A DNA stretch of 64,000 bases from Zingiber officinale. Its lineage: Eukaryota; Streptophyta; Magnoliopsida; Zingiberales; Zingiberaceae. The notes under the pieces are model-generated. The model ran no database searches, was not told where the DNA came from, and saw nothing but the letters and a program-made list of their open reading frames with translations. The stretch lies in assembly GCF_018446385.1 (NCBI RefSeq), contig NC_056002.1:12286894-12350893 (forward strand), read 5' to 3'. Below are positions 1 to 64,000 of this stretch, in pieces (position 1 is the first letter of the stretch; every line of letters begins with the position of its first letter). The translations under genes and the position numbers were made by a program.

Positions 1-2535
1 TTCAGAAACAATTTCCCAATTCATTTCACAATAAATTCAACTATGATATCTATCCTCTTAAAATCTTCTTGAATTTGATTTGTATTTTAAATTGGTTCAA
101 CTTTGTCTGTTATTGGTACAGAATAGCAAAAACTTGGCCAAACCCCAAACACTTAAACATCTGATTCCTGAATTGTGAGTTCAAGAAATCCAGTTTTAGA
201 GATAACTCAGACTTCAGAAATAACCAAGCTCTCAACAAAAGCTAGCTGCCAAATTGCATATCTATTGAATTTCTACTCTTACTGCCTAGTTTCAGAATCT
301 GAAATTGAAGAAGGTCTTGGCAGAATTCAAGAAGAGTTCAACTTGGAAAGAAACATCATTCAGCACTGCCTTAATGGGGAATTAAATTCACCTTGTTCTC
401 TTGTTCTCTTTTCATGAACCACACAATTTATAAAATGATTTATGCAACAATTCAAAACTTGGAAATCTGATACCCGAAGCCTACTAAAGAACTTCCAGAC
501 ATGAAACTCATCTGTTCACCTTTATTGTCCCATGTCAGCTTCAGAATTCAATTCAGAGGAAGTCCAAGTCTGAGACATGAAGCTCCTTGTATGCAATGTC
601 ATGCTATTAGCACTGTAATGGTAGAAACCTAACTTGGACCGGTTATGATCAAAGATATCTATAAACTTTGGCACATAATAGTCTAAATTATGTCCACCAC
701 CCAGCTTTTCCACAACACAACAGTATCAACTTACTGGAATAAGTTTCATTATCAAAAGTCGAAGTAATCAGCAAATTCTGGTTCTCTTCTCTATCAACGT
801 TTCTTGCCTCTTATTAACACACGACTACTGTTATTTCATACTCTTTTCATCTTTACAACTGATGCCTCAAATATGTAAGCAATTAAACTTGATATAAAGA
901 ATTTCAGAAATCAAAACCTATGAGACAATTTGAGTTTCAGAAATCAAAACCTATGAGAGCCTTGCCTGAGGAATTAAACTTGATAAAGAATTCCATTTAG
1001 TAATGCATTGGTTAGAACTTGAGTTCCAAATAATGTTGATAAAAAATAGCTTCAACAATTTGGCACAACAAGTTTGACACGCAAGATCTTGAACTGATAC
1101 ATCCACTGCAATTTCTTCCTGCAGAATTCCAAAAATTCCACAATTCGTCACTATTCCAAATCTCCTTACTTTGGACTGCTCTCTTTGCACAACTCAACCC
1201 CAGAATTAGTAATATCCAAAATCCTCTGATCTTCACAGCTCCAAAAATTCCAAGAATCAATTTAATTTCCAGCAATGCAGATCTTTTAACAGAATTAGTA
1301 TAACTCCAATCAATTGCACTCCTCATTTCTTTACTACTTTTTTTTCACTTTCATATATCTTCCTTAATCTTGGTTCTGCAAACCTAAGAATCTACCAAAG
1401 CTTCAACAAATATGAATATGCAGAAGGTGCCAAATTCAGTTGTAAATATCCAGAATTCAGCTACATCAGTTTCTGCACAGTTAGTAGTTAAAAAGAATGG
1501 AGAAACACTTTTTTTTCTTCCCTCCTGAACAGAGAATATATCTAATCACTGCCATCATTCTTGAATTGAATTTTTCCTCAAATGAATTCAAACTTTGTCA
1601 AGTACATTGAATTTAAATCAACCTGTAGAACATGATGAATCTCTTTAAACCATAGAAGGCTTAGGAAGGAACCACTTGACAGTATAAAAATAACAGTTGC
1701 ACTTGAACCTTTCATTGATTAAAGGTTTACAAGAAAACTTGGCACAAACAATCAATGATACATATTCTCAGATTCGTCACTGCTGCACAATCCAGCAGCC
1801 CTTCTTTTTTTTTTTCATATTCAGCATTTTCCAATCCCAAACAACAAGAACTAAGTAGCAACTCATAATTCTGAAATTGATGTCTAAGGATCTGATATAA
1901 GCAAAGATTGCAATTGATTTTAAACTAATGCCCTTTTCTTCAAGTATCTATCAAGCACTTATTACAAAATTCACCAATCTCAGAATTCTAATCGATTTCC
2001 ACCTCCATAAACTTACAACACATAACATCCCCCACACTCAATCCTTTGTCCATCTTGTTTATCCAACTCATCAAGAATTCAACCAATACTCACAATGGAA
2101 TGAATACAAGGCAAAATGATCAAATGTTAAAATGTTGAATGAGAATGTTAAAGAAAATTGTGAGGAAAGAATTTGAAAATCATAAGGGAACAAGAATGAA
2201 AAATATCCTTCATCTCCATGCACACAAATGCTATTGTGACTTCGAAAAGAAGCAAAGCAAGTTTTAGAGTTTAATTTGCTATGAGTGCATGTCACACAAA
2301 GAAAATAATAGAGTATAAGTTTAAAGTGGTCCTCTCTAGGTAATTTTTTTTTTGCAATCAAACTCAAGTAATCAAAATGGAATCCATCACCACACTAACC
2401 AATATCATGTAAGTAAAGTATTCAATCATGTCCATTGACCTAAAAATTGATGGTCAAACTTAAAGAACTTTTACCATCTTAAAAATATTACTAGAAAATT
2501 TCATGGAGAATTTATTCAAAATAGAAAGCTATGTA

Positions 2536-3708
2536 TTACCAAACAAAATGCAAAGTATGAAAGCAAAATGTAAATGTAAAGTATGAAACTAAAGAAAAGT
2601 ATAGAGCAAAAACAAAAGCAAGGAATGAACTCCCCTTTATTCCGGGCGGTTGCAAACGATTTAGAAGTAGCATCCACGTCGGTAATGAAATGGTCTTTCC
2701 CGGTGGTTGGAGTTGGTTAAGAAGTAAAATCCACCTGGGGAGTGGAATGATTGCATTGGAATTGAAGACCGCTCCCTTCTCCCTATTCTTTTTGAAAGTT
2801 CTTCCTGGAGGTTGAAGGCGGTTCAGTTTGAGCATCCACTCCGGAAGCTTATATTCTCCTACAAAATCAACAAAAGACAACAGCTCTTGCAAGTATGGGA
2901 AAATATTAATTTCTACATTACATGGTTCAAGAAATGCATCACATCCAACAAAATCAATAAATGGTACCTCTATGAATTCTTCTGATGAATTACAAGAAAT
3001 ACTAACCTTATCATGTTGAAAGGTACCTGGAGGTTCTAAAATGGTGACTGTGATCCCCTCCTCATCAAGTAATGGTTCAGGCTTTGGCTCAGGTGGTGTA
3101 TCTAAGGGAAGTGATTCTTGGGGCTCTGCTTCGGCAGCATAAGTCCCTACACTCTCATCATCAACATCTAGTTCAAGTGATTCTTGGGGTATTGCTTCCA
3201 ATGTGCAATCCCCTACACTTACACCATCCACATCAGTACCTGCATCATCAACAACATCTACAAAAATAGTATCAGCAAAGTCAGAAATTCTTACAACTAC
3301 AGAATCATAACAAGAAATATTAGAGGAGTCCTGTGAAGTAATAAAATCAAGATCAGGTCCGTCAAAGACACTACAATCCCTCTGCTTAAGCACCTCAATA
3401 TTTGTAGGAATGGTCTCATCAACTCTTAAGGTAATCGGTTGTCCATTTCTAAATTGCTGAGGATAGGCTGCCATGGTTTCCAAAAGTTTCATAACTTCAT
3501 CAGGAGTCTTGTCAATCAAAGGCCCTCCACTAGCTTTATCTACCATGTACAAATCAAACGGCGACAACCCATCATAAAAATGTAGGACAAGCAACTGATC
3601 ACTAATTTGATGTTGAGGACAACTAGAGCAAAGTTCCTTAAATCTCTTCCAATATTCATGCAATGTCTCCTCCTTGAATTGTTGAATACCACGAATCTTT
3701 TTCCGCAT
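2536..3708 (-). CDS. gag-like open frame of the Athila-like fossil
   Basis: The first 80 residues fit the plant retrotransposon gag family: ETLHEYWKRFKEL, then CPQH, then FYDGLSPFD and a KTPDEVMKLLETMA helix. The middle is acidic and rich in proline and serine. Near the C-terminus a short motif with the core LNxLQPPG occurs three times. The gag-like reading probably begins a little further upstream, near 3830. It is a fossil part, not a host gene. Confidence 0.65.
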   Translation of the reverse strand: MRKKIRGIQQFKEETLHEYWKRFKELCSSCPQHQISDQLLVLHFYDGLSPFDLYMVDKASGGPLIDKTPDEVMKLLETMAAYPQQFRNGQPITLRVDETIPTNIEVLKQRDCSVFDGPDLDFITSQDSSNISCYDSVVVRISDFADTIFVDVVDDAGTDVDGVSVGDCTLEAIPQESLELDVDDESVGTYAAEAEPQESLPLDTPPEPKPEPLLDEEGITVTILEPPGTFQHDKVSISCNSSEEFIEVPFIDFVGCDAFLEPCNVEINIFPYLQELLSFVDFVGEYKLPEWMLKLNRLQPPGRTFKKNREKGAVFNSNAIIPLPRWILLLNQLQPPGKTISLPTWMLLLNRLQPPGIKGSSFLAFVFALYFSLVSYFTFTFCFHTLHFVW

Positions 3709-4004
3709 AGCTATATAATCATTCTGAACTCCCTATAAGCTATTCTGCTGCTCTATAGGTGAGTAGTACTGATATTCAGGCTGATAGAACCAAGTCTGAG
3801 GCTGATAGAACTGATAATATGGATCCATGGTCAAAGAAGTTTCCTGCTCTTACACTGAGACGCTAGCAGATAAAATCAGAGACACAGGAGCATATAATAT
3901 CAAACACATGGATATATGAACATGAACACAATTGAAACAATTTTTCAAATTTTTATGTAAAAAGAAAAAGAAACAATCCTAAGGTATCAAACACCGCTAC
4001 AATT

Positions 4005-4021
4005 CCCCGGCAACGGCGCCA
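4005..4021 (-). other. primer-binding site (tRNA-Asp type)
   Basis: The plus strand reads CCCCGGCAACGGCGCCA, which equals the CCA-tailed 3' end of plant tRNA-Asp. It lies three bases inside the LTR edge and so fixes the element's direction as minus. Confidence 0.85.
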
Positions 4022-4024
4022 ATT

Positions 4025-5406
4025 TGATAAACCCTAATTTTGTCGTGAAATGGGCATCAAAAGAATTAAGTGACCGAATTCATTCTACACTAATGTAGCA
4101 TAAAGATGACTCGGGTTGTCTCCCAACGAATGTAAACAGTAGGATGATAGTCTTAGGATCGATTATTGTTGGCTTGGGGTTTTCTGGATAATTTGGAAAT
4201 TTCAGAATTGACTCTTGAACAAAGAGAAGAAGGACCTAAAACTATGCTACATTTGTAAATTCAACTCATGGAAATTAACAAACAAAGAAGCTAACTAATC
4301 TAAACTACTGCATTGGGAGAAATGGTAAACAAGAATAACCTAATGCAACAATTAAGCAAATCTAAATTGTGTAGACATCAAGAATCAAGAGCATTGGTAT
4401 TAATCAAAGGTTCCAAACTAATAGCAAGGGGATTTGAATCAACTATGCCATGATAAACTACAACAGAACAACAATTCAAATAGAGATAAGAAAACTAGCA
4501 TCCAAAAGATTCTCACTAATCAAACTAAGAAACCCTAGCTTAGATTCGGTGTGCATCGGATGAAGAACTCGGCGATAAAGATAACAGAGAATGTAAACTC
4601 AGCTAGAATGGAACAGGATCAGAGGGAAGGACAGAAATGGTTGCGGAGCTTCAAGAAAGGAAGATCACTGGCCGGAAAACGAAGAGATCGGTTCAAACCA
4701 CCGAATTGCTTCACCTTCTTTGATTCTTCCTCCTTGCACGAAGTCGCGGCTACAGTTGCAGTCAGATCTGGAACAGGAGGATGAAGTGGCATCGCCGGTT
4801 GATTTCGGACGGATCTCAGTTGGAGGAAGGGTCGCCCTTGACCTCGTAGATCACCGGCGGTGGAAGATCAGAATCCCGATCGCTGGCGCGCGCCTCTGTT
4901 TTTGACGCGAGGAGAAGAGGAGTTGACGCGATCACTGTAGCTTCTCATCCCTTTAAATCTGATCAAGATTAGAACGGACGGCTGTGGTTTCTCCTGATCA
5001 ATCCAACGGTGGAAGTTGCTCCAAATCTGATCCAAATCTTCAGATCTTAATCAATGGTTGTGATATACTTCCCCTTGGCTTGGATGGTCTATATAATGAT
5101 AGATGGCTCAGATCTCCTCAAGTCTTGAATGAACGGTCTATATTGCTTCAGAGTTTGATCCCTTCAATTAGCCCTAGATTTAAGCCCAAATTTGGTTTGA
5201 TCTGATCTAATCCTTTGCCCCTTCAATATCCTACGAGACCACATTCAAATGATTAACCATAATTCCACAAATAGATGATATATTGCATCAAAGATCAAAA
5301 TCAATTCATACTCTTAACATGTGATATAAATGTGGATTTAAACACACAATCAACTCAAAAGCATGAGTTTAGAATCCTAAACAATGTGATAAAATGATGG
5401 TTATCA
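4025..5406 (-). repeat. 5' LTR of the Athila-like element
   Basis: The 1382-bp LTR has inverted ends (TGATAA at 4025, TTATCA at 5401-5406). Its inner edge abuts the primer-binding site. The next five bases outside are GTGAC, but the matching target copy would lie left of the window. Confidence 0.75.
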
Positions 5407-5411
5407 GTGAC

Positions 5412-6191
5412 CAGGACATGTCATTGGTATCATACGCATTTATACATCTACTGATTGTGTTTGCTGCACTTATATGCTGCATTTGGATGAATGCATATGT
5501 TTGACATACATACAGGATTTATGATACTCTCGATCTGACGACCTGACTATTCTGATAGGAGGCCCTAGTGAGTACAGTTCTCCTCACCCTTTTCTATTGT
5601 GCATTTTCCAGCTTTTGTTCAGGAGACTGTACTCCATAGTTATTACTATTTGTTATAGTTTACTATATATGTCAACTAGGTATCTGCTGAGTTGTTGAAC
5701 TCACCCCCGTGGACACTATCTTTTTCAGGTACCAGGTTGTTTATGGAGTCGCTTGGAGTATCCTGCCTGTCGGTCCCCACATCACATCAGAAGACCTGTC
5801 TCCGCTTTCGTTTATTTTTATTTTGGTAAATGAAATTTATGTATTTAGCTTTGTGTTCCAATTTTGTTTCTGGAGTATTGTTTTGTTGTGTGGTGTAAGC
5901 CTAGCCGGCTAGCAATCTTCATTTTTAGTTTGTATGTGTTGTCCATTGTATTTTCCATTGTGTTTGATTTTGGTACAGCCGAGTGGGCTGTTAGATTTAC
6001 ATATAACTGTGTGATTGTGTTTTTTTATTGTATCATCCAAGTAGGCTGCATATAAAATGTGTGGTTGTGTGTATATTCCAACCGTCTGTGGCTGAGGTAT
6101 ATTGTGTCTGTAGAAATGGTTCAGATTGTCAGCCGTATAGGGGAGATGCTGTCGAAATTTCTTCGGGCAGGGACTCCCCTGGGGCGTGGCA
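5412..6191 (+). repeat. Tekay-like Gypsy LTR fragment
   Basis: The block has phrases typical of chromovirus (Tekay/Del) LTRs: a GCTGAGTTGTTGAACTCA block near 5685, a pyrimidine-rich tract with CAGGTACC at 5725, and an end resembling CTGGGGCGTGGCA at 6179-6191. No primer site or coding part follows, so it is a fragment. The lineage call is by resemblance. Confidence 0.5.
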
Positions 6192-6364
6192 CGCAATTTA
6201 GCAGCTAACCAGCGTTCTTCAATTTCCCTGCAAAGGGAACACTGAACATCCTTCTCTTGCAGAATCTCGGAGAGGGCCTTGTCCTTTCGGGCGAGTAATT
6301 GGGCCATATGATCCAATTGCCGGTGAATTTGTTGTAGTTCATCAAACTCAGAGTTTGACGTCAT
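5909..6364 (-). other. unrecognised open frame, probably transposon-derived
   Basis: The first 60 residues (6364 down to about 6180) could form a charged helix with words such as DELQQIHRQLDHMAQLLARKD and a CSLC pair. The rest overlaps the LTR fragment and looks random. No family was recognised; it may be a piece of a gag or another element gene. Low confidence that it is functional. Confidence 0.15.
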
Positions 6365-6618
6365 GAATAGTGGATTTTAGTTAAAGGAAGGGATACAATT
6401 GTTGGTGTTGGATCATTCTCTTTTAAAGGGGAAAATTGACTCTTGTAAAAATTAAGTTGCCCCTTTCCCGAGGTTGATAGAACAATAAATCGATTACACT
6501 TCTGATGGTCTAACAAAGAATCAGCATTTATAATCACAAAGGAGAAGTAAATAAGATTAGAGTTTGAGTCCAGTCAGTCAGCTATACCTCCTTCGACTAG
6601 ATTTGGAGGGAAGACTTG
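6192..6618. other. intergenic, repeat-rich, no gene seen
   Basis: Apart from the weak frame above, nothing recognisable was found between the two LTR pieces. Confidence 0.4.
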
Positions 6619-7667
6619 TGATACGATGAGTAGATGAGGGGCCCAATAATGCTTGAAAGTCAATAGTCAAGAAGACGTGGCAGTCAACAGTCAAGGGCAG
6701 GTAGTGGTTTGGCTTCCCCGCTCCACCCTCTGTATAATTCCTGGTCAGTCATAGACAGGTCGGGTCCTCAGGGCTAAGCCCCGGGCTGGGGTTTTAACTA
6801 GTTCCCGATTGACTACCTATTGATCAGATTATCCAAGCTCAGTCTCATACATATAGCCTGAGCACATTTACCAGACAAACCCCGACCAGCTCTACATTGA
6901 TCGGGTCATGCAGGCTTAGTCCCTAGTCATAGTCTCAGATGAGTCCTGGTCGATTCTGCGCAACTCATCCTCTGCATCTCACCCCGGCATAATCCCTTGA
7001 TAGCCCCTGGCCAGCTGTACATGGGCTAGGGCATCAAGGCTCAGTCCTTGCACCACATTCGAGCAAGCATATCAAGCTATTCTTGGTTGAACCTGAGAGG
7101 ACAAATAACACTAAGCGATAATAGTGTCAGAAAATTATAACCTCCTGTCAGAGAATAACTGCCGTGAGTCAGGAAATATTCCAGTAATTTGTCGCATACT
7201 AAGAGTGGAACCTCCCTCCAACCAAGGGGGCCACCGTACATCCTCCCTCACCCGACAAGCTCTGATACCGGATATTCTTTGGTAGCGCGTAGGCTCAAAT
7301 GGTAAGCAGAGTCATATATAAAAGGAGGTCCTCTTCATTGACTAGGTACACGTGCATCTGCACGCATCTTCAGCAATTCCTTTTTCTTCCTTCGTACACT
7401 GCTTCGCCAGAAAAAGGACTTGACTTGAGCATCGGAGGGCCTATGCCGAGGACTTCTTTCCTGATTTTTTTTATCTCTAACGCTCTGCGTGCTTGTTTGG
7501 GTGTGTACAGGACCCAAATACCACCGGTTCTGTTATCACTAGCTTTAGTTCCACGTGGGGGTCAAAGTTTCCGACGTACACATATAGGGTGTGTCAAAGT
7601 CGTCACTCCATCAACACCGACGCTACCTTCACCGGCCTTTGTCTAACTCGACTTTCGGACAGGATCA
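6619..7667 (+). repeat. solo LTR, Tat-like Gypsy family
   Basis: The block runs from TGATACGATG to GGACAGGATCA. Inside it has a TATATAAAAGGAGG promoter-like box at 7314-7327 and the phrase CTTGAGCATCGGAGGGCC, which is shared in form with the LTRs at 24354 and 50227. No primer site or coding part adjoins it. Flanking five-mers (ACTTG and ACTCC) match only partly, so the target duplication is uncertain. Confidence 0.6.
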
Positions 7668-7727
7668 ACTCCTAATCTCATCTATGAACCTTTCTTTATC
7701 ATTCATTCTCATAAATATTTAAATTTA

Positions 7728-8345
7728 TTTATTGTTGGTTTCTCTATAAATGAATTTAACAATTTAAAACTAATCACCTAATTTGATATATTTCATGTTA
7801 AATTTATTCTAATTTATATAATTAATTTTATATTATATATACATGAACATAAAAAACTTCAACCATTTTACTTTAATTATTATTTCAGAAAAAGATAATA
7901 TCTTTTTACAAAAATAATAGGCATTTATTATTTATGTATTTCAAAAAGGATTATGACGGATAGTCAAAGGATAATCCATTTTAAATAATATTTTTATATT
8001 ATTTAATTTGATTCAGTTAATATGCACCCATATTTTCATTTGATAAAAATTATAAAAAATAAAAATATATATTTAGACCTCAGACTCTAATAATTAAATT
8101 TAATTTAAAAATTGAAATGCAAACATGAAGTATCATAAATGTTTGACTTGTCTATAAATAAATTTAACGATTTAAATTTATTCATCTAATTTGTTATATT
8201 TAATTTTAAATTTATTCTAATTTATATAATTAATTTTATATTATGTTCACATTAACATAGAAAACTTAAAAATTACTTTAATCACTACTTCAAAAAGGAT
8301 AATATTTTAAGGAAAAAAAACAATAAACATTCATTATCTACATAT
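7728..8345 (+). repeat. direct repeat pair of about 205 bp
   Basis: Two diverged AT-rich copies, about 7730-7935 and 8150-8345, share long words such as AATTTATATAATTAATTTTA in the same order, about 420 bp apart. The second copy ends just before the TA-rich stretch in front of the gene at 8402, so promoter DNA may have been duplicated. Confidence 0.55.
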
Positions 8346-8401
8346 ATATATATATATATCCAATAGGAATTGAAACCCTAATCCATTCTTTGTTTAGCTT
8401 C

Positions 8402-9777
8402 ATGGAAGACACACAAAGTTGGCCGCAACAACTCTCACCAGAGGATCAAACTCCAGCATCGGAGATGAATTGGAACCCTCCTTCTCAGGTAAGTAATTTC
8501 TTCTTCTTTTTTTTAAAAAAATTCTAAATTAATATTAATTTGTGTATTAGCGTTAATGAATGACAAACCAGTTTACTTATTTTTTTTTTCTCGTCTGATT
8601 TCCATAACCATTTAAATCTCCTTTATTCTTAAATTCTTTGTAGTCGAAGCAACAAAGTGGATCCGCAGAAAGCCATGGAATTAAGTCTGCTTTGGAGAAC
8701 TCTCTCATCTCTGGTATATAATATATTATCTAAATAAGAGGATTATTATTTTGTCAATCTATTCATGACCGAATAGATTTACTTTTACTTGTGCAAGATC
8801 CGAATGACATACAAAGAGAGCTGAAAGTGAAACTAAGCAAGGAAATGGATGAGTTTCTCCTGAAAATAAAAGAAGGATGGAAGAGTGAGATAGCAAAGTT
8901 GAATAGGCCAACATCAAATATGACTACTGTTTTGAATGATCAAACATGGGCATTCGTAAAAGAGAATCTCATAGTACAATTGAGAGCCGCAGCGGGGGAA
9001 TTGAAAGAGAAAGGACAAGAACAAATAAAAGAGACACTAGTAAAGTCGAGTAAGATTCTTTCAAATTACCTATTTATTTATTTTTTACATTTTCTAAATG
9101 AATTTTTAGCAGCCATGTAAGCCATATTTTCACAAATTTAGATCACTTTACTTGAGATGATTTAAAGATTATTAAGACTGTCAATTATTTAATTATCTTA
9201 TAATTAAACAAAATCTTTGCCGAATTAATTATTTTACTGTTTTAATATTTTAGAAGAAAGTAATATTTTAAAATTTTCAAGGGTTCAATTTGATAACTTT
9301 ATAGTAATAAATATGAATGTCGTTTGATAACTTTATACTAATATAAATATCAACTAGTGAGTTATTATATATATATCAAGTGATACTAAAAATATGTATG
9401 GCATTTGATATTTTATACTAATAAATACTGCTTAAATTTAAATAATTAGCATGATTAATATAATTCAAATCTTTAAAACTTAAAACAAAAAGTGTTTATC
9501 ATTACAAATATCCTTTTATAATTTTGAAAATAAATTTCTTTACTTGCAATCTAATGGTTATTATGAATGTGATTTGAATTTATGGTATTATTAGTATTCT
9601 TATTTACATTTTGTCTTCTAAATATTTTCTCTTTATATGTATTTAATTACAGGTATAAGCATTGACACCATAAAGCAAAAATTGGAACTGGAGAAATGTT
9701 TAGCAATTGTGGTTTGGTTTGTTGGAATTGCACTCATATTAATTACCGGCATTATTAAAATTTTTCTCAAATTTTAG
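8402..9777 (+). CDS. predicted small tail-anchored membrane protein, four exons, unrecognised
   Basis: Model: exons 8402-8488, 8644-8713, 8798-9049 and 9653-9777. All three introns have GT-AG borders, and the joined frame of 177 codons plus stop is open with every intron phase matching. Residues 1-50 are polar, rich in Q, S, P and acidic residues. Residues 52-140 are charged and likely helical (LKVKLSKEMDEFLLKIKEGW, then ELKEKGQEQIKETL). The last 26 residues form one hydrophobic segment (about 150-174, AIVVWFVGIALILITGIIKI) ending in KF, with almost nothing behind it. That layout fits a C-terminal tail anchor with its bulk in the cytosol. I do not recognise a family and assign no function. 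A TA-rich tract at 8341-8360 may serve as the TATA region. A recent pseudogene is possible but unlikely given the clean splicing frame. Confidence 0.7.
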
Positions 9778-10140
9778 AATTTTTATTTTTCATAATTTGG
9801 TGGTTATTTATTGTTGATTTTTTCAATTTAATTTTAGCTTTAAATTTTTTATAATAATGTTTCATAAATTATTGAACCATCAATAGATTGAATGCTTGAT
9901 TGAATTGGTTACTAGTTGACTTAGAATTAACATAACATTCAAGTTCTTTAATAAAATATATATCAAAGTATAGATAAATTCCATACTATTTGTAATTTAA
10001 AAATTCATAAACTATATATACCTTTCTTATTGGTTCTAACATGCCTTACTTATCATTCTTTTTTTTTTATTTTATTCAGAATTATTTCAGTTTATTCGTT
10101 GTAATTAATTCATAAAAAATTATTTGGAAAATATGTAACG
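9778..10140. other. AT-rich intergenic DNA, nothing recognised
   Basis: This probably includes the 3' untranslated part of the preceding gene. No coding or repeat structure is evident. Confidence 0.4.
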
Positions 10141-10620
10141 GCCGAAAAAACCCTCCGATTCGAAAAAGCCCTCCGATTCGACGCCGTCACATTCGAGGAA
10201 AGCGCTACGAACCAGCGGACGAAACCTCATCTCGATTTACAAATTACACGGCATTTCCAGTACACCACAAAAACCGTCGAATCGTCGATCTAGACCGTTG
10301 TTCTGGCCTAGAGCGGGAGCCCCGTGGGCCCCACGCGAAGGGGACATGTCACTAATGTGGAGAAAATGTTTAAGAAGTTGCGTGAGAGAAGGCACCGCAT
10401 CGTTACCTTTGTAGACTCGTTTGCTGCGTCATTCGTGTCGACGCGTCAGGCAATGATTGCCGGGAGCGTAGAATTGGATGCAGGTAACATTACTAGCGGT
10501 GTACATATTCAATCAAATCGCTATAAATAGGGACCCTAGCCCCTTGGCAGTCCTTAAGTCGCTTATCGTATTCGATTCTCATCCGGCCAATTGGTCCTCG
10601 GGATTTTTCTTCTCTCTCAA
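10141..10620 (+). promoter_or_regulatory. probable promoter and leader of the first polyubiquitin copy
   Basis: Base composition changes sharply to GC-rich at 10138. A CTATAAATAG box lies at 10521-10530, followed by a leader with TCTC-rich sequence. The usual plant polyubiquitin leader intron is not evident. Confidence 0.45.
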
Positions 10621-10631
10621 GGTAGTTTCGA

Positions 10632-11070
<439 letters not shown>

Positions 11071-11966
11071 TCTCTGTTTTGGGTGATATGGCTGATCGAT
11101 GTCTCTGTTTTTGTGATATTGTCGTATGGTTTCAAGTCTGATGTAGTGATCGTATGGTTTGTGTTTGTCAAGTCTATTAGAACAGAACAGAACAACAGTA
11201 TGTTATAATTCTGATTTCAAGCTTTATATTCAATTTTATAATTATCACTATTTACCTGTTTATTTTTTACTAAGAGGTAATCATGTGAGTCCTCACTCTC
11301 TGTGAAAGAATCGTTTGGCCTGTCCTAAAATACTGATTTTGGAATCATATATATGTATTTTGATATTCTATTAGAAAGCCAAGAATGATTTAACAAGCAC
11401 GCTGATTATTAAATATAAAAGAAAAAGATTTACCTAAAATCATCTAATACATAAATATTTATATGCGATAAGGACATTTGAACAGCACCATTTAGCAAGT
11501 CGACATCCAGATTAGACTTCTCATTTTGTCTTGCAAGCATTTTTTGATCGTTGAGAGGCTTACTTTCTATAATCATTGAATTCTTTAATATTTATAAAAC
11601 AATGATAAACCTCTGAAACATATAATTATATTATATTGTTTTACACAATTTTTAATTGACTGAAAGGGCAAGCGCTTTGTTTTTTTCTAGGTCAAATTGT
11701 ATCTTTTTTATCTGTCGGAGAAGACGAAGAGCATGCACAGAGATATAAATATAGATGTTGAAGAAGACGAAGAGCTGCACAGAGATGAAAACTATAATGC
11801 AGAGATTACTACAACATAATTATTGTTCGGAGAAGCATAACACTGGAAATAACTACGTTATCTGCACGATAGCTATAAATTGTGTTCATCGTTGGCACTT
11901 GACGTGCAGGTACACTGATTTTCCACAAGCTGCTTATTTTTCTTCTCTGTTACCTCCACCATTCAG
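11071..11966 (+). repeat. array unit: shared 3' region then shared leader/promoter of the next copy
   Basis: 11071-11250 is the 3' region (GATCGATGTCTCTG, TTTCAAGTCTGATGTAG) repeated at 12580, 22220 and 28825. 11251-11640 is downstream DNA shared with 12760, 22360 and 28970. 11648-11966 is the leader block (TTTTTAATTGACTGAAAGGGCAAG, then GAGAAGACGAAGAGC), repeated in part at 14206, 15405, 19218 and 29370. A GCTATAAAT box at 11872-11880 probably serves the gene at 11967, whose ATG directly follows a pyrimidine-rich CATTCAG. That CATTCAG may be the 3' border of a leader intron. Confidence 0.7.
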
Positions 11967-12572
11967 ATGTCTGCCAAGAATCTCAATGACGATGGCAAGT
12001 CCTTCACCCTCAAGTTACAGAGCTCAGACTTCATCTTTGACAGCTTGAAGGTGAAGATCGAGGACGAGGAGGGTATTAGTATCACCTTCGACATGGTACA
12101 GAGACCGAGTAAAAGAATGCGAATCTTCGTCGAGCTTCCCTCTTCCAGGTCCAGCATAATTGCACTGCAGGTTAAGAGCTCGAACACCATCGACAATGTC
12201 AAGGCCAAGATCCAGGATAAGGAGGGCATCCCTCCGGACCAGCAAAGGTTGATCTTCACAGGCAAAGAGCTCGTGGACGGCCGCACCTTGGCCGATTACA
12301 ACATTCAAAAGGAATCGACCCTCCGCCTTGTCCTCCGCAGTACCATGAAAATTTTCGTCAAGATTATCACCGGCAAGACGACCACTCTCGAGGTGGAGAG
12401 CTCGGACACCATCGAAGATGTCAAGTTCAAAATCCAGGACAAGGAGGGAATTCCCCCGGACTACCAAAAGCTGATCTTCGAAGGCAAGCAACTTGAGGAA
12501 GGCCGCATCTTGGAGGACTACAACATTCAAAACGAATCGACCCTCCACCTGGTTTTCCGCCTTCGTGGTTGA
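11967..12572 (+). CDS. diverged poly-ubiquitin-like protein, 201 aa
   Basis: One open frame holds three ubiquitin-like parts. Residues 1-50 ([12 protein letters not shown]...) resemble ubiquitin 1-40 with altered loops. Residues 51-126 form a unit whose first strand has changed ([10 protein letters not shown]) while [19 protein letters not shown] and the second half are normal. Residues 127-201 form a unit close to ubiquitin ([16 protein letters not shown]). The first junction has no di-glycine, the second reads LRST, and the protein ends FRLRG, one glycine short. Usual deubiquitinases that cut after Gly76 would therefore not be expected to separate the units. The start is the first ATG after the CATTCAG border, and the same N-terminus recurs at 20708 and 29819. 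Third-position GC bias is kept, and the frame is intact across 606 bp despite heavy divergence. It may be an expressed ubiquitin-like protein or a slowly decaying copy. Confidence 0.6.
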
Positions 12573-13131
12573 CCGTGATCTCTGTTTTGGGTGATACGGC
12601 TGATCGATGTCTCTGTTTTTATGATGTTGTCTTATGGTTTCAAGTGTGATGTAGAGATCGTATGGTTTGTCTTTGTCGAGTCTATTTGAACAAAATAGAA
12701 CAGAATGTTATAATTCTGATTTCAAGATTTATATTTAATGTAATAATTATCATTATTTACCTGTTTATTTTTTACTAAGAGCTGAGTCCTCACTCCCTCT
12801 AAAAAAATCATTTGGCCGTTCCCAAAATACTGATTTTGAAATCACATATACGTATTTTTTAATTCTATTAGAAAGACAATACTGATTTAACAGGCACGCT
12901 GATTATTAAATATAAAAGAAAAAGATTGACCTAAAATCATCTAATACATAAATATTTATATATGATAAGGACATTTGAACAGCTAGCAGCATAAGCAGGT
13001 CAACATCCAGATTAGACTTTTCATTTTGTCTTGCAAGCACTTTGTATCCTTGAGAGGCCTTTCTATAATCATCGAACTCTTTAATATTTTCAAAACAATG
13101 ATAAACCTCTAAAACATATAATTATATTATA
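12573..13131 (+). repeat. array unit 3' region, continuing at 14191
   Basis: The same 3' and downstream blocks seen after 11070 recur here. The block is interrupted at 13131 by a transposon and resumes at 14191 with matching sequence. Confidence 0.7.
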
Positions 13132-14181
13132 GAGTTAATAACTTTAAACCCCCTTATATTTTATTGTAGGTTACATTTTATCCCCCTCTATTTGAAAAAT
13201 TACACTTAATCTCCCTTTGACATAAGTAAAAAAGAAAAAATAAATAAATGACCAAAATAACCCTAACCTAAATCAGACTTTAGAAGAAAATGAAAAATAA
13301 AAATAAAAATAATTCCGTAAGATCGTTGAAAGTTTAACCTTAACTCAACCTGATTTATATATATGCCCAAAATATCACTTATTCCTAGAAAAAAATATCT
13401 TAAATTCACACATGCACTAGCATAAATAATAGAAAAATAATAACTCTGAAATGAATAATCAGCCAAAAACTCATCCACCAACCAAAAAAGAGCCAAAATT
13501 ATAAATTGATGAATCAAAATTAAATAAAGATAGAATAAAATTTATCATTAAAAATCAAAATAAAGACCCTTTGATAATTTATAAAAAAATCATTCTTTTA
13601 ATTTTTGTCCAAAAGTAAATTTTCATTTCAAAACAGCTAAAAAAAATTTTCATTTCAAAAAGGTGCTGCTTTGAAATGAAAATTTACTTTTGGAAAAAAA
13701 TTAAAAGGATGATTTTTTTTATAAATCATCAAAGGGTCTTTATTTTGATTTTTAATGATAAACTTTATTCTATCTTTATTTAATTTTGATTCATTAATTT
13801 AGAATTCTGGTTCTTTTTTATTTGATGGAATGAATTTTTGACAAATTATCCCTTTCAGAGTTGCTATTTTTCTGTTATTTATGCCGGTGCATGTGTGAAT
13901 TTTGTGAGGATATTTTTTCTAGGAACAAATGAGATTTTGTGTCTATATATAAATCAGGTTGAGTTAAGGTTAAGCTTTCAACGATTTTACGGGATTATTT
14001 TTATTTTTATTTTTATTTTTCATTTTCTTCTACAAGTCTGATTTAGATTAGGGTTATTTTAGTCATTTACTTTTTTTTCATTTTTACTTATGTCAAAAAG
14101 GGGTTAAGTGTAGTTTTTTAAATAGAGGGGGGCAAAATGCAACCTACTGTAAAATACAAGGCGGTTTAAAGTTATTAACCC
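13132..14181. mobile_element. fold-back MITE, probably Mutator-like, 1050 bp
   Basis: The two halves are long inverted copies of each other, meeting near 13650. The ends read GAGTTAATAACTTTAAAC and, in reverse, GGGTTAATAACTTTAAAC. It is flanked by the perfect 9-bp direct repeat TATATTATA (13123-13131 and 14182-14190). Array copies at 11630 and 22720 show the uninterrupted site. A 9-bp duplication with long inverted repeats fits Mutator-like elements. No transposase is present. Confidence 0.85.
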
Positions 14182-14190
14182 TATATTATA

Positions 14191-14328
14191 TTGTTTTACA
14201 CCATTTTTAATTGACTGAAAGGGCAAGATATTTGTTTTTTTCTAGGTCAAATTGTATTTTTATCTGTTGGAGAAGACGAAGAGCATGCACGGAGACATAA
14301 CTATAGTCCATAGATGTTGAATAAGACG
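14191..14328 (+). repeat. array unit leader fragment
   Basis: This continues the block broken at 13131 and carries the TTTTTAATTGACTGAAAGGGCAAG and AGAAGACGAAGAGCATGCAC words of the leader block. It is interrupted again at 14328. Confidence 0.7.
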
Positions 14329-15393
14329 TAATTGGATTGCCCATGATAATTGAGGGAGCAAGTATGCTTGACATTTCTTAACACGTTGATGACACATGAG
14401 GTTGATAGGTGGCAAATGATAATTGGATTGCTATGTTTTTATTTTTGAATTTTAATTATGTATGTGAGGTATGTGGGAGAATGGTGCATAGATCCATCGT
14501 AATTGATCTATCTAGTCCGCAGCAAACGGCTCGCGGTAAAGACAGTACCAAATCCGTTGATGGCTGGGGCTTTGCCAAAAAGTCCGAGAGGATGAATAGA
14601 TCCACCATAACGATCTATCTAGTCCGCAGCAAACGGCTCGCGGTAAGGACAACTCTAAATCCGTTGATGGCTGGGGCTTTGCCAAAAAGCCCAGAAGGGT
14701 GTATAGGTCCACCATAAAGACCTATCTAGTCCGCAGCAAACGGCTCGCGGTAAGGACAACAATAAATCCGTTGATGGCTGGGGCTTTGCCAAAAAGCCCA
14801 GGAGGGTGCATAGGTCCACCATAAAGACCTATCTAGTCCGCAGCAAACGGCTCGCGGTAAAGACATCATAAATCCGTTGATAGCTGACCACTTGCTAAAA
14901 GTGGGACGACGATCTATGGTGAAGTGATAATCTTGATGAATCCAAGCTATGCTTTTGATAAACTGCGGTTTGTTGCTGTCCGAATTTTTTAGATGCAGTC
15001 TGAATTCTGCATCTGCTGTACAAATTTTGAAGCACAATACAGTTGCTGTCCGAAGATTGATTTGATGATTGCACTTGGTGTTGACTTGCATATGTGACTT
15101 TGGATTGCTGTCCACGGTTTGGGAATTTGGCTCACACCATGAAAGGCTTGGTAAGCTTGGTAACTAGCATGCAAGTGTGAGAAAGTGGTGTGTGAGTATA
15201 TGATTGGAGGTAGTGTTGACTTTGTTTTATGCATGCATGATGTAGAGAGAAGGAATATGTAAGTGACTTGAGTGATGAGAAGGGAGTTCCCTCACTTATG
15301 AGGATAAGCTCTTTGATATGCTGTATGGTTTGATATTCGGTTTGAGAGTTTCCCTCTCAAATCGATTTTTATATATACATGTACCTATTTCCG
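14329..15393. mobile_element. unclassified 1065-bp insertion with an 11-bp target duplication
   Basis: It is flanked by the perfect direct repeat TGAATAAGACG (14318-14328 and 15394-15404). Joining the flanks restores the leader sequence seen in other array copies. No terminal inverted repeats and no poly-A tail were seen. The interior holds a four-copy 107-bp tandem repeat. The duplication length would fit a Mutator-like element without inverted ends, or a LINE/SINE-type insertion. The family is unknown. Confidence 0.7.
14511..14889. repeat. 107-bp tandem repeat, about 3.5 copies
   Basis: The word TCTAGTCCGCAGCAAACGGC starts at 14511, 14618, 14725 and 14832, an exact 107-bp step. Each copy also carries AATCCGTTGATGGCTGGGG and GCCAAAAAG. 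The last copy is partial. Confidence 0.9.
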
Positions 15394-15479
15394 TGAATAA
15401 GACGAAGAGCATGCACAGAGATGGAAACTACAATGCATAGATTACTATACAATTGTTATAACTAGACCATCCATATCAG

Positions 15480-15937
15480 TATCCTCATCTAAAATCTAAA
15501 ATCTAAAATCTAAAATCTAAAATTTAGGGTAAAATGACTATTTTATTAAATTTAGATATATATTTTCCACTACATGATATATGAGCTTCCTTATAATTTG
15601 CCATATGTTTATTTTTTTATTATTTTTTCTTTTTCCTTCATATTTTTTATTATTAGATGGAGGAAAGATATAGAGGAGAGAGAAATTTTTTATTAACAGA
15701 GGAAGAAGAGAGAAATTTTTTATTAATAGAGGAAGGAGAGAGAAATTTTTTATTATTAGAGGGAGGAGAGAGAAATAGTATTTTAATGTTTAGAGAATAG
15801 AATCCATTTCCTAAATTTAAAGAATTACTATTCATAAAATGTATATTTAGGGAATGAGTAGGATATCTAATGTGGATGTTTTTTTAATGTAAAATGTAAA
15901 ATTTAAGATAAAAACTTAATTTAGAGTAATTGATGTG
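15480..15937. mobile_element. MITE-like insertion, low confidence on ends
   Basis: Foreign AT-rich DNA separates two leader parts that are adjacent in the copy at 29660. Near its ends are CATCCATATCAGTATCC (about 15487) and, inverted, CATCCACATTAGATATCC (about 15881). The inside has a TAAAATC tandem run at 15494 and three copies of a GAGAGAGAAATTTTTTATTA unit at 15678-15770. No clear target duplication was found. Confidence 0.4.
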
Positions 15938-16524
15938 AGAAGCATAACACCAGTTATCTGCACGATCGCTATAAATTGTGTTGGACAATACAAAATAATT
16001 AGAATCTGATCAGTCAAAATAAAATTCTATATATTTATTTTTAAATTAAAATACATTAATTAAAATGACATGTAATAATGAAATATTTTATATTCAGATT
16101 CTCATCTTTGGCACGATCGCTATAAATTGTTTCGAGGTGGACAATCTGATTTCCCATTCCAGCCATTAAATAAATCCGACAGATGACCCTTGATGCGGTT
16201 CTCAACATCACCAGTAATTCAAGTACCGCACGTGCTCTGGGGAGCTAATCTCGTGGATGATCGTTATCTTTGTTTTTTATGTGATTTTGTCCGTGTGGTT
16301 TCAAGTAAGATGAACTGGTCTGCTTTATGTTTCTGAACTCTGATCAGACATCAGAACGTTTGACATTTTCTAATGTAGTTGAAGCTTGAAGGTGATGAAG
16401 CGAAAAAAAAAACACCTAAATCTATATTATGATTATTATCATCAAATTCACCACTAGGCGTTTGACTGTGATTTTGACGGCCGAGTCTTTTTAATAGGGT
16501 ACTGAAAAACGTTTGCAGAATCAG

Positions 16525-16616
16525 CACATTTAACAGTGAAGATTTTTCAAGTTACAAAATTAACAGTCCAAGATTTTTGAAATTACAAAATTAACAATGC
16601 AAGATTTTTCAAGTTA
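16525..16616 (+). repeat. short tandem repeat, three copies of about 33 bp
   Basis: The unit AACAGT..AAGATTTTTCAAGTTAC appears three times here but once in the matching array copy at about 30285. It is therefore a local expansion. Confidence 0.65.
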
Positions 16617-16718
16617 CGATGCAACACGATTGATTTTTTCTTAAATTTATAATTATCTATTTATATTCCTATCTTCTAAAAGAGCATCCGATTATATCGT
16701 CATTATCACACCTATCAC

Positions 16719-16762
<44 letters not shown>

Positions 16763-16768
16763 GTGAAT

Positions 16769-18124
16769 TGATATCCTGCGCGTCCGCACAGTACACGACT
16801 GTGCACGTGCAGGATAACAATCGTTTTTTTTTTTAATTTTTTAAATATTTTAAATTAAGAAAATCAATTAAAAAAATAAACATTTCCTTATATAAATTTC
16901 TAATACATTAATATATCTCCTTAACATATTACAATACTCAATAAATACTTAAATTGATTTTATTTTAATTTTTTTTAAAACCAAACATTATAACCTAATT
17001 GAGAAGTCTGAACCCCATAGGTAAAATCTAAAAAAAAATAGCTTTGATACTATAACCCAAAGCCTGAACCCTAGAGGTAAAATCTAAAAAAAATAACTTT
17101 AATACTATAACCCAAAGTCTGAACCCTAGAGGTAAAATCTAAAAAAAATAACTTTAATACTATAACCCAAAACTTGAACCCTAAATAGTTTTGATATTAT
17201 AACCCAAAGTCTGAACCCTAGAGGTAAAATATTAAAAAAAATAACTTTGATACTATAACCCAAAATCTGAACCCTAAAAATAAAATTTAAAAAAATATTT
17301 TAATTATTTTTTTAATTCAAAAATTAATTATAAAAAAAATAACAAAACCCAGATATTTTGAATTAAAAAATAATATTTCTTTAATTTATATAACAGCTAA
17401 TACGTTAAGATATCCCCTTAACATATTACAATACTCCATAAATATTTAAATTTAATTCATTTTTAATTTTTTTTTAACTAAATATTATAATCCAATTGGA
17501 AAATCTAAACCCCAAAGGTAAAATCTTAAAAAAAAATAACTGAAAAATTATATCCCAATTAAGATGCCTGAATCCTATTAATAAAATCTTTAAAAATATA
17601 TTTTATTATTTTTTTAATCAAAATTAATATATTTTATTTATTTTTTTAATCAAAATTTAAAAAAACAAAAAAAATCATGATATACTCAACATATTACAAT
17701 ACTCAATAAATACTTAAATTAATTTTATTTTAATTTTTTTTTAAAACCAAACACTATAATCTAATTGGAAAATATGAACCCCATAGGTAAAATCTAAAAA
17801 ATAAAATAGCTTTGATACTATAACCCAAAACCTGAACCCTAGAGGTAAAATCTAAAAAAAAAAGCAGCTTTGATACTATTATCCAAAGCCTGAACCCTAA
17901 ATAACTTTGATACTATAACCCAAAGTATGAACACTAGAGGTAAAATAAAAAAAATAGCTTCGATACTATAACTCAAAGCCTGAACCCTAACAATTAAATT
18001 TTAAAAAAATATTTTAATTATTTTTTTAATTCAAAATTTTTAAAAAAAATTAAAAAGAAAAAAAAACGCTGAAATCCTACGCGACGTGCACAGTCGTGCA
18101 CTGTAAACATCGCACAGGATATCA
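16769..18124. mobile_element. inverted-repeat element with internal tandem arrays, 1356 bp
   Basis: The ends TGATATCCTGCGCG and CGCACAGGATATCA are inverted. About 45 bp of each end pair up, including ACGACTGTGCACGT. Inside are many copies of a 60-70 bp AT-rich unit with the words CTATAACCCAAAGYCTGAACCCTAGAGGTAAAATC (16990-17290 and 17740-18000). TA microsatellites flank both sides. No transposase was seen; the superfamily is unresolved. Confidence 0.65.
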
Positions 18125-18949
18125 GCGCTGATATATATATATATATATATATTTTACTGTTGCATACTCATTATAATAATATATCTTTTTCATCTATATT
18201 CTTTTTAATATTAACATTCATTATCTATGAGTTTTATATTACACTCAATCATAAAATTATATCATATTAAATAAATATATTTTAATATATTTAAATTATT
18301 ATTATTTAAAAAATATACTCATATTTTATTATTTATCCATTTTATTTAATTTTTAATTTCAAAATTTATAATTTATTTTAATAAATAAAATCATAAACCC
18401 TAAACCCTAAACTTCTTGCCATATTGAACATGTTCAATGTCTTGAATATTGTTCGTGTGAAGGGGTGTTATAACACCCTTTCATATTAGTTTTAACACTA
18501 ATAGGGATGTCCCAGGGTGTAGCACAGACGGTGGGTGCATGATATATCTGGCGTAATGGTCAGATTTTGATTATTTGGAACTGACGATTTAGGGTTTACC
18601 CTATCATACGTCGAACGTTTGTGTACCTATATGTACCTTCCTTCATATCCGTGGGATCGACACTAGGGAAATCGTTAATGTTGTGGATCTACATTTAACA
18701 CCAATAAGGGTGTTATAACGCCCCATTAATAGAGCAATATGGATGATCTAATAATTTACCGTCCTATCCGATCTACACAGATAAATATATATTTGGTGTA
18801 ATTATCTATGCCCCAAGGGTCTAGCACAGACAGTCAACAGAATTATGATCTATAGTTTATTCTTTTAGGCGCCTAATATATATCTATATTTATCTCTCTT
18901 CATATTTATGGACCAATATTAGGGGACACCAAATAGCCGATCTTCTTTT
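18125..18949. other. AT-rich intergenic DNA with weak repeat traces
   Basis: A CTAGCACAGAC-like motif occurs at about 18517 and 18820 in similar settings, and two short telomere-like CCCTAAA words sit at 18395-18413. No gene was found. Confidence 0.35.
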
Positions 18950-19275
18950 GAAAAATGTAATTATCTGAGTGCCAAGTAATCGTTACATATTTTATAATGG
19001 TAGCAGCAACATATTAGCTTAGAAATTGCTAGGTTCGCTTGCCGGTGTGCTCAGCCGTCGATATGTCACGAGTTGTATTATCATGTCTGGGTCAGGCGCC
19101 ACTGAATTCCGATCTCGGCAGCAAATTTAAGAGAACAAAGGGATTTGCGGACTGTCTTTGAATTTCCGCCAAGGCTACCATTAGGAAAAAAAAATGTTAA
19201 TATATTGATTGGATTTCATTTTTAATTGACTGAAGGACAAGAGATTTATTTTTTTCTTAGGTCAAATTGTATTTT
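18950..19275 (+). repeat. array unit end piece and leader start
   Basis: Contains CCAAGTAATCGTTACATATTT, GGTGTGCTCAGCCG, ATCATGTCTGGG and GGCTACCATTAGG in the same order as 23460-23660 and 30405-30680. It then carries the AATTGACTGAAGG leader start at 19221. Confidence 0.7.
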
Positions 19276-20707
19276 CCGGCCCTGGGCCAAAAATACTCAA
19301 GGGCCCAATTTTAATATATATATATACATATAATAATAATAATAATAACTTTTCCTCGAAGCCTTCGCCGAGACCCTGCTTTCGCCTGGACTCTCTTCGC
19401 CGAAACCCCTCCCCTCGCCCCTTGCCGAAGCGGCGAAGCCCCAGTTCTCTCACCCTCTCCATTCTCCTCGCCGAAGCCCTCCCTCGCCGCACCTTCTCAG
19501 TTCCCTCCCTCGCCGAGACGCCCTACATCGGTGAGACGAGGCTCTCTCTTCCATTGTTGATTTTACCCGCTGTGCCCGACCCTCCCTCGCCTCGACGAAG
19601 CTCCCTTGCCATATTAATCATGTTAATCATGTTTTGTTTCTGCACAAATTGGCAGTATCTGCTCCGTTCGTTTTTAGGTCTTAATCGTCCTTTTCTTTCG
19701 ATCGCTCCCTTTGAGCGATGGATTTTTCCATATTAATATAGTTATTGCATCAATTTTTACTATTTTTTTTCCACCGTTTCTCGTATTGTCTCCCAAAAAA
19801 GTAAATCCGCTAGCTTAGCGGGCCCCCGGCCCCACCGATATGGACTTGTATGGTCCCTCAAGATTAGGGATTTGATTGCAGTGTTCGTAGGAACTCTAAC
19901 GCCTTTCCAATATCTTATTTTGATCTGGGATCTGACATTTGAGTATTTTTCAAATTTTAAAAATTTGCATTCTAGTAGATTGTTTGAGTCCTTTGCTTGC
20001 GTGCTATGAACTTCAGATCCTGTGATTCCTAGTATTATTGCTACTTAGTTAATGTCTGTAATTTGAGGGAAATTGGTAATTTCACTCTAGGTTCAGTATT
20101 TTTTAGAACCATATTGTTCAGAGAGAATGTGCAGTAGTTCATTTAGATGAATATATGAAAGGAGAGAATGAGATTGGATGTGGAACATAATTCAAAAGCT
20201 GTGGTATGTAGATTCATCTCATAATTTTCAACCAACTCCAACTACTCTCACCTGTAATTTACTAAATATTTGATGAAGGTCACAATGTGGGGTTGTCGCA
20301 TATGTATCATGCAAGCCTTTTGACCTTGTTTGCGTTTGATCTTTATTGTTTGAAGTGTGAATTGTCCCATTTTGCTAATTTTCAGAATAGAACTCCATGT
20401 CAACAGAATACTGTCCTGCTCACTTCTGACGGGAAATTAATTTGCTATGGTAACAATTTTATTTACCTATTACGGGTTGTTGTCGTCATTAATTTTGGAT
20501 CAATACTGCAATTCTTTACTCTTTTGTTAGTTAGACCTTTGTGATGTCGTTAACATCATGTTGTGTAGTGGTTTTGCTAATTCTGAAACCAAATATTCTG
20601 CTTGATCGTGCTAGATAACAAATCTTTAATATATATAAGCAGAAGATTTATGATTAATTCTGATCCATAAGCTGCTGGTTTTCTTCTCTGTTTCCTCCAC
20701 CATTCAG
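19276..20707 (+). promoter_or_regulatory. probable promoter, GC-rich leader exon and leader intron of the 500-aa gene
   Basis: Two GGGCC motifs of the plant site II kind (TGGGCC and GGGCCC, about 19284-19304) precede a TA-rich box at about 19314 and a CT-rich, CGCCGAAGC-repeating stretch at 19350-19530. CATCGGTGAG at 19526-19535 could be a 5' splice site. The region 19535-20700 is T-rich like an intron and ends TTTCCTCCACCATTCAG just before the ATG at 20708. Plant polyubiquitin genes typically have a leader intron ending next to the ATG, so this is a reasonable inference. Transcripts would be needed to confirm it. Confidence 0.4.
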
Positions 20708-22210
20708 ATGCAGATGTCTGCCAGGAATCTCAATGACGATGGCAAGTCCATCACCCTTAAGTTGCAGAGTTCAGACTTCATCTTTGACAACTTTAAGGCG
20801 AAGATCCAGGATGAGGAGGGCATCAGTATCACCTTCGACATGTTGCAGAGACCGAGTCAAAGAATGCGAATCTTCATCGAGCTTGCCTCCACTTCCAGGT
20901 TCAGCATAATTGCGCTGAAGGTTAAGAGCTCAGACACCATCGACAACGTCAAGGCCAAAATCCAGGACAAGGAGGGCATCCCCCCGGACCAGCAAAGGCT
21001 CGTCTTCGCCGGCAAGCAACTTGAGGACCACCGCACCTTGGCAGACTACTACATTCAAAAGGGATCGACCCTCCACCTTGTCCTCCGCGTTGGCATGCAA
21101 ATTTTCGTCAAGACTGTCCGCGGCAAGACGATCACCCTCGTGATGGAGAGCTCGGACACCATCGACAATGTCAAGGCCAAAATCCAGGATAAGGAGGGCA
21201 TCCCCCCGGACCAGCAAAGGCTCATCTTCTTCGACAAGCAACTTGAGGACGACCGCACCTTGGCGGACTACTGCATTCAAAAGGGATCGACCCTCCACCT
21301 TGCCCTCCGTGGTGGCATGCAAATTTTCGTCAAGACCCCCGGCAAGACGATCACCCTCGAGGTGGAGAGCTCAGATACCATCGACAATGTCAAGGCCAAA
21401 ATCCAGGACAAGGAGGGCTTCCCCCCGGACAAGCAAAGGCTCAACTACGCTGGCAAGCAACTTCAGGATGGCTGCACCTTGGCCGATTACAACATTCAGA
21501 AGGAATCTACCCTCCACCTTGCCCTCAGCCTCAGCTTCCTCTGTAGCATGCAAATTTTCGTCAAGACTGTCCGCGGCAAGACGATCACCCTCGAGGTGAA
21601 GTGGTCGGACACCATTGACAATGTCAAGGCCAAAATCCAGGATAAGGAGGGTATACCCCCGGACCAGCAAAGGCTCATCTTCTTCGACAAGCAACTTGAG
21701 GACGACCGCACCTTGGCGGACTACTGCATTCAAAAGGGATCAACCCTCCACCTTGCCCTCCGTGTTGGCATGCAAATTTTCGTCAAGACCCCCGGCAAGA
21801 CGATCACCCTCGAGGTGGAGAGCTCGGATACCATCGACAATGTCAAGGCCAAAATCCAGGACAAGGAGGGCTTCCCCCCGGACAAGCAAAGGCTCAACTA
21901 CGCTGGCAAGCAACTTCAGGATGGCTGCACCTTGGCCGATTACAACATTCAGAAGGAATCTACCCTCCACCTTGTCCTCCACGGTGGCATGCATATTTTC
22001 ATCAAGACAATCCACTACAAGACGATTACCCTCGAGGTGGAGAGGTCGGACACCATTGACGATGTCAAGGCCAAAATCCAGGACAAGGAGGGCTTCCCCC
22101 TAAACCGGCGAATTCTCGTCTTATCCGGCAAACAACTGCAGGGCGGCCGCACCTTGGCGGACTACCGCATTCATAATGGTTCGATCCTCCACCTGGTTAT
22201 CCGCCCGTAA
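20708..22210 (+). CDS. diverged poly-ubiquitin-like protein, 500 aa, seven units
   Basis: A single uninterrupted frame of 500 codons. Unit 0 (residues 1-52, [14 protein letters not shown]...) is a changed ubiquitin N-half. Unit A (53-129) has a rewritten first strand (MRIFIELAS). Units B (130-203) and D (281-354) start [15 protein letters not shown] and carry RLIFFDKQ. Units C (204-280) and E (355-427) start [15 protein letters not shown], two residues short in the first loop, with Ile44 changed to Asn (RLNYAGKQ). Unit F (428-500) is the most changed. B-C and D-E are near copies, so a two-unit block of about 450 bp was duplicated. The ubiquitin tail LRLRGG is shortened. Only the B/C (LRGG) and E/F (LHGG) junctions keep Gly-Gly; others read LRVG, LCS, and the end is IRP. 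Most lysines, including those at 48 and 63, are kept. Release of usable ubiquitin looks unlikely, so it may be a stable poly-domain protein or a young decaying gene. Confidence 0.65.
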
Positions 22211-23670
22211 TCTCTGTTTTGGGCGATATGGTTGGTCGATGTCTCTGTTCTTGTGCTATTGCCTTGTGGTTTCAACCCTGCTGTAGTCATCGGATGGTTT
22301 GTGTTTGTGAAGTCTATTTGAACAAAACAGAACAGTATGTTATAATTCTGATAAATTTCCTTATTTACCTCTTAATTTTTTACCAAGAGCTAAATCATGT
22401 CTGAGTCCTCACTCCTTGTAAAAGAATCATTTGGCCAGTCCTAAAATACTGATTTTGGAGTCACATTTATGTATTTTGATATTCTATTAGATAGCCAAGT
22501 ATGATTTATTAAAAGATTGACCTAAAATCATCTAATACATACATATTTATATATGATAAGGACACATTTGAACAGCACCATTAGCAAGGCAACATCCAGA
22601 TTAGACTTTTCATTATGCCTTGCAAGCATTTTGTAACATTCAGAGGCTTACTTTCTATACTCATCAAATTCCTTAATTTGTTCAAAAACAATGATAAATC
22701 TAAAACATATAATTATATCATATTGTTTTACACAATTTTTAATTGACTGAAAGGGCAAGATTTACTTTGTTCTTACGGTGACATCGCAAGAACTAAGAAG
22801 GGAACTCTTGCAAAAAAGACTACAAAAGTTTAAAATTTATAGTCAGGACCTTGCCGTGGGTGCGTCCCAACATTACCAGTAATTCGAGTACCGCACGTGC
22901 CGTGGGAGTGGATGATCGTTGTCTCTGTTTTTTGTGGGATTGTGTGTGGTTTCAAGTACGATGAACTGGTCCTCCGCTTTATGCTTCTGAGCTATCTTCA
23001 AACATCGAAACGTTTGACATTTTTCTAGTGAAGTCAAAGTCTTGTAGGTGATGATGCGAAAAAAAAATATCTGCTAAATCTATATTTTATCATCAAATTC
23101 ACAACCATTCGTTGTCTGACTTTGACTGACAAGTCTTTTTCATAGGGTACCAAAAAACATTGGAAGAATAAAAAAATTTAACCGTGCAAGAATTTACAAG
23201 TTCCCATCCAACACATGATCGATTGGATATACCTAGTCTCCTAACAGCCAAGTACGTGAGTTGCCACATACTTTGTGGAAATGTCACCCAGGATATAACC
23301 CAGTGAGTTATCATATAGTAAATTTATAGAATTGAGTAAGAATTGAATTTTGACAAAGACTAAAGAATTATTTTTCTACGTAATAATGATATGAAGCAGT
23401 CGTTGGGGGTGAAAGACGGATTTCACCTTTTATGAAGAACTACGTGAAAATGTCAGTGTTAAGTAACCGTTACAATTTCATAATGATAGCAGCAATAGAT
23501 CAGTTAGGAGAAATTGCAACGCTTGCCGGTGTGCTTAGCTGATCTGTCACAAGCCATATTATCATGTCTGGGCTTGTCACCCCTGAATTCCGATCTTGGA
23601 TGAGTTATTTTGTAACGCAAATCTAAGTGAATAAAGGGATTCACTTTGAATCCCTGCAAAAAAAGACTAC
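22211..23670 (+). repeat. array unit: 3' region, downstream block and a second, coding-less unit end
   Basis: 22211-22765 matches the block after 11070. At 22766 it shifts to a second type of unit end. GTACCGCACGTGC at 22890 and GTTTCAAGTACGATGAACTGG match 16190 and 30050. 23460-23650 (GTAACCGTTAC, GCTTGCCGGTGTGCT, AATTCCGATCTTGG) matches 18975 and 30420. No coding frame was found. Confidence 0.65.
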
Positions 23671-24353
23671 TAGATAATGGATCAGATTTAAGTCAATTTT
23701 ATATCCTCTAAATGGTTAGAATACTAACTTGAATAACTTTTTTAATTTTTAAAATCATTATTAAATGTGTTTAAATAATATCATATTTTATGGATCAATT
23801 ATATCATTTCTCATCTATTGTTATATTTAATTTAAAAAATAAACCTAATTAATTTTTATTAATAATACTTAATTAAATTTTTTTATTAGTTTATAATTTT
23901 TTAGTTAATAAATTTATTTTCTAGTTGGACTAGAAAGATTTACTATTTAACTTTAATCCCTATATCTGTTAGAAATATAGTATTATATTTTATTTCCTAT
24001 TAATTACTATCTTTACGTTTTCAAATTTAAAAAAAAATCAATGACCTTGTAAATATTTATTAAATTCTTTTAAAAAATAATATTGAGTGAGAATAATAAG
24101 AAAAAAAGCTAGACATTATTAGATGATTTATTGAACAATGAACCCAACGTATTTGAAGTTGAAATAATAATAATAATAATAATAATAATCCTAGTTAGTT
24201 TCATTGACTATTCTAAGGATGATCAATTTAGTATGATAAAAGATTTTTATCGACTATTAGGAGAAATCGGGAAGTACACATGGTAGTCAGCTCAGAAGTC
24301 CAGCATCTTTTGGTTGCACCTCTTATTTAGAGAAAAAAATTCTACAAATATAC
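23671..24353. other. AT-rich DNA; interspersed-repeat piece at 24190-24353
   Basis: Mostly featureless with an (AAT)n run at 24165-24187. From 24190 it resembles 53690-53845 (TTCATTGACTAT, CCAGCATCTTTTGGTTGC, TCTACAAATA). The repeat is interrupted by the solo LTR at 24354 and resumes at 25301. Confidence 0.5.
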
Positions 24354-25300
24354 TGATGCAGTGATGATAAGGGGCCTTATCCCGCGGCCACGGTGGAAGT
24401 CAAAGTCAAGGTGGTCAACACATAGCTAGCATCGGCCAGTCGGGCAAAGCATACCCCGACCGGGAGGAGAAGGTCCCAATCCGATCCCGCCTTCAACTCG
24501 GGGATTTGTCAAACGACCGACGCTCAATGGAGAAGGCGCTCAAGGTGCAGAAGCTGGGTCGAGTGGTCATTTGTGTCCCGCTCGGCCAAATAGCAAGACT
24601 CAACACAAGCAGAGTGGAACTTCAGCCGAGCGGCTACCTCGCTCGGCCTGGCAACAGGGCATGGCACAAACAAAGTGGAACTTCAGCTCAGCAGCTACCC
24701 TGTTCGGCCAGACGACTATCCCGTTCGGCCAAGCGGTAAGACTCGACATTGGCACATGGGATCTCCGGCCGAGCAAACGAGACACAAGAGACAGCGAAGT
24801 GACTGGCCAAGCGGCCAACCCGCTCGGAAGATTGTACGGCGAAGTGACATCCTTTTGAGAGTTAGTGTCGCCGACACCGAACATGGATAACCAGAAGATC
24901 GTACGACGAAAGCTTCCACTGCCACTTCAGAAATATACTCGACCTGTTAAGGTATTGTATCAGGGACACTTTACCCACAAGTCTTTTCAGAAAAAACTTG
25001 GGAGAGTGTGCCCGCCTTGGGAAGCATGCACGCGCATTACAGGAGCTCTATATAAAGGGGGTCCAAGCATCGGCAGAGGTATGTGCAATACACTGTTGTT
25101 GCTACTTGTCACTTTTGTTTGCTCCGCTTTCTACTTCATCGTCGGTGACTGACTTGAGGGTCGGAGGGCCAACGCCGAAAACCCCTTCCCTGGCTCGGCA
25201 CTGACGTAGTCTGTGTTGCAGGTCGAAGCGGAGTCCACAGGAGGTCTGCGGGAGCTCCACATCCCCAGCTTGCTATCTCATCGACTTTCGAACAGGATCA
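24354..25300 (+). repeat. solo LTR, same Tat family as 38878-51157
   Basis: The 947-bp block runs from TGATGCAGTG to GAACAGGATCA. It shares CGCTCGGCC-rich repeats, a TCTATATAAAGGGGG box at 25047 and the CTTGAGGGTCGGAGGGCC phrase with the LTRs at 38878 and 50227, in opposite orientation. No internal element sequence adjoins. The flanking repeat resumes directly, and a related empty site is seen at 53840. Confidence 0.75.
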
Positions 25301-25880
25301 TACGTCATAATTGGGGATCGAACCGTGGTTGTCTGGGTGACAACCTGGATGTGCTACCACGGCACCATAGTCCCGGAGACGCGGTGGGACATCCAAGTTG
25401 TCACACAGACACTCGTGATTCAAATCCCAACCAGGAACGGAGCCAAAGGGGAGGCGATGGTACCCCTAAGATATGTATGAGATATTGAATAGAGGGTGAA
25501 AGAGAGGCGTATTTAGGGGGGAACCAAAGGATGTTGGGCTGACGGCGTGGTTGTCTGGGTGACAACCTGGATGTGCTACCACGACACCATAGCCCCGGAG
25601 ACGCGGTAGGACATCCAAGTTGTCACCCAGACACTCGTGATTCAAATCCCAATTAGGAACGAAGCCAAAGGGGAGGCGATGGCGACAGCAGGCCCCCCCC
25701 CCCCCCCAAGATATGTATGAGATATTGAATAGAGGGTGAAAGAGAGGCGTATTTAGGGGGGAACCAAAGGATGTTGGGCTGACGGCCATGTGCGCTTTCA
25801 AATTTATCCTGGTGATCAGTAGAAAATTTACATGGGACAGGATCGGTCATCTCATGAATAATCAATGAGGCTAACTGAAA
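25301..25880. repeat. partly palindromic repeat, duplicated in tandem (222-240 bp step)
   Basis: The word GGTTGTCTGGGTGACAACC begins at 25327 and 25549. Each copy is followed by a near-inverted GACATCCAAGTTGTCAC, so each could fold back. ATATGTATGAGATATTGAAT recurs at 25471 and 25711 with about 80 following bases that look identical. The right flank (25780-25880) resembles the inverted start of the repeat at 53690. A run of 15 C lies at 25693-25707. Confidence 0.65.
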
Positions 25881-26723
<843 letters not shown>

Positions 26724-27818
26724 CTGATAAAATTCAGGTTGAGATCAAAGAGTTTCAAGTTGTGGTTAGTAGAGTAGATTTTACTAGGATGTTTTGATCC
26801 CACGTAATTCTAGATATGTAAAGTCTATCTAGAATTTCAATGATATAAAGTTTTTTTTTTTTTTTTGTTAATAATACTCAACTTCACTTAAATACATCTG
26901 AATAAGTAGAGAAGAGAACAAGAGAGAGAGAGAAAAAAAACGAAGGGCATATAACAGATAAAAGAACAACGTGATTTAGGGAGACCAAATTTACAGAGCT
27001 ACTATCACGGATCACTAATGTGATTAGACAAGTAGTTGATGAACCTTTTCCTGATAAATAACTCTAGTTAACAATTGGTGGGCTAATAAATAATTCAACA
27101 AAAAAGGAAGAGAAACATTCTTGATTTCCTTGTTTGACTAGGAAAAAGAAAAACAATAATCTGTTTAAGATATACTGAAATCTGCTCATCAAACAAATGA
27201 AAATCAATTTCCAGTAAGTGCAATGTAGCAATAACCTGACAAAAAAATAGAGTACCTTATTCTGCTGTTTGGCTTTAGTTCATCTTGAAGTGGCAAGGGT
27301 AAAGGTGCAGGTGAGGAATCCATCAAACTTGTAGTTCTGTGATCAAACTTGTAGTTAAGAAATATCGTATAAAAAATAATAAAATATTAAAAATAATTTA
27401 TTTAATGTCATTAATAAATTCATTCAACTATTATCATTCAACAAAAATATATTAGAATTCATATCATATTTCCAAAAAAATATAATTCAACAAAAATAAA
27501 TTAAGCATCTATACGTTACTCCTAATTTAATTATATTTTAACATCATTCAAAAAAGTAAAATAGATAAGTTTCAACTTTGAATTAATTGAAAATTTCTTT
27601 ACCACTTGATATTGTAATGTCCTATAAAAATATAAAATAATGAGAAATAAAATAATTGATCTAATACTATTAAATTTAACGAAATTAAGTTGTATTAAAA
27701 AATTATCCCATCAACATCAATAGTATTCTCATCATATTCAATTGAAGAGTAATATGCTTTTATTTTTTTTGTGAACTTGCTACAAAATTCAATGAAAAAG
27801 ATAAATAATTATTGGAGA
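26724..27818. other. AT-rich DNA with one short exon-like piece
   Basis: On the minus strand 27320 down to 27258 reads MDSSPAPLPLPLQDELKPNSR before a GTAC donor-like site. It has no recognised family and may be a leftover exon. The rest is AT-rich and empty. Confidence 0.3.
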
Positions 27819-28112
27819 TTATAAAAGAAGAATATTTTTATACAAAATAATAAAAATTAATTTGTAATTTATATTACCTTGTTTCTCATTATTTAACCCA
27901 CTTTGAGTATACATCAATATTTCTATCATTTTTGGATGAAACTTGTATCTATGAAAGCTCACCAATCTACCACATGTACTAAATATAGATTTTGAAGCCA
28001 CAGTCAATATTAGAATGACAAGTATATCCTGTGTCATCCTCTTTGGAATGACAAATATATCTTGTGTCATCCTCATTGGAATGACAAGTATATCCTGTGT
28101 CATCCTCGGCAA
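27819..28112 (-). pseudogene. hAT transposase C-terminal (dimerisation) remnant
   Basis: The frame contains TVASKSIFSTCGRLVSFHRYKF followed by HPKMIEILMYTQSGL, which matches the hAT C-terminal dimerisation region (typically VASESAFSTxGR and PKxxEALxCxQ). In front, MTQDILVIP-like nonapeptides occur three times, coded by a 34-bp tandem repeat at about 28007-28108. A single copy would be expected in the parent transposase. The rest of the transposase is absent. Confidence 0.65.
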
Positions 28113-28155
28113 AGTAGGATACTTGATTAAGCTACCATTAATAAAAAAAAAGTTA

Positions 28156-28369
28156 TGGTACGTTTGATTTGTGCATTTTCTATTTTAATTTTTTGAAAAA
28201 TGTGCTTCTAAAAAAATGATGTTTGGTTTATATTTTTATATCTATTTTCTAAAAAAATAGATAATATTTTTTAAAAAAATAGAAAATATCTAAAAATCAT
28301 TTTTTATTTTCTAGAAAACGAGTGTTTTCCAAAAAATAAAAATGAAAAACAAGTAGACCAAACCCACCT
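28156..28369. mobile_element. short MITE, PIF/Harbinger-like
   Basis: This 214-bp AT-rich insert has ends TGGTACGTTTG and CAAACCCACCT, imperfectly inverted, flanked by TTA on both sides (28153-28155 and 28370-28372). The array copy at 30685 lacks it (AAGTTAATAATTAGATTGG). A 3-bp TTA duplication fits PIF/Harbinger MITEs. Confidence 0.55.
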
Positions 28370-28790
28370 TTAATAATTTGATAGGATTTCCTGTTTAGAT
28401 AATCAAATGAAGGGACAATTCATGGATTGCATTAGTCTATTTGTAGAAGATATGTTAACTTTGTGTTTTTGAACGGCACGTGATCTTCTTTCTAATTGAA
28501 AAGATCACATAGCTTAAGGCTGTATAAATTTTTGTTGATTGCTTTCATTCCAAGTGGCAAAAGGTCTGTCTTTGTCACTAAACAAACTCTTAGACTCAAG
28601 CTAAATTTATAATCAGTAGGAACAAAGAAAATGCAAATATTTGACATGAGCAGTAACAAAGAAAATGCAAATATTTGACATGAGTTTCCTTTAGACGATC
28701 TTTAGTGGAGCCGCTTTTGGCAACACGTTCACTTCTAACCTATCAAGTAAGTTCAGTACACCTTCAATCTGTTGTCATGTACAAGATCAA
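28370..28790 (-). pseudogene. decayed copy of two kinesin exons
   Basis: This corresponds along its length to 30690-31075 of the kinesin gene, covering exons 15 and 14 and their introns. Exon-like words survive (ATCTTCTTTCTAATTGAAAAGATCACAT for the AIAKKEDHV part; the LAGSER region near 28730 is scrambled). It is directly followed at 28800 by a ubiquitin 3' region. The reading frame is lost. It shows that kinesin 3' DNA was duplicated together with an array unit. Confidence 0.75.
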
Positions 28791-28799
28791 TTAATATTG

Positions 28800-29818
28800 A
28801 ATCGTATTGTTTATTGGTGTTATGGGTGATCGATGTCTCTGTTTTTGTGATTTCAAGTCTGATGTAGTGATCGGTTTGTGTCAAGTCTATTTGAACAGAA
28901 CAGTATGATATAATTCTGATTTCAGCCTTTATCTTTAATATAATAAACTATGCCTTAAATATTATCATTATTTGTGTTAATTTTTTACTAAGAGCTAATC
29001 ATGTCTGAGTCCCCACTCCCAGTAGAAGAATCATTTTGGCCGGCCCTAAAATACTGATTTTGGAATCACATATATGTATTTTGATATTCTATTAGAAAGC
29101 CAAGAATGATTTAATAAGCACGCTTATTATTAAATATAAAAAGAAAAAGACTGATCTAAAATCATCTAACAAACACATATTTATATATGATAAGGACATT
29201 AGTACAGTAGATTAGCAAGGCAACATCCAGATTAGACTTTTCATGTTGTCTGGCAAGCATTTTGTATTGTTGAGTAGCTCACTTTCTAAATTCAGCAAAT
29301 TCTTTAATATTTTTTAAACAATGACAAATCTCTAAAACATATAAGTATATTATATTGTTTTTAAGAATTTTTAATTAACTGAAAGGGCAAGATTTATTTT
29401 TCTAGGTCAAATTGTATTTTTTATCTGTTGGAGAAGACGAAGAGCATGCACAGAGATATAACTACAGCTGTTGAAGAAGACGAAGAGCATGCAGAGAGAT
29501 ATGGAAACTATAATGCAGAGGGTTAATTCGATCCTACTTGTATTGGCACTGTCCCAACCTCTCACAATGAGATGATGAGACCACTACTTAAGTGTGGGCC
29601 CCACCACCTCATTGTGAGAGGTTGGGGCAGTGCCAGGGTGAAATTTGATTACTACACAATTATTATAACTTAGTATTTCGAGAAGCATAACACTGGAAAT
29701 AACTTCGTTATCTGCACGATCGCTAAAAATTGTGTTCATCCTTGGGCACTCGACGTGCAGGAACACTGTGATTGTCCATAAGCTGCTGTTTTTCTTCTCT
29801 GTTACCTCCACAATTCAG
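28800..29818 (+). repeat. array unit 3' region and leader of the mini-gene
   Basis: 28825-29360 matches the blocks after 11070 and 12573. 29370-29818 is the leader block with GAGAAGACGAAGAGCATGC (twice), GCACGATCGCTAAAAATTG and a CAATTCAG border just before the ATG. A 50-bp inverted pair around 29540-29640 (CCTCACAATGAG and CTCATTGTGAGAGG) looks like a small fold-back insertion, since other copies lack it. Confidence 0.6.
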
Positions 29819-29959
29819 ATGCAGATGTCTGCCAAGAATCTCAATGACGATGGCAAACAGCTTGAGGACGGCTGGACCTTGGCGGACTACAACATTCAAA
29901 CGGAGTCCACAATAAATCTGGTTCTCCGCCTTCCTTGTCGGATCTCTTGCCCTCCTTGA
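29819..29959 (+). CDS. 46-aa ubiquitin-like mini-fusion
   Basis: The frame joins the array-specific N-terminus [13 protein letters not shown] directly to ubiquitin from Lys48/Gln49 onward ([14 protein letters not shown]), then ends in a changed tail ([11 protein letters not shown]). Relative to 20708 the middle of the ubiquitin fold is missing. It cannot fold as ubiquitin and has no terminal di-glycine. Leader and start context are intact, so it might still be transcribed. Most likely a deletion product; a small functional peptide is possible but unsupported. Confidence 0.4.
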
Positions 29960-30690
29960 TGTTGCATTGGGTTGTTGTTGGTGTCTAGTTCTGTCCCTGC
30001 TGCCTGGTCTCGTGGAAAGATCGTTATCTCTGTTTTTTTGTGTGATTTTGTGCGTGTGGTTTCAAGTATGGTGAACTGGAGCTTTGCTTTATGCTTCTGA
30101 GTTTTGTTCAAACATCAAAACATGGCAGTTTCTAATGTAATGAATTGAAGGTGATGACGCAAAAAAAAATGATAAATCGAAATTTTATCATCAAATTCAC
30201 CACCAGTCGTTGACTGTGCCTTACGCCAAAGTCTTTTTCAGACTTCAGAGGATACCAAAAACATGTTTGAAGAACCAGCAAATTTAACAGTGGAAGATTT
30301 TTCAAGTTACAGTTTGGGATCCTACACATGATCGATTGATTTCCTAAATTTATAAATCTCAATTTATATACCTTTCTCCTAACACTTTCCCACCCTATTC
30401 AACCAGAGCCAAGTAGCCGTTACATATTTCGTAATGGTTGCCGCAATAGATCAGCTCAGAGTAATTGCCATGGTCATTTGCTGGTGTGCTCAGCCGGTGA
30501 TCAATCACTAGTCAGAATATCATGTCTGGGTTTGTCGCCGCGGAATTCCGATCTCGCATGAGTTAACTCGGGCAGCAAATCGAAGTGAACAAAGGGATTC
30601 GCCGACTGAAGTAGCTTCTGGTGATATGTTGACGAACATCAATGTCTTTGAATCTCCGCCAAGACAAGGCTACCATTAAGAAAAAAAAGT
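29960..30690 (+). repeat. array unit end, abutting the kinesin gene
   Basis: Matches 22855-23660 and 16190-16620 plus 18950-19200 (GTTTCAAGTATGGTGAACTGG, GCCGTTACATATTTCG, GGTGTGCTCAGCCGG, GGCTACCATTAAG). At about 30690 it turns into kinesin intron sequence. Confidence 0.7.
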
Positions 30691-30763
30691 TAATAATTAG
30701 ATTGGAATTCCTGCTTAGATCATCAAATGAAGAAACATTTCATGAATTGCATTAGTCCTCTAC

Positions 30764-33700
30764 CTGTAGAAGATATGTTAACTTTGAGTTCCGGAAAGGC
30801 ACATGATCTTCTTTCTTTGCAATTGAAAATATCACATCGCTTAAGGCTGACAAGCTTTTGTTGATTGCCTACGTTTCAAGTGACAAAAAGTTTGTCAGTA
30901 AACAAACTACTTAAACTAAAGCTAGAATTTATAATCAGCAGGAATGAAGAAAATGCAAATATTTGACCTGAGTTTCCTTTAGACGATCCCCAGTAGAACC
31001 ACTTTTGGCAAGACGTTCACTTCCAGCAAGATCAATTAAGTTTAATATACCTTCAATTTGTTGTTCTGTTCTCTGAAGTAAATATTATGTGAACAATATG
31101 TGCAAGTTTAGTAGCATACACGACGATTTTATTAGCATACACAATGAGTTTCTCACCTCATTCACACCAACAATTTTTAAAGTGAAGACAAAATGGCTTC
31201 TTGAAGATTGCTCATTCATTTGGGTCTTACCCACAGACCTGATACAAAATGAAATAGAGGCTTCAAAGTTAAGCTTAAAATGCACAGAGATACACTTGTA
31301 AAAGGAAAATAGCATGGTGTTGGTGTGAGATCCTAAACGTAGGTTAGTAAGCAACTTTAAATATCATGATCGTATTTAATGAAAAATAATATGACAATAT
31401 CACTTATTTAAATTTATTTTACATATGTAAATATTCAATAATTTTTCAAATTTATGAAATAAAAATATAAATGTTGCATTTAAAATATCTAATTCTACGA
31501 AATAGGAAATGCAGTCATTCTAAGTTGCATCTGCAGCTTGCAAATCCTAATTTCAAATGGATTTGAACTTGCAAGAAATTTTGCAGGCAACCAAATGCTT
31601 GCACTAATTGCTGGTAACCAAACAGCTTCCAAGTTAATTCGCACAATAAATAACAGGATCTTTAGCTTCACTAACATATTTCATGTTTCAATACTTCATT
31701 TGTGAAGCAAGCTCATACTCAAATAGACTAGGTATGCAAGGGGGTTTAATCTTAGGTTACAAATTGGTCTCCTATCGATTATCCAGTTAACCAACATTAA
31801 GAATTTGTGAAGCACAATTTCAAACTAGATAAAATGTTGTATTTGCTGAAAGTTAAAATCTATTGATCAGATGAACACACGAGCAGTTTCCCCATAGTTA
31901 ACAGACAACAATTTTACCACATTAGTGTAACAAATATAAGTTTTTAGACAACCACCTCAGCACATTTTACCTGTTCATTGAAGCCTGTTGAAGGAGAAAT
32001 GAGACATGCTCACTGCTACAAACATTAACAATAGTAAGATCAGACACAACCGCATTTCCATTACTGTCATGCTTGATTGAATACTGCTTGGTCAGGCCAC
32101 CACTTGTATCTACACTAGTAGGTCGGCTAGGTGATAGCAAATCACGAACTGTTTCATTATAGATTTCCAACATGGAAGCCTGAAAAAAAAATGAATAAAT
32201 CAGAATCACCTACAGTAAACATGTCACTCAAAATGAAAGGATAGGTAAAGGGCAAAAACAATGTAAGATAACTTGCTTACCTGCATTTTGTATTTCCAAC
32301 CTTGAGATTGTAGAGATTGACTAGTCTGAAAAATTTGCTCCAGGGATCTTGGAATAAGTCCTTTCTGTTCAGGGCATTCAGTATTGCCCATCATGGTATA
32401 AGTTTTGCCAGAACCAGTTTGCCCATAAGCAAATATGCAAACCTATAGGATAGCAATTTTTTCTTAGAGCAAAGAAAAACATATAGTTCAAATGCAACTA
32501 CAAGAGGATCAAACAAATCCACAACAATGTTGAGCAAAATGGAGTAGGTGGGTAAGAAATAACATCAAATAAAAGAAGTAAATCCAGCAAAATCAATTTG
32601 TCTCAATTCACCCACAAAAACAAATTATGAATACAATTTAAAAAACTATACAAAACTATTTACAAGAGTACAATTAAATAATCTGAAAAGAAATTTATAT
32701 GTCAATTCAATACCTTGTAGCCATCAAGTGCACTCTGAATTAGCTGAGATATTTCTTCAAAAACTTCTCCTTGAGAAGCTCCCTGATTGAATACTTTGTC
32801 AAAAGTGAAGGAGTACATTTGGGCTGTTTATATTGCATTCATGAATGCTCAGTACTCTTGTATTACAAATGGCTAAGTAGATATGATCAAGCAGAGTGCT
32901 CAATAACCAGTAACAAAAGCACAATTTAGGCGTACCATTATTTGTCATGTCAATCCCACTTCCAAGAGATTCAATGGATGTTGGATAAGAAACAACAGAT
33001 CCGTCTGTACCGCCCAATTCAGTATCATGTAAAAGAGGACGAACTCTACAGAATACGCGAATATTTCCTTTAAGTTCCTGTAGATAAGAGATTCAGCACA
33101 ACCATAATTTTAAAATACATGTTAAATAAACTTCCATACCAATATGGTGTTATGCAACTTTTTTCGTATCTTTTCTGCTTCCACTATTTGTAGCTCTGCA
33201 TTTACAAGGCGATCTTGCAAATCAATAACAGTTTTCTGCTGCTCTTCATATTCTGATATCACCTCAATAGCTGTCAAGTCGGCTCTCTAAGAAAACAAAA
33301 ATGTTACAAACGGAATATTTTACACAACACTAATTGTACACAATTTGATTCCTTCGACACAATAATGAATGGTAAAATTGCATTACTTACCTTCAATTTC
33401 TCATTGGAAAAAGTAAGTTGTTGTCGCAAGAGTTTAATTTCTCCACTTTGAGAAAAGCATGCCTCCTATGAATGATAAAAACAAATATATCATCACACTT
33501 GAGAATAGCAAAACAAGGATGTTGATGTTTAGGAGTACAAACCTCAAGAAGAGCAGCCCTTGCCGTTATTGTTTCTAATGATTTTGAAGATTTTCCACTA
33601 ATTTCTTTGTATTCAGCAACTTCCATGGTCAAACTTTGCACTTGTGCCAATAAATGATCGCGGTCATCTCGCACTTGCTGAAACTCTGTTCTAATAAAAC

Positions 33701-36700
33701 TGATCTCCTTTTTTAACTCGTCTTTTTGCTTGACAGCATCTTGCTGAGAAGACTGAAAGTAACCAAACCTTTAGGATCAATTAACTGAACCAATAGCTAA
33801 TTATGACAACATCAATATCAAAAGCAATTAGAAAAGGTCTGCCTACAACAAGTAAACAGTGTGCAACTGATCATAAATTAACTATAATGAATAAGGATGT
33901 GACACAGGAACATGTTAGAATATCCATAAGAGTGTCAAAACAAGATTCTTATCTAGAATTGTCTGTGTGAATTTTCAAATCATGAATCATATTGAATCTT
34001 GAATTATAAGATTGAGATAAAATTACAAAATGTGTTAAAAAAGAATCTACATTATTCAGAATATTTTTGATATCCTATGTTATGTAAAATAATATAACAC
34101 TCTTAATAGTATAACATTATGAATCAACTATGTTGACACTAATCCATGACAAAAATATATAATATAATTACAATAAAGTACAAGTTATGGTCACTTTGTC
34201 CCATTAAGAATTAAATGAAATGTTTAATAGGAAAATTTGCCCTTAAATGCTTGATATTGAATTTTTTTTACAAACCATTGCTATCAACTTACAGTCTCAA
34301 ACTCTCAATACAACAACAACAACAACCAAGCCTTTTCCCACTAGGTGGGGTCGGCTGTATGAATCCTTTTACGCCATTGAGCTCTATCTCCTATTATATC
34401 ATCATCTATATTTAAATAAATTTTATCTTATTTTATTGTTGCTAACCAAGTCTTTTTTGGTCTTCCACTTCCTCGTTTGATATGCATATTTATCATAGTT
34501 TCACATCGCCTAACTGGAGCATTTATTGGTCGTCTAAGTACATGTTCGTACCATCTTAAACGTGTCTCTCGGAGTTTTCCCTCAATAGATGCAACTCCGA
34601 CTTTCTCTCTAATGCTCTCATTTCTTATTTTGTCCATCTTCGTATGTCCACACATCCACCTTAACATCCTCATCTTTGCAACTCTCATCTTCTGCTCGTG
34701 TGCTCGAGTCATAGCCCAACATTCAGCTCCATATAACATAGCAGGTCTAACTGCGGTTTTATAGAACTTACCTTTAAGTTTAAGAGATACTTTTCGGTCA
34801 CATAAAATACTCGACGCTCCCCTCTATTTCACCCATCCTGCTTGTATTCTATGTAAGACATCTCTCTCAATCCCTCCATCATTTTGTAAAAATGATCCTA
34901 AATATTTAAATCGCTCGGTTCCAGGCAACTCGTCCTCGTCCTCAAACTCTCAATAACATCAAGAAAATTGAAAAGACAAAAAGGCAGACCATGACCATGC
35001 TGCATGAAAACAAAAAAGAAAGATAATTAACACACCACCAGTTTCACTGCCATTATTATTCCATATGCCGATGAAATTGGTTCTTCTCAGTCATTATTAG
35101 GTGTCAAGTCGACATCACTTACCATTCAACTCTATCTCAATGTGACATGGTTTTCTTCTTATATGTTACCAATGACTTTGAGATTCCATTCTTTTTGAGA
35201 TTTATATTTCTATAGTATAACACAAAGGATTGGTTGTTGTTGTATCACACAAAGTTCATCATTTCTTCTATAATGGCTTCAATTTAATTTCTAATTTCAG
35301 GTCTAATATACAGCCTTATGTATTTGATTTACTTTTGATTAATTGGATTTAGCATTTAATGGGTTGGTTTTTTATTTTTAACATCATATAAAATAAGATT
35401 CATATCAAATCTTATTGAATCAAACTTAATTGTCATGATTCTATTAACATCATGTTCATACGTAAGGACAATATTGTTTTACAAGATGACCATTACAAAA
35501 TATAACAAACCATGAATCTTATGATTCTGACCAGTAATGATGTCCATTATTATATCAGCTCAAGGCACTCATGCAAATTTCCATGTAATTTGATTTTCAA
35601 AAGACCTTAAATAGAGGAAGTACACTACAAATTCCACAAAAGGATCCTAAGAATTTTGAATGAAATATATAATAAAATAATACCACTGGCATCCATCCCA
35701 CTTGTTTGATGTTACAAACAACCTGACTTCTAAATTTTCAGCAGACTAAAAGATCTGCTAAAGTCAAGTCATAATGTCCAAAAGGAATACAAGAGACTCA
35801 TTAGAACAATTGATTGAGAATGAGAATACCCCTAAAACAGAGATATTAGATTCTGTGAAGAAAAATAAAGAGCGCAAACTCAATGAATTGCATATTTTAT
35901 AAGAAATAGAAAAAATCTATGCCATTCAGCAGTAAAACAAATAGAAGACATGTAAACAACCTGATCTCCACACTTGGAAAAAGAATACATTATTGGAAGA
36001 AGAGCGAAACAAATTTTTAGGGCACCAACCATGAATTTCAATAGTAAAAGATTTTTTTTAAGAAAATAAACTAACCCGAGAAGAATCAAGTTGGTTTTTG
36101 AGTGAACTTGCATGCTCCCTTGTACTAGTTAGGCTTTCCATTATGGCACTCTTCTCTTTATGTAATCTTGAGATTGTTTCACCATTTTTATTGGCCTCAT
36201 TTTGAAGATTACTGTTGTACTGTTGCAAACTGGCATTGTATTCTTGCAATCTCCTATTAGTTTCTTGAAGCATTTTTAACTGAAAAATCAGGTTAAGAAA
36301 ATCTGTGAAATATGAATCACCATATGAATGTTTAATCACACTGAACAGAAACATACCTGGTCACTGACACATTTCTTCTCTTGGGTAATCTTTTCTAAAT
36401 CTTTGGATATAGTATCTCGAGATGTCTCAATTTCAACCCTTGTTTTCCTTTCATTTTCATAAAATTTAACAGCAGTCTGCAGAAATGTAAATTTTAAACA
36501 GTCAAGTTTGGTCAGCTAATTAACATGAGAATCATCATCAGTCTTACCAATCTATCAGTTTCTTCCTTTCTGAAGCCATCCTGCAAATTAGAATGCATGA
36601 TTTGAAGCTCCTTGAAAGCCGATTCTATTTGATCAATTGTAGCCCTCATGTCAGTTTCTACAAGCACACACAAATAAAACAAAAAAAGATGAGATGATCA

Positions 36701-37438
36701 TCAACTCTTAATAAAGAGTCACAAGATTCTGTTTTGAAACAATCTTCCGAATTTCAAAATTGAAATTCATTTCGGCGAATAAAAGTTCATGCGTGCATTC
36801 TGGTTTACCTATCACTCTGTGCCTTTTCTCTTCAGAATCCAACTCATTTCGAAGTTTTTCTTGCTCTGCCAAGTAGTCATCTTCAAGCTCCATGTACCAT
36901 CTGATGCAAATTCGAAGCTTTTTAATGTACTCCGTCATCTGTTCACTCTTTCCCTGTAAATTTGACACGGAAAACAATTCAACACAACAAAAGAAACGAA
37001 TTTGGTCGATAAGAAAATAACTTCCACGAGCGTAACCTTGAAATCGTTCTTGTTCTTTCCTTTCATCTTCTCGCGCAGCAACGTCTCCACATCCTCCCTT
37101 GACCCAAACTCGATCCCCGCAGTGCTCCCAGCATCCGAGCACGAGTTATTCTGATCTCCAGTGGTTGAGCCGGCATTGACGGAGGAAAGCACCTGCCGCG
37201 GCACGCGGGGGCTGTGATTAGGACCAGCCATCTTTCCAAGGGCCGCGACCCTCCGCTTGTCAATGGGCGTCGCCTCGTCCAGATTCTCCTTCTTCTGCAA
37301 CAACCAGAAATAAGCCGAAGTTAGATCCTTCGAAACCCCACCAAAGAACGCAAGCCCGCCGGAGCTCACGCTTGAAGGGCTTCGAGTTGCGGCCGGGTGG
37401 GCGGGCACGGGGGGCCTCATCTGGGACCGCGAGGACAT
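30764..37438 (-). CDS. KIN-14 family minus-end-type kinesin, 15 exons, C-terminal end not found
   Basis: Exons: 37037-37438, 36809-36953, 36548-36657, 36357-36476, 36076-36279, 33543-33752, 33391-33465, 33140-33286, 32936-33077, 32714-32823, 32281-32442, 31971-32179, 31157-31238, 30968-31072, 30764-30868. The joined frame is open for 776 codons. Residues 1-135 are a Ser/Pro-rich head. The [20 protein letters not shown] segment and about 135-470 form a coiled coil. The motor starts at 472 ([14 protein letters not shown]) with P-loop GQTGSGKT near 562, switch I SSRSH near 690 and switch II DLAGSE near 720. A neck before a C-terminal motor is the hallmark of KIN-14 kinesins, which move on spindle and cortical microtubules. 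After SKLTYLLQ a normal GT donor follows, but the exon for the motor's last 60-70 residues is missing; the ubiquitin array starts 75 bp on. The start at 37438 follows KIN-14 relatives; the frame is open 49 codons further upstream (Met at 37585). Confidence 0.85.
34311..34940 (-). mobile_element. 5'-truncated RTE-like LINE fragment in kinesin intron 5
   Basis: The minus-strand frame (34739-34428) reads [16 protein letters not shown], then [28 protein letters not shown] and [11 protein letters not shown], the well-known C-terminal end of plant LINE reverse transcriptases. The 3' end lies at the left with a (TTG)n tail, as in RTE-type LINEs. It is flanked by a perfect 15-bp direct repeat CTCAAACTCTCAATA (34296-34310 and 34941-34955). 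Only about 630 bp were inserted, so it was dead on arrival and should be spliced out with the intron. Confidence 0.85.
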
Positions 37439-38877
37439 GGTCTCGATCCCGACCGCAAAGGCAGAAGAGGAGTGTGGAGACGAAGGGAAATCGAGGATAA
37501 AAATGCCTCTCTTTTTTTTCGTATATCGATCTTGTTGCTTGTTAGGGTTCTTGAAGGAGCTCTTTCTCGTCGGCGTCGACGTCACGTGAGAGCGAGGGAT
37601 TTGAATTATTTTGAATTCGTTACCAGTGGAATGAGCAGGAACGGTATCGGATCTGATTCGTTAAAACAACATTCGATCCGTTAGCCCTTTCTATTAAACG
37701 AAATTGAGATGGATTTAACTAACATTATTGTAAATTAATTATTATTATTTACAAATTTTTTTTTCTAAAAAACTCAAATGCATCACCAATGATCATCTTT
37801 TATGCATTATCATTATCATTATCATTAATAAAAAAAATCATTAAAAAAGCTTATCGAAGGGACAAAGTTGCCATGAGATCATACTTGATGAAATTGTCGT
37901 TACAAACTGACTCGCTACCCATTCCGCCATTCGAATCTATGAGCTATTGAAATGTTGCTTTTTCTCCATTGCACCAACAAAAAACACAAAAAGTGAAGAG
38001 ATGAGAACTACTTGCTACTTGCCATTTCATGCAAGAACATGAAAATCAGTTCATCTTTCATCATCCAATCAGCGGTTGCAGAGATGGACAAATCCACCAA
38101 TTTGATTTATTCATGCTGGAAAGGGAGAGCTGACCTAACTTAGACCTAACGAAGTAAGACGTAAGATGCTTAGACTAGTTAATTGGCCTTCGAGAGAAGG
38201 AACAATTGTTGCAGTTTGCATGAGATTTTGGAAAGCAGTGTGATGATTTATCAACTTAATTAATCAAGTTATGATATTGATGTGTCGGCAAACTTTATGG
38301 CAACTCTACTGTTAGATGTGAGCCAAACTTCCATTTAACGAAATAATCATGGAACTAAATTAATTCAATTTATTCAAAAATTTAATTTTTATTAAAAATA
38401 TCAACTATTTCAGTTAAATCAATGTGATTTTAATTTTAAAATTTAAAAATCAGTTAAATCAATTTTTTATTAAATAAACAATAAAAATTTAATATTTTTA
38501 TTTAATTGAATAATTTTTTTATTAATATATATATATATTGAAATAGATTAATTTAATTACCCAGAATTGATGATTTTTTTCTTTCTATCTATCACCTTTC
38601 TTAATATTATTAACTATTGATTTGATGGAGGAAAATATATTTTTCAACTTTAGCAACTCTACAAAAAGGCACATTCTATTATTATTTTCACGAAAAGGGT
38701 GTTTCAATTTTTTTAAAAATTTAAATACCATATCACTTTATTTGTATTTTAAAAACATTTTTATTATATTATTATTCTAATAACTTTATTTAAAACTACT
38801 ACAAACATATAATAATTATGTTCAAAGATTAATACAACATAAGATAATTTGATTAAAATTATAATAAAATTGTTATA
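37439..38877. other. kinesin upstream region and AT-rich intergenic DNA
   Basis: The first 150 bp hold the GC-rich kinesin leader. From 37700 to 38877 the DNA is AT-rich with a (CATTAT)n-like run at 37806-37826. No gene or repeat structure was recognised. Confidence 0.4.
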
Positions 38878-40415
38878 TGATCATGTTCGAAAATCGATGA
38901 GATATAAAACTAGGAATGTAGCGCTCCCGTCGATCTCCTATGAACTTCGCTCGGACTTACAATATAGATTACGTCAGTGCTGAGGCAGAGAAGGGATCCC
39001 GACGTTAGTCCTCCGACGTTCAAGTCAGTCATCGACGATGAAGTAGAAGGCGGAGCAAAATGAATAGTAGCGAGAATAATATCTATTGCATATTGTGTAC
39101 CTCCGCCGATACTTGGACCCAGTGGCGTAGCTAGGATTTTTCACTCAGGAAGGGCAAAGCGACGGAGTCGGCGAACGGTGACGGTGATGCTGGCAGCAAA
39201 CAACGGTGTCGCCTAAGCGAAAGAAATCAATTAAGTAAATTTCACCTCAATTAAAAGGTGTTTTTTGTATGGAGCATCGGCAAAGCGACGCATTAGCCAA
39301 GTGAAGACAACGACCATGTAACAAATGACAGTGACGATGGTAGCAATCGGTGTTCGGCGATAGCGACTTGGGTTATAATGGCAGCGACATGTCGCGAAAG
39401 ATTTTATGGGTAAAATTAGAATTAGAAAAAAGAATATGAAAGAAATAATAGAAAGAAAAAAAAATGAAAAGAGGAAAATAAAGTTCCGGATTAGAGGAGG
39501 AAGAAGAAAAATGGATAAAGAAAAAATTTGACTTGGGAAAAGAAGAAAATGGGTTAGGCTGAAAGGGTTTTAATTGGAATTCTTTTGCTAAAAAGACGAG
39601 AAAGTTTCAAAATTTATGACTATATATTTTTGTTTAAAATTTTTTTCCCATCGTATTAATATTTTCCTTGAATTTCAGGGGGTGCGATCGCACCCCCTGA
39701 GCCTTATATAGCTACGCCCCTACTTAGACCCCTATATAGCGTGCGTGCACGCTCCCCAAGGCGAGCACACTTCTCAAAGTTTTTCCTTAAAAGACTTGTT
39801 AGTAAAGTGTCCATAACACAGTAGCTTAACAAGCCGAACATATCTCTGAAGTGACAGTGGAAGCTTCCGTCGTACGATCTTCTAATTGTCCATGCCCGAT
39901 GTCGACGGCACTAATTCCCAAAGGGATGTCAATAGATATCAGAGGGAGTATGCTGTTAGGTCGAGCGGGTTGGCTGCTCAGCCGGAACTTCGTTGTTCCT
40001 GTGTCTCATCCGCTCGGCCGAAACTCCACTGCATTTGTGCCCGTCCACTCGGCCGGAATTCCATTGTGATTGTGTCACGTTCACTCGACCGAAGTTCCAA
40101 TTTGTCTGTCGAGTCCTGCTGCCTGACCGAGCGGTGTAGACGCTCGGCCCGGCCTCTACACAGTATTTCTTCCTCTGTCCAGCGTTCAATACTCCATTAA
40201 GCGTCGGTCATTTGACACCTCCTCGTGTCAACGGCGAGGTCGAATCGAACTCTTCCCTCCGGTCAGGGCATGACCGCCCGATCGACCGATGATGTATTAA
40301 CGTTGACTCGATTGCCCGAACGACCGATGCTATCTCAGCATTGACCGCCTTGACTTTGACCTCCACCGTGATAACTATCCTCCGCGGGGTGGGGCCCCTC
40401 CTTATCACCGCATCA
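38878..40415 (-). repeat. 3' LTR of the Tat element, interrupted by a hAT element
   Basis: Without the 603-bp insert and its 8-bp duplication it is 927 bp, close to the 931 bp of the 5' LTR. It runs from TGATCATGTTCG at 38878 to CACCGCATCA at 40415. CACTCGGCC/CGCTCGGCC words repeat about every 35-40 bp at 39960-40150. Confidence 0.8.
39120..39722. mobile_element. non-autonomous hAT element (Tip100-like ends), 603 bp
   Basis: The ends are CAGTGGCGTAGCTA and, inverted, TAGGGGCGTAGCTA, resembling the CAGGGGCGGAGC ends of the Tip100 branch. The 8-bp flanks are CTTGGACC and CTTAGACC (7 of 8 match). The paralogous LTR at 50461 shows the empty site GATGCTTGGACCCCCC. No transposase coding was found. 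An inverted GGTGCGATCGCACC sits near the right end. Confidence 0.85.
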
Positions 40416-40432
40416 CATGCCTCCCCCTTAAG
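40416..40432 (-). other. polypurine tract of the Tat element
   Basis: On the minus strand AAGGGGGAGG lies directly before the 3' LTR start (TGATGCGG), as expected for plus-strand priming in this family. Confidence 0.7.
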
Positions 40433-41179
40433 TCTAGTCGAAGGAGGCTGCAAGTCCGATTGACTGGACAAAAATTTTCTGTGAAGCTTGCCACCCGATC
40501 GCCTTCAACACTCCTTGGTTTCTGATCGGGATAACGTGGCGCAACGGTCGACTATGTGACTGCTCTATGCCGGTCGGCCTATTGAAGCTTGTCGTTTGGC
40601 CGTAGGTCTGCTACCTTAAGCCAATCGGCGCCACAAACATTTATACTTGTGAAATCTTTTCTTGGGTTGTCTTGGGCGAGCACGATACGAGCTTACGTCA
40701 CCCATATTTTTGGGAAATCGTGCAAATCCATGCGCATTATGGCTGAGCGCGTTCCTATGCCTTTTAATTGTCTTCATTAAATGTTGACCCGTGGTGCGGC
40801 GTCATGTGTCACGCCCACTGCTGCCGCACGCCTGACGTGACAGGAAGATATCCGTTGGCGATGTAACCTTTGGCGTTTCAAATTCAACAGCCCGATCTCT
40901 GCCTAGGTTTCCGCAACCTAGATCGGACGGCTCCGGTCGGGCAGCCCCGAGGCTTATAAGCCTGTGTGCGTCGCCACCTCCTTCACATCTTCATCTTCGA
41001 GCTTCTTCGATGATAACTCAGTCTGTGCTCCAGCTACATTCCTCCTTTCCTGCTCCTCTGGCGACCCTTTTTCCAGTAATCTTCCTTCCAATCGCACCCG
41101 TATTCGAGTTTTCGGCGTTTCTTTGTGTTCCGACGATATTCTGCCAGTAGTCTTCCTTCCCCTCGCATCCTTTCACTGC

Positions 41180-42450
41180 TTGTTTTTTGTGATGACGAGT
41201 TCCTCTCAGCCGCCTATCGCCGTCCTTTGGCTTTGGTACACCTCTACTGAGTCCAAGTTTGACACTGGTGACGCTGAGAGTCTGAGCGCCACTTTTGAGT
41301 TTCATTCTGGATACAAGATTGTTCTTCCTTCTCCTTTCGATCGGCCAAACTCTCCACCGCCCGACTGTCTCACCTTCTTTAGGGATCAGTTTACCGTCGG
41401 TCTGTAATTTCCTATTCATCCCTTCTTTCCCGCCATTTGTAAATACTTTCGCATCTCCCTTCACCAATTAGTACCAAACTCTTTTCGGCTGCTGCGCGGG
41501 GTAGTTATTCTATTCTGCCTGCACGACATTCCTCTCACTACTCGGATCTTCCACTATTTTTATTACCCGAAATTATCCGAGTCGGGGACTTTCCTTTTCC
41601 AAGCTCGAGTGGGCTTAGTTTTCTTTGACAAAATACGAACCTCCAACAAGTATTGGAGGGAATACTTCTTTTTTGTACGCCTTTCCTAGCGACCAAACTT
41701 CCAGACCCACTGACAGCTCGAAGTGGCGAATCAACCTCCTTTGAAACAGTACAAGAGCCGATCAGACTACCTCAACACAGCTTCGATGTTGGCCGGTCAG
41801 AAGTATGACATCCATAAGTTGCTGCTGGAGGGTGTCCTCTACATCTTTGGCTTGAGTCTGATCCACACCCGGTTTCCGTCCAACTTAGGTATGCAACTTC
41901 CTCACTCCTTCCTTTGATTCTAACTGATTTTTCTTCCTCTTTTGCAGCCGAAGTCATGCTACGTGCACGTCTGGCCGACAAGGCTAAGCTTGCGGATGTC
42001 GCGATCAACGCGGCAGTTGTGGAGGAGTTAGAGAGTCGTGGTCTGCAGCCGGTCAGCTCTCAAGAAGACCCCCAAGATGAGAGTGAGGCGACCCCAGTCT
42101 TGGCGAGTGGTGGAGCGGCTGGTGGATCACCGACTCCCTCCGAACGACATCCGATCGTTCAAGTTGAGGGGGGTGTCAGGGTCGACCTCCTCAGGGGAGC
42201 CGCTGATCAGGTGTAAGAGGCGACAGGTGGAGCCTTCATCATGCTCCGCATCCTCAGTGGTGTGGTCCGCCAAACGGGTGAAAATGTCTACCCCCGCGCC
42301 AATTCAAAAGACTACGGCCCCTGAGTCGTCTGATCGGACGTCGTCCTTATCTGGCCTGCCAGAAGGTACTCTCTACGCACCGCTAGTGGCCTTCATGTCA
42401 CCGCCCTCAAAGGTCAAAAAGTTTGGTATCTGTCTCGCGTCCTCATCTTA
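41180..42450 (+). other. antisense open region of the Tat element (Transposase_28-like)
   Basis: It lies opposite to the element's own direction, between the expected pol region and the 3' LTR. Segments around 41380-41690 are rich in aromatic and hydrophobic words (FPIHPFF, LVPNSFRLLRG, YWREYFFFV) like the 'putative gypsy type transposon' domain (PF04195). Downstream there is a charged Ala/Glu-rich part. Tat-lineage elements are known to carry such an antisense reading frame. It is a fossil with several breaks. Confidence 0.55.
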
Positions 42451-44069
42451 GCCACCTGGCCGAGCGACCTCACCCCAGTCAGCCTCGAGCGGACAACGTC
42501 ATATAACGATAGTTCTTCATCTGCCGACTGAAGAATGGCGTGAGTCGGCTGGCACTGCACCCCGATCCCCCGAGCACTAGATAATTATCCAGGGGTCGCT
42601 CGTACAGATATGGGTTGATGCCCGAGTTCGCGCAGCGATGATGCCTCCGGGGGCGCTTGCGGACAACCACACCCAGAAGTCGGCTAGGGTAAGTGTTGTA
42701 TTCTTCTTAATCTATTTCCGCTCGACGCTTATATTTTCCTTATTCTCAGTATTGGGTAAAGAACCTCGCCATGTGCCAATGGGTTTTACCCCTTCAGGTG
42801 GATCAACCAAAGTTCATACTTGGTTGGTGTACATGGATTACATCTCGGATCTCATGGCCTCAAGCCATTTCTCAGAATCTGGTCTCATCACAGCTTCCTG
42901 ATAGGTGGTAGACTCATCCTCTATGAACACAATGTCATCATGGTCAGACAAGAGAAATGAGTATCTCTCAGGCTGACGACGTACCCTATTAGACCTGCGA
43001 AGAGGTATGTCTACTTGAACTAGTTGTTGTTCCTCAACTCTTTGCGGAACAACATCATCCACAACACTTTGTGGTTCCAGTTCAACTTCCATCGAGGCTT
43101 CAGTGCTATTGTTCGCATCTTGAACTTCTTCAAGATCAAACATACTCCCACTAGTCTTTCTATAAACAAAGTCCTTTTCTAGAAAGACCCCAGTCTTTGC
43201 CACAACTACCTTGTGCCGACTGGGAATGTAGAAGTAATATCCCTTAGTTTCCTTGGGTTATCCAATGAAATAGCACTTGTCAGATTTGGGTCCTAATTTG
43301 TCTGAGACTTGACGTCTAACGTAAGCCTCACAACCCCAAATCCTCATGAAAGACACCTGGGCATCTCTCCCAGTCCATATCCTATATGGTGTCTTTATCA
43401 CGGCCTTGGATGAAACTCGGTTGAGTATAAAAGCTGCCGTGTCTAGAGCATAGCCCCATAGGTATGTCGGAAGATCTGTGTGACTCATCATAGATCGTAC
43501 CATATCTAATAGAGTACGATTCCTTCTTTCGGATACACCATTCCACTGTGGTGTTCCAGGAGGAGTGAGTTGGGATAGAATCTCACACTCAGCTAGATAG
43601 TCACGAAACTCATGGCTAAGGTATTCTCCATCTCGATCTGATCGAAGTATCTTAATACTCTTGCTAAGCTGGTTCTGTACTTCATTCTTGAATTCTTTGA
43701 ACTTTTCAAAGGATTCTGACTTATGTGTCATCAAGTACACATAACCATATCTACTGAAATCATTAGTAAATGTGATGAAGTACATATAACCACCTCTAGC
43801 AGCGACATTGAAAGGGTCACATACATCACTATGTATGAGTCATAACAAATCAGTCGCTCTTTCGCTGTGTCCACTAAAGGGAGTCTTGGTCATCTTGCCT
43901 AGTAGGCATGACTCGCACGTCTCATAAGATTCAAAATCAAATGAGTCCAGCAAATCATCCTTATGAAGCTGGGATAAGCGCTTGCCATTTATATGACCTA
44001 AGCGACAGTGCCAGAGATAGGTTTGATTCAGGTCATTTGACTTGAACCTCTTGGTATTTATGTTATAGA

Positions 44070-44965
44070 TGTTAGGACAAAAAGTAGCTAGAGGGGGGGT
44101 GAATAGCTCGTCGCGTTCGCTCGGTGCTCGGCGTTGCTTGTTCCTTCAAAGATGTGCAGCGGAAAATATAGAAACAAATACAACAACGCTAACACGGTTG
44201 GTTTACTTGGTATCCACCTCACAAGAGGTGACTAGTCCAAGGATCCACACCACGCACGCACCCTCCACTATGAAAACACTCCTTTTCGATAACTACCGAG
44301 GGCGGAGAAGCCCTACAAGACTCTCCGTACAAGAAGAAAGGAAAGGGAAACAAAATACAAGCGCAAAGCTTACAATGAGTACAGAAAACCCTAACCCTAG
44401 CTTCTCTTCTTGCCTTTGATCCGCCTCTTGACTTGGAAAGCTTCCAAGATCCTTCAAGAACTGGCGATCTGATCTTTGAGAGCGCTGTGGAGGAGCTGGC
44501 GAAGATCTGAGATGAAATCGTGAAGCCATTTCCGCAGCCATCACACGCCTGCAGCTATAAACGACGCCAACGGTCGGATCCCGATCGATTCGAATGATCC
44601 CAATCGATCGGGGAGGCTTTGGATCGATCCAGAGCGCCTCGCCTGGATCAATCCACGGATCGATCCAGCGCTTATCGCGCGAAGCAGCCGCGTCCCAATC
44701 GATCCACTGATCGATTGGGACCTCTGGATCGATCCACGGATCGATCTAGAGGCTCTCTGTTCGCTGGGACAGGTCTGGATCGATCCACTGATCGATCCAG
44801 AGCCTGGATCGATCCACTGATCGATCCAGCACTTAATTTTTGTCCAAAACCAAGTCCCAAACCTCCCAAACCAACATCCGGTCAACCTTGACCTGTTGGT
44901 ATGTCATGCCTAGCATATAGTCACTCAAAATCCCAACTTGATAGTTCTTATGAATTTCCTAAATA
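44070..44965 (-). repeat. solo LTR of a second Copia family, inserted in the Copia element
   Basis: The 896-bp block is bounded by the perfect 5-bp duplication ATAGA (44065-44069 and 44966-44970). In minus orientation it ends CTATTCACCCCCCCTCTAG and GTCCTAACA, a well-known ending of plant Copia LTRs of the SIRE/Maximus kind. Removing it rejoins the Copia pre-integrase region. Confidence 0.85.
44570..44830. repeat. palindromic GATCGATCCA tandem array inside the solo LTR
   Basis: GGATCGATCCA-like palindromes repeat about every 20-35 bp with spacers such as CTGATCGATCCAGAG. Long open frames on both strands here (RSTDRS and DRSVDRS repeats) are by-products of the repeat. Confidence 0.8.
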
Positions 44966-47262
44966 ATAGATAGGGCTTTCAAGGTCTAGAATGTAGGATC
45001 CATTCATCAGAGGTGCACTACAATAGAACATATCTTTTAAATAAACAGAACAACATTTGTCCTTTATTATAAAAGAGAAACCTTTCTCGTCCAAACAAGA
45101 AACTGAAATTATGTTCTTAGTTAATGCAGGCACATAACAACAATCATCTAATTCTAGTACAAGCCCAGAGGGTAGAGATAGGTAGTAAGTTCCTACAGCA
45201 ACAGTAGCAACCCGTGCTCCATTGTCTACTCGTAGGTCTATCTCGCCCTTCGTCAATACTCTGTTATTTCTCAGCGCTTGTACATTAGTACAAATGTGAG
45301 AAGCACATCCGGTATCTAATACCCACGATGAAGAAATAGAGAGGTTGACTTCTATAACATTTATACCTGAAGTAGAAATCTTATTTCTCTTCTTCTTAAG
45401 ATCTTCCAGGTATCCTATGCAGTTCCTCTTCCAGTGCCCTGCTTATCCTCTATACAGTTGACAAAGATGTTCAACCATATCATAAGCGCCCATTAACTCG
45501 TATTGCTTATGAAGCTCAGAGTTCATGGTCACGAGCATAAGACAGGACACATCTAATGCGTCATCTTGATGCTTCTTGTAAGCATCTCGGTCAGCTCGCA
45601 TGGCAGTGGCAGGAGGAGCTTCCGGAATGGGCTGCTCCAGAACGTACAGTTTACGTTATTGGGTGAGAACTATTTTCAAGTTCCTGTACCAGTCCAGGAA
45701 ATTTGCTCCGTTGAGCTTGTCCTTCTCAAGGACAGAACGCAGGGAGAAAGATTTCGTATTCGACGTTATGGTTATCTACAACAGAAAAATACAAAAAAAG
45801 AAATATCATATTCTTTTAAATCATTTAATTAGACCTTTAACTAAATGATGCTCCCACTGAATTCTATAATTCATGTGGGACAAGATCCACATCATACTAA
45901 CCCTTGAGTTAGCTTTGGGTAATACACCAAGACTTAGTATGATCGGTAGGTAACGATTTACTAATTACATCTCTATGCAACTCTTGTTTATAGGATCATT
46001 ATCCGCAGTTATATTAAAACTTGAGTTAGCTTTGGCTAATACGCCCAAGAATTAATATAAATGTGATTTATGTCCTATGTTTCCAACCGTTGGAAGAATG
46101 CCTATAGTTGTACTCGATCCAACCGAGTTAACTAGGAATACTCAATCTAATTGAGTTTGTACTCGCCCATGCGTTGATAAGCGGGACCAAGATTGTCCCT
46201 CCGTACCCTACCAAGATAATATGTGTTGCTCTGCTTTGGCAGATTCAACAACACATGTGATCGAGGTAGTGATAGGTATCGACGATGTGTATCATATACT
46301 CGATTTAGATCTAATCTAATCGTAGAGGAGGTGCATCATGTGCGCGACTTAGATCTAATCTAATCGTCGAGATGTATCATATACGCGATTGATCGAATTG
46401 AATCATTAAGGCGCTAATTAACTACTTTACTAGCATGCATCAAATACACACACACAAGCAATTAATTATACTATTTGTGATTAGTCATGGCCCTACTACG
46501 ATCTTCTCAAGCCAATGAGAAGATCAGATGGTCAACCTAGGGTCCACAGCTTCTCAAGCTCCTCCCTTTGACCACTTTGTGTTGCTCGCGCCCTCCTCGT
46601 AACTCCGTCTCGAGTGGACCTTCCACGGCTCCAATTTTGTACATTATAATTTTGAAACTCGAGTTACATTCGAGTCTAAACTAATTTACAACAAGAATAA
46701 ATAGAGAAAGGCATGACGCGCAGGTCGCGTATCAAAAATACAACACACACAATCACATGACGGCACGCAAGGCGTATTATGAATTACAACACAAAATATA
46801 CCAATCCAATTGGGTCTTTTTGGGCCATGACTATCACAAATTATACATAATTCTAAATTATGTATTTTCTATAATTTTCTGTAATTTTAATACCAATTTT
46901 TACAATTTTTACGAGTAAAAATTCTCGGCGGTCCCGTTTAGTGGTTTTCGGGCGCAATCGCGGAACAAATCCCCTTGCGGGGCCAGAGGCAGTGCCCCTA
47001 CCCGCGATCTAACCATCGCAAGTGTCCCTAAGCAATCCTACAGTGCCTTAACCCGCTGTCCTAAAAAGTTTTGGGGCGAAACCTTGTCGTTTTGGAAAAA
47101 AACTTCTCGATAGTCGAAGCCTACAAGTGTCGAAACACTCGTGCTTCGTTTCTACGAGAAAAATACCCATAAAAACTATAAAAAACCAAAATTTACAGAA
47201 AGTTACAGAACTTATATTTTTCATAAAAAATCAAATTAAACTCGTACAAGTCTTCGCACATG

Positions 47263-47274
47263 GCTCTGATACCA
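47263..47274 (-). other. primer-binding site (tRNA-Met type) of the Copia element
   Basis: The minus strand reads TGGTATCAGAGC, the standard initiator-Met primer site of plant Copia elements, one base inside the LTR edge. Confidence 0.9.
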
Positions 47275-47275
47275 C

Positions 47276-49103
47276 TGTTGGGTTTTTCGGGCCGCGAAAA
47301 CCGCTTTTCCGCGTCGCGGAAACCCCGAAACCCCTGTCACCGGATCTGTGCGAAGATAAAACTTTCGAAAAACTTACGAGTACGAGTTTCTAAACCTCGA
47401 TCTACAGTAGATCTACAAAGGAGAAGGAATATACCCTTAATGCGAAGTCCTTCGCAATCCCGCTAGTCCTCGGTTCGCCGGATCTCAAAAGTGTCAAAGT
47501 AGACACTTCTCTATGTGTATCCACACAATCAAGAGATGGAGTAAAACCTCTAAGGATGTGCTAGCAACCTTAGAGATCAGTAAGGGAGGAGAGGGAGAGC
47601 AAGAAGAAAGCTAGAGAGGAAGAAGATGGAAGTTACACAAAAATGAAAACTCCCCACATGAAATCAAAGTGGCCGACCACTTTAGTGGAGGTTGTAACCT
47701 CCATGGGATACCAAGAGTCACAACTCTTGGTAACTCCCATGAGGTGGCATCTCACTTAAGTAACCATGATGATGTGGAGCATCATCATTGGTACACTTCT
47801 TGCCAACTCACCAATGAGGTGGCAAATGGTCAAGTCAAACTTGACTCTTCATCTTCCTCTCAAGTCAAGTCAAACTTGACCACTTCTCTCTCATGGTTGA
47901 TCAAATCTAACCATTGGTTCAAGTCAATTTTAATTTAATGAATCTCTATTCATTGAATTCAATTGATTCAATGAGTCTAAGTCCAAATTAGACTCATTTA
48001 ACACATGAACCAAATTGAGTCCAACTCAATTAGCATAATTTGGATTACTCTTAATCCAATTTGGTTCATCACATGAACCTAATCCTTTAGGTTCATCAAA
48101 TGAACCTAATCTCCATCTAATTGCCCTTTGTGTGTGACCCTATAGGTTCTTGTAACGTTGGCAATGCTCCTAAACCCTTTTAGAAGCATAAGTAATGAGC
48201 GGTATCTAGCAACACATCATTACTACCCAAGTTACAAGAATGTTGAGATCCAACATCACCTTGTGACTACTAATTGTGACTCCTTACAATATATGACAAG
48301 TGTCCTTCTATCCTAGACATCTAGATTGATCAATGTGAGGCATAGACCGTGTTATCCTCTGACCAATCTAAATCTTGAACTCCAAGTAGACTCACTAAAT
48401 CAAATGAGCTCAATATCTCATATTGACTCATTTGGGCATGGTCATGCACTTTGTGGTCTCAATCTATCAAGAATATCGATGTCGCTCCCGTCATATAGGA
48501 GAGATAGATCCCATCTACATCACTCACATCCCTCTGCATAATTCGTTACATACCCAGTAATCGCCTTTATAGTCCACCCAGTTACGGGTGACGTTTGACG
48601 AAACCAAAGTACATAATTCCTTATGTAGGGAACCATGGTGACTTCAGATCTAAGGACTAGTAGTCATACTAATAGCCACATGAGAAAGTATATGACACTC
48701 ATGTAACGATCCATGATACTTTCTCATGGCGGGTTATTCAGTATACATTCTCCAATGCATACCCATGTGTCAACTTGATATCTTTATATCCATGACTTAT
48801 GAGATCAAGTCATCGAGTTGATCTACATGTTAGTCTTATTGCATTAACATTGTCCCTGAATGTTAATACTCGACTAGGAATGATTAAGAGTAGTGTTCCC
48901 TATATCATCTCACTATCGATTCAACCAATCGATTGATATAGGTAAGAACCTTCTACTCAAGGACGCTATTATACTTAGTTTATTTGACACCAATACAAGT
49001 AAGTATAATAACCAAAAACAAATGTCTTTATTTATATAAGAATATGATACAACAAGTCCATAATACAATCATCAAATGATTGGCTCTAGGGCTCTAACTA
49101 ACA
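47276..49103 (-). repeat. 5' LTR of the Copia element
   Basis: The block has TGTTGGG at 47276 and CTAACTAACA at 49094-49103, giving short inverted TGTT/AACA ends. The outer edge is less certain: 45 bp of hairpin-like sequence (TCACATGTTTCATGACATGTG) follow before clear Tat gag and could belong to the LTR. Confidence 0.65.
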
Positions 49104-49143
49104 AACTAGAGGTCACATGTTTCATGACATGTGTCCTAGCCTC

Positions 49144-50200
49144 CTAGTGTGGTCGTGCTCCCTCCGCTCTTGGCCCTTTGGGTGGTTGGTGTCTGCTCGC
49201 CGATCGCTGCTCGGGCGGCGGTGCAGGTTCGACCGATGTTTCCTTCTTCCTTGCTACCTGGGCTTCTTCAATATTTATGTACTCATTGGCTTTCCTGAGC
49301 AGGTGGTCGAAGTCCCTGGGCGGCTTTCGGATGAGCGATCGAAAGAACTCTCCTTCAACTAGCCCTTGAGTGAAGGCGTTCATCATCATCTTAGATGAGA
49401 CCAAGGGGATATCCATGACTACTTGATTGAAACGTCTGATGTATGCTCGAAGCGCTTCCTTAGACCCATTCTTTAGGGTAAAGAGGCTGACGCTTGTCTT
49501 CTGATAGCGTCGACTGCTGGCAAAATGATGCTAGAACGTAGCTCAGAAGTCCTTGAAGCTACGTATTGAGCCATCCAATAGTCTTCGTAACTAGCGCTGT
49601 CGTCGAGCCGGAGAGAGTAGTGAGAAAGACTCAACACTTCACCCCATCTGTGTATTGGTGCAGCGTCACCGCATTATCAAACTTATCCAGATGATCATCT
49701 GGATCGATCATTCCATTGTATTCTCCGATCGCCAGTGGGATATAGTGCCTGAGTAGAGGGTCACACAAGATCGCCTGAGAGAACTGCAGATTGATCCGCT
49801 CAGACAATGCGTGACTTCTAGGCCTTTCCTTTTCGTGCATCCTGAACGAGAGCGTCGTCCGAAGATGACCTCCTTTCTTGGTTCGCCTGCGCTATTTCTG
49901 AGGGGGTCTGGAACAAGGTGCGATGAAATGGGATGGTTGTGAGCGACGCTTCCTACGTGCTGGTCGAACCTCTATTCTGCCCCCATATGGAAACTGGTTA
50001 TGGTTGGTCTTCCAGTCCCACTCGCCCTCCTGCTGCCACGTCGCCGACTATTGCACTAGCCGATCGACTAGTGCCTACTGTTACTACTGCTCAAACATCT
50101 TCATCGCTTGGGCTTGCATGAGTATGTCGAGCTCCTCTTTGGTGAGCGTCACGGTGGTGAGTCGTCCAGCGTCCTCCATCTTCTCAACTCGGATGCAGGT
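49144..50200 (-). other. gag remains of the Tat element
   Basis: Minus-strand segments (49631-49840 and 49144-49416) carry words usual for Gypsy gag: FSQAILCDPLLRHYIPLAIGEYNGMIDPDDHLDKFDNAV and, further on, FTQGLVEGEFFRSLIRKPPRDFDHLLRKANEYINIEEA. They follow the 5' LTR and primer site as expected. Fossil with several breaks. Confidence 0.75.
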
Positions 50201-50226
50201 TGAGTTCCCACATACGACGCCAAATA

Positions 50227-51157
50227 TGATCCTGTCCAAAAGTCGATGAGATGGAAAACTAGGGATGTGCGCTCCCGCCGATCTCCTGTGGACTCCGCTC
50301 AGACCTGCAACACAGATTATGTTAGTGGCGAGCTAGGGAAGGGGTCCCCGGCGTTAGCCCTCGGACGCTCAAGTCAATCACCAGCGATGAAGTAGAAGGC
50401 AAAGCAAAATGAACAGTAGCGAGAATAGTGTCTATCGTGTATTGCATACCTCCGCCGATGCTTGGACCCCCCTTTATATAGAGCTCCTGTAGTGCACGTG
50501 TATGCTCCCCAAAGTGAGCACGCTTCCCAAAGTTTCCTAAGAAGACTTGTCAGTAAAATGTCCCTGACACAGTACCTTAACATGCCGAGCATATCTCTGA
50601 AGTGACAGTAGAAGCTTCCGTCGTACAATCTTCTAGTTGTCCATGTCCGGTGTCAGCGGCACTAATTCCTAAAGGAATGTCGATGGATATCAGAGGGAGT
50701 ATGTTGCTGGGCCGAGCGGGTTGGCCGCTCTGCTGGAACTTCGTTGTTCCTGTGTCTCGTTCGCTCGGTCGGAACTCCACTGCGTTTGTGTCGCGTCCGC
50801 TCGCTAGGAATTCCACTGTGATTGTGTCACGTCCGCTCAGCGAAGTTCCACTTTGTCTGTCGAGTCTTGTTGCTTGGCTGAGCGGGGTAGCCGCTCGACC
50901 CGACCTCTACACAACATTTCTTCCTTCGTCCGGCGTTCAATACTCCATTAAGCATCAATCATTTGACACCTCCCTGTGTCAGCGGCGGGGTTGGATACGA
51001 CTCTTCTCCCTCCGGTCGGGATATGACCGTCCGATCGACCGATGATGTCTTAATGTTGACTTGCTCACCCAAACGGTCGATGTTATCTCAGCATTGACCT
51101 ACCTCCACCGTAACAGCTATCCTCCGTGGGGTGAGACCCCTCCTTATCACCGCATCA
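50227..51157 (-). repeat. 5' LTR of the Tat element
   Basis: The 931-bp block runs from TGATCCTGTCC at 50227 to CACCGCATCA at 51157. It carries the TATA-like CTTTATATAG box at 50472 and CGCTCGGCC repeats. The primer-site-like GGCGTCGTATGTGGGAAC (minus) lies just inside. Confidence 0.85.
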
Positions 51158-51559
51158 CTATATATTATAATAATTTTAAATAAAAATGTTGCGACAAAGT
51201 TATCACATGATAATCAAATTAAAATAATTTTAATTAAGTTAGAAAAAAATATTTTAATATAATAATACTGTATGTATATCAATTTTGATCCGTAAAAATA
51301 ATTAATTTTACTTTAAATTATAATTTTTTTTTTTTTTGCCAAAATTGTTAAAATAATATCGAAACAAGGCTATATATGATGGTATTTTGATATTTTCTAA
51401 ATTTGGATAATTTTCATGATAAAAAAAATAAATGACGTCCTTTTTATTTATTTTTATTTTTAAAATATATTTAAAAATGTAAAAAAAGAGTCTGATTGTG
51501 GATCAAAAGGAAAGTAAAGTCTGCCTGGCTCGGTCCAATTGGGGGCCTGACTCGGCCCA
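51158..51559. other. AT-rich intergenic DNA and QCR6 upstream region
   Basis: AT-rich, ending in a GC-richer stretch with CTCGGTCCAATTGGGGG and CTCGGCCCAAG (51530-51560). Those GGCCCAA/CCAAT-like words could be QCR6 promoter elements. Confidence 0.35.
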
Positions 51560-53502
51560 AGTCGCGTTCTTCGTAGTGCTAATTCAAAGGTATCGCCTTC
51601 CGTATCGCTTCCTGGTTCCTGGGCGATCGATTTCGTATACAGCCTCGGCAAATCTCTGGTAATCCATGCACTTCTTTTGGAAATCTCTTTGACCAAGTTT
51701 CTAGGGTTTGTTTTCGCCGATTTGAGGCTTCCTGTGGCTTTTGAGTATTCGAGTATTCAATTGTGAATTGGAAGATTTTGTGGCTCCTCATCTCTTGCTC
51801 ATATTAGCGATCCATCGCTATATATTTAGGTCTACTCGTTTGTGATGCTAGTGGTCCTCGAAAATGCAAGATCTTGTTGAGATTTCAAAGTTTTCTCATT
51901 GATTTCTCGCATCGATTGGAGTGTTCTAATCTAGCTTCATTATTTCCAAAAAAACAATTGTCCTTTTTGGGTGCAGGTACGGCAGCAAGAGCATCGGCCT
52001 TTAGTGGAGACGATGTGAGTGCACAATCCACTGTATTTCAATTGCAACTAATTCCATAGTTTTGTTTCTAAATTTGGAATTTCTGCTGCAACCATGGTGG
52101 AATTTGTGCCGTGTCAAATATCTTCTTGTTGTTCCTTCATTCTGAAACAAGATTAACGCTCTTTAGCTTTAATCAATCCTTTTGATCTATTTTTGCAACT
52201 AATGGTGCATTGTAACTGTTATTTGCTTTATTTTTAGGACGCAGGAGGAACTGACTGATCAAAAGCAGTATCTTGAAGAAACTTTCAAGCCTAAGTGCAT
52301 ACGACCTTTGCAGGCTTATCAGGTACTTCACATGATCACGTTTCATTCCTGGAATTCCTCTTGGAACTGTTAATCTTCTCCAGCCAAGTCTCTATCAGTA
52401 TCCCCTTAGAGAAATTCAAGCCTGTGAAATTTCTAGCATTAATTTCTCTGTATCTTTTCTGTTTGCATACCCAAGGTGAGACCTCATTTTCTAGCATCAT
52501 GATACTTCTGTTGTTAAATCAAACAAGTGAATTAAATGAACAACAGAAGCATCATGATGCTAGCAAATGATCTGTCATAGATTCAGAATATCTGGTTGTT
52601 CTATTAGAACATTCATATTATAAGAGAAAATTATTTAGCCAATAGTCTGTTAATGGTTCTGACTTCAAAAAAACAATACATCTTCTTTGGGTTGAATATG
52701 TAGTGGCAATGTTTACATGCTTATCCTGTGTTTTCTATCTCCTCATCCTTGAAAAAAAAAAGAATGTAGAGTAAACATTTCAAACCTTCATTATCATCAA
52801 CAGAATCAAGCGGTGTAATTTTTGACTATTTGAGGTTGGGTGCATGGATCTCATCCTAATATTGAATTTTATGCAAGGTTGTGTTGTTAGTAAAGGATTC
52901 ACTGAAGAAATCATTCTTATTTTCAAAAACGCAATCTGCAACTATTAGATGAATCCTTAAATTACCTACTGGTGTGTGCTAACGGAATTTCTGCAAACGT
53001 ATCTTATTTCTTTCAAATTTATTTATTTTTTCATATTTTAGTAGTCTGGTTATATGGGCGGCCGAAATTAATTGTTTTGTTCCCTTAAAATTTGCTTGGT
53101 CTTTTGTTTAGGAAATGTATATATATGAAGTATAACCTCATTTAGCCCATATACATTTAACATTGGAACTAAGAACAGCAATGATGCTGTATGCTTGTCG
53201 ATTATCCTCCTTGCAGGATTCCCTATTTCTCTACCAACTATTGAAAATATGTGATGCAATCTGTGGTACAACTAACTTGTGCAAATACATGCAGGCATGT
53301 ATTGAGAGAGTTAAAGGAGATGAAACTGGGCAAAAGCATTGTACTGGACAATATTTCGATTACTGGTCATGTGTCGATGGACTTGTAAGTTTCACACTTT
53401 CATGCATCCCTTCTCTTGGAACAGAGCAAGGAATGTAATTTAGCTGAAGTTTCTATTTTCGACATGCAGGTTGCACCCAGTCTTTTCGAGAAATTGAAGT
53501 AA
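51560..53502 (+). CDS. QCR6: QCR6, complex III hinge protein (69 aa), split start codon
   Basis: Coding parts: 52013-52014 (AT), 52238-52322, 53295-53384 and 53470-53502. Leader exons are likely at about 51560-51658 and 51977-52014. The AT ending the second leader exon (GACGAT before GTGAGT) joins G from the next exon to make the ATG, and the frame then runs 69 codons to TAA. The protein matches the cytochrome bc1 hinge subunit, an acidic intermembrane-space protein that aids docking of cytochrome c1 with cytochrome c. A twin CX9C pattern is visible (Cys21/Cys31 and Cys45/Cys55) along with GQYFDYWSC. The plant-typical extra cysteines near CKPKC and DKC are absent (FKPKC, DGL). All borders are GT-AG. 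It converges with the glutathione synthetase gene. The identification is firm; the leader exons are inferred. Confidence 0.85.
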
Positions 53503-53689
53503 TTGGAGAAGGATCTATGGCAAGTTCAATAAGCTGTTTTGCATTTCGACTATGAATCTGTTGTTTGGCTTTCCGTTATCATTTCAAATCTGTTGTTTGG
53601 CGTTTACAAGCCATAAACTAGTTGTACGGTGTGATTGTTGCTGAAACATTTCTGAAGAATGTAATAAAAAAAAATTGATAATCCCAATT
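53503..53689 (+). other. QCR6 3' untranslated region
   Basis: T-rich sequence with an AATAAA at 53660-53665 that may be the polyadenylation signal. Confidence 0.4.
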
Positions 53690-53920
53690 AGCTTCATTGA
53701 CTATCTTTAGGGTGACCGGTCCGGTCCCACAAAAATTTTTCACCGGTCACCAAGGTAAATCGGAAAGCGCGTGCGGTAGTCAATCCAGATGTTCAGCATC
53801 CTTTGATTGCGTTCTCCATTTGGAGGAAAATTTTTATAAATACGTCATAGTTGGGAATCGATCCATAGGTACCTGGATGATAACTTAGATGTCCTATCGC
53901 AGAACATTCAATTGGTGGGA
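53690..53920 (+). repeat. interspersed repeat copy (empty-site version)
   Basis: Resembles 24190-24353 joined to 25301-25330, and inverted 25780-25880 (TTCATTGACTAT, GGTCACCAAGGTAAATC, CAGCATCCTTTG, AAATACGTCATAGTTGGG). Family unknown; no coding. Confidence 0.55.
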
Positions 53921-54533
53921 TTGAAAGCACTTTGATGCAGCAAAGATCTTCATTACTAATTATTTGATCTACTGGTAAATTATTAGAAAAGATTTAGTCT
54001 TGTCACTCTCATCCATAACAGAAAATCAAGCTCTTTTAACGAGATTTTTGAAACTCAAGTTATTTTGATAAATTTAAAATATTGAGAACTTTGACCACCC
54101 ATTTTGCTATTGTCACATTGATCTAACAATCCTGCAAAGATAAGGTAGAGTAAAATTTTCTAACTTCAAGCTCTGCTCCGGCCTGCCATCCGACATTCTC
54201 CCGGCAGAACCACGTGGCAAGTTTTCAGAAAGATTATTCAATCAAGATCAAATGCACGTACTTAATTATCATACATTGTTATGTCAGATAAAATATAACA
54301 ATTTCTTTCTCTAATCACCTTGATTACCATACATTGTCATGTCAGATAAATACTATCCAAGACAGCATATCCAGCAGCAACTCCACCTTCGTTGGATGAT
54401 GAAACTTTTGTCCGCATGAGATAGCCACATTGATCATTTATGATCACTTTATCTTTGCTCCTGTCGTTTGAGAAAGTTTCAGGCTCTTCAGCATGACAAA
54501 GCAATCAACAAGGAGGAAGAAGATTGATTAGCA
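53921..54533. other. intergenic, nothing recognised
   Basis: A short direct repeat (TACATTGTTATGTCAGATAAA at 54271 and a near copy at 54332) is the only structure seen. The right end probably includes the glutathione synthetase 3' untranslated region. Confidence 0.35.
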
Positions 54534-57500
54534 TTAGTACCTTAGATAGGCGCCGTATGTTCCGAGTTCTGAGATTGCATTTTCCCGAAACCAAACACCT
54601 TCCCTAACCAGAAAAGCAGGAGAAGCCGTCGGAAAGATCCTCTGCATCAAAATGTATGCGGCAAGTTCTTCGGTGCCTTTCTGCTGCAGTTCGATCAATG
54701 CTTTCCTTAGATCGTCGCCATAAATGTTATTCCCTGGAAGATCACAGCATGCCAAATTGTCAGAAAATGGAAGCAAAGAAGGCAGTGGAGTATAGAGAAG
54801 GTTGGAGAACATAACCGCCTCCTTCTCGTTGGGGTTTTAGAACAAACAAATCAGGTTTCTCGATAGCAGACTTCACAGCATCTGCATCGTACAAACTCCA
54901 CAAACCTGCAAAGCATTTCCGTAGTTTTGCAATATCTTCACTGTTATCGAGGAACCTGAAACATAAGCTAGATATTACTTGTCTTGTACAAGTTACTCGG
55001 CACATAACCAAATCAATTGATGGTTAAGAGAATGCACTATCTTTCAATCCTGAAAATCAAACATTTCTAAGGTAGATATTAAGCTGCAATGTAATAAACA
55101 AGAAAGTGCTTTTATCAAGTGGCAAGAATAGACAAATCCTGTAAATACTTTTGTCCTTAAAATAATCGGGGAGCAAGTTAAAAAGCCTGAAAATATTTAG
55201 AAACCTTTCCAGGACATTTGGTTTTGCCAATTCTTGCTGGATCTTCTTAGTTCCAACTAAATGATAAGAGATTGATGGGCACTTGATAGCAGATGACTTT
55301 TCGATCAAAAGCCTTGCTCCCCATTCCTGTCATTTTAAAAATAAAAGATCACGAGGATGATCATTATTTCTTGACTTGTATTCAAAGTATAGATATTATT
55401 AAATACATGAAACATCAGATAGTACTACTTACTGCTTCTGAAGGATAATCATTTGGAGTATAACCCGCTCTGAAATAAACAACAGCAACTGGTTTTCCAT
55501 CTCTGAAATTAGAGTACAAGAGCCATAAACATTACTAACACCAATACACTAATCACCATGTCCACAACAATTGGGCCAACTTTTATGGAAAGGAACCACA
55601 TACATGATAAGTGTCCCATCAGATAGAACCTCCCCGTTCGCAGCTATTTCAGATAAGGTTTTGCGGATAGTTGCAATGCCATGTGTGTTCATATGTTAAG
55701 AAAAAGTGAGGAGGGTACAAAAAACTAAACAGAGATATATTATTGAATTCAATGTCAAGAAGAAATTCAAGTGATTCCATATTACTCATAGTCAATGATA
55801 GTCATTTTAGATGTGAAAGGGAAAGCCAAGATAAGTAATTTTTTTGTTACTAATTGCCCATTTGCTTTATGTATTTTCATCGACATCCTTTGCTAAAAGA
55901 TGTGATGTGGAAAAACTTATTGTGGATTATTAACAACATTACCCTACCATTAAGATTAAAGAAAACTCTATGGAATATATTATCATGGCAAAGGATATAT
56001 CTCCTTCAAAAGAGCGGTTAGACAGTGTTGATCATACATATTGCGCTCTTCACCTTGGACAACAATCGTAACAACAGCACTAATATTAAACAAAAAAGGG
56101 TGAGTAATGGTAGACAAATCCTTAATTGCGACAGTAAGACAATGAATATCATATAAATGACCTGGTATTATTGTATTCATTCCATGCTTTGGCTATTGCC
56201 TCGGCGAATCTACTCACAGCCGTGTTTCCAGGAACCTTTCTTGGATCCAATCCAAGGTTCTTTCCATAGTGGTTAAGCAAGTTTCTGCAAAATAACAAAT
56301 GATCAGTCTCATCACACTTCATGGAAGCATGTAATGTTTCACAAAAGAATCCAGAAGTAAGTTGGAGATTGGTGATAACCACCATAAAGATTTAGACGAC
56401 ACTAATTTGACCTTTAATGACAACTCTTTTCTATTACTGCAAAAACTAAAAATGAAGAAAACATATGCATGGCTACTATTGTCTTCAAAACATTATGTTA
56501 TGTTGTGTCCACTTCCAAACAACAAATGCCAATTGTTGCTCTTGGTGGTAGGAGAATTTTGGAAAAAAAAAATGTCCCTGCGCAATGGAATTGGATGCTT
56601 ATGGACATGATCTATGTTAATTGAACATGGGAACGAGCATCCGACACAGGTGTAGACTCAACATATCAAAGTGTTGGCATCCAACATGCGTACAGAGTAT
56701 ATAATGAAGAGTCAAAGTATCAGAGCGCATGATTAACCTAAGGTTACACCTAACATGTAAGTAAAAGTGTAAATTTCCTTTTGGGAAAAATTATGGCATG
56801 GTAAATTTCCAATGGCCAACCTCTTGTTAGTTACAATATCAAATCAGTTTATGGAATACAAATAGAGGGATCAAGAACCTTCGTCAATAAGAATAAAGAG
56901 GAAATGACAACTTTCTGTGGAAGTGAAAACTATGGAATAAGCTACCTATGAAAAGCAATTTAGCTAACTTCCACCTGCCAGCTAAACAATTTGACTAAAG
57001 AAGATTGCCGCCATGGCATGTGTGTGTTACTGTGATCGAGTGGCATAAGATGCTAACTTATTTCAACACCAGTTGATTGCCAAACAAATGTCATCAATCG
57101 CCAGCCTAGACAATCTGTATCTCAGAGAAGGCAAAATCTCATTGTTGCTGAAAGACAAGCATGCATGGAGGAACATGAAGTTTTACAGGATTCTCAATGG
57201 TCAATGGAAGCTTATGGGATCATGTTCTTTAGTTGTGATCTTGTGACGATGTAGAGAAGAGGGAAAAGAGGGTACCTGTTCAAATAAAATTTGTCTAAGG
57301 CTTCTTCCCTCAGAAAGAGAACATCAATCTGAATGGTGGGTGTACATACTCCCAATCCTAAATAATTGTACTGCATATTTTTCCTAGCTACAAGACTTTT
57401 CCCATTTCAAATTAAAGTTCATAAACCAATAAAGGATCTCTGTCACTTAACCTCAAAGAACCCAAGATAATTTTGAATCCCACAGAGAAGATAAACATTG

Positions 57501-60094
57501 TGGCTTGATTGGATGATCTTTGCAATTTAAAGGCCTTATTCCACTTGAGACAATAGGTAAGGGTTATCAATACATTCATTCTTTAGCTTCACCTTAAAAC
57601 ACACCCAACTTTCAATAAAGTGACCGATGTTTAGAATGGAAGTAAATGATCTTACTTGGAATGCCTTAATCAAACTTCAAACTATCTTTGGTGATCGTAA
57701 ACCACAATTTTACTATGAGATAAGCAGATAGCATGGGTAAATTATGCCAAGGTATGTAGTTATTATATGACAAAAGAAAGAGAAAAAAAAAGGTGAATTT
57801 CATGGTGTGTCAATTGAGGCTTGAAGCTTTTATCCAAAATAGTAAGAACAAAATCAAAGTATCAAAAACAAAGAATGCTTTTAGGTTCAGGCCAAAGTTA
57901 TCAGAAACAAGACAATTATCAACAGAAATTTAAAATGCATGATTTATAGTTGAAAGAAAAATATTAAAAAGAAAATAAAGAATTAGAATTAAACCTGTGA
58001 AGCTCACTGACAAGGCAACTAAGGCCGGCAAAGGAAGATGAAATGGTGTTGAATTCAATTTGTAAAAGCAAATTAGTTTCACCATCAACCATATAATCTG
58101 ATCGGTGCAAACCCAATCGAATATCCTGAAAGCGGTGACAATATTTACTATTTAGCACATCCAAACAGAATATAATACAACGGTGAGGTCAGAGAAGCAC
58201 TTCTGTTTTGTTTATTTCCAGCATCTCTGAGTGAATATCAAGTAGTCTACTTGTAAATGCGTCTGCTTGCTTCGTTCTGCATTAGCAAGAGAAGTGTAAC
58301 AACATGAGTCAATGCTTGAGAAGTGAACCACTTTAGCCTACAATGCTGGTGTAGGGAGTAAGAATCTAGAGTGGGTCTCTAGGATAAACATACAATTGAG
58401 AAAGAGGCTTTTAGCAAAGCATATTACATACTCAAGACTGTTAATATTGGGTCACTACAAACCAATAAAGTTCAGGGATAAAGACATCTGTAAGATGAAT
58501 GTTCAATAGAATTTCAGTAGAAGTACGTACTGGAAACCAGTAAGATGCAACAGTTCTTTCAATGAAGGAATAGATGTTGACCAAGACTATGATTAAAAAT
58601 ACAATAATTAAGTAGTAGAAAAGAACTAGAAAGAATACTAATGTAAATCTTTTTGCTCCATGGAAAAGGTAAGATCCAAAAAACTTTGAAATATTCTCTG
58701 AGGAACTATATGATGGAAAATTAATAGGAACCTAAAGATGTAAACACCCTCAGCCACTTGTAACAAACTAAAGTTCTTCATCTGTAAAAACATACAAATT
58801 TTCTTCTTTATGGGTAGAAGAAAAGAAAATGCATTCTCTCACAATTCTTCACAGGAGATACTAATACTTCCTGAATAGCAAAGAGAGAAACTAGCCACCA
58901 TCGTTGCTACATTTCCAATCCAGAAAATAAAGAGATGCAGTTAATACTAAATCACTACTCCTTTCCAAGATAGCTAGAAATAATAATCATAACTAATAAC
59001 GGTAAAATATTAGATGCTCGGTTATTTTTGGTGAAGGCTTGATTATGAATAGTGGATGAAAACCTGGATAAAGCATCCTGCAAGAACTTTCCATCCAAGC
59101 TCACTCGGTCCACAAGCTCATTGAAGATAGGAGCTAACTCAGATGCTTGCCTCCAATACCTTTTTGGAAATGGCATAGGCAATAAAGAAAAGGGAGCATG
59201 AACTAGACCAACACCGGGGACGATTCCTGATCCCTGCATGTAAATTATTCCGATCCTGAGTTTCAGGTGAAATTAAAACTGTTTTGAACTTCTTGTCATG
59301 CAGATAAATATGTACGAACATATTTCAAAAGGTGTCTTCTTTAACAATGATATAGAGCAGGAATGGTGAGAGGGAAAACTTATTTACATGATAATCCAAA
59401 AAAGTATTGATGTTTTGAATAAATGAATAGGTAGATAACTAGACACCAAGATTGTGAAACATATATATCTGGAAGAACAAAAAGGATTCTATAATGTGAA
59501 ACCAAAAAAAAGAAGTGATTTTTGAAGAGAGAAATCAGAAATCGCACCTCGACGCGTCTATCCCCGACGACAAGCCCATGGAGCGAGCTCCAAACAAGAG
59601 CGTCGTACACTATTTCATCCACCAAGTCGGGAGCGACGCTGTGAGCGATGGGAGAGATGGCGATCTCGTCCTCAACCTCCTCTCCCCTCTCGGCGAACCC
59701 CGTCCGATCCATAGTTAGATCGAATGCGCGAGAATGGAACTGACGACGGTAGGCAGCATTATGGAGATCTGTATCGAATAATAAAAAGCAGGGTAAGATT
59801 GAGAGCGACAAAAGTAGGGAGGAGCAACCAAAACCCACTCAGATCTCGTCCCCATCAACACCACAGTTTTCCCGCAATCCACAAATAAAAATTCTTCCTT
59901 TTTACCGGTGGCAGAGAGCGCAAAGCCTAACAAGACGGAAAAGTGGGAAGATTCAAACCTTGTTTTGCGATGGCGAAATGGAGCTCGCGAGCGAAGGCGA
60001 GAGGAAGCAAGGTTCGATTTTGATTACAGATCCTATCGGCGTTGAACAAGTTGGTAGAGAAAAGATCAAGGCGAATCCACGCGAGAGCGGACAT
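54534..60094 (-). CDS. GSH2: glutathione synthetase, 12 exons, 516 aa
   Basis: Exons: 59959-60094, 59548-59768, 59064-59233, 58201-58276, 57995-58125, 56162-56284, 55999-56079, 55604-55684, 55433-55502, 55205-55326, 54816-54955, 54534-54733; they join with matching phases into 516 codons and a stop. The enzyme adds glycine to gamma-glutamylcysteine using ATP, the last step of glutathione synthesis, in cytosol and plastid. Seen in order: [108 protein letters not shown], the Gly-rich loop [15 protein letters not shown] (about 443-457) and YILMQRIFP. The first 70 residues ([15 protein letters not shown]...) are basic with few acids, like a transit peptide; an internal Met before DRTGF could give a cytosolic form. 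Exons 7 and 8 are joined by an AT-AC intron. It is divergent with the gene at 60592. Confidence 0.93.
55685..55998 (-). other. AT-AC U12-type intron of glutathione synthetase
   Basis: The 5' border reads ATATCCTTT (55998 down to 55990), identical to the U12 5' splice consensus. TTTCTTAAC (55703-55695) matches the U12 branch site in 8 of 9 bases. The intron ends in AC about ten bases later. Only this AT-AC splicing gives the conserved reading [13 protein letters not shown]; no GT-AG choice was found. Confidence 0.8.
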
Positions 60095-60591
60095 GCCTTA
60101 ATTTAGAGAATTAAAGCACGAAGAGGGCCAATATTGAATTTATCGAAAATTTCTAAGAATAAAGCAATTAGAATGATCGGGGGAAAAAACTAAAACCTAA
60201 CACAAAAATAAATTTTGTTTAAAAATCAATCCAATGCATTTTGCAGGGTTCCGGTATGATTCATTAACTTACAGGGTTCAAAATGTGAAGTCATAAAAGT
60301 TGTGTAGTAATGCAAAAGAGTCCTCATAATTATTTATAACACCTTTGACTACCGAATTGTACCACCGCTACTATAAAAATTCGCCGGCCGTGAATTGCGT
60401 ATGGATATTTTTTCCCTCGGCCTACGGATTCCTGCCCAAATTCGTTTCTCTTCTCGTCGGCGTTCCCTTTCCCAATCCCAAACCCTAGCCTTTGATCCTC
60501 CCCCGTTCCATGGAGTTCGCCGCGATTAGGACTAGGGTTTCTCTCCCTCTTCGCACACGGTAGCGAGCGGCTCTGCGCCCTTGACCTTGCC
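60095..60591. promoter_or_regulatory. shared divergent promoter region of glutathione synthetase and the R3H-SUZ gene
   Basis: About 500 bp separate the two start codons, which point away from each other. The part next to the R3H-SUZ gene is GC- and CT-rich. No clear TATA box was found for either gene. Confidence 0.5.
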
Positions 60592-63065
60592 ATGGATGGC
60601 TCGGCGGACGACCCCAGCGCCCCTGACTCGTGGGAGATGGCGGATCTCGACGCTAGCATGAGCCGGCTCCTCCTCTCCACTAAAAAGAACTCAGACTCGT
60701 CGAGTTCTCCGCTTGACGCTGAGGAGGACGAGGTGGAGGCGGTTGCAGCACTGCCGCTTGCCTCGCTTGACCCTTCCGATCAAGTTCGAGGTGCCCCGGC
60801 GGATGCTGTGAGCCAGGTGGATCAGTTCCTTCGAGAAGCTTTGGAGAAGCCCAGAGAGCGATTGGCGAGTAAGTTTTTTCTTCTTGGAAGCTTGCGGGTG
60901 TCTCTGGCACTTGAATTGAGATTCATGCAGATGTCTTTCAACTATAATTTTGTCTCACAGTTTGGTTAGATTTTGATATTAAACTTCTTAAGAGATAGTC
61001 TGCACCAAATTAAGTACTCATTTTCAACTTGAACCAAATTAAGTTTTTGATTATTAGAATGGTTGATGTGTGATATATGATTGAACATGAAGGAAGAGAA
61101 GGAAAAGTATAATTTAATTTTTGAACTCGATGCATCCTTGCAGAGGACGCTTCATCTGATTTAGATGCAGGCATAGTACGTATAAACCAATCCTTGATGT
61201 ACATGAATTCAGGAAAAATGTTGAGATTACGATAATGAAAGTATTCTATTCATGGTGCTTGTCTCTATTTTATTTTTAGGACTGTGTATTTGCAACACAT
61301 CTTCTTAGCCTCTCTTTTTTTCTCATGTGAAAGAGGATAATTAACTTATGATGTTTTTAAATGAATTTTCTTGTTGGCATTACCTAATCATATTGGGCTC
61401 ATGTGCAAGTTTTAACTAGGTAATCATGAAGTTGAACATATATTCTAGAGTATTATGGAAAGCTGGTATTTTGCAATAGAATGATTAAAACATGAAGATT
61501 GTATAAGATATAAATAAGGCAATATGAAACTCTGAATTAACTGGAAATAAACATTTGATAGTGAATTTTAAATTTTTGTGGAACCATGCGGTGATTGATG
61601 CTCTCAATTTAGTATTTTAATATATACATATCATTTTCTTTTCATGTGTTATATGCTTTTGGAGTGTAGAAGTCAAACTAGTGGTTAGATTTCAAGGAGT
61701 TATTTCCAATGTTTCAGAATTTTTTTTCATATTGTTAATAATGGTCACTCTTTCAAACATTGATTGCTCTGGGTTGATAAGAGATCTTATACTTGGCTCA
61801 GCAAACCCATAGAAAATCCATGGCCCTTCTAGGCATGGTTGAAAATTTGGTTATGTTGTAGCGAACCTAGCTCAGATAGATGTGTATCCGTGAATATGAT
61901 TGCTACTTGGATCCCTAAGAATGATTGAAGTTAGGAATTGGTTTGTATCATTGTATGCTACATTAGCTACTGTAGAATATTTTGATTGGACATGTATCTT
62001 GCTACTGCCTAAACTCCTTGATAAGGGCCTAATTATCCTTCTGTTTTTTGTGATGGCTGATCATTGGCTAGATAGTACGCTATAGAAAATGCAGAATCCT
62101 AGTCAAGTTATGTTACATGTTTGACTAGTTCTACCACAGGTTTGTATGTGCATTACATGGGATGTGTAGACTTGGTAATTTGACTTGGAATTGAAATACT
62201 AGCCTTTCAATGGCATGAGATTTTTAGAATTGTTTTGTTATATTACTCTCTTGTTTTCATTGAATGGGTGTATTTCAATTGCTTCCTTGTTATATTTTAC
62301 TTTTTTTTTCTGTTTCTTTTGTGGTACTCTATCATGCATCTGATTGTGAAGCAATCTCTTGTCAGTTTTGAGGATGGAACAAGATGTTGAGAAGTTCCTC
62401 CGCGATCCTACTCAGCAGCAACTGGAATTTCAGGAACTCCCAAACTCTTACCTAAGATTAGCAGCACACCGTGTTGCTCAACATTATTACCTGCAATCCA
62501 TTGCCAGACCTGACAATAGCATGCCAGATGGATCTGGTTCTCGAATTTTGCTTTGTAAATCTTCTATCAACTGCAGGCTACCTCCTGTTCGTCTTGCTGA
62601 TATTCCTGTCAATCTGCCACAAGAAGATAATGATGTCCTGCTTAAAGTTGCAATCAAGCAAAGGCCTAAGAAGCATTCACAAAATATGAGAAATGCAAAT
62701 ACCCAGTTGTCTAGGACTAATTACCAAAAAAGTGTTGAAGAAAGAAAAGAAGATTATAACCGAGCACGTGCACGGATATTCAATAGCAACGAGAGCATCA
62801 GTCAAGAGGACAAAGTAAAGTTACCAGATAATCTTCATGACAGCTTTTTATCTGTAAGGCCAGATAAATTATCTGTGACTGAAGGATCTGGGAATTATCT
62901 GGGAAGGAGTTCTAATGATTCCACTTCAAGTAGCAGCAGAGTAAGCAGGACTAAGGTAGAGAAAGAGCCTGTTGTTAGTAAACCAAAGGTGAACAATAAA
63001 GTTGCCATATTCCGTGATCGTGATGTGGATAGTAGGGATCCTGACTATGCTAGGAATTATGACAG
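60592..63065 (+). CDS. R3H and SUZ domain protein, first two coding exons (gene leaves the window)
   Basis: Exons 60592-60868 and 62366-63065, GT-AG, phases matching; the open frame continues past the GT at 63066. Residues 1-90 are acidic and Ser-rich (MADLDASMSRLLL, then DQFLREALEKPRERL). Residues 93-165 fit the R3H nucleic-acid-binding domain (ILRMEQDVEKFLRD, LPNSYLRLAAHRVAQHYYLQS). About 215-232 (SVEERKEDYNRARARIF) fits the SUZ motif, another RNA-binding segment. R3H-SUZ proteins bind single-stranded RNA or DNA; in animals related proteins are called ARPP21/R3HDM. The plant role is not well defined. The C-terminal part is expected right of the window. ATG 60592 is the first in frame and follows CTTGCC. 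Confidence 0.85.
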
Positions 63066-64000
63066 GTAACTCTTCTTTTGTTTTAAGGTTAAACAATCTG
63101 CTGATTACCATTAAACACATTGCTATACACATCCATGTTGTACACTCAGCAGGGCTCGGAACCAACTGTACCTCTTTTACATAGGTCGAGGTTCAAATTA
63201 GTAATATACTGGGTGAAGCTAGTATGGATTGACACTTTTAGCTTTTTTTTTACTGTCAATTCTAACCTCAGTCTTGACCATCATTAATATTCATTTGGAA
63301 CTTCATAATTATTTTTATTGTCATTATAAAACCATCGCCTGCTGCTTAGCTGTAAGAAAATGATACCATTTCTAATATTTTGTTTTGAAATTTAACTGTG
63401 TTTGCTTGGCCAGCCCTTAATTTGTATCTTCTCTATTGGTCTTGAGTGGTACTTTATTTTACTTTTTGAAATATATTCCCAGTAAGCATGATGTTTTCCT
63501 AACATCTTTTTAAAACATCAAAACAAGAAAATGTCCAAAGAAATATTTTATACTTCATTAAAAAATTTAATTCAAATTTACCCCTCTTAGTAGTAAATCT
63601 TTATAGTTTCTCATCAAAATCATCTATCCTGGTGCCAGCCAACTCACTGAGTGTGATTACCACTTCACCTTGAGTCTTTATTATAATTTAAAGCTTAACT
63701 TCTGAAAGCTCCTTGGCTTAATGCTTTTTTTTTTCTGGGAAGAAAGGAAGAAAATGAAGTGGTTTAAGTGAAGAGAAAAAAAAATAGAAATGTCTTATGT
63801 TATTTAATTTCCACCATTGTTTTCAAAGTCAGTTCGGATCAGTTGATTTAGGTTGGAATGACTAATGCCTTTAAGAAAGGGAATACAAACTTTGGTTGGC
63901 ACTTGGCACAAGATCAGTCAAATTTAAAATTGAACAAGATAAACCACTAAAGATAGAAAGCCAAGGTGGATCAATGAGAGGATTTGATTTATTTGTCAAA
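63066..64000. other. intron of the R3H-SUZ gene to the window edge
   Basis: AT-rich, with no further exon recognised. The next coding exon should lie beyond the window. Confidence 0.5.

Follow-up and report, generated by a model that had tools for sequence, protein, structure and literature searches.

Ubiquitin is among the most conserved of proteins, because its surface serves many partners. The ginger (Zingiber officinale) genome contains a long open frame of ubiquitin-like units in which most of the cleavage sites of a polyubiquitin are missing, and this raises the question of whether such a gene is simply a polyubiquitin in decay. We analysed the 64,000-nucleotide stretch of DNA containing this frame (hereafter the window; C17:12286894-12350893), together with its counterpart on the other haplotype (C18). 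Our results favour the view that the frame, referred to here as gene C, is not just a decaying polyubiquitin and that selection maintained the ubiquitin fold in its family once the role of ubiquitin had been abandoned.

Units and junctions of gene C

Gene C lies at positions 20708-22210 of the window, on the forward strand, and its translation is open from ATG to TAA over 500 aa, as a preliminary description of the locus had stated. The protein matched the Pfam ubiquitin family (PF00240) in six stretches with an E value of 1.6e-161, so its likeness to ubiquitin is not due to chance. Seven ubiquitin-like units had been described; they are ubiquitin-derived, but they are not seven equal units, the frame consisting of an N-terminal half unit of 52 aa (approximately ubiquitin residues 1-39, then 13 more residues) followed by six units of 77, 74, 77, 74, 73 and 73 aa. 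Units 3-4 and 5-6 form a duplicated dimer. The features of the gene are the following:

20664-20707 (+): pyrimidine-rich stretch ending in CAG and abutting the ATG; common to genes B and D (20664-21300 resembles 11922-12550, and 20664-20745 resembles 29775-29856)
20708-20863 (+): unit 1, the half unit of 52 aa; common to B and D; contains a TAG in the C18 allele
20864-21094 (+): unit 2, 77 aa; three additional residues near the beta1-beta2 loop; ends LRVG
21095-21316 (+): unit 3, 74 aa; ends LALRGG, with a tail two residues short
21317-21547 (+): unit 4, 77 aa; I44N, one-residue deletion at position 8; ends LSLSFLCS
21548-21769 (+): unit 5, 74 aa; counterpart of unit 3 in the duplicated dimer; ends LRVG
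21770-21988 (+): unit 6, 73 aa; counterpart of unit 4 in the duplicated dimer; I44N; ends LHGG
21989-22207 (+): unit 7, 73 aa; the most diverged unit; ends IRP, then TAA
22211-22768 (+): 3' flank, homologous to that of gene A (10698-11672 resembles 21856-22759)

The stretch before the ATG resembles the 5'-UTR introns of plant polyubiquitin genes.

When the frame was cut at the unit starts, the junction ends read, in order, QR, VG, GG, CS, VG and GG, and the C-terminus IRP. Gly-Gly is thus retained at only two of the six junctions (both GG-M), in agreement with the preliminary description. The alignment with ubiquitin likewise bore out the shortening of the tails, which lack two or three residues in units 2, 3, 5, 6 and 7, and showed the tail of unit 4 to be altered to LSLSFLCS. 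At position 44, the Asn reported for two units was located in units 4 and 6; units 2 and 7 have Val, and Ile remains only in units 3 and 5. Leu8 is substituted or absent in each of the six units and Val70 is replaced with Ala in units 3, 4 and 5; at least one residue of the Leu8-Ile44-Val70 patch is changed or missing in every one of the six units. Most lysines were said to remain, and 39 of the 42 expected in the six units do. Over residues 1-72, the four distinct units (2, 3, 4 and 7) differ from ubiquitin by 15, 10, 9 and 24 changes, respectively. The net length differences between ubiquitin and the units of genes B and C are whole codons, several of them at places common to both genes, in a codon alignment that is blind to compensated shifts and includes a gene chosen for being open.

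Gene C resembles plant polyubiquitin genes in having head-to-tail ubiquitin-derived units in one frame and a CAG before the ATG, in sharing its 3' flank with the near-canonical gene A, and in differing in repeat number between alleles; its descent from a polyubiquitin gene is supported by DNA identity (see below). However, polyubiquitin precursors consist of full 76-aa units of near-invariant sequence, with Gly-Gly at each junction and in the final unit, whereas gene C begins with a half unit, continues with units of 73-77 aa that carry 9-24 changes per distinct unit, and lacks Gly-Gly at four of the six junctions and at the C-terminus.

A tandem array of ubiquitin-derived genes

The preliminary description considered gene C alone. 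The window contains four ubiquitin-derived copies (A-D), all on the same strand; those other than gene C are:

10698-11070 (+): gene A, 1.6 units of near-canonical ubiquitin with the end RLRGGQ; disrupted in its 5' part on this haplotype
11967-12572 (+): gene B, 201 aa, a half unit and two units; ends LRLRG, without Gly76
29775-29933 (+): gene D fragment, the half-unit start joined to a unit end; a longer copy is present at C18:12246084

Genes B, C and D have in common an unusual half unit, MSA(K/R)NLND(D/N)GKS, and genes C and A have a common 3' flank. Gene B is open on both haplotypes (C18:12230782) and is diverging rapidly. On C18, gene A consists of one intact ubiquitin frame (12225758) with CAG directly before the ATG. 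Comparison of the full units of gene A on C17 and C18 gave differences at 19 of about 52 synonymous sites, and the two units therefore probably represent separate ancestral repeats.

A whole-genome DNA search with the gene C region yielded 48 matches, corresponding to the array and to ubiquitin genes elsewhere. Identity was 80 per cent with gene A, over a match that takes in the 3' flank (C17:12297591-12298565); with canonical ginger polyubiquitin genes it was 76-81 per cent. In the protein search, a loose first pass that could miss rarer relatives, the matches starting at residue 1 (the half unit) were found, among the 87 listed, at five places, all of them in the array on C17 and C18. Many top-score ubiquitin units are present elsewhere in the genome. 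The ubiquitin matches were often paired on contigs 1/2, 7/8, 9/10, 13/14, 15/16 and 17/18, which fits a haplotype-resolved assembly; the assembly report describes it as haplotype-resolved, with 11 chromosome pairs, and nanopore-based (PMC8342452). Among the papers listed by our literature searches, none dealt with the array.

Comparison of the 2.7 kb upstream of gene C with 22 of 32 loci (the ten array loci being omitted) revealed only one dispersed repeat, near the polyubiquitin gene on C2, among loci that extend at most about 1.5 kb past the match, some with less true upstream DNA, and three of 9 kb. Since these loci reach little upstream, gene C may still have a promoter in common with other ubiquitin loci.

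The C18 allele of gene C

There are no disabling changes in the window frame. The C18 allele (from 12235424) has the same unit order with an extra dimer, but it carries a GAG to TAG stop in the half unit, a frameshift in the third VR-type unit caused by a C-run one base longer (seven C, where the sister unit has six), and a deletion of the counterpart of about 22105-23339 of the window, which truncates the last unit and removes the 3' end. The frameshift could be an error of the nanopore assembly, whereas the stop and the deletion are changes of another type. The two haplotypes probably show gene C at different stages of loss.

An assembly artefact, in which the odd units would stem from the collapse or mis-polishing of repeats, would be consistent with the position of the C18 frameshift inside a run of seven C and with the nanopore basis of the assembly (PMC8342452). 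We consider it very improbable: similar units are found on both haplotypes, with differences at 2.5 per cent of sites over units 1-4 and at 3.8 per cent over all matched units, and the changes spare the protein core, as described below, which errors would not do.

Sparing of the buried core

We counted distinct amino-acid changes (position and residue) relative to ubiquitin residues 1-72 in 17 units of genes B and C from both haplotypes; the last C18 unit is partial, and the count excludes gene D, the two pieces of the frameshifted C18 unit and all four half units. The core was defined as 14 residues, an assumed list and not one from measured burial. In the array, 4 of 100 changes affected the core, where five mutation models predict 13.7-18.5 (P no higher than 0.0011). 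The deficit was also found for gene C of the window haplotype alone (2 of 52; 7.1-9.6 expected, P 0.0019-0.021) and for gene B alone (1 of 49; 6.7-9.1 expected, P 0.0006-0.0069). It persisted when the units of the unit-2 type, whose N-terminus may be the product of a single replacement, were set aside (4 of 76; 14.1 expected, P 0.0005), and over residues 18-72 of all units none of the 63 changes was in the core (9.6 expected). In a control restricted to the same residues, Ile, Leu and Val had undergone 4 changes at 14 buried positions and 14 changes at 5 exposed ones (P 1.2e-5); the corresponding counts for gene C of the window haplotype alone were 2 and 8 (P 0.0008).

Recopying from canonical ubiquitin was considered as the cause of the spared core and was rejected, because the core codons are synonymously as diverged as the others. 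In the 15 pairs formed by six window units, synonymous divergence was 0.35 in the core and 0.31 outside it, with pN/pS values of 0.15 and 0.66; some of the synonymous change may be older than the loss of constraint. These pN/pS values are therefore not rates, a point that leaves the contrast between core and non-core unaffected.

Near-canonical units in decay were used as a further control, and 3 of their 14 changes fell in the core (Fisher P 0.039 versus the array), in a small sample of six units from two homologous loci (C9 and C21) and one gene A unit. The two loci (L030, C9:4098001-4107000, and L031, C21:57719001-57728000) are polyubiquitin loci 96.4 per cent identical over 4.1 kb; their contigs are not a haplotype pair, one of the loci has two in-frame TAG codons, and both end in STLLFALYK followed by a stop. 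A further 14 ubiquitin-family places were examined as pseudogene controls and none was used: five had no match to ubiquitin at the threshold, and the nine that matched comprised six other ubiquitin-like domains (30-40 per cent identity) and three intron-split ubiquitins.

The 96 non-core changes were examined by region in a set of ten tests, among which the beta1-beta2 loop showed an excess (19 changes; 8.0 expected, P 0.0004) that was weaker without the unit-2 type (11 of 76; 5.2 expected, P 0.016) and was not found in the last unit of gene B (part 3) alone (3 of 27; 1.8 expected). Changes were fewer than expected at non-core helix positions (7 of 96; 18.4 expected, P 0.0013; without the unit-2 type, 7 of 76; 11.9 expected, P 0.075) and at lysines (6 of 96; 12.0 expected, P 0.038). 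No excess of change was found on the Ile44 face (18 of 96; 16.6 expected).

The family of genes B and C thus did not decay at random, given the sparing of its core, and there is statistical support for selection to keep the ubiquitin fold after these genes left the ubiquitin role. All the comparisons are within the ginger genome, and core sparing places this selection no more precisely than after the departure of the units from canonical ubiquitin.

Allelic divergence of genes C and B

Between haplotypes, substitution was 0.045 in the 2.6 kb upstream of gene C and 0.032 in its first 1,063 bases, which contain no allelic gaps, against 14 in 2,561 bases upstream, where the DNA is richer in A and T and may itself favour gaps. 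The codon model applied to 465 codons of the C alleles gave an omega of 0.41 (2dlnL 6.99). However, in a neutral simulation with the transition bias taken from 570 flank differences (kappa 4.4), synonymous shares of 0.27-0.32 were obtained, and with observed shares of 0.33 (units 1-4) and 0.30 (units 1-6) neutrality of the C alleles is not rejected. The two approaches disagree. We give more weight to the simulation, because it makes fewer assumptions about base-composition equilibrium, and we do not claim present constraint on gene C from the omega value. The dN/dS check against orthologues recommended in the preliminary description, performed here between alleles, is therefore divided between constraint (codon model) and neutrality (simulation). 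The same description regarded the long open frame as a sign of recent selection or of very recent loss of function. Core sparing after divergence agrees with selection, but the open frame itself is weak evidence, since only 0.57-1.29 stops would be expected from the allelic changes of C under neutrality. Among the changes between the C alleles, no clear sparing of the core is seen (2 of 19; 3.0-3.5 expected, P 0.29-0.41).

The alleles of gene B differ by 0.093 in the coding frame and by 0.036-0.051 in the flanks. In part 3, there are 28 amino-acid and 3 synonymous differences; synonymous changes are rarer than under neutrality (P 0.003, one of ten comparisons; P 0.045-0.052 for the whole of B), and the codon model did not reject an omega of 1 (2dlnL 1.24). 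This rapid divergence could be the result of gene conversion among copies or of diversifying selection. None of the 60 allelic changes of B created a stop (P 0.155-0.185 under neutrality), and 1 of 31 affected the core (4.9-5.7 expected, P 0.013-0.033). Between B and C, the half unit and unit 2 showed a synonymous excess over neutrality with P values of 0.007-0.037 in a model without a CpG term, and of 0.087-0.098 for the two parts when such a term was included; the codon model gave an omega of 0.22-0.23 for unit 2.

These data bear on two alternative explanations. The first is an ordinary pseudogene, a tandem duplicate drifting without selection since its origin and open on one haplotype by chance. 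The stop, frameshift and lost 3' end of the C18 allele are consistent with it, as are the near-neutral synonymous shares of C, the unremarkable openness of its frame and the broken A and D copies nearby. Such drift would not have spared the core, in the array as a whole or in gene C of the window haplotype alone. Genes B and C also have whole-codon length differences in common, whereas among 58 indels in the flanks only 10 have a length divisible by three, a contrast to be read with the caveat that C was picked as open and that compensated shifts are invisible. Gene B is open on both haplotypes despite its 60 changes, although the P value for this is not low. Drift since the origin of the array is in our opinion unlikely. 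For gene C as it stands today, the test proposed in the preliminary description was that stops or neutral dN/dS in relatives, together with a lack of transcripts, would mark a pseudogene; the disabled C18 allele and the neutral-compatible allelic changes bear this out by half and make gene C lean to a pseudogene by that test, and core sparing speaks against this verdict at the level of the family.

The second explanation is that the units are expressed as working ubiquitin variants, with altered surfaces that would block deubiquitinases or the ubiquitin-directed proteins of pathogens in an arms race. The fold residues are kept while binding residues and the beta1-beta2 loop have changed, the rapid divergence of B and the 28:3 ratio in its part 3 would be expected under such a regime, and engineered ubiquitin variants that block a viral protease and deubiquitinase suppressed the virus in Arabidopsis (PMC11819560). 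However, gene conversion among copies could raise the divergence of B, the codon test of its part 3 does not reject an omega of 1, the loop is not enriched in that part, the Ile44 face has no excess of changes and the C18 allele of C is broken. We regard this explanation as quite improbable.

Predicted properties of the products

Deubiquitinases grip residues 72-76 of ubiquitin in extended form, and E1 requires Gly76. The C-terminal diGly is absent from gene C, which ends IRP, and from gene B, which ends LRLRG here and LHCRG on C18. Given these requirements, the lost tails and terminal diGly suggest that the gene C product should be a string of ubiquitin-like domains, uncut at most or all junctions and not activatable for conjugation; the tails of gene C thus lend support to the uncut string proposed in the preliminary description. 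Binding to ubiquitin receptors, also proposed there, loses ground, since the Leu8-Ile44-Val70 patch is hit in each of the six units, and ordinary receptor binding through this patch is unlikely.

Gene C might still supply ubiquitin by cleavage at the two junctions that read GG-M. We consider this scarcely credible: the tails at both of these junctions are two residues short, the units carry changes such as L8V, A46F or I44N, and top-score ubiquitin units are plentiful elsewhere in the genome.

The units fill the frame, and all 19 Pfam families listed for the gene C protein were weaker than ubiquitin; no UBA or UBX effector domain was among them. Structure prediction, suggested in the preliminary description, yielded a fold for a single unit but not for the whole protein, whose single-sequence model was poor (pLDDT 42) and is not used. 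From an alignment of nine window sequences, unit 7 was modelled as a ubiquitin fold (mean pLDDT 89, TM 0.93 to 1ubq), a result that adds little because a nine-row alignment made it likely anyway. The 50 solved folds closest to this model include ubiquitin-variant entries and ordinary ubiquitins.

On balance, it is probable that the array consists of tandem polyubiquitin duplicates that no longer undergo processing or conjugation and retain little of the binding patch, with the fold kept by selection. According to this scenario, a polyubiquitin gene related to gene A would have duplicated locally, giving rise to a small tandem family with C as its largest member, and this family would have evaded the homogenising process by which ubiquitin repeats stay alike. 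The loss of the terminal Gly75-Gly76 and of most cleavable junctions would then have produced a fixed string of domains, not activated by E1 and poorly cut by deubiquitinases, in which the fold remained under selection while exposed binding residues and the beta1-beta2 loop would be free to change. Gene B is the member more likely to be still working. Gene C is probably now relaxed or being lost, because its C18 allele is broken and its recent changes looked neutral in the simulation, although the omega of its alleles and their gap-free first 1,063 bases point to constraint; it may be a short-lived invention now disappearing. Since the lysines are kept, its product, if translated, is a candidate for the ubiquitin-fusion-degradation route, on which it would be handled as an uncleavable ubiquitin fusion and be short-lived. 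More speculatively, the array could be a natural family of ubiquitin variants with a conserved core, in which the surfaces of B evolve at least at the neutral DNA rate and the products act as dominant binders or decoys, perhaps against pathogen deubiquitinases; we think this rather improbable.

Relationship to other divergent ubiquitins

The polyubiquitin-like genes UBQ7, 8, 9 and 12 of Arabidopsis (the subject of Callis et al. 1995) contain polyubiquitin repeats with amino-acid differences, in which most residues and junctions are reportedly kept. By this description, gene C would resemble them in varying from ubiquitin and differ in being more diverged, with junctions, tails and patch residues lost. 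Our analysis favours the view that the array adds to the known divergent polyubiquitin duplicates a case in which the fold was kept under selection after the ubiquitin role was lost. A duplicate freed of the ubiquitin surface yet held to the fold is a natural separation of two constraints and, if the B or C protein is made, a natural counterpart of laboratory ubiquitin variants.

In Plasmodium, a codon insertion has spread among the repeats of divergent ubiquitins (PMC10457151). Both cases are natural escapes from ubiquitin conservation, but the Plasmodium changes described there occurred in the parasite's few ubiquitin genes, one per type, whereas the ginger genes form a redundant family in tandem, from which terminal diGly is absent. 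Engineered ubiquitin variants blocking a viral (tymovirus) protease/deubiquitinase suppressed that virus in Arabidopsis (PMC11819560); they combine the ubiquitin fold with an altered surface, as is predicted for the ginger units, and come from laboratory libraries, whereas the ginger units are natural and in tandem. The uncleavable ubiquitin fusions that serve as ubiquitin-fusion-degradation substrates (PMC3507821) resemble the predicted gene C product in having non-cleavable ubiquitin moieties with lysines kept, the uncleavability of gene C being deduced from its tails; gene C has no foreign protein, and its first moiety is only a half unit.

Other features of the window

An Rfam scan of the window gave nothing at gathering score. 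Between genes B and C, positions 13123-14190 form an inverted repeat of about 1.07 kb, about 86 per cent self-complementary, which is perhaps a mobile element, and overlapping direct repeats are clustered upstream of gene C (16866-18056). Retrotransposon remains are represented by a gag-like frame (2536-3708, reverse strand; PF03732) and an integrase piece (43258-43785, reverse strand; PF00665, PF25597). An open frame with R3H and SUZ domains (62359-63069, forward strand; PF01424, PF12752) is probably part of an ordinary host gene.
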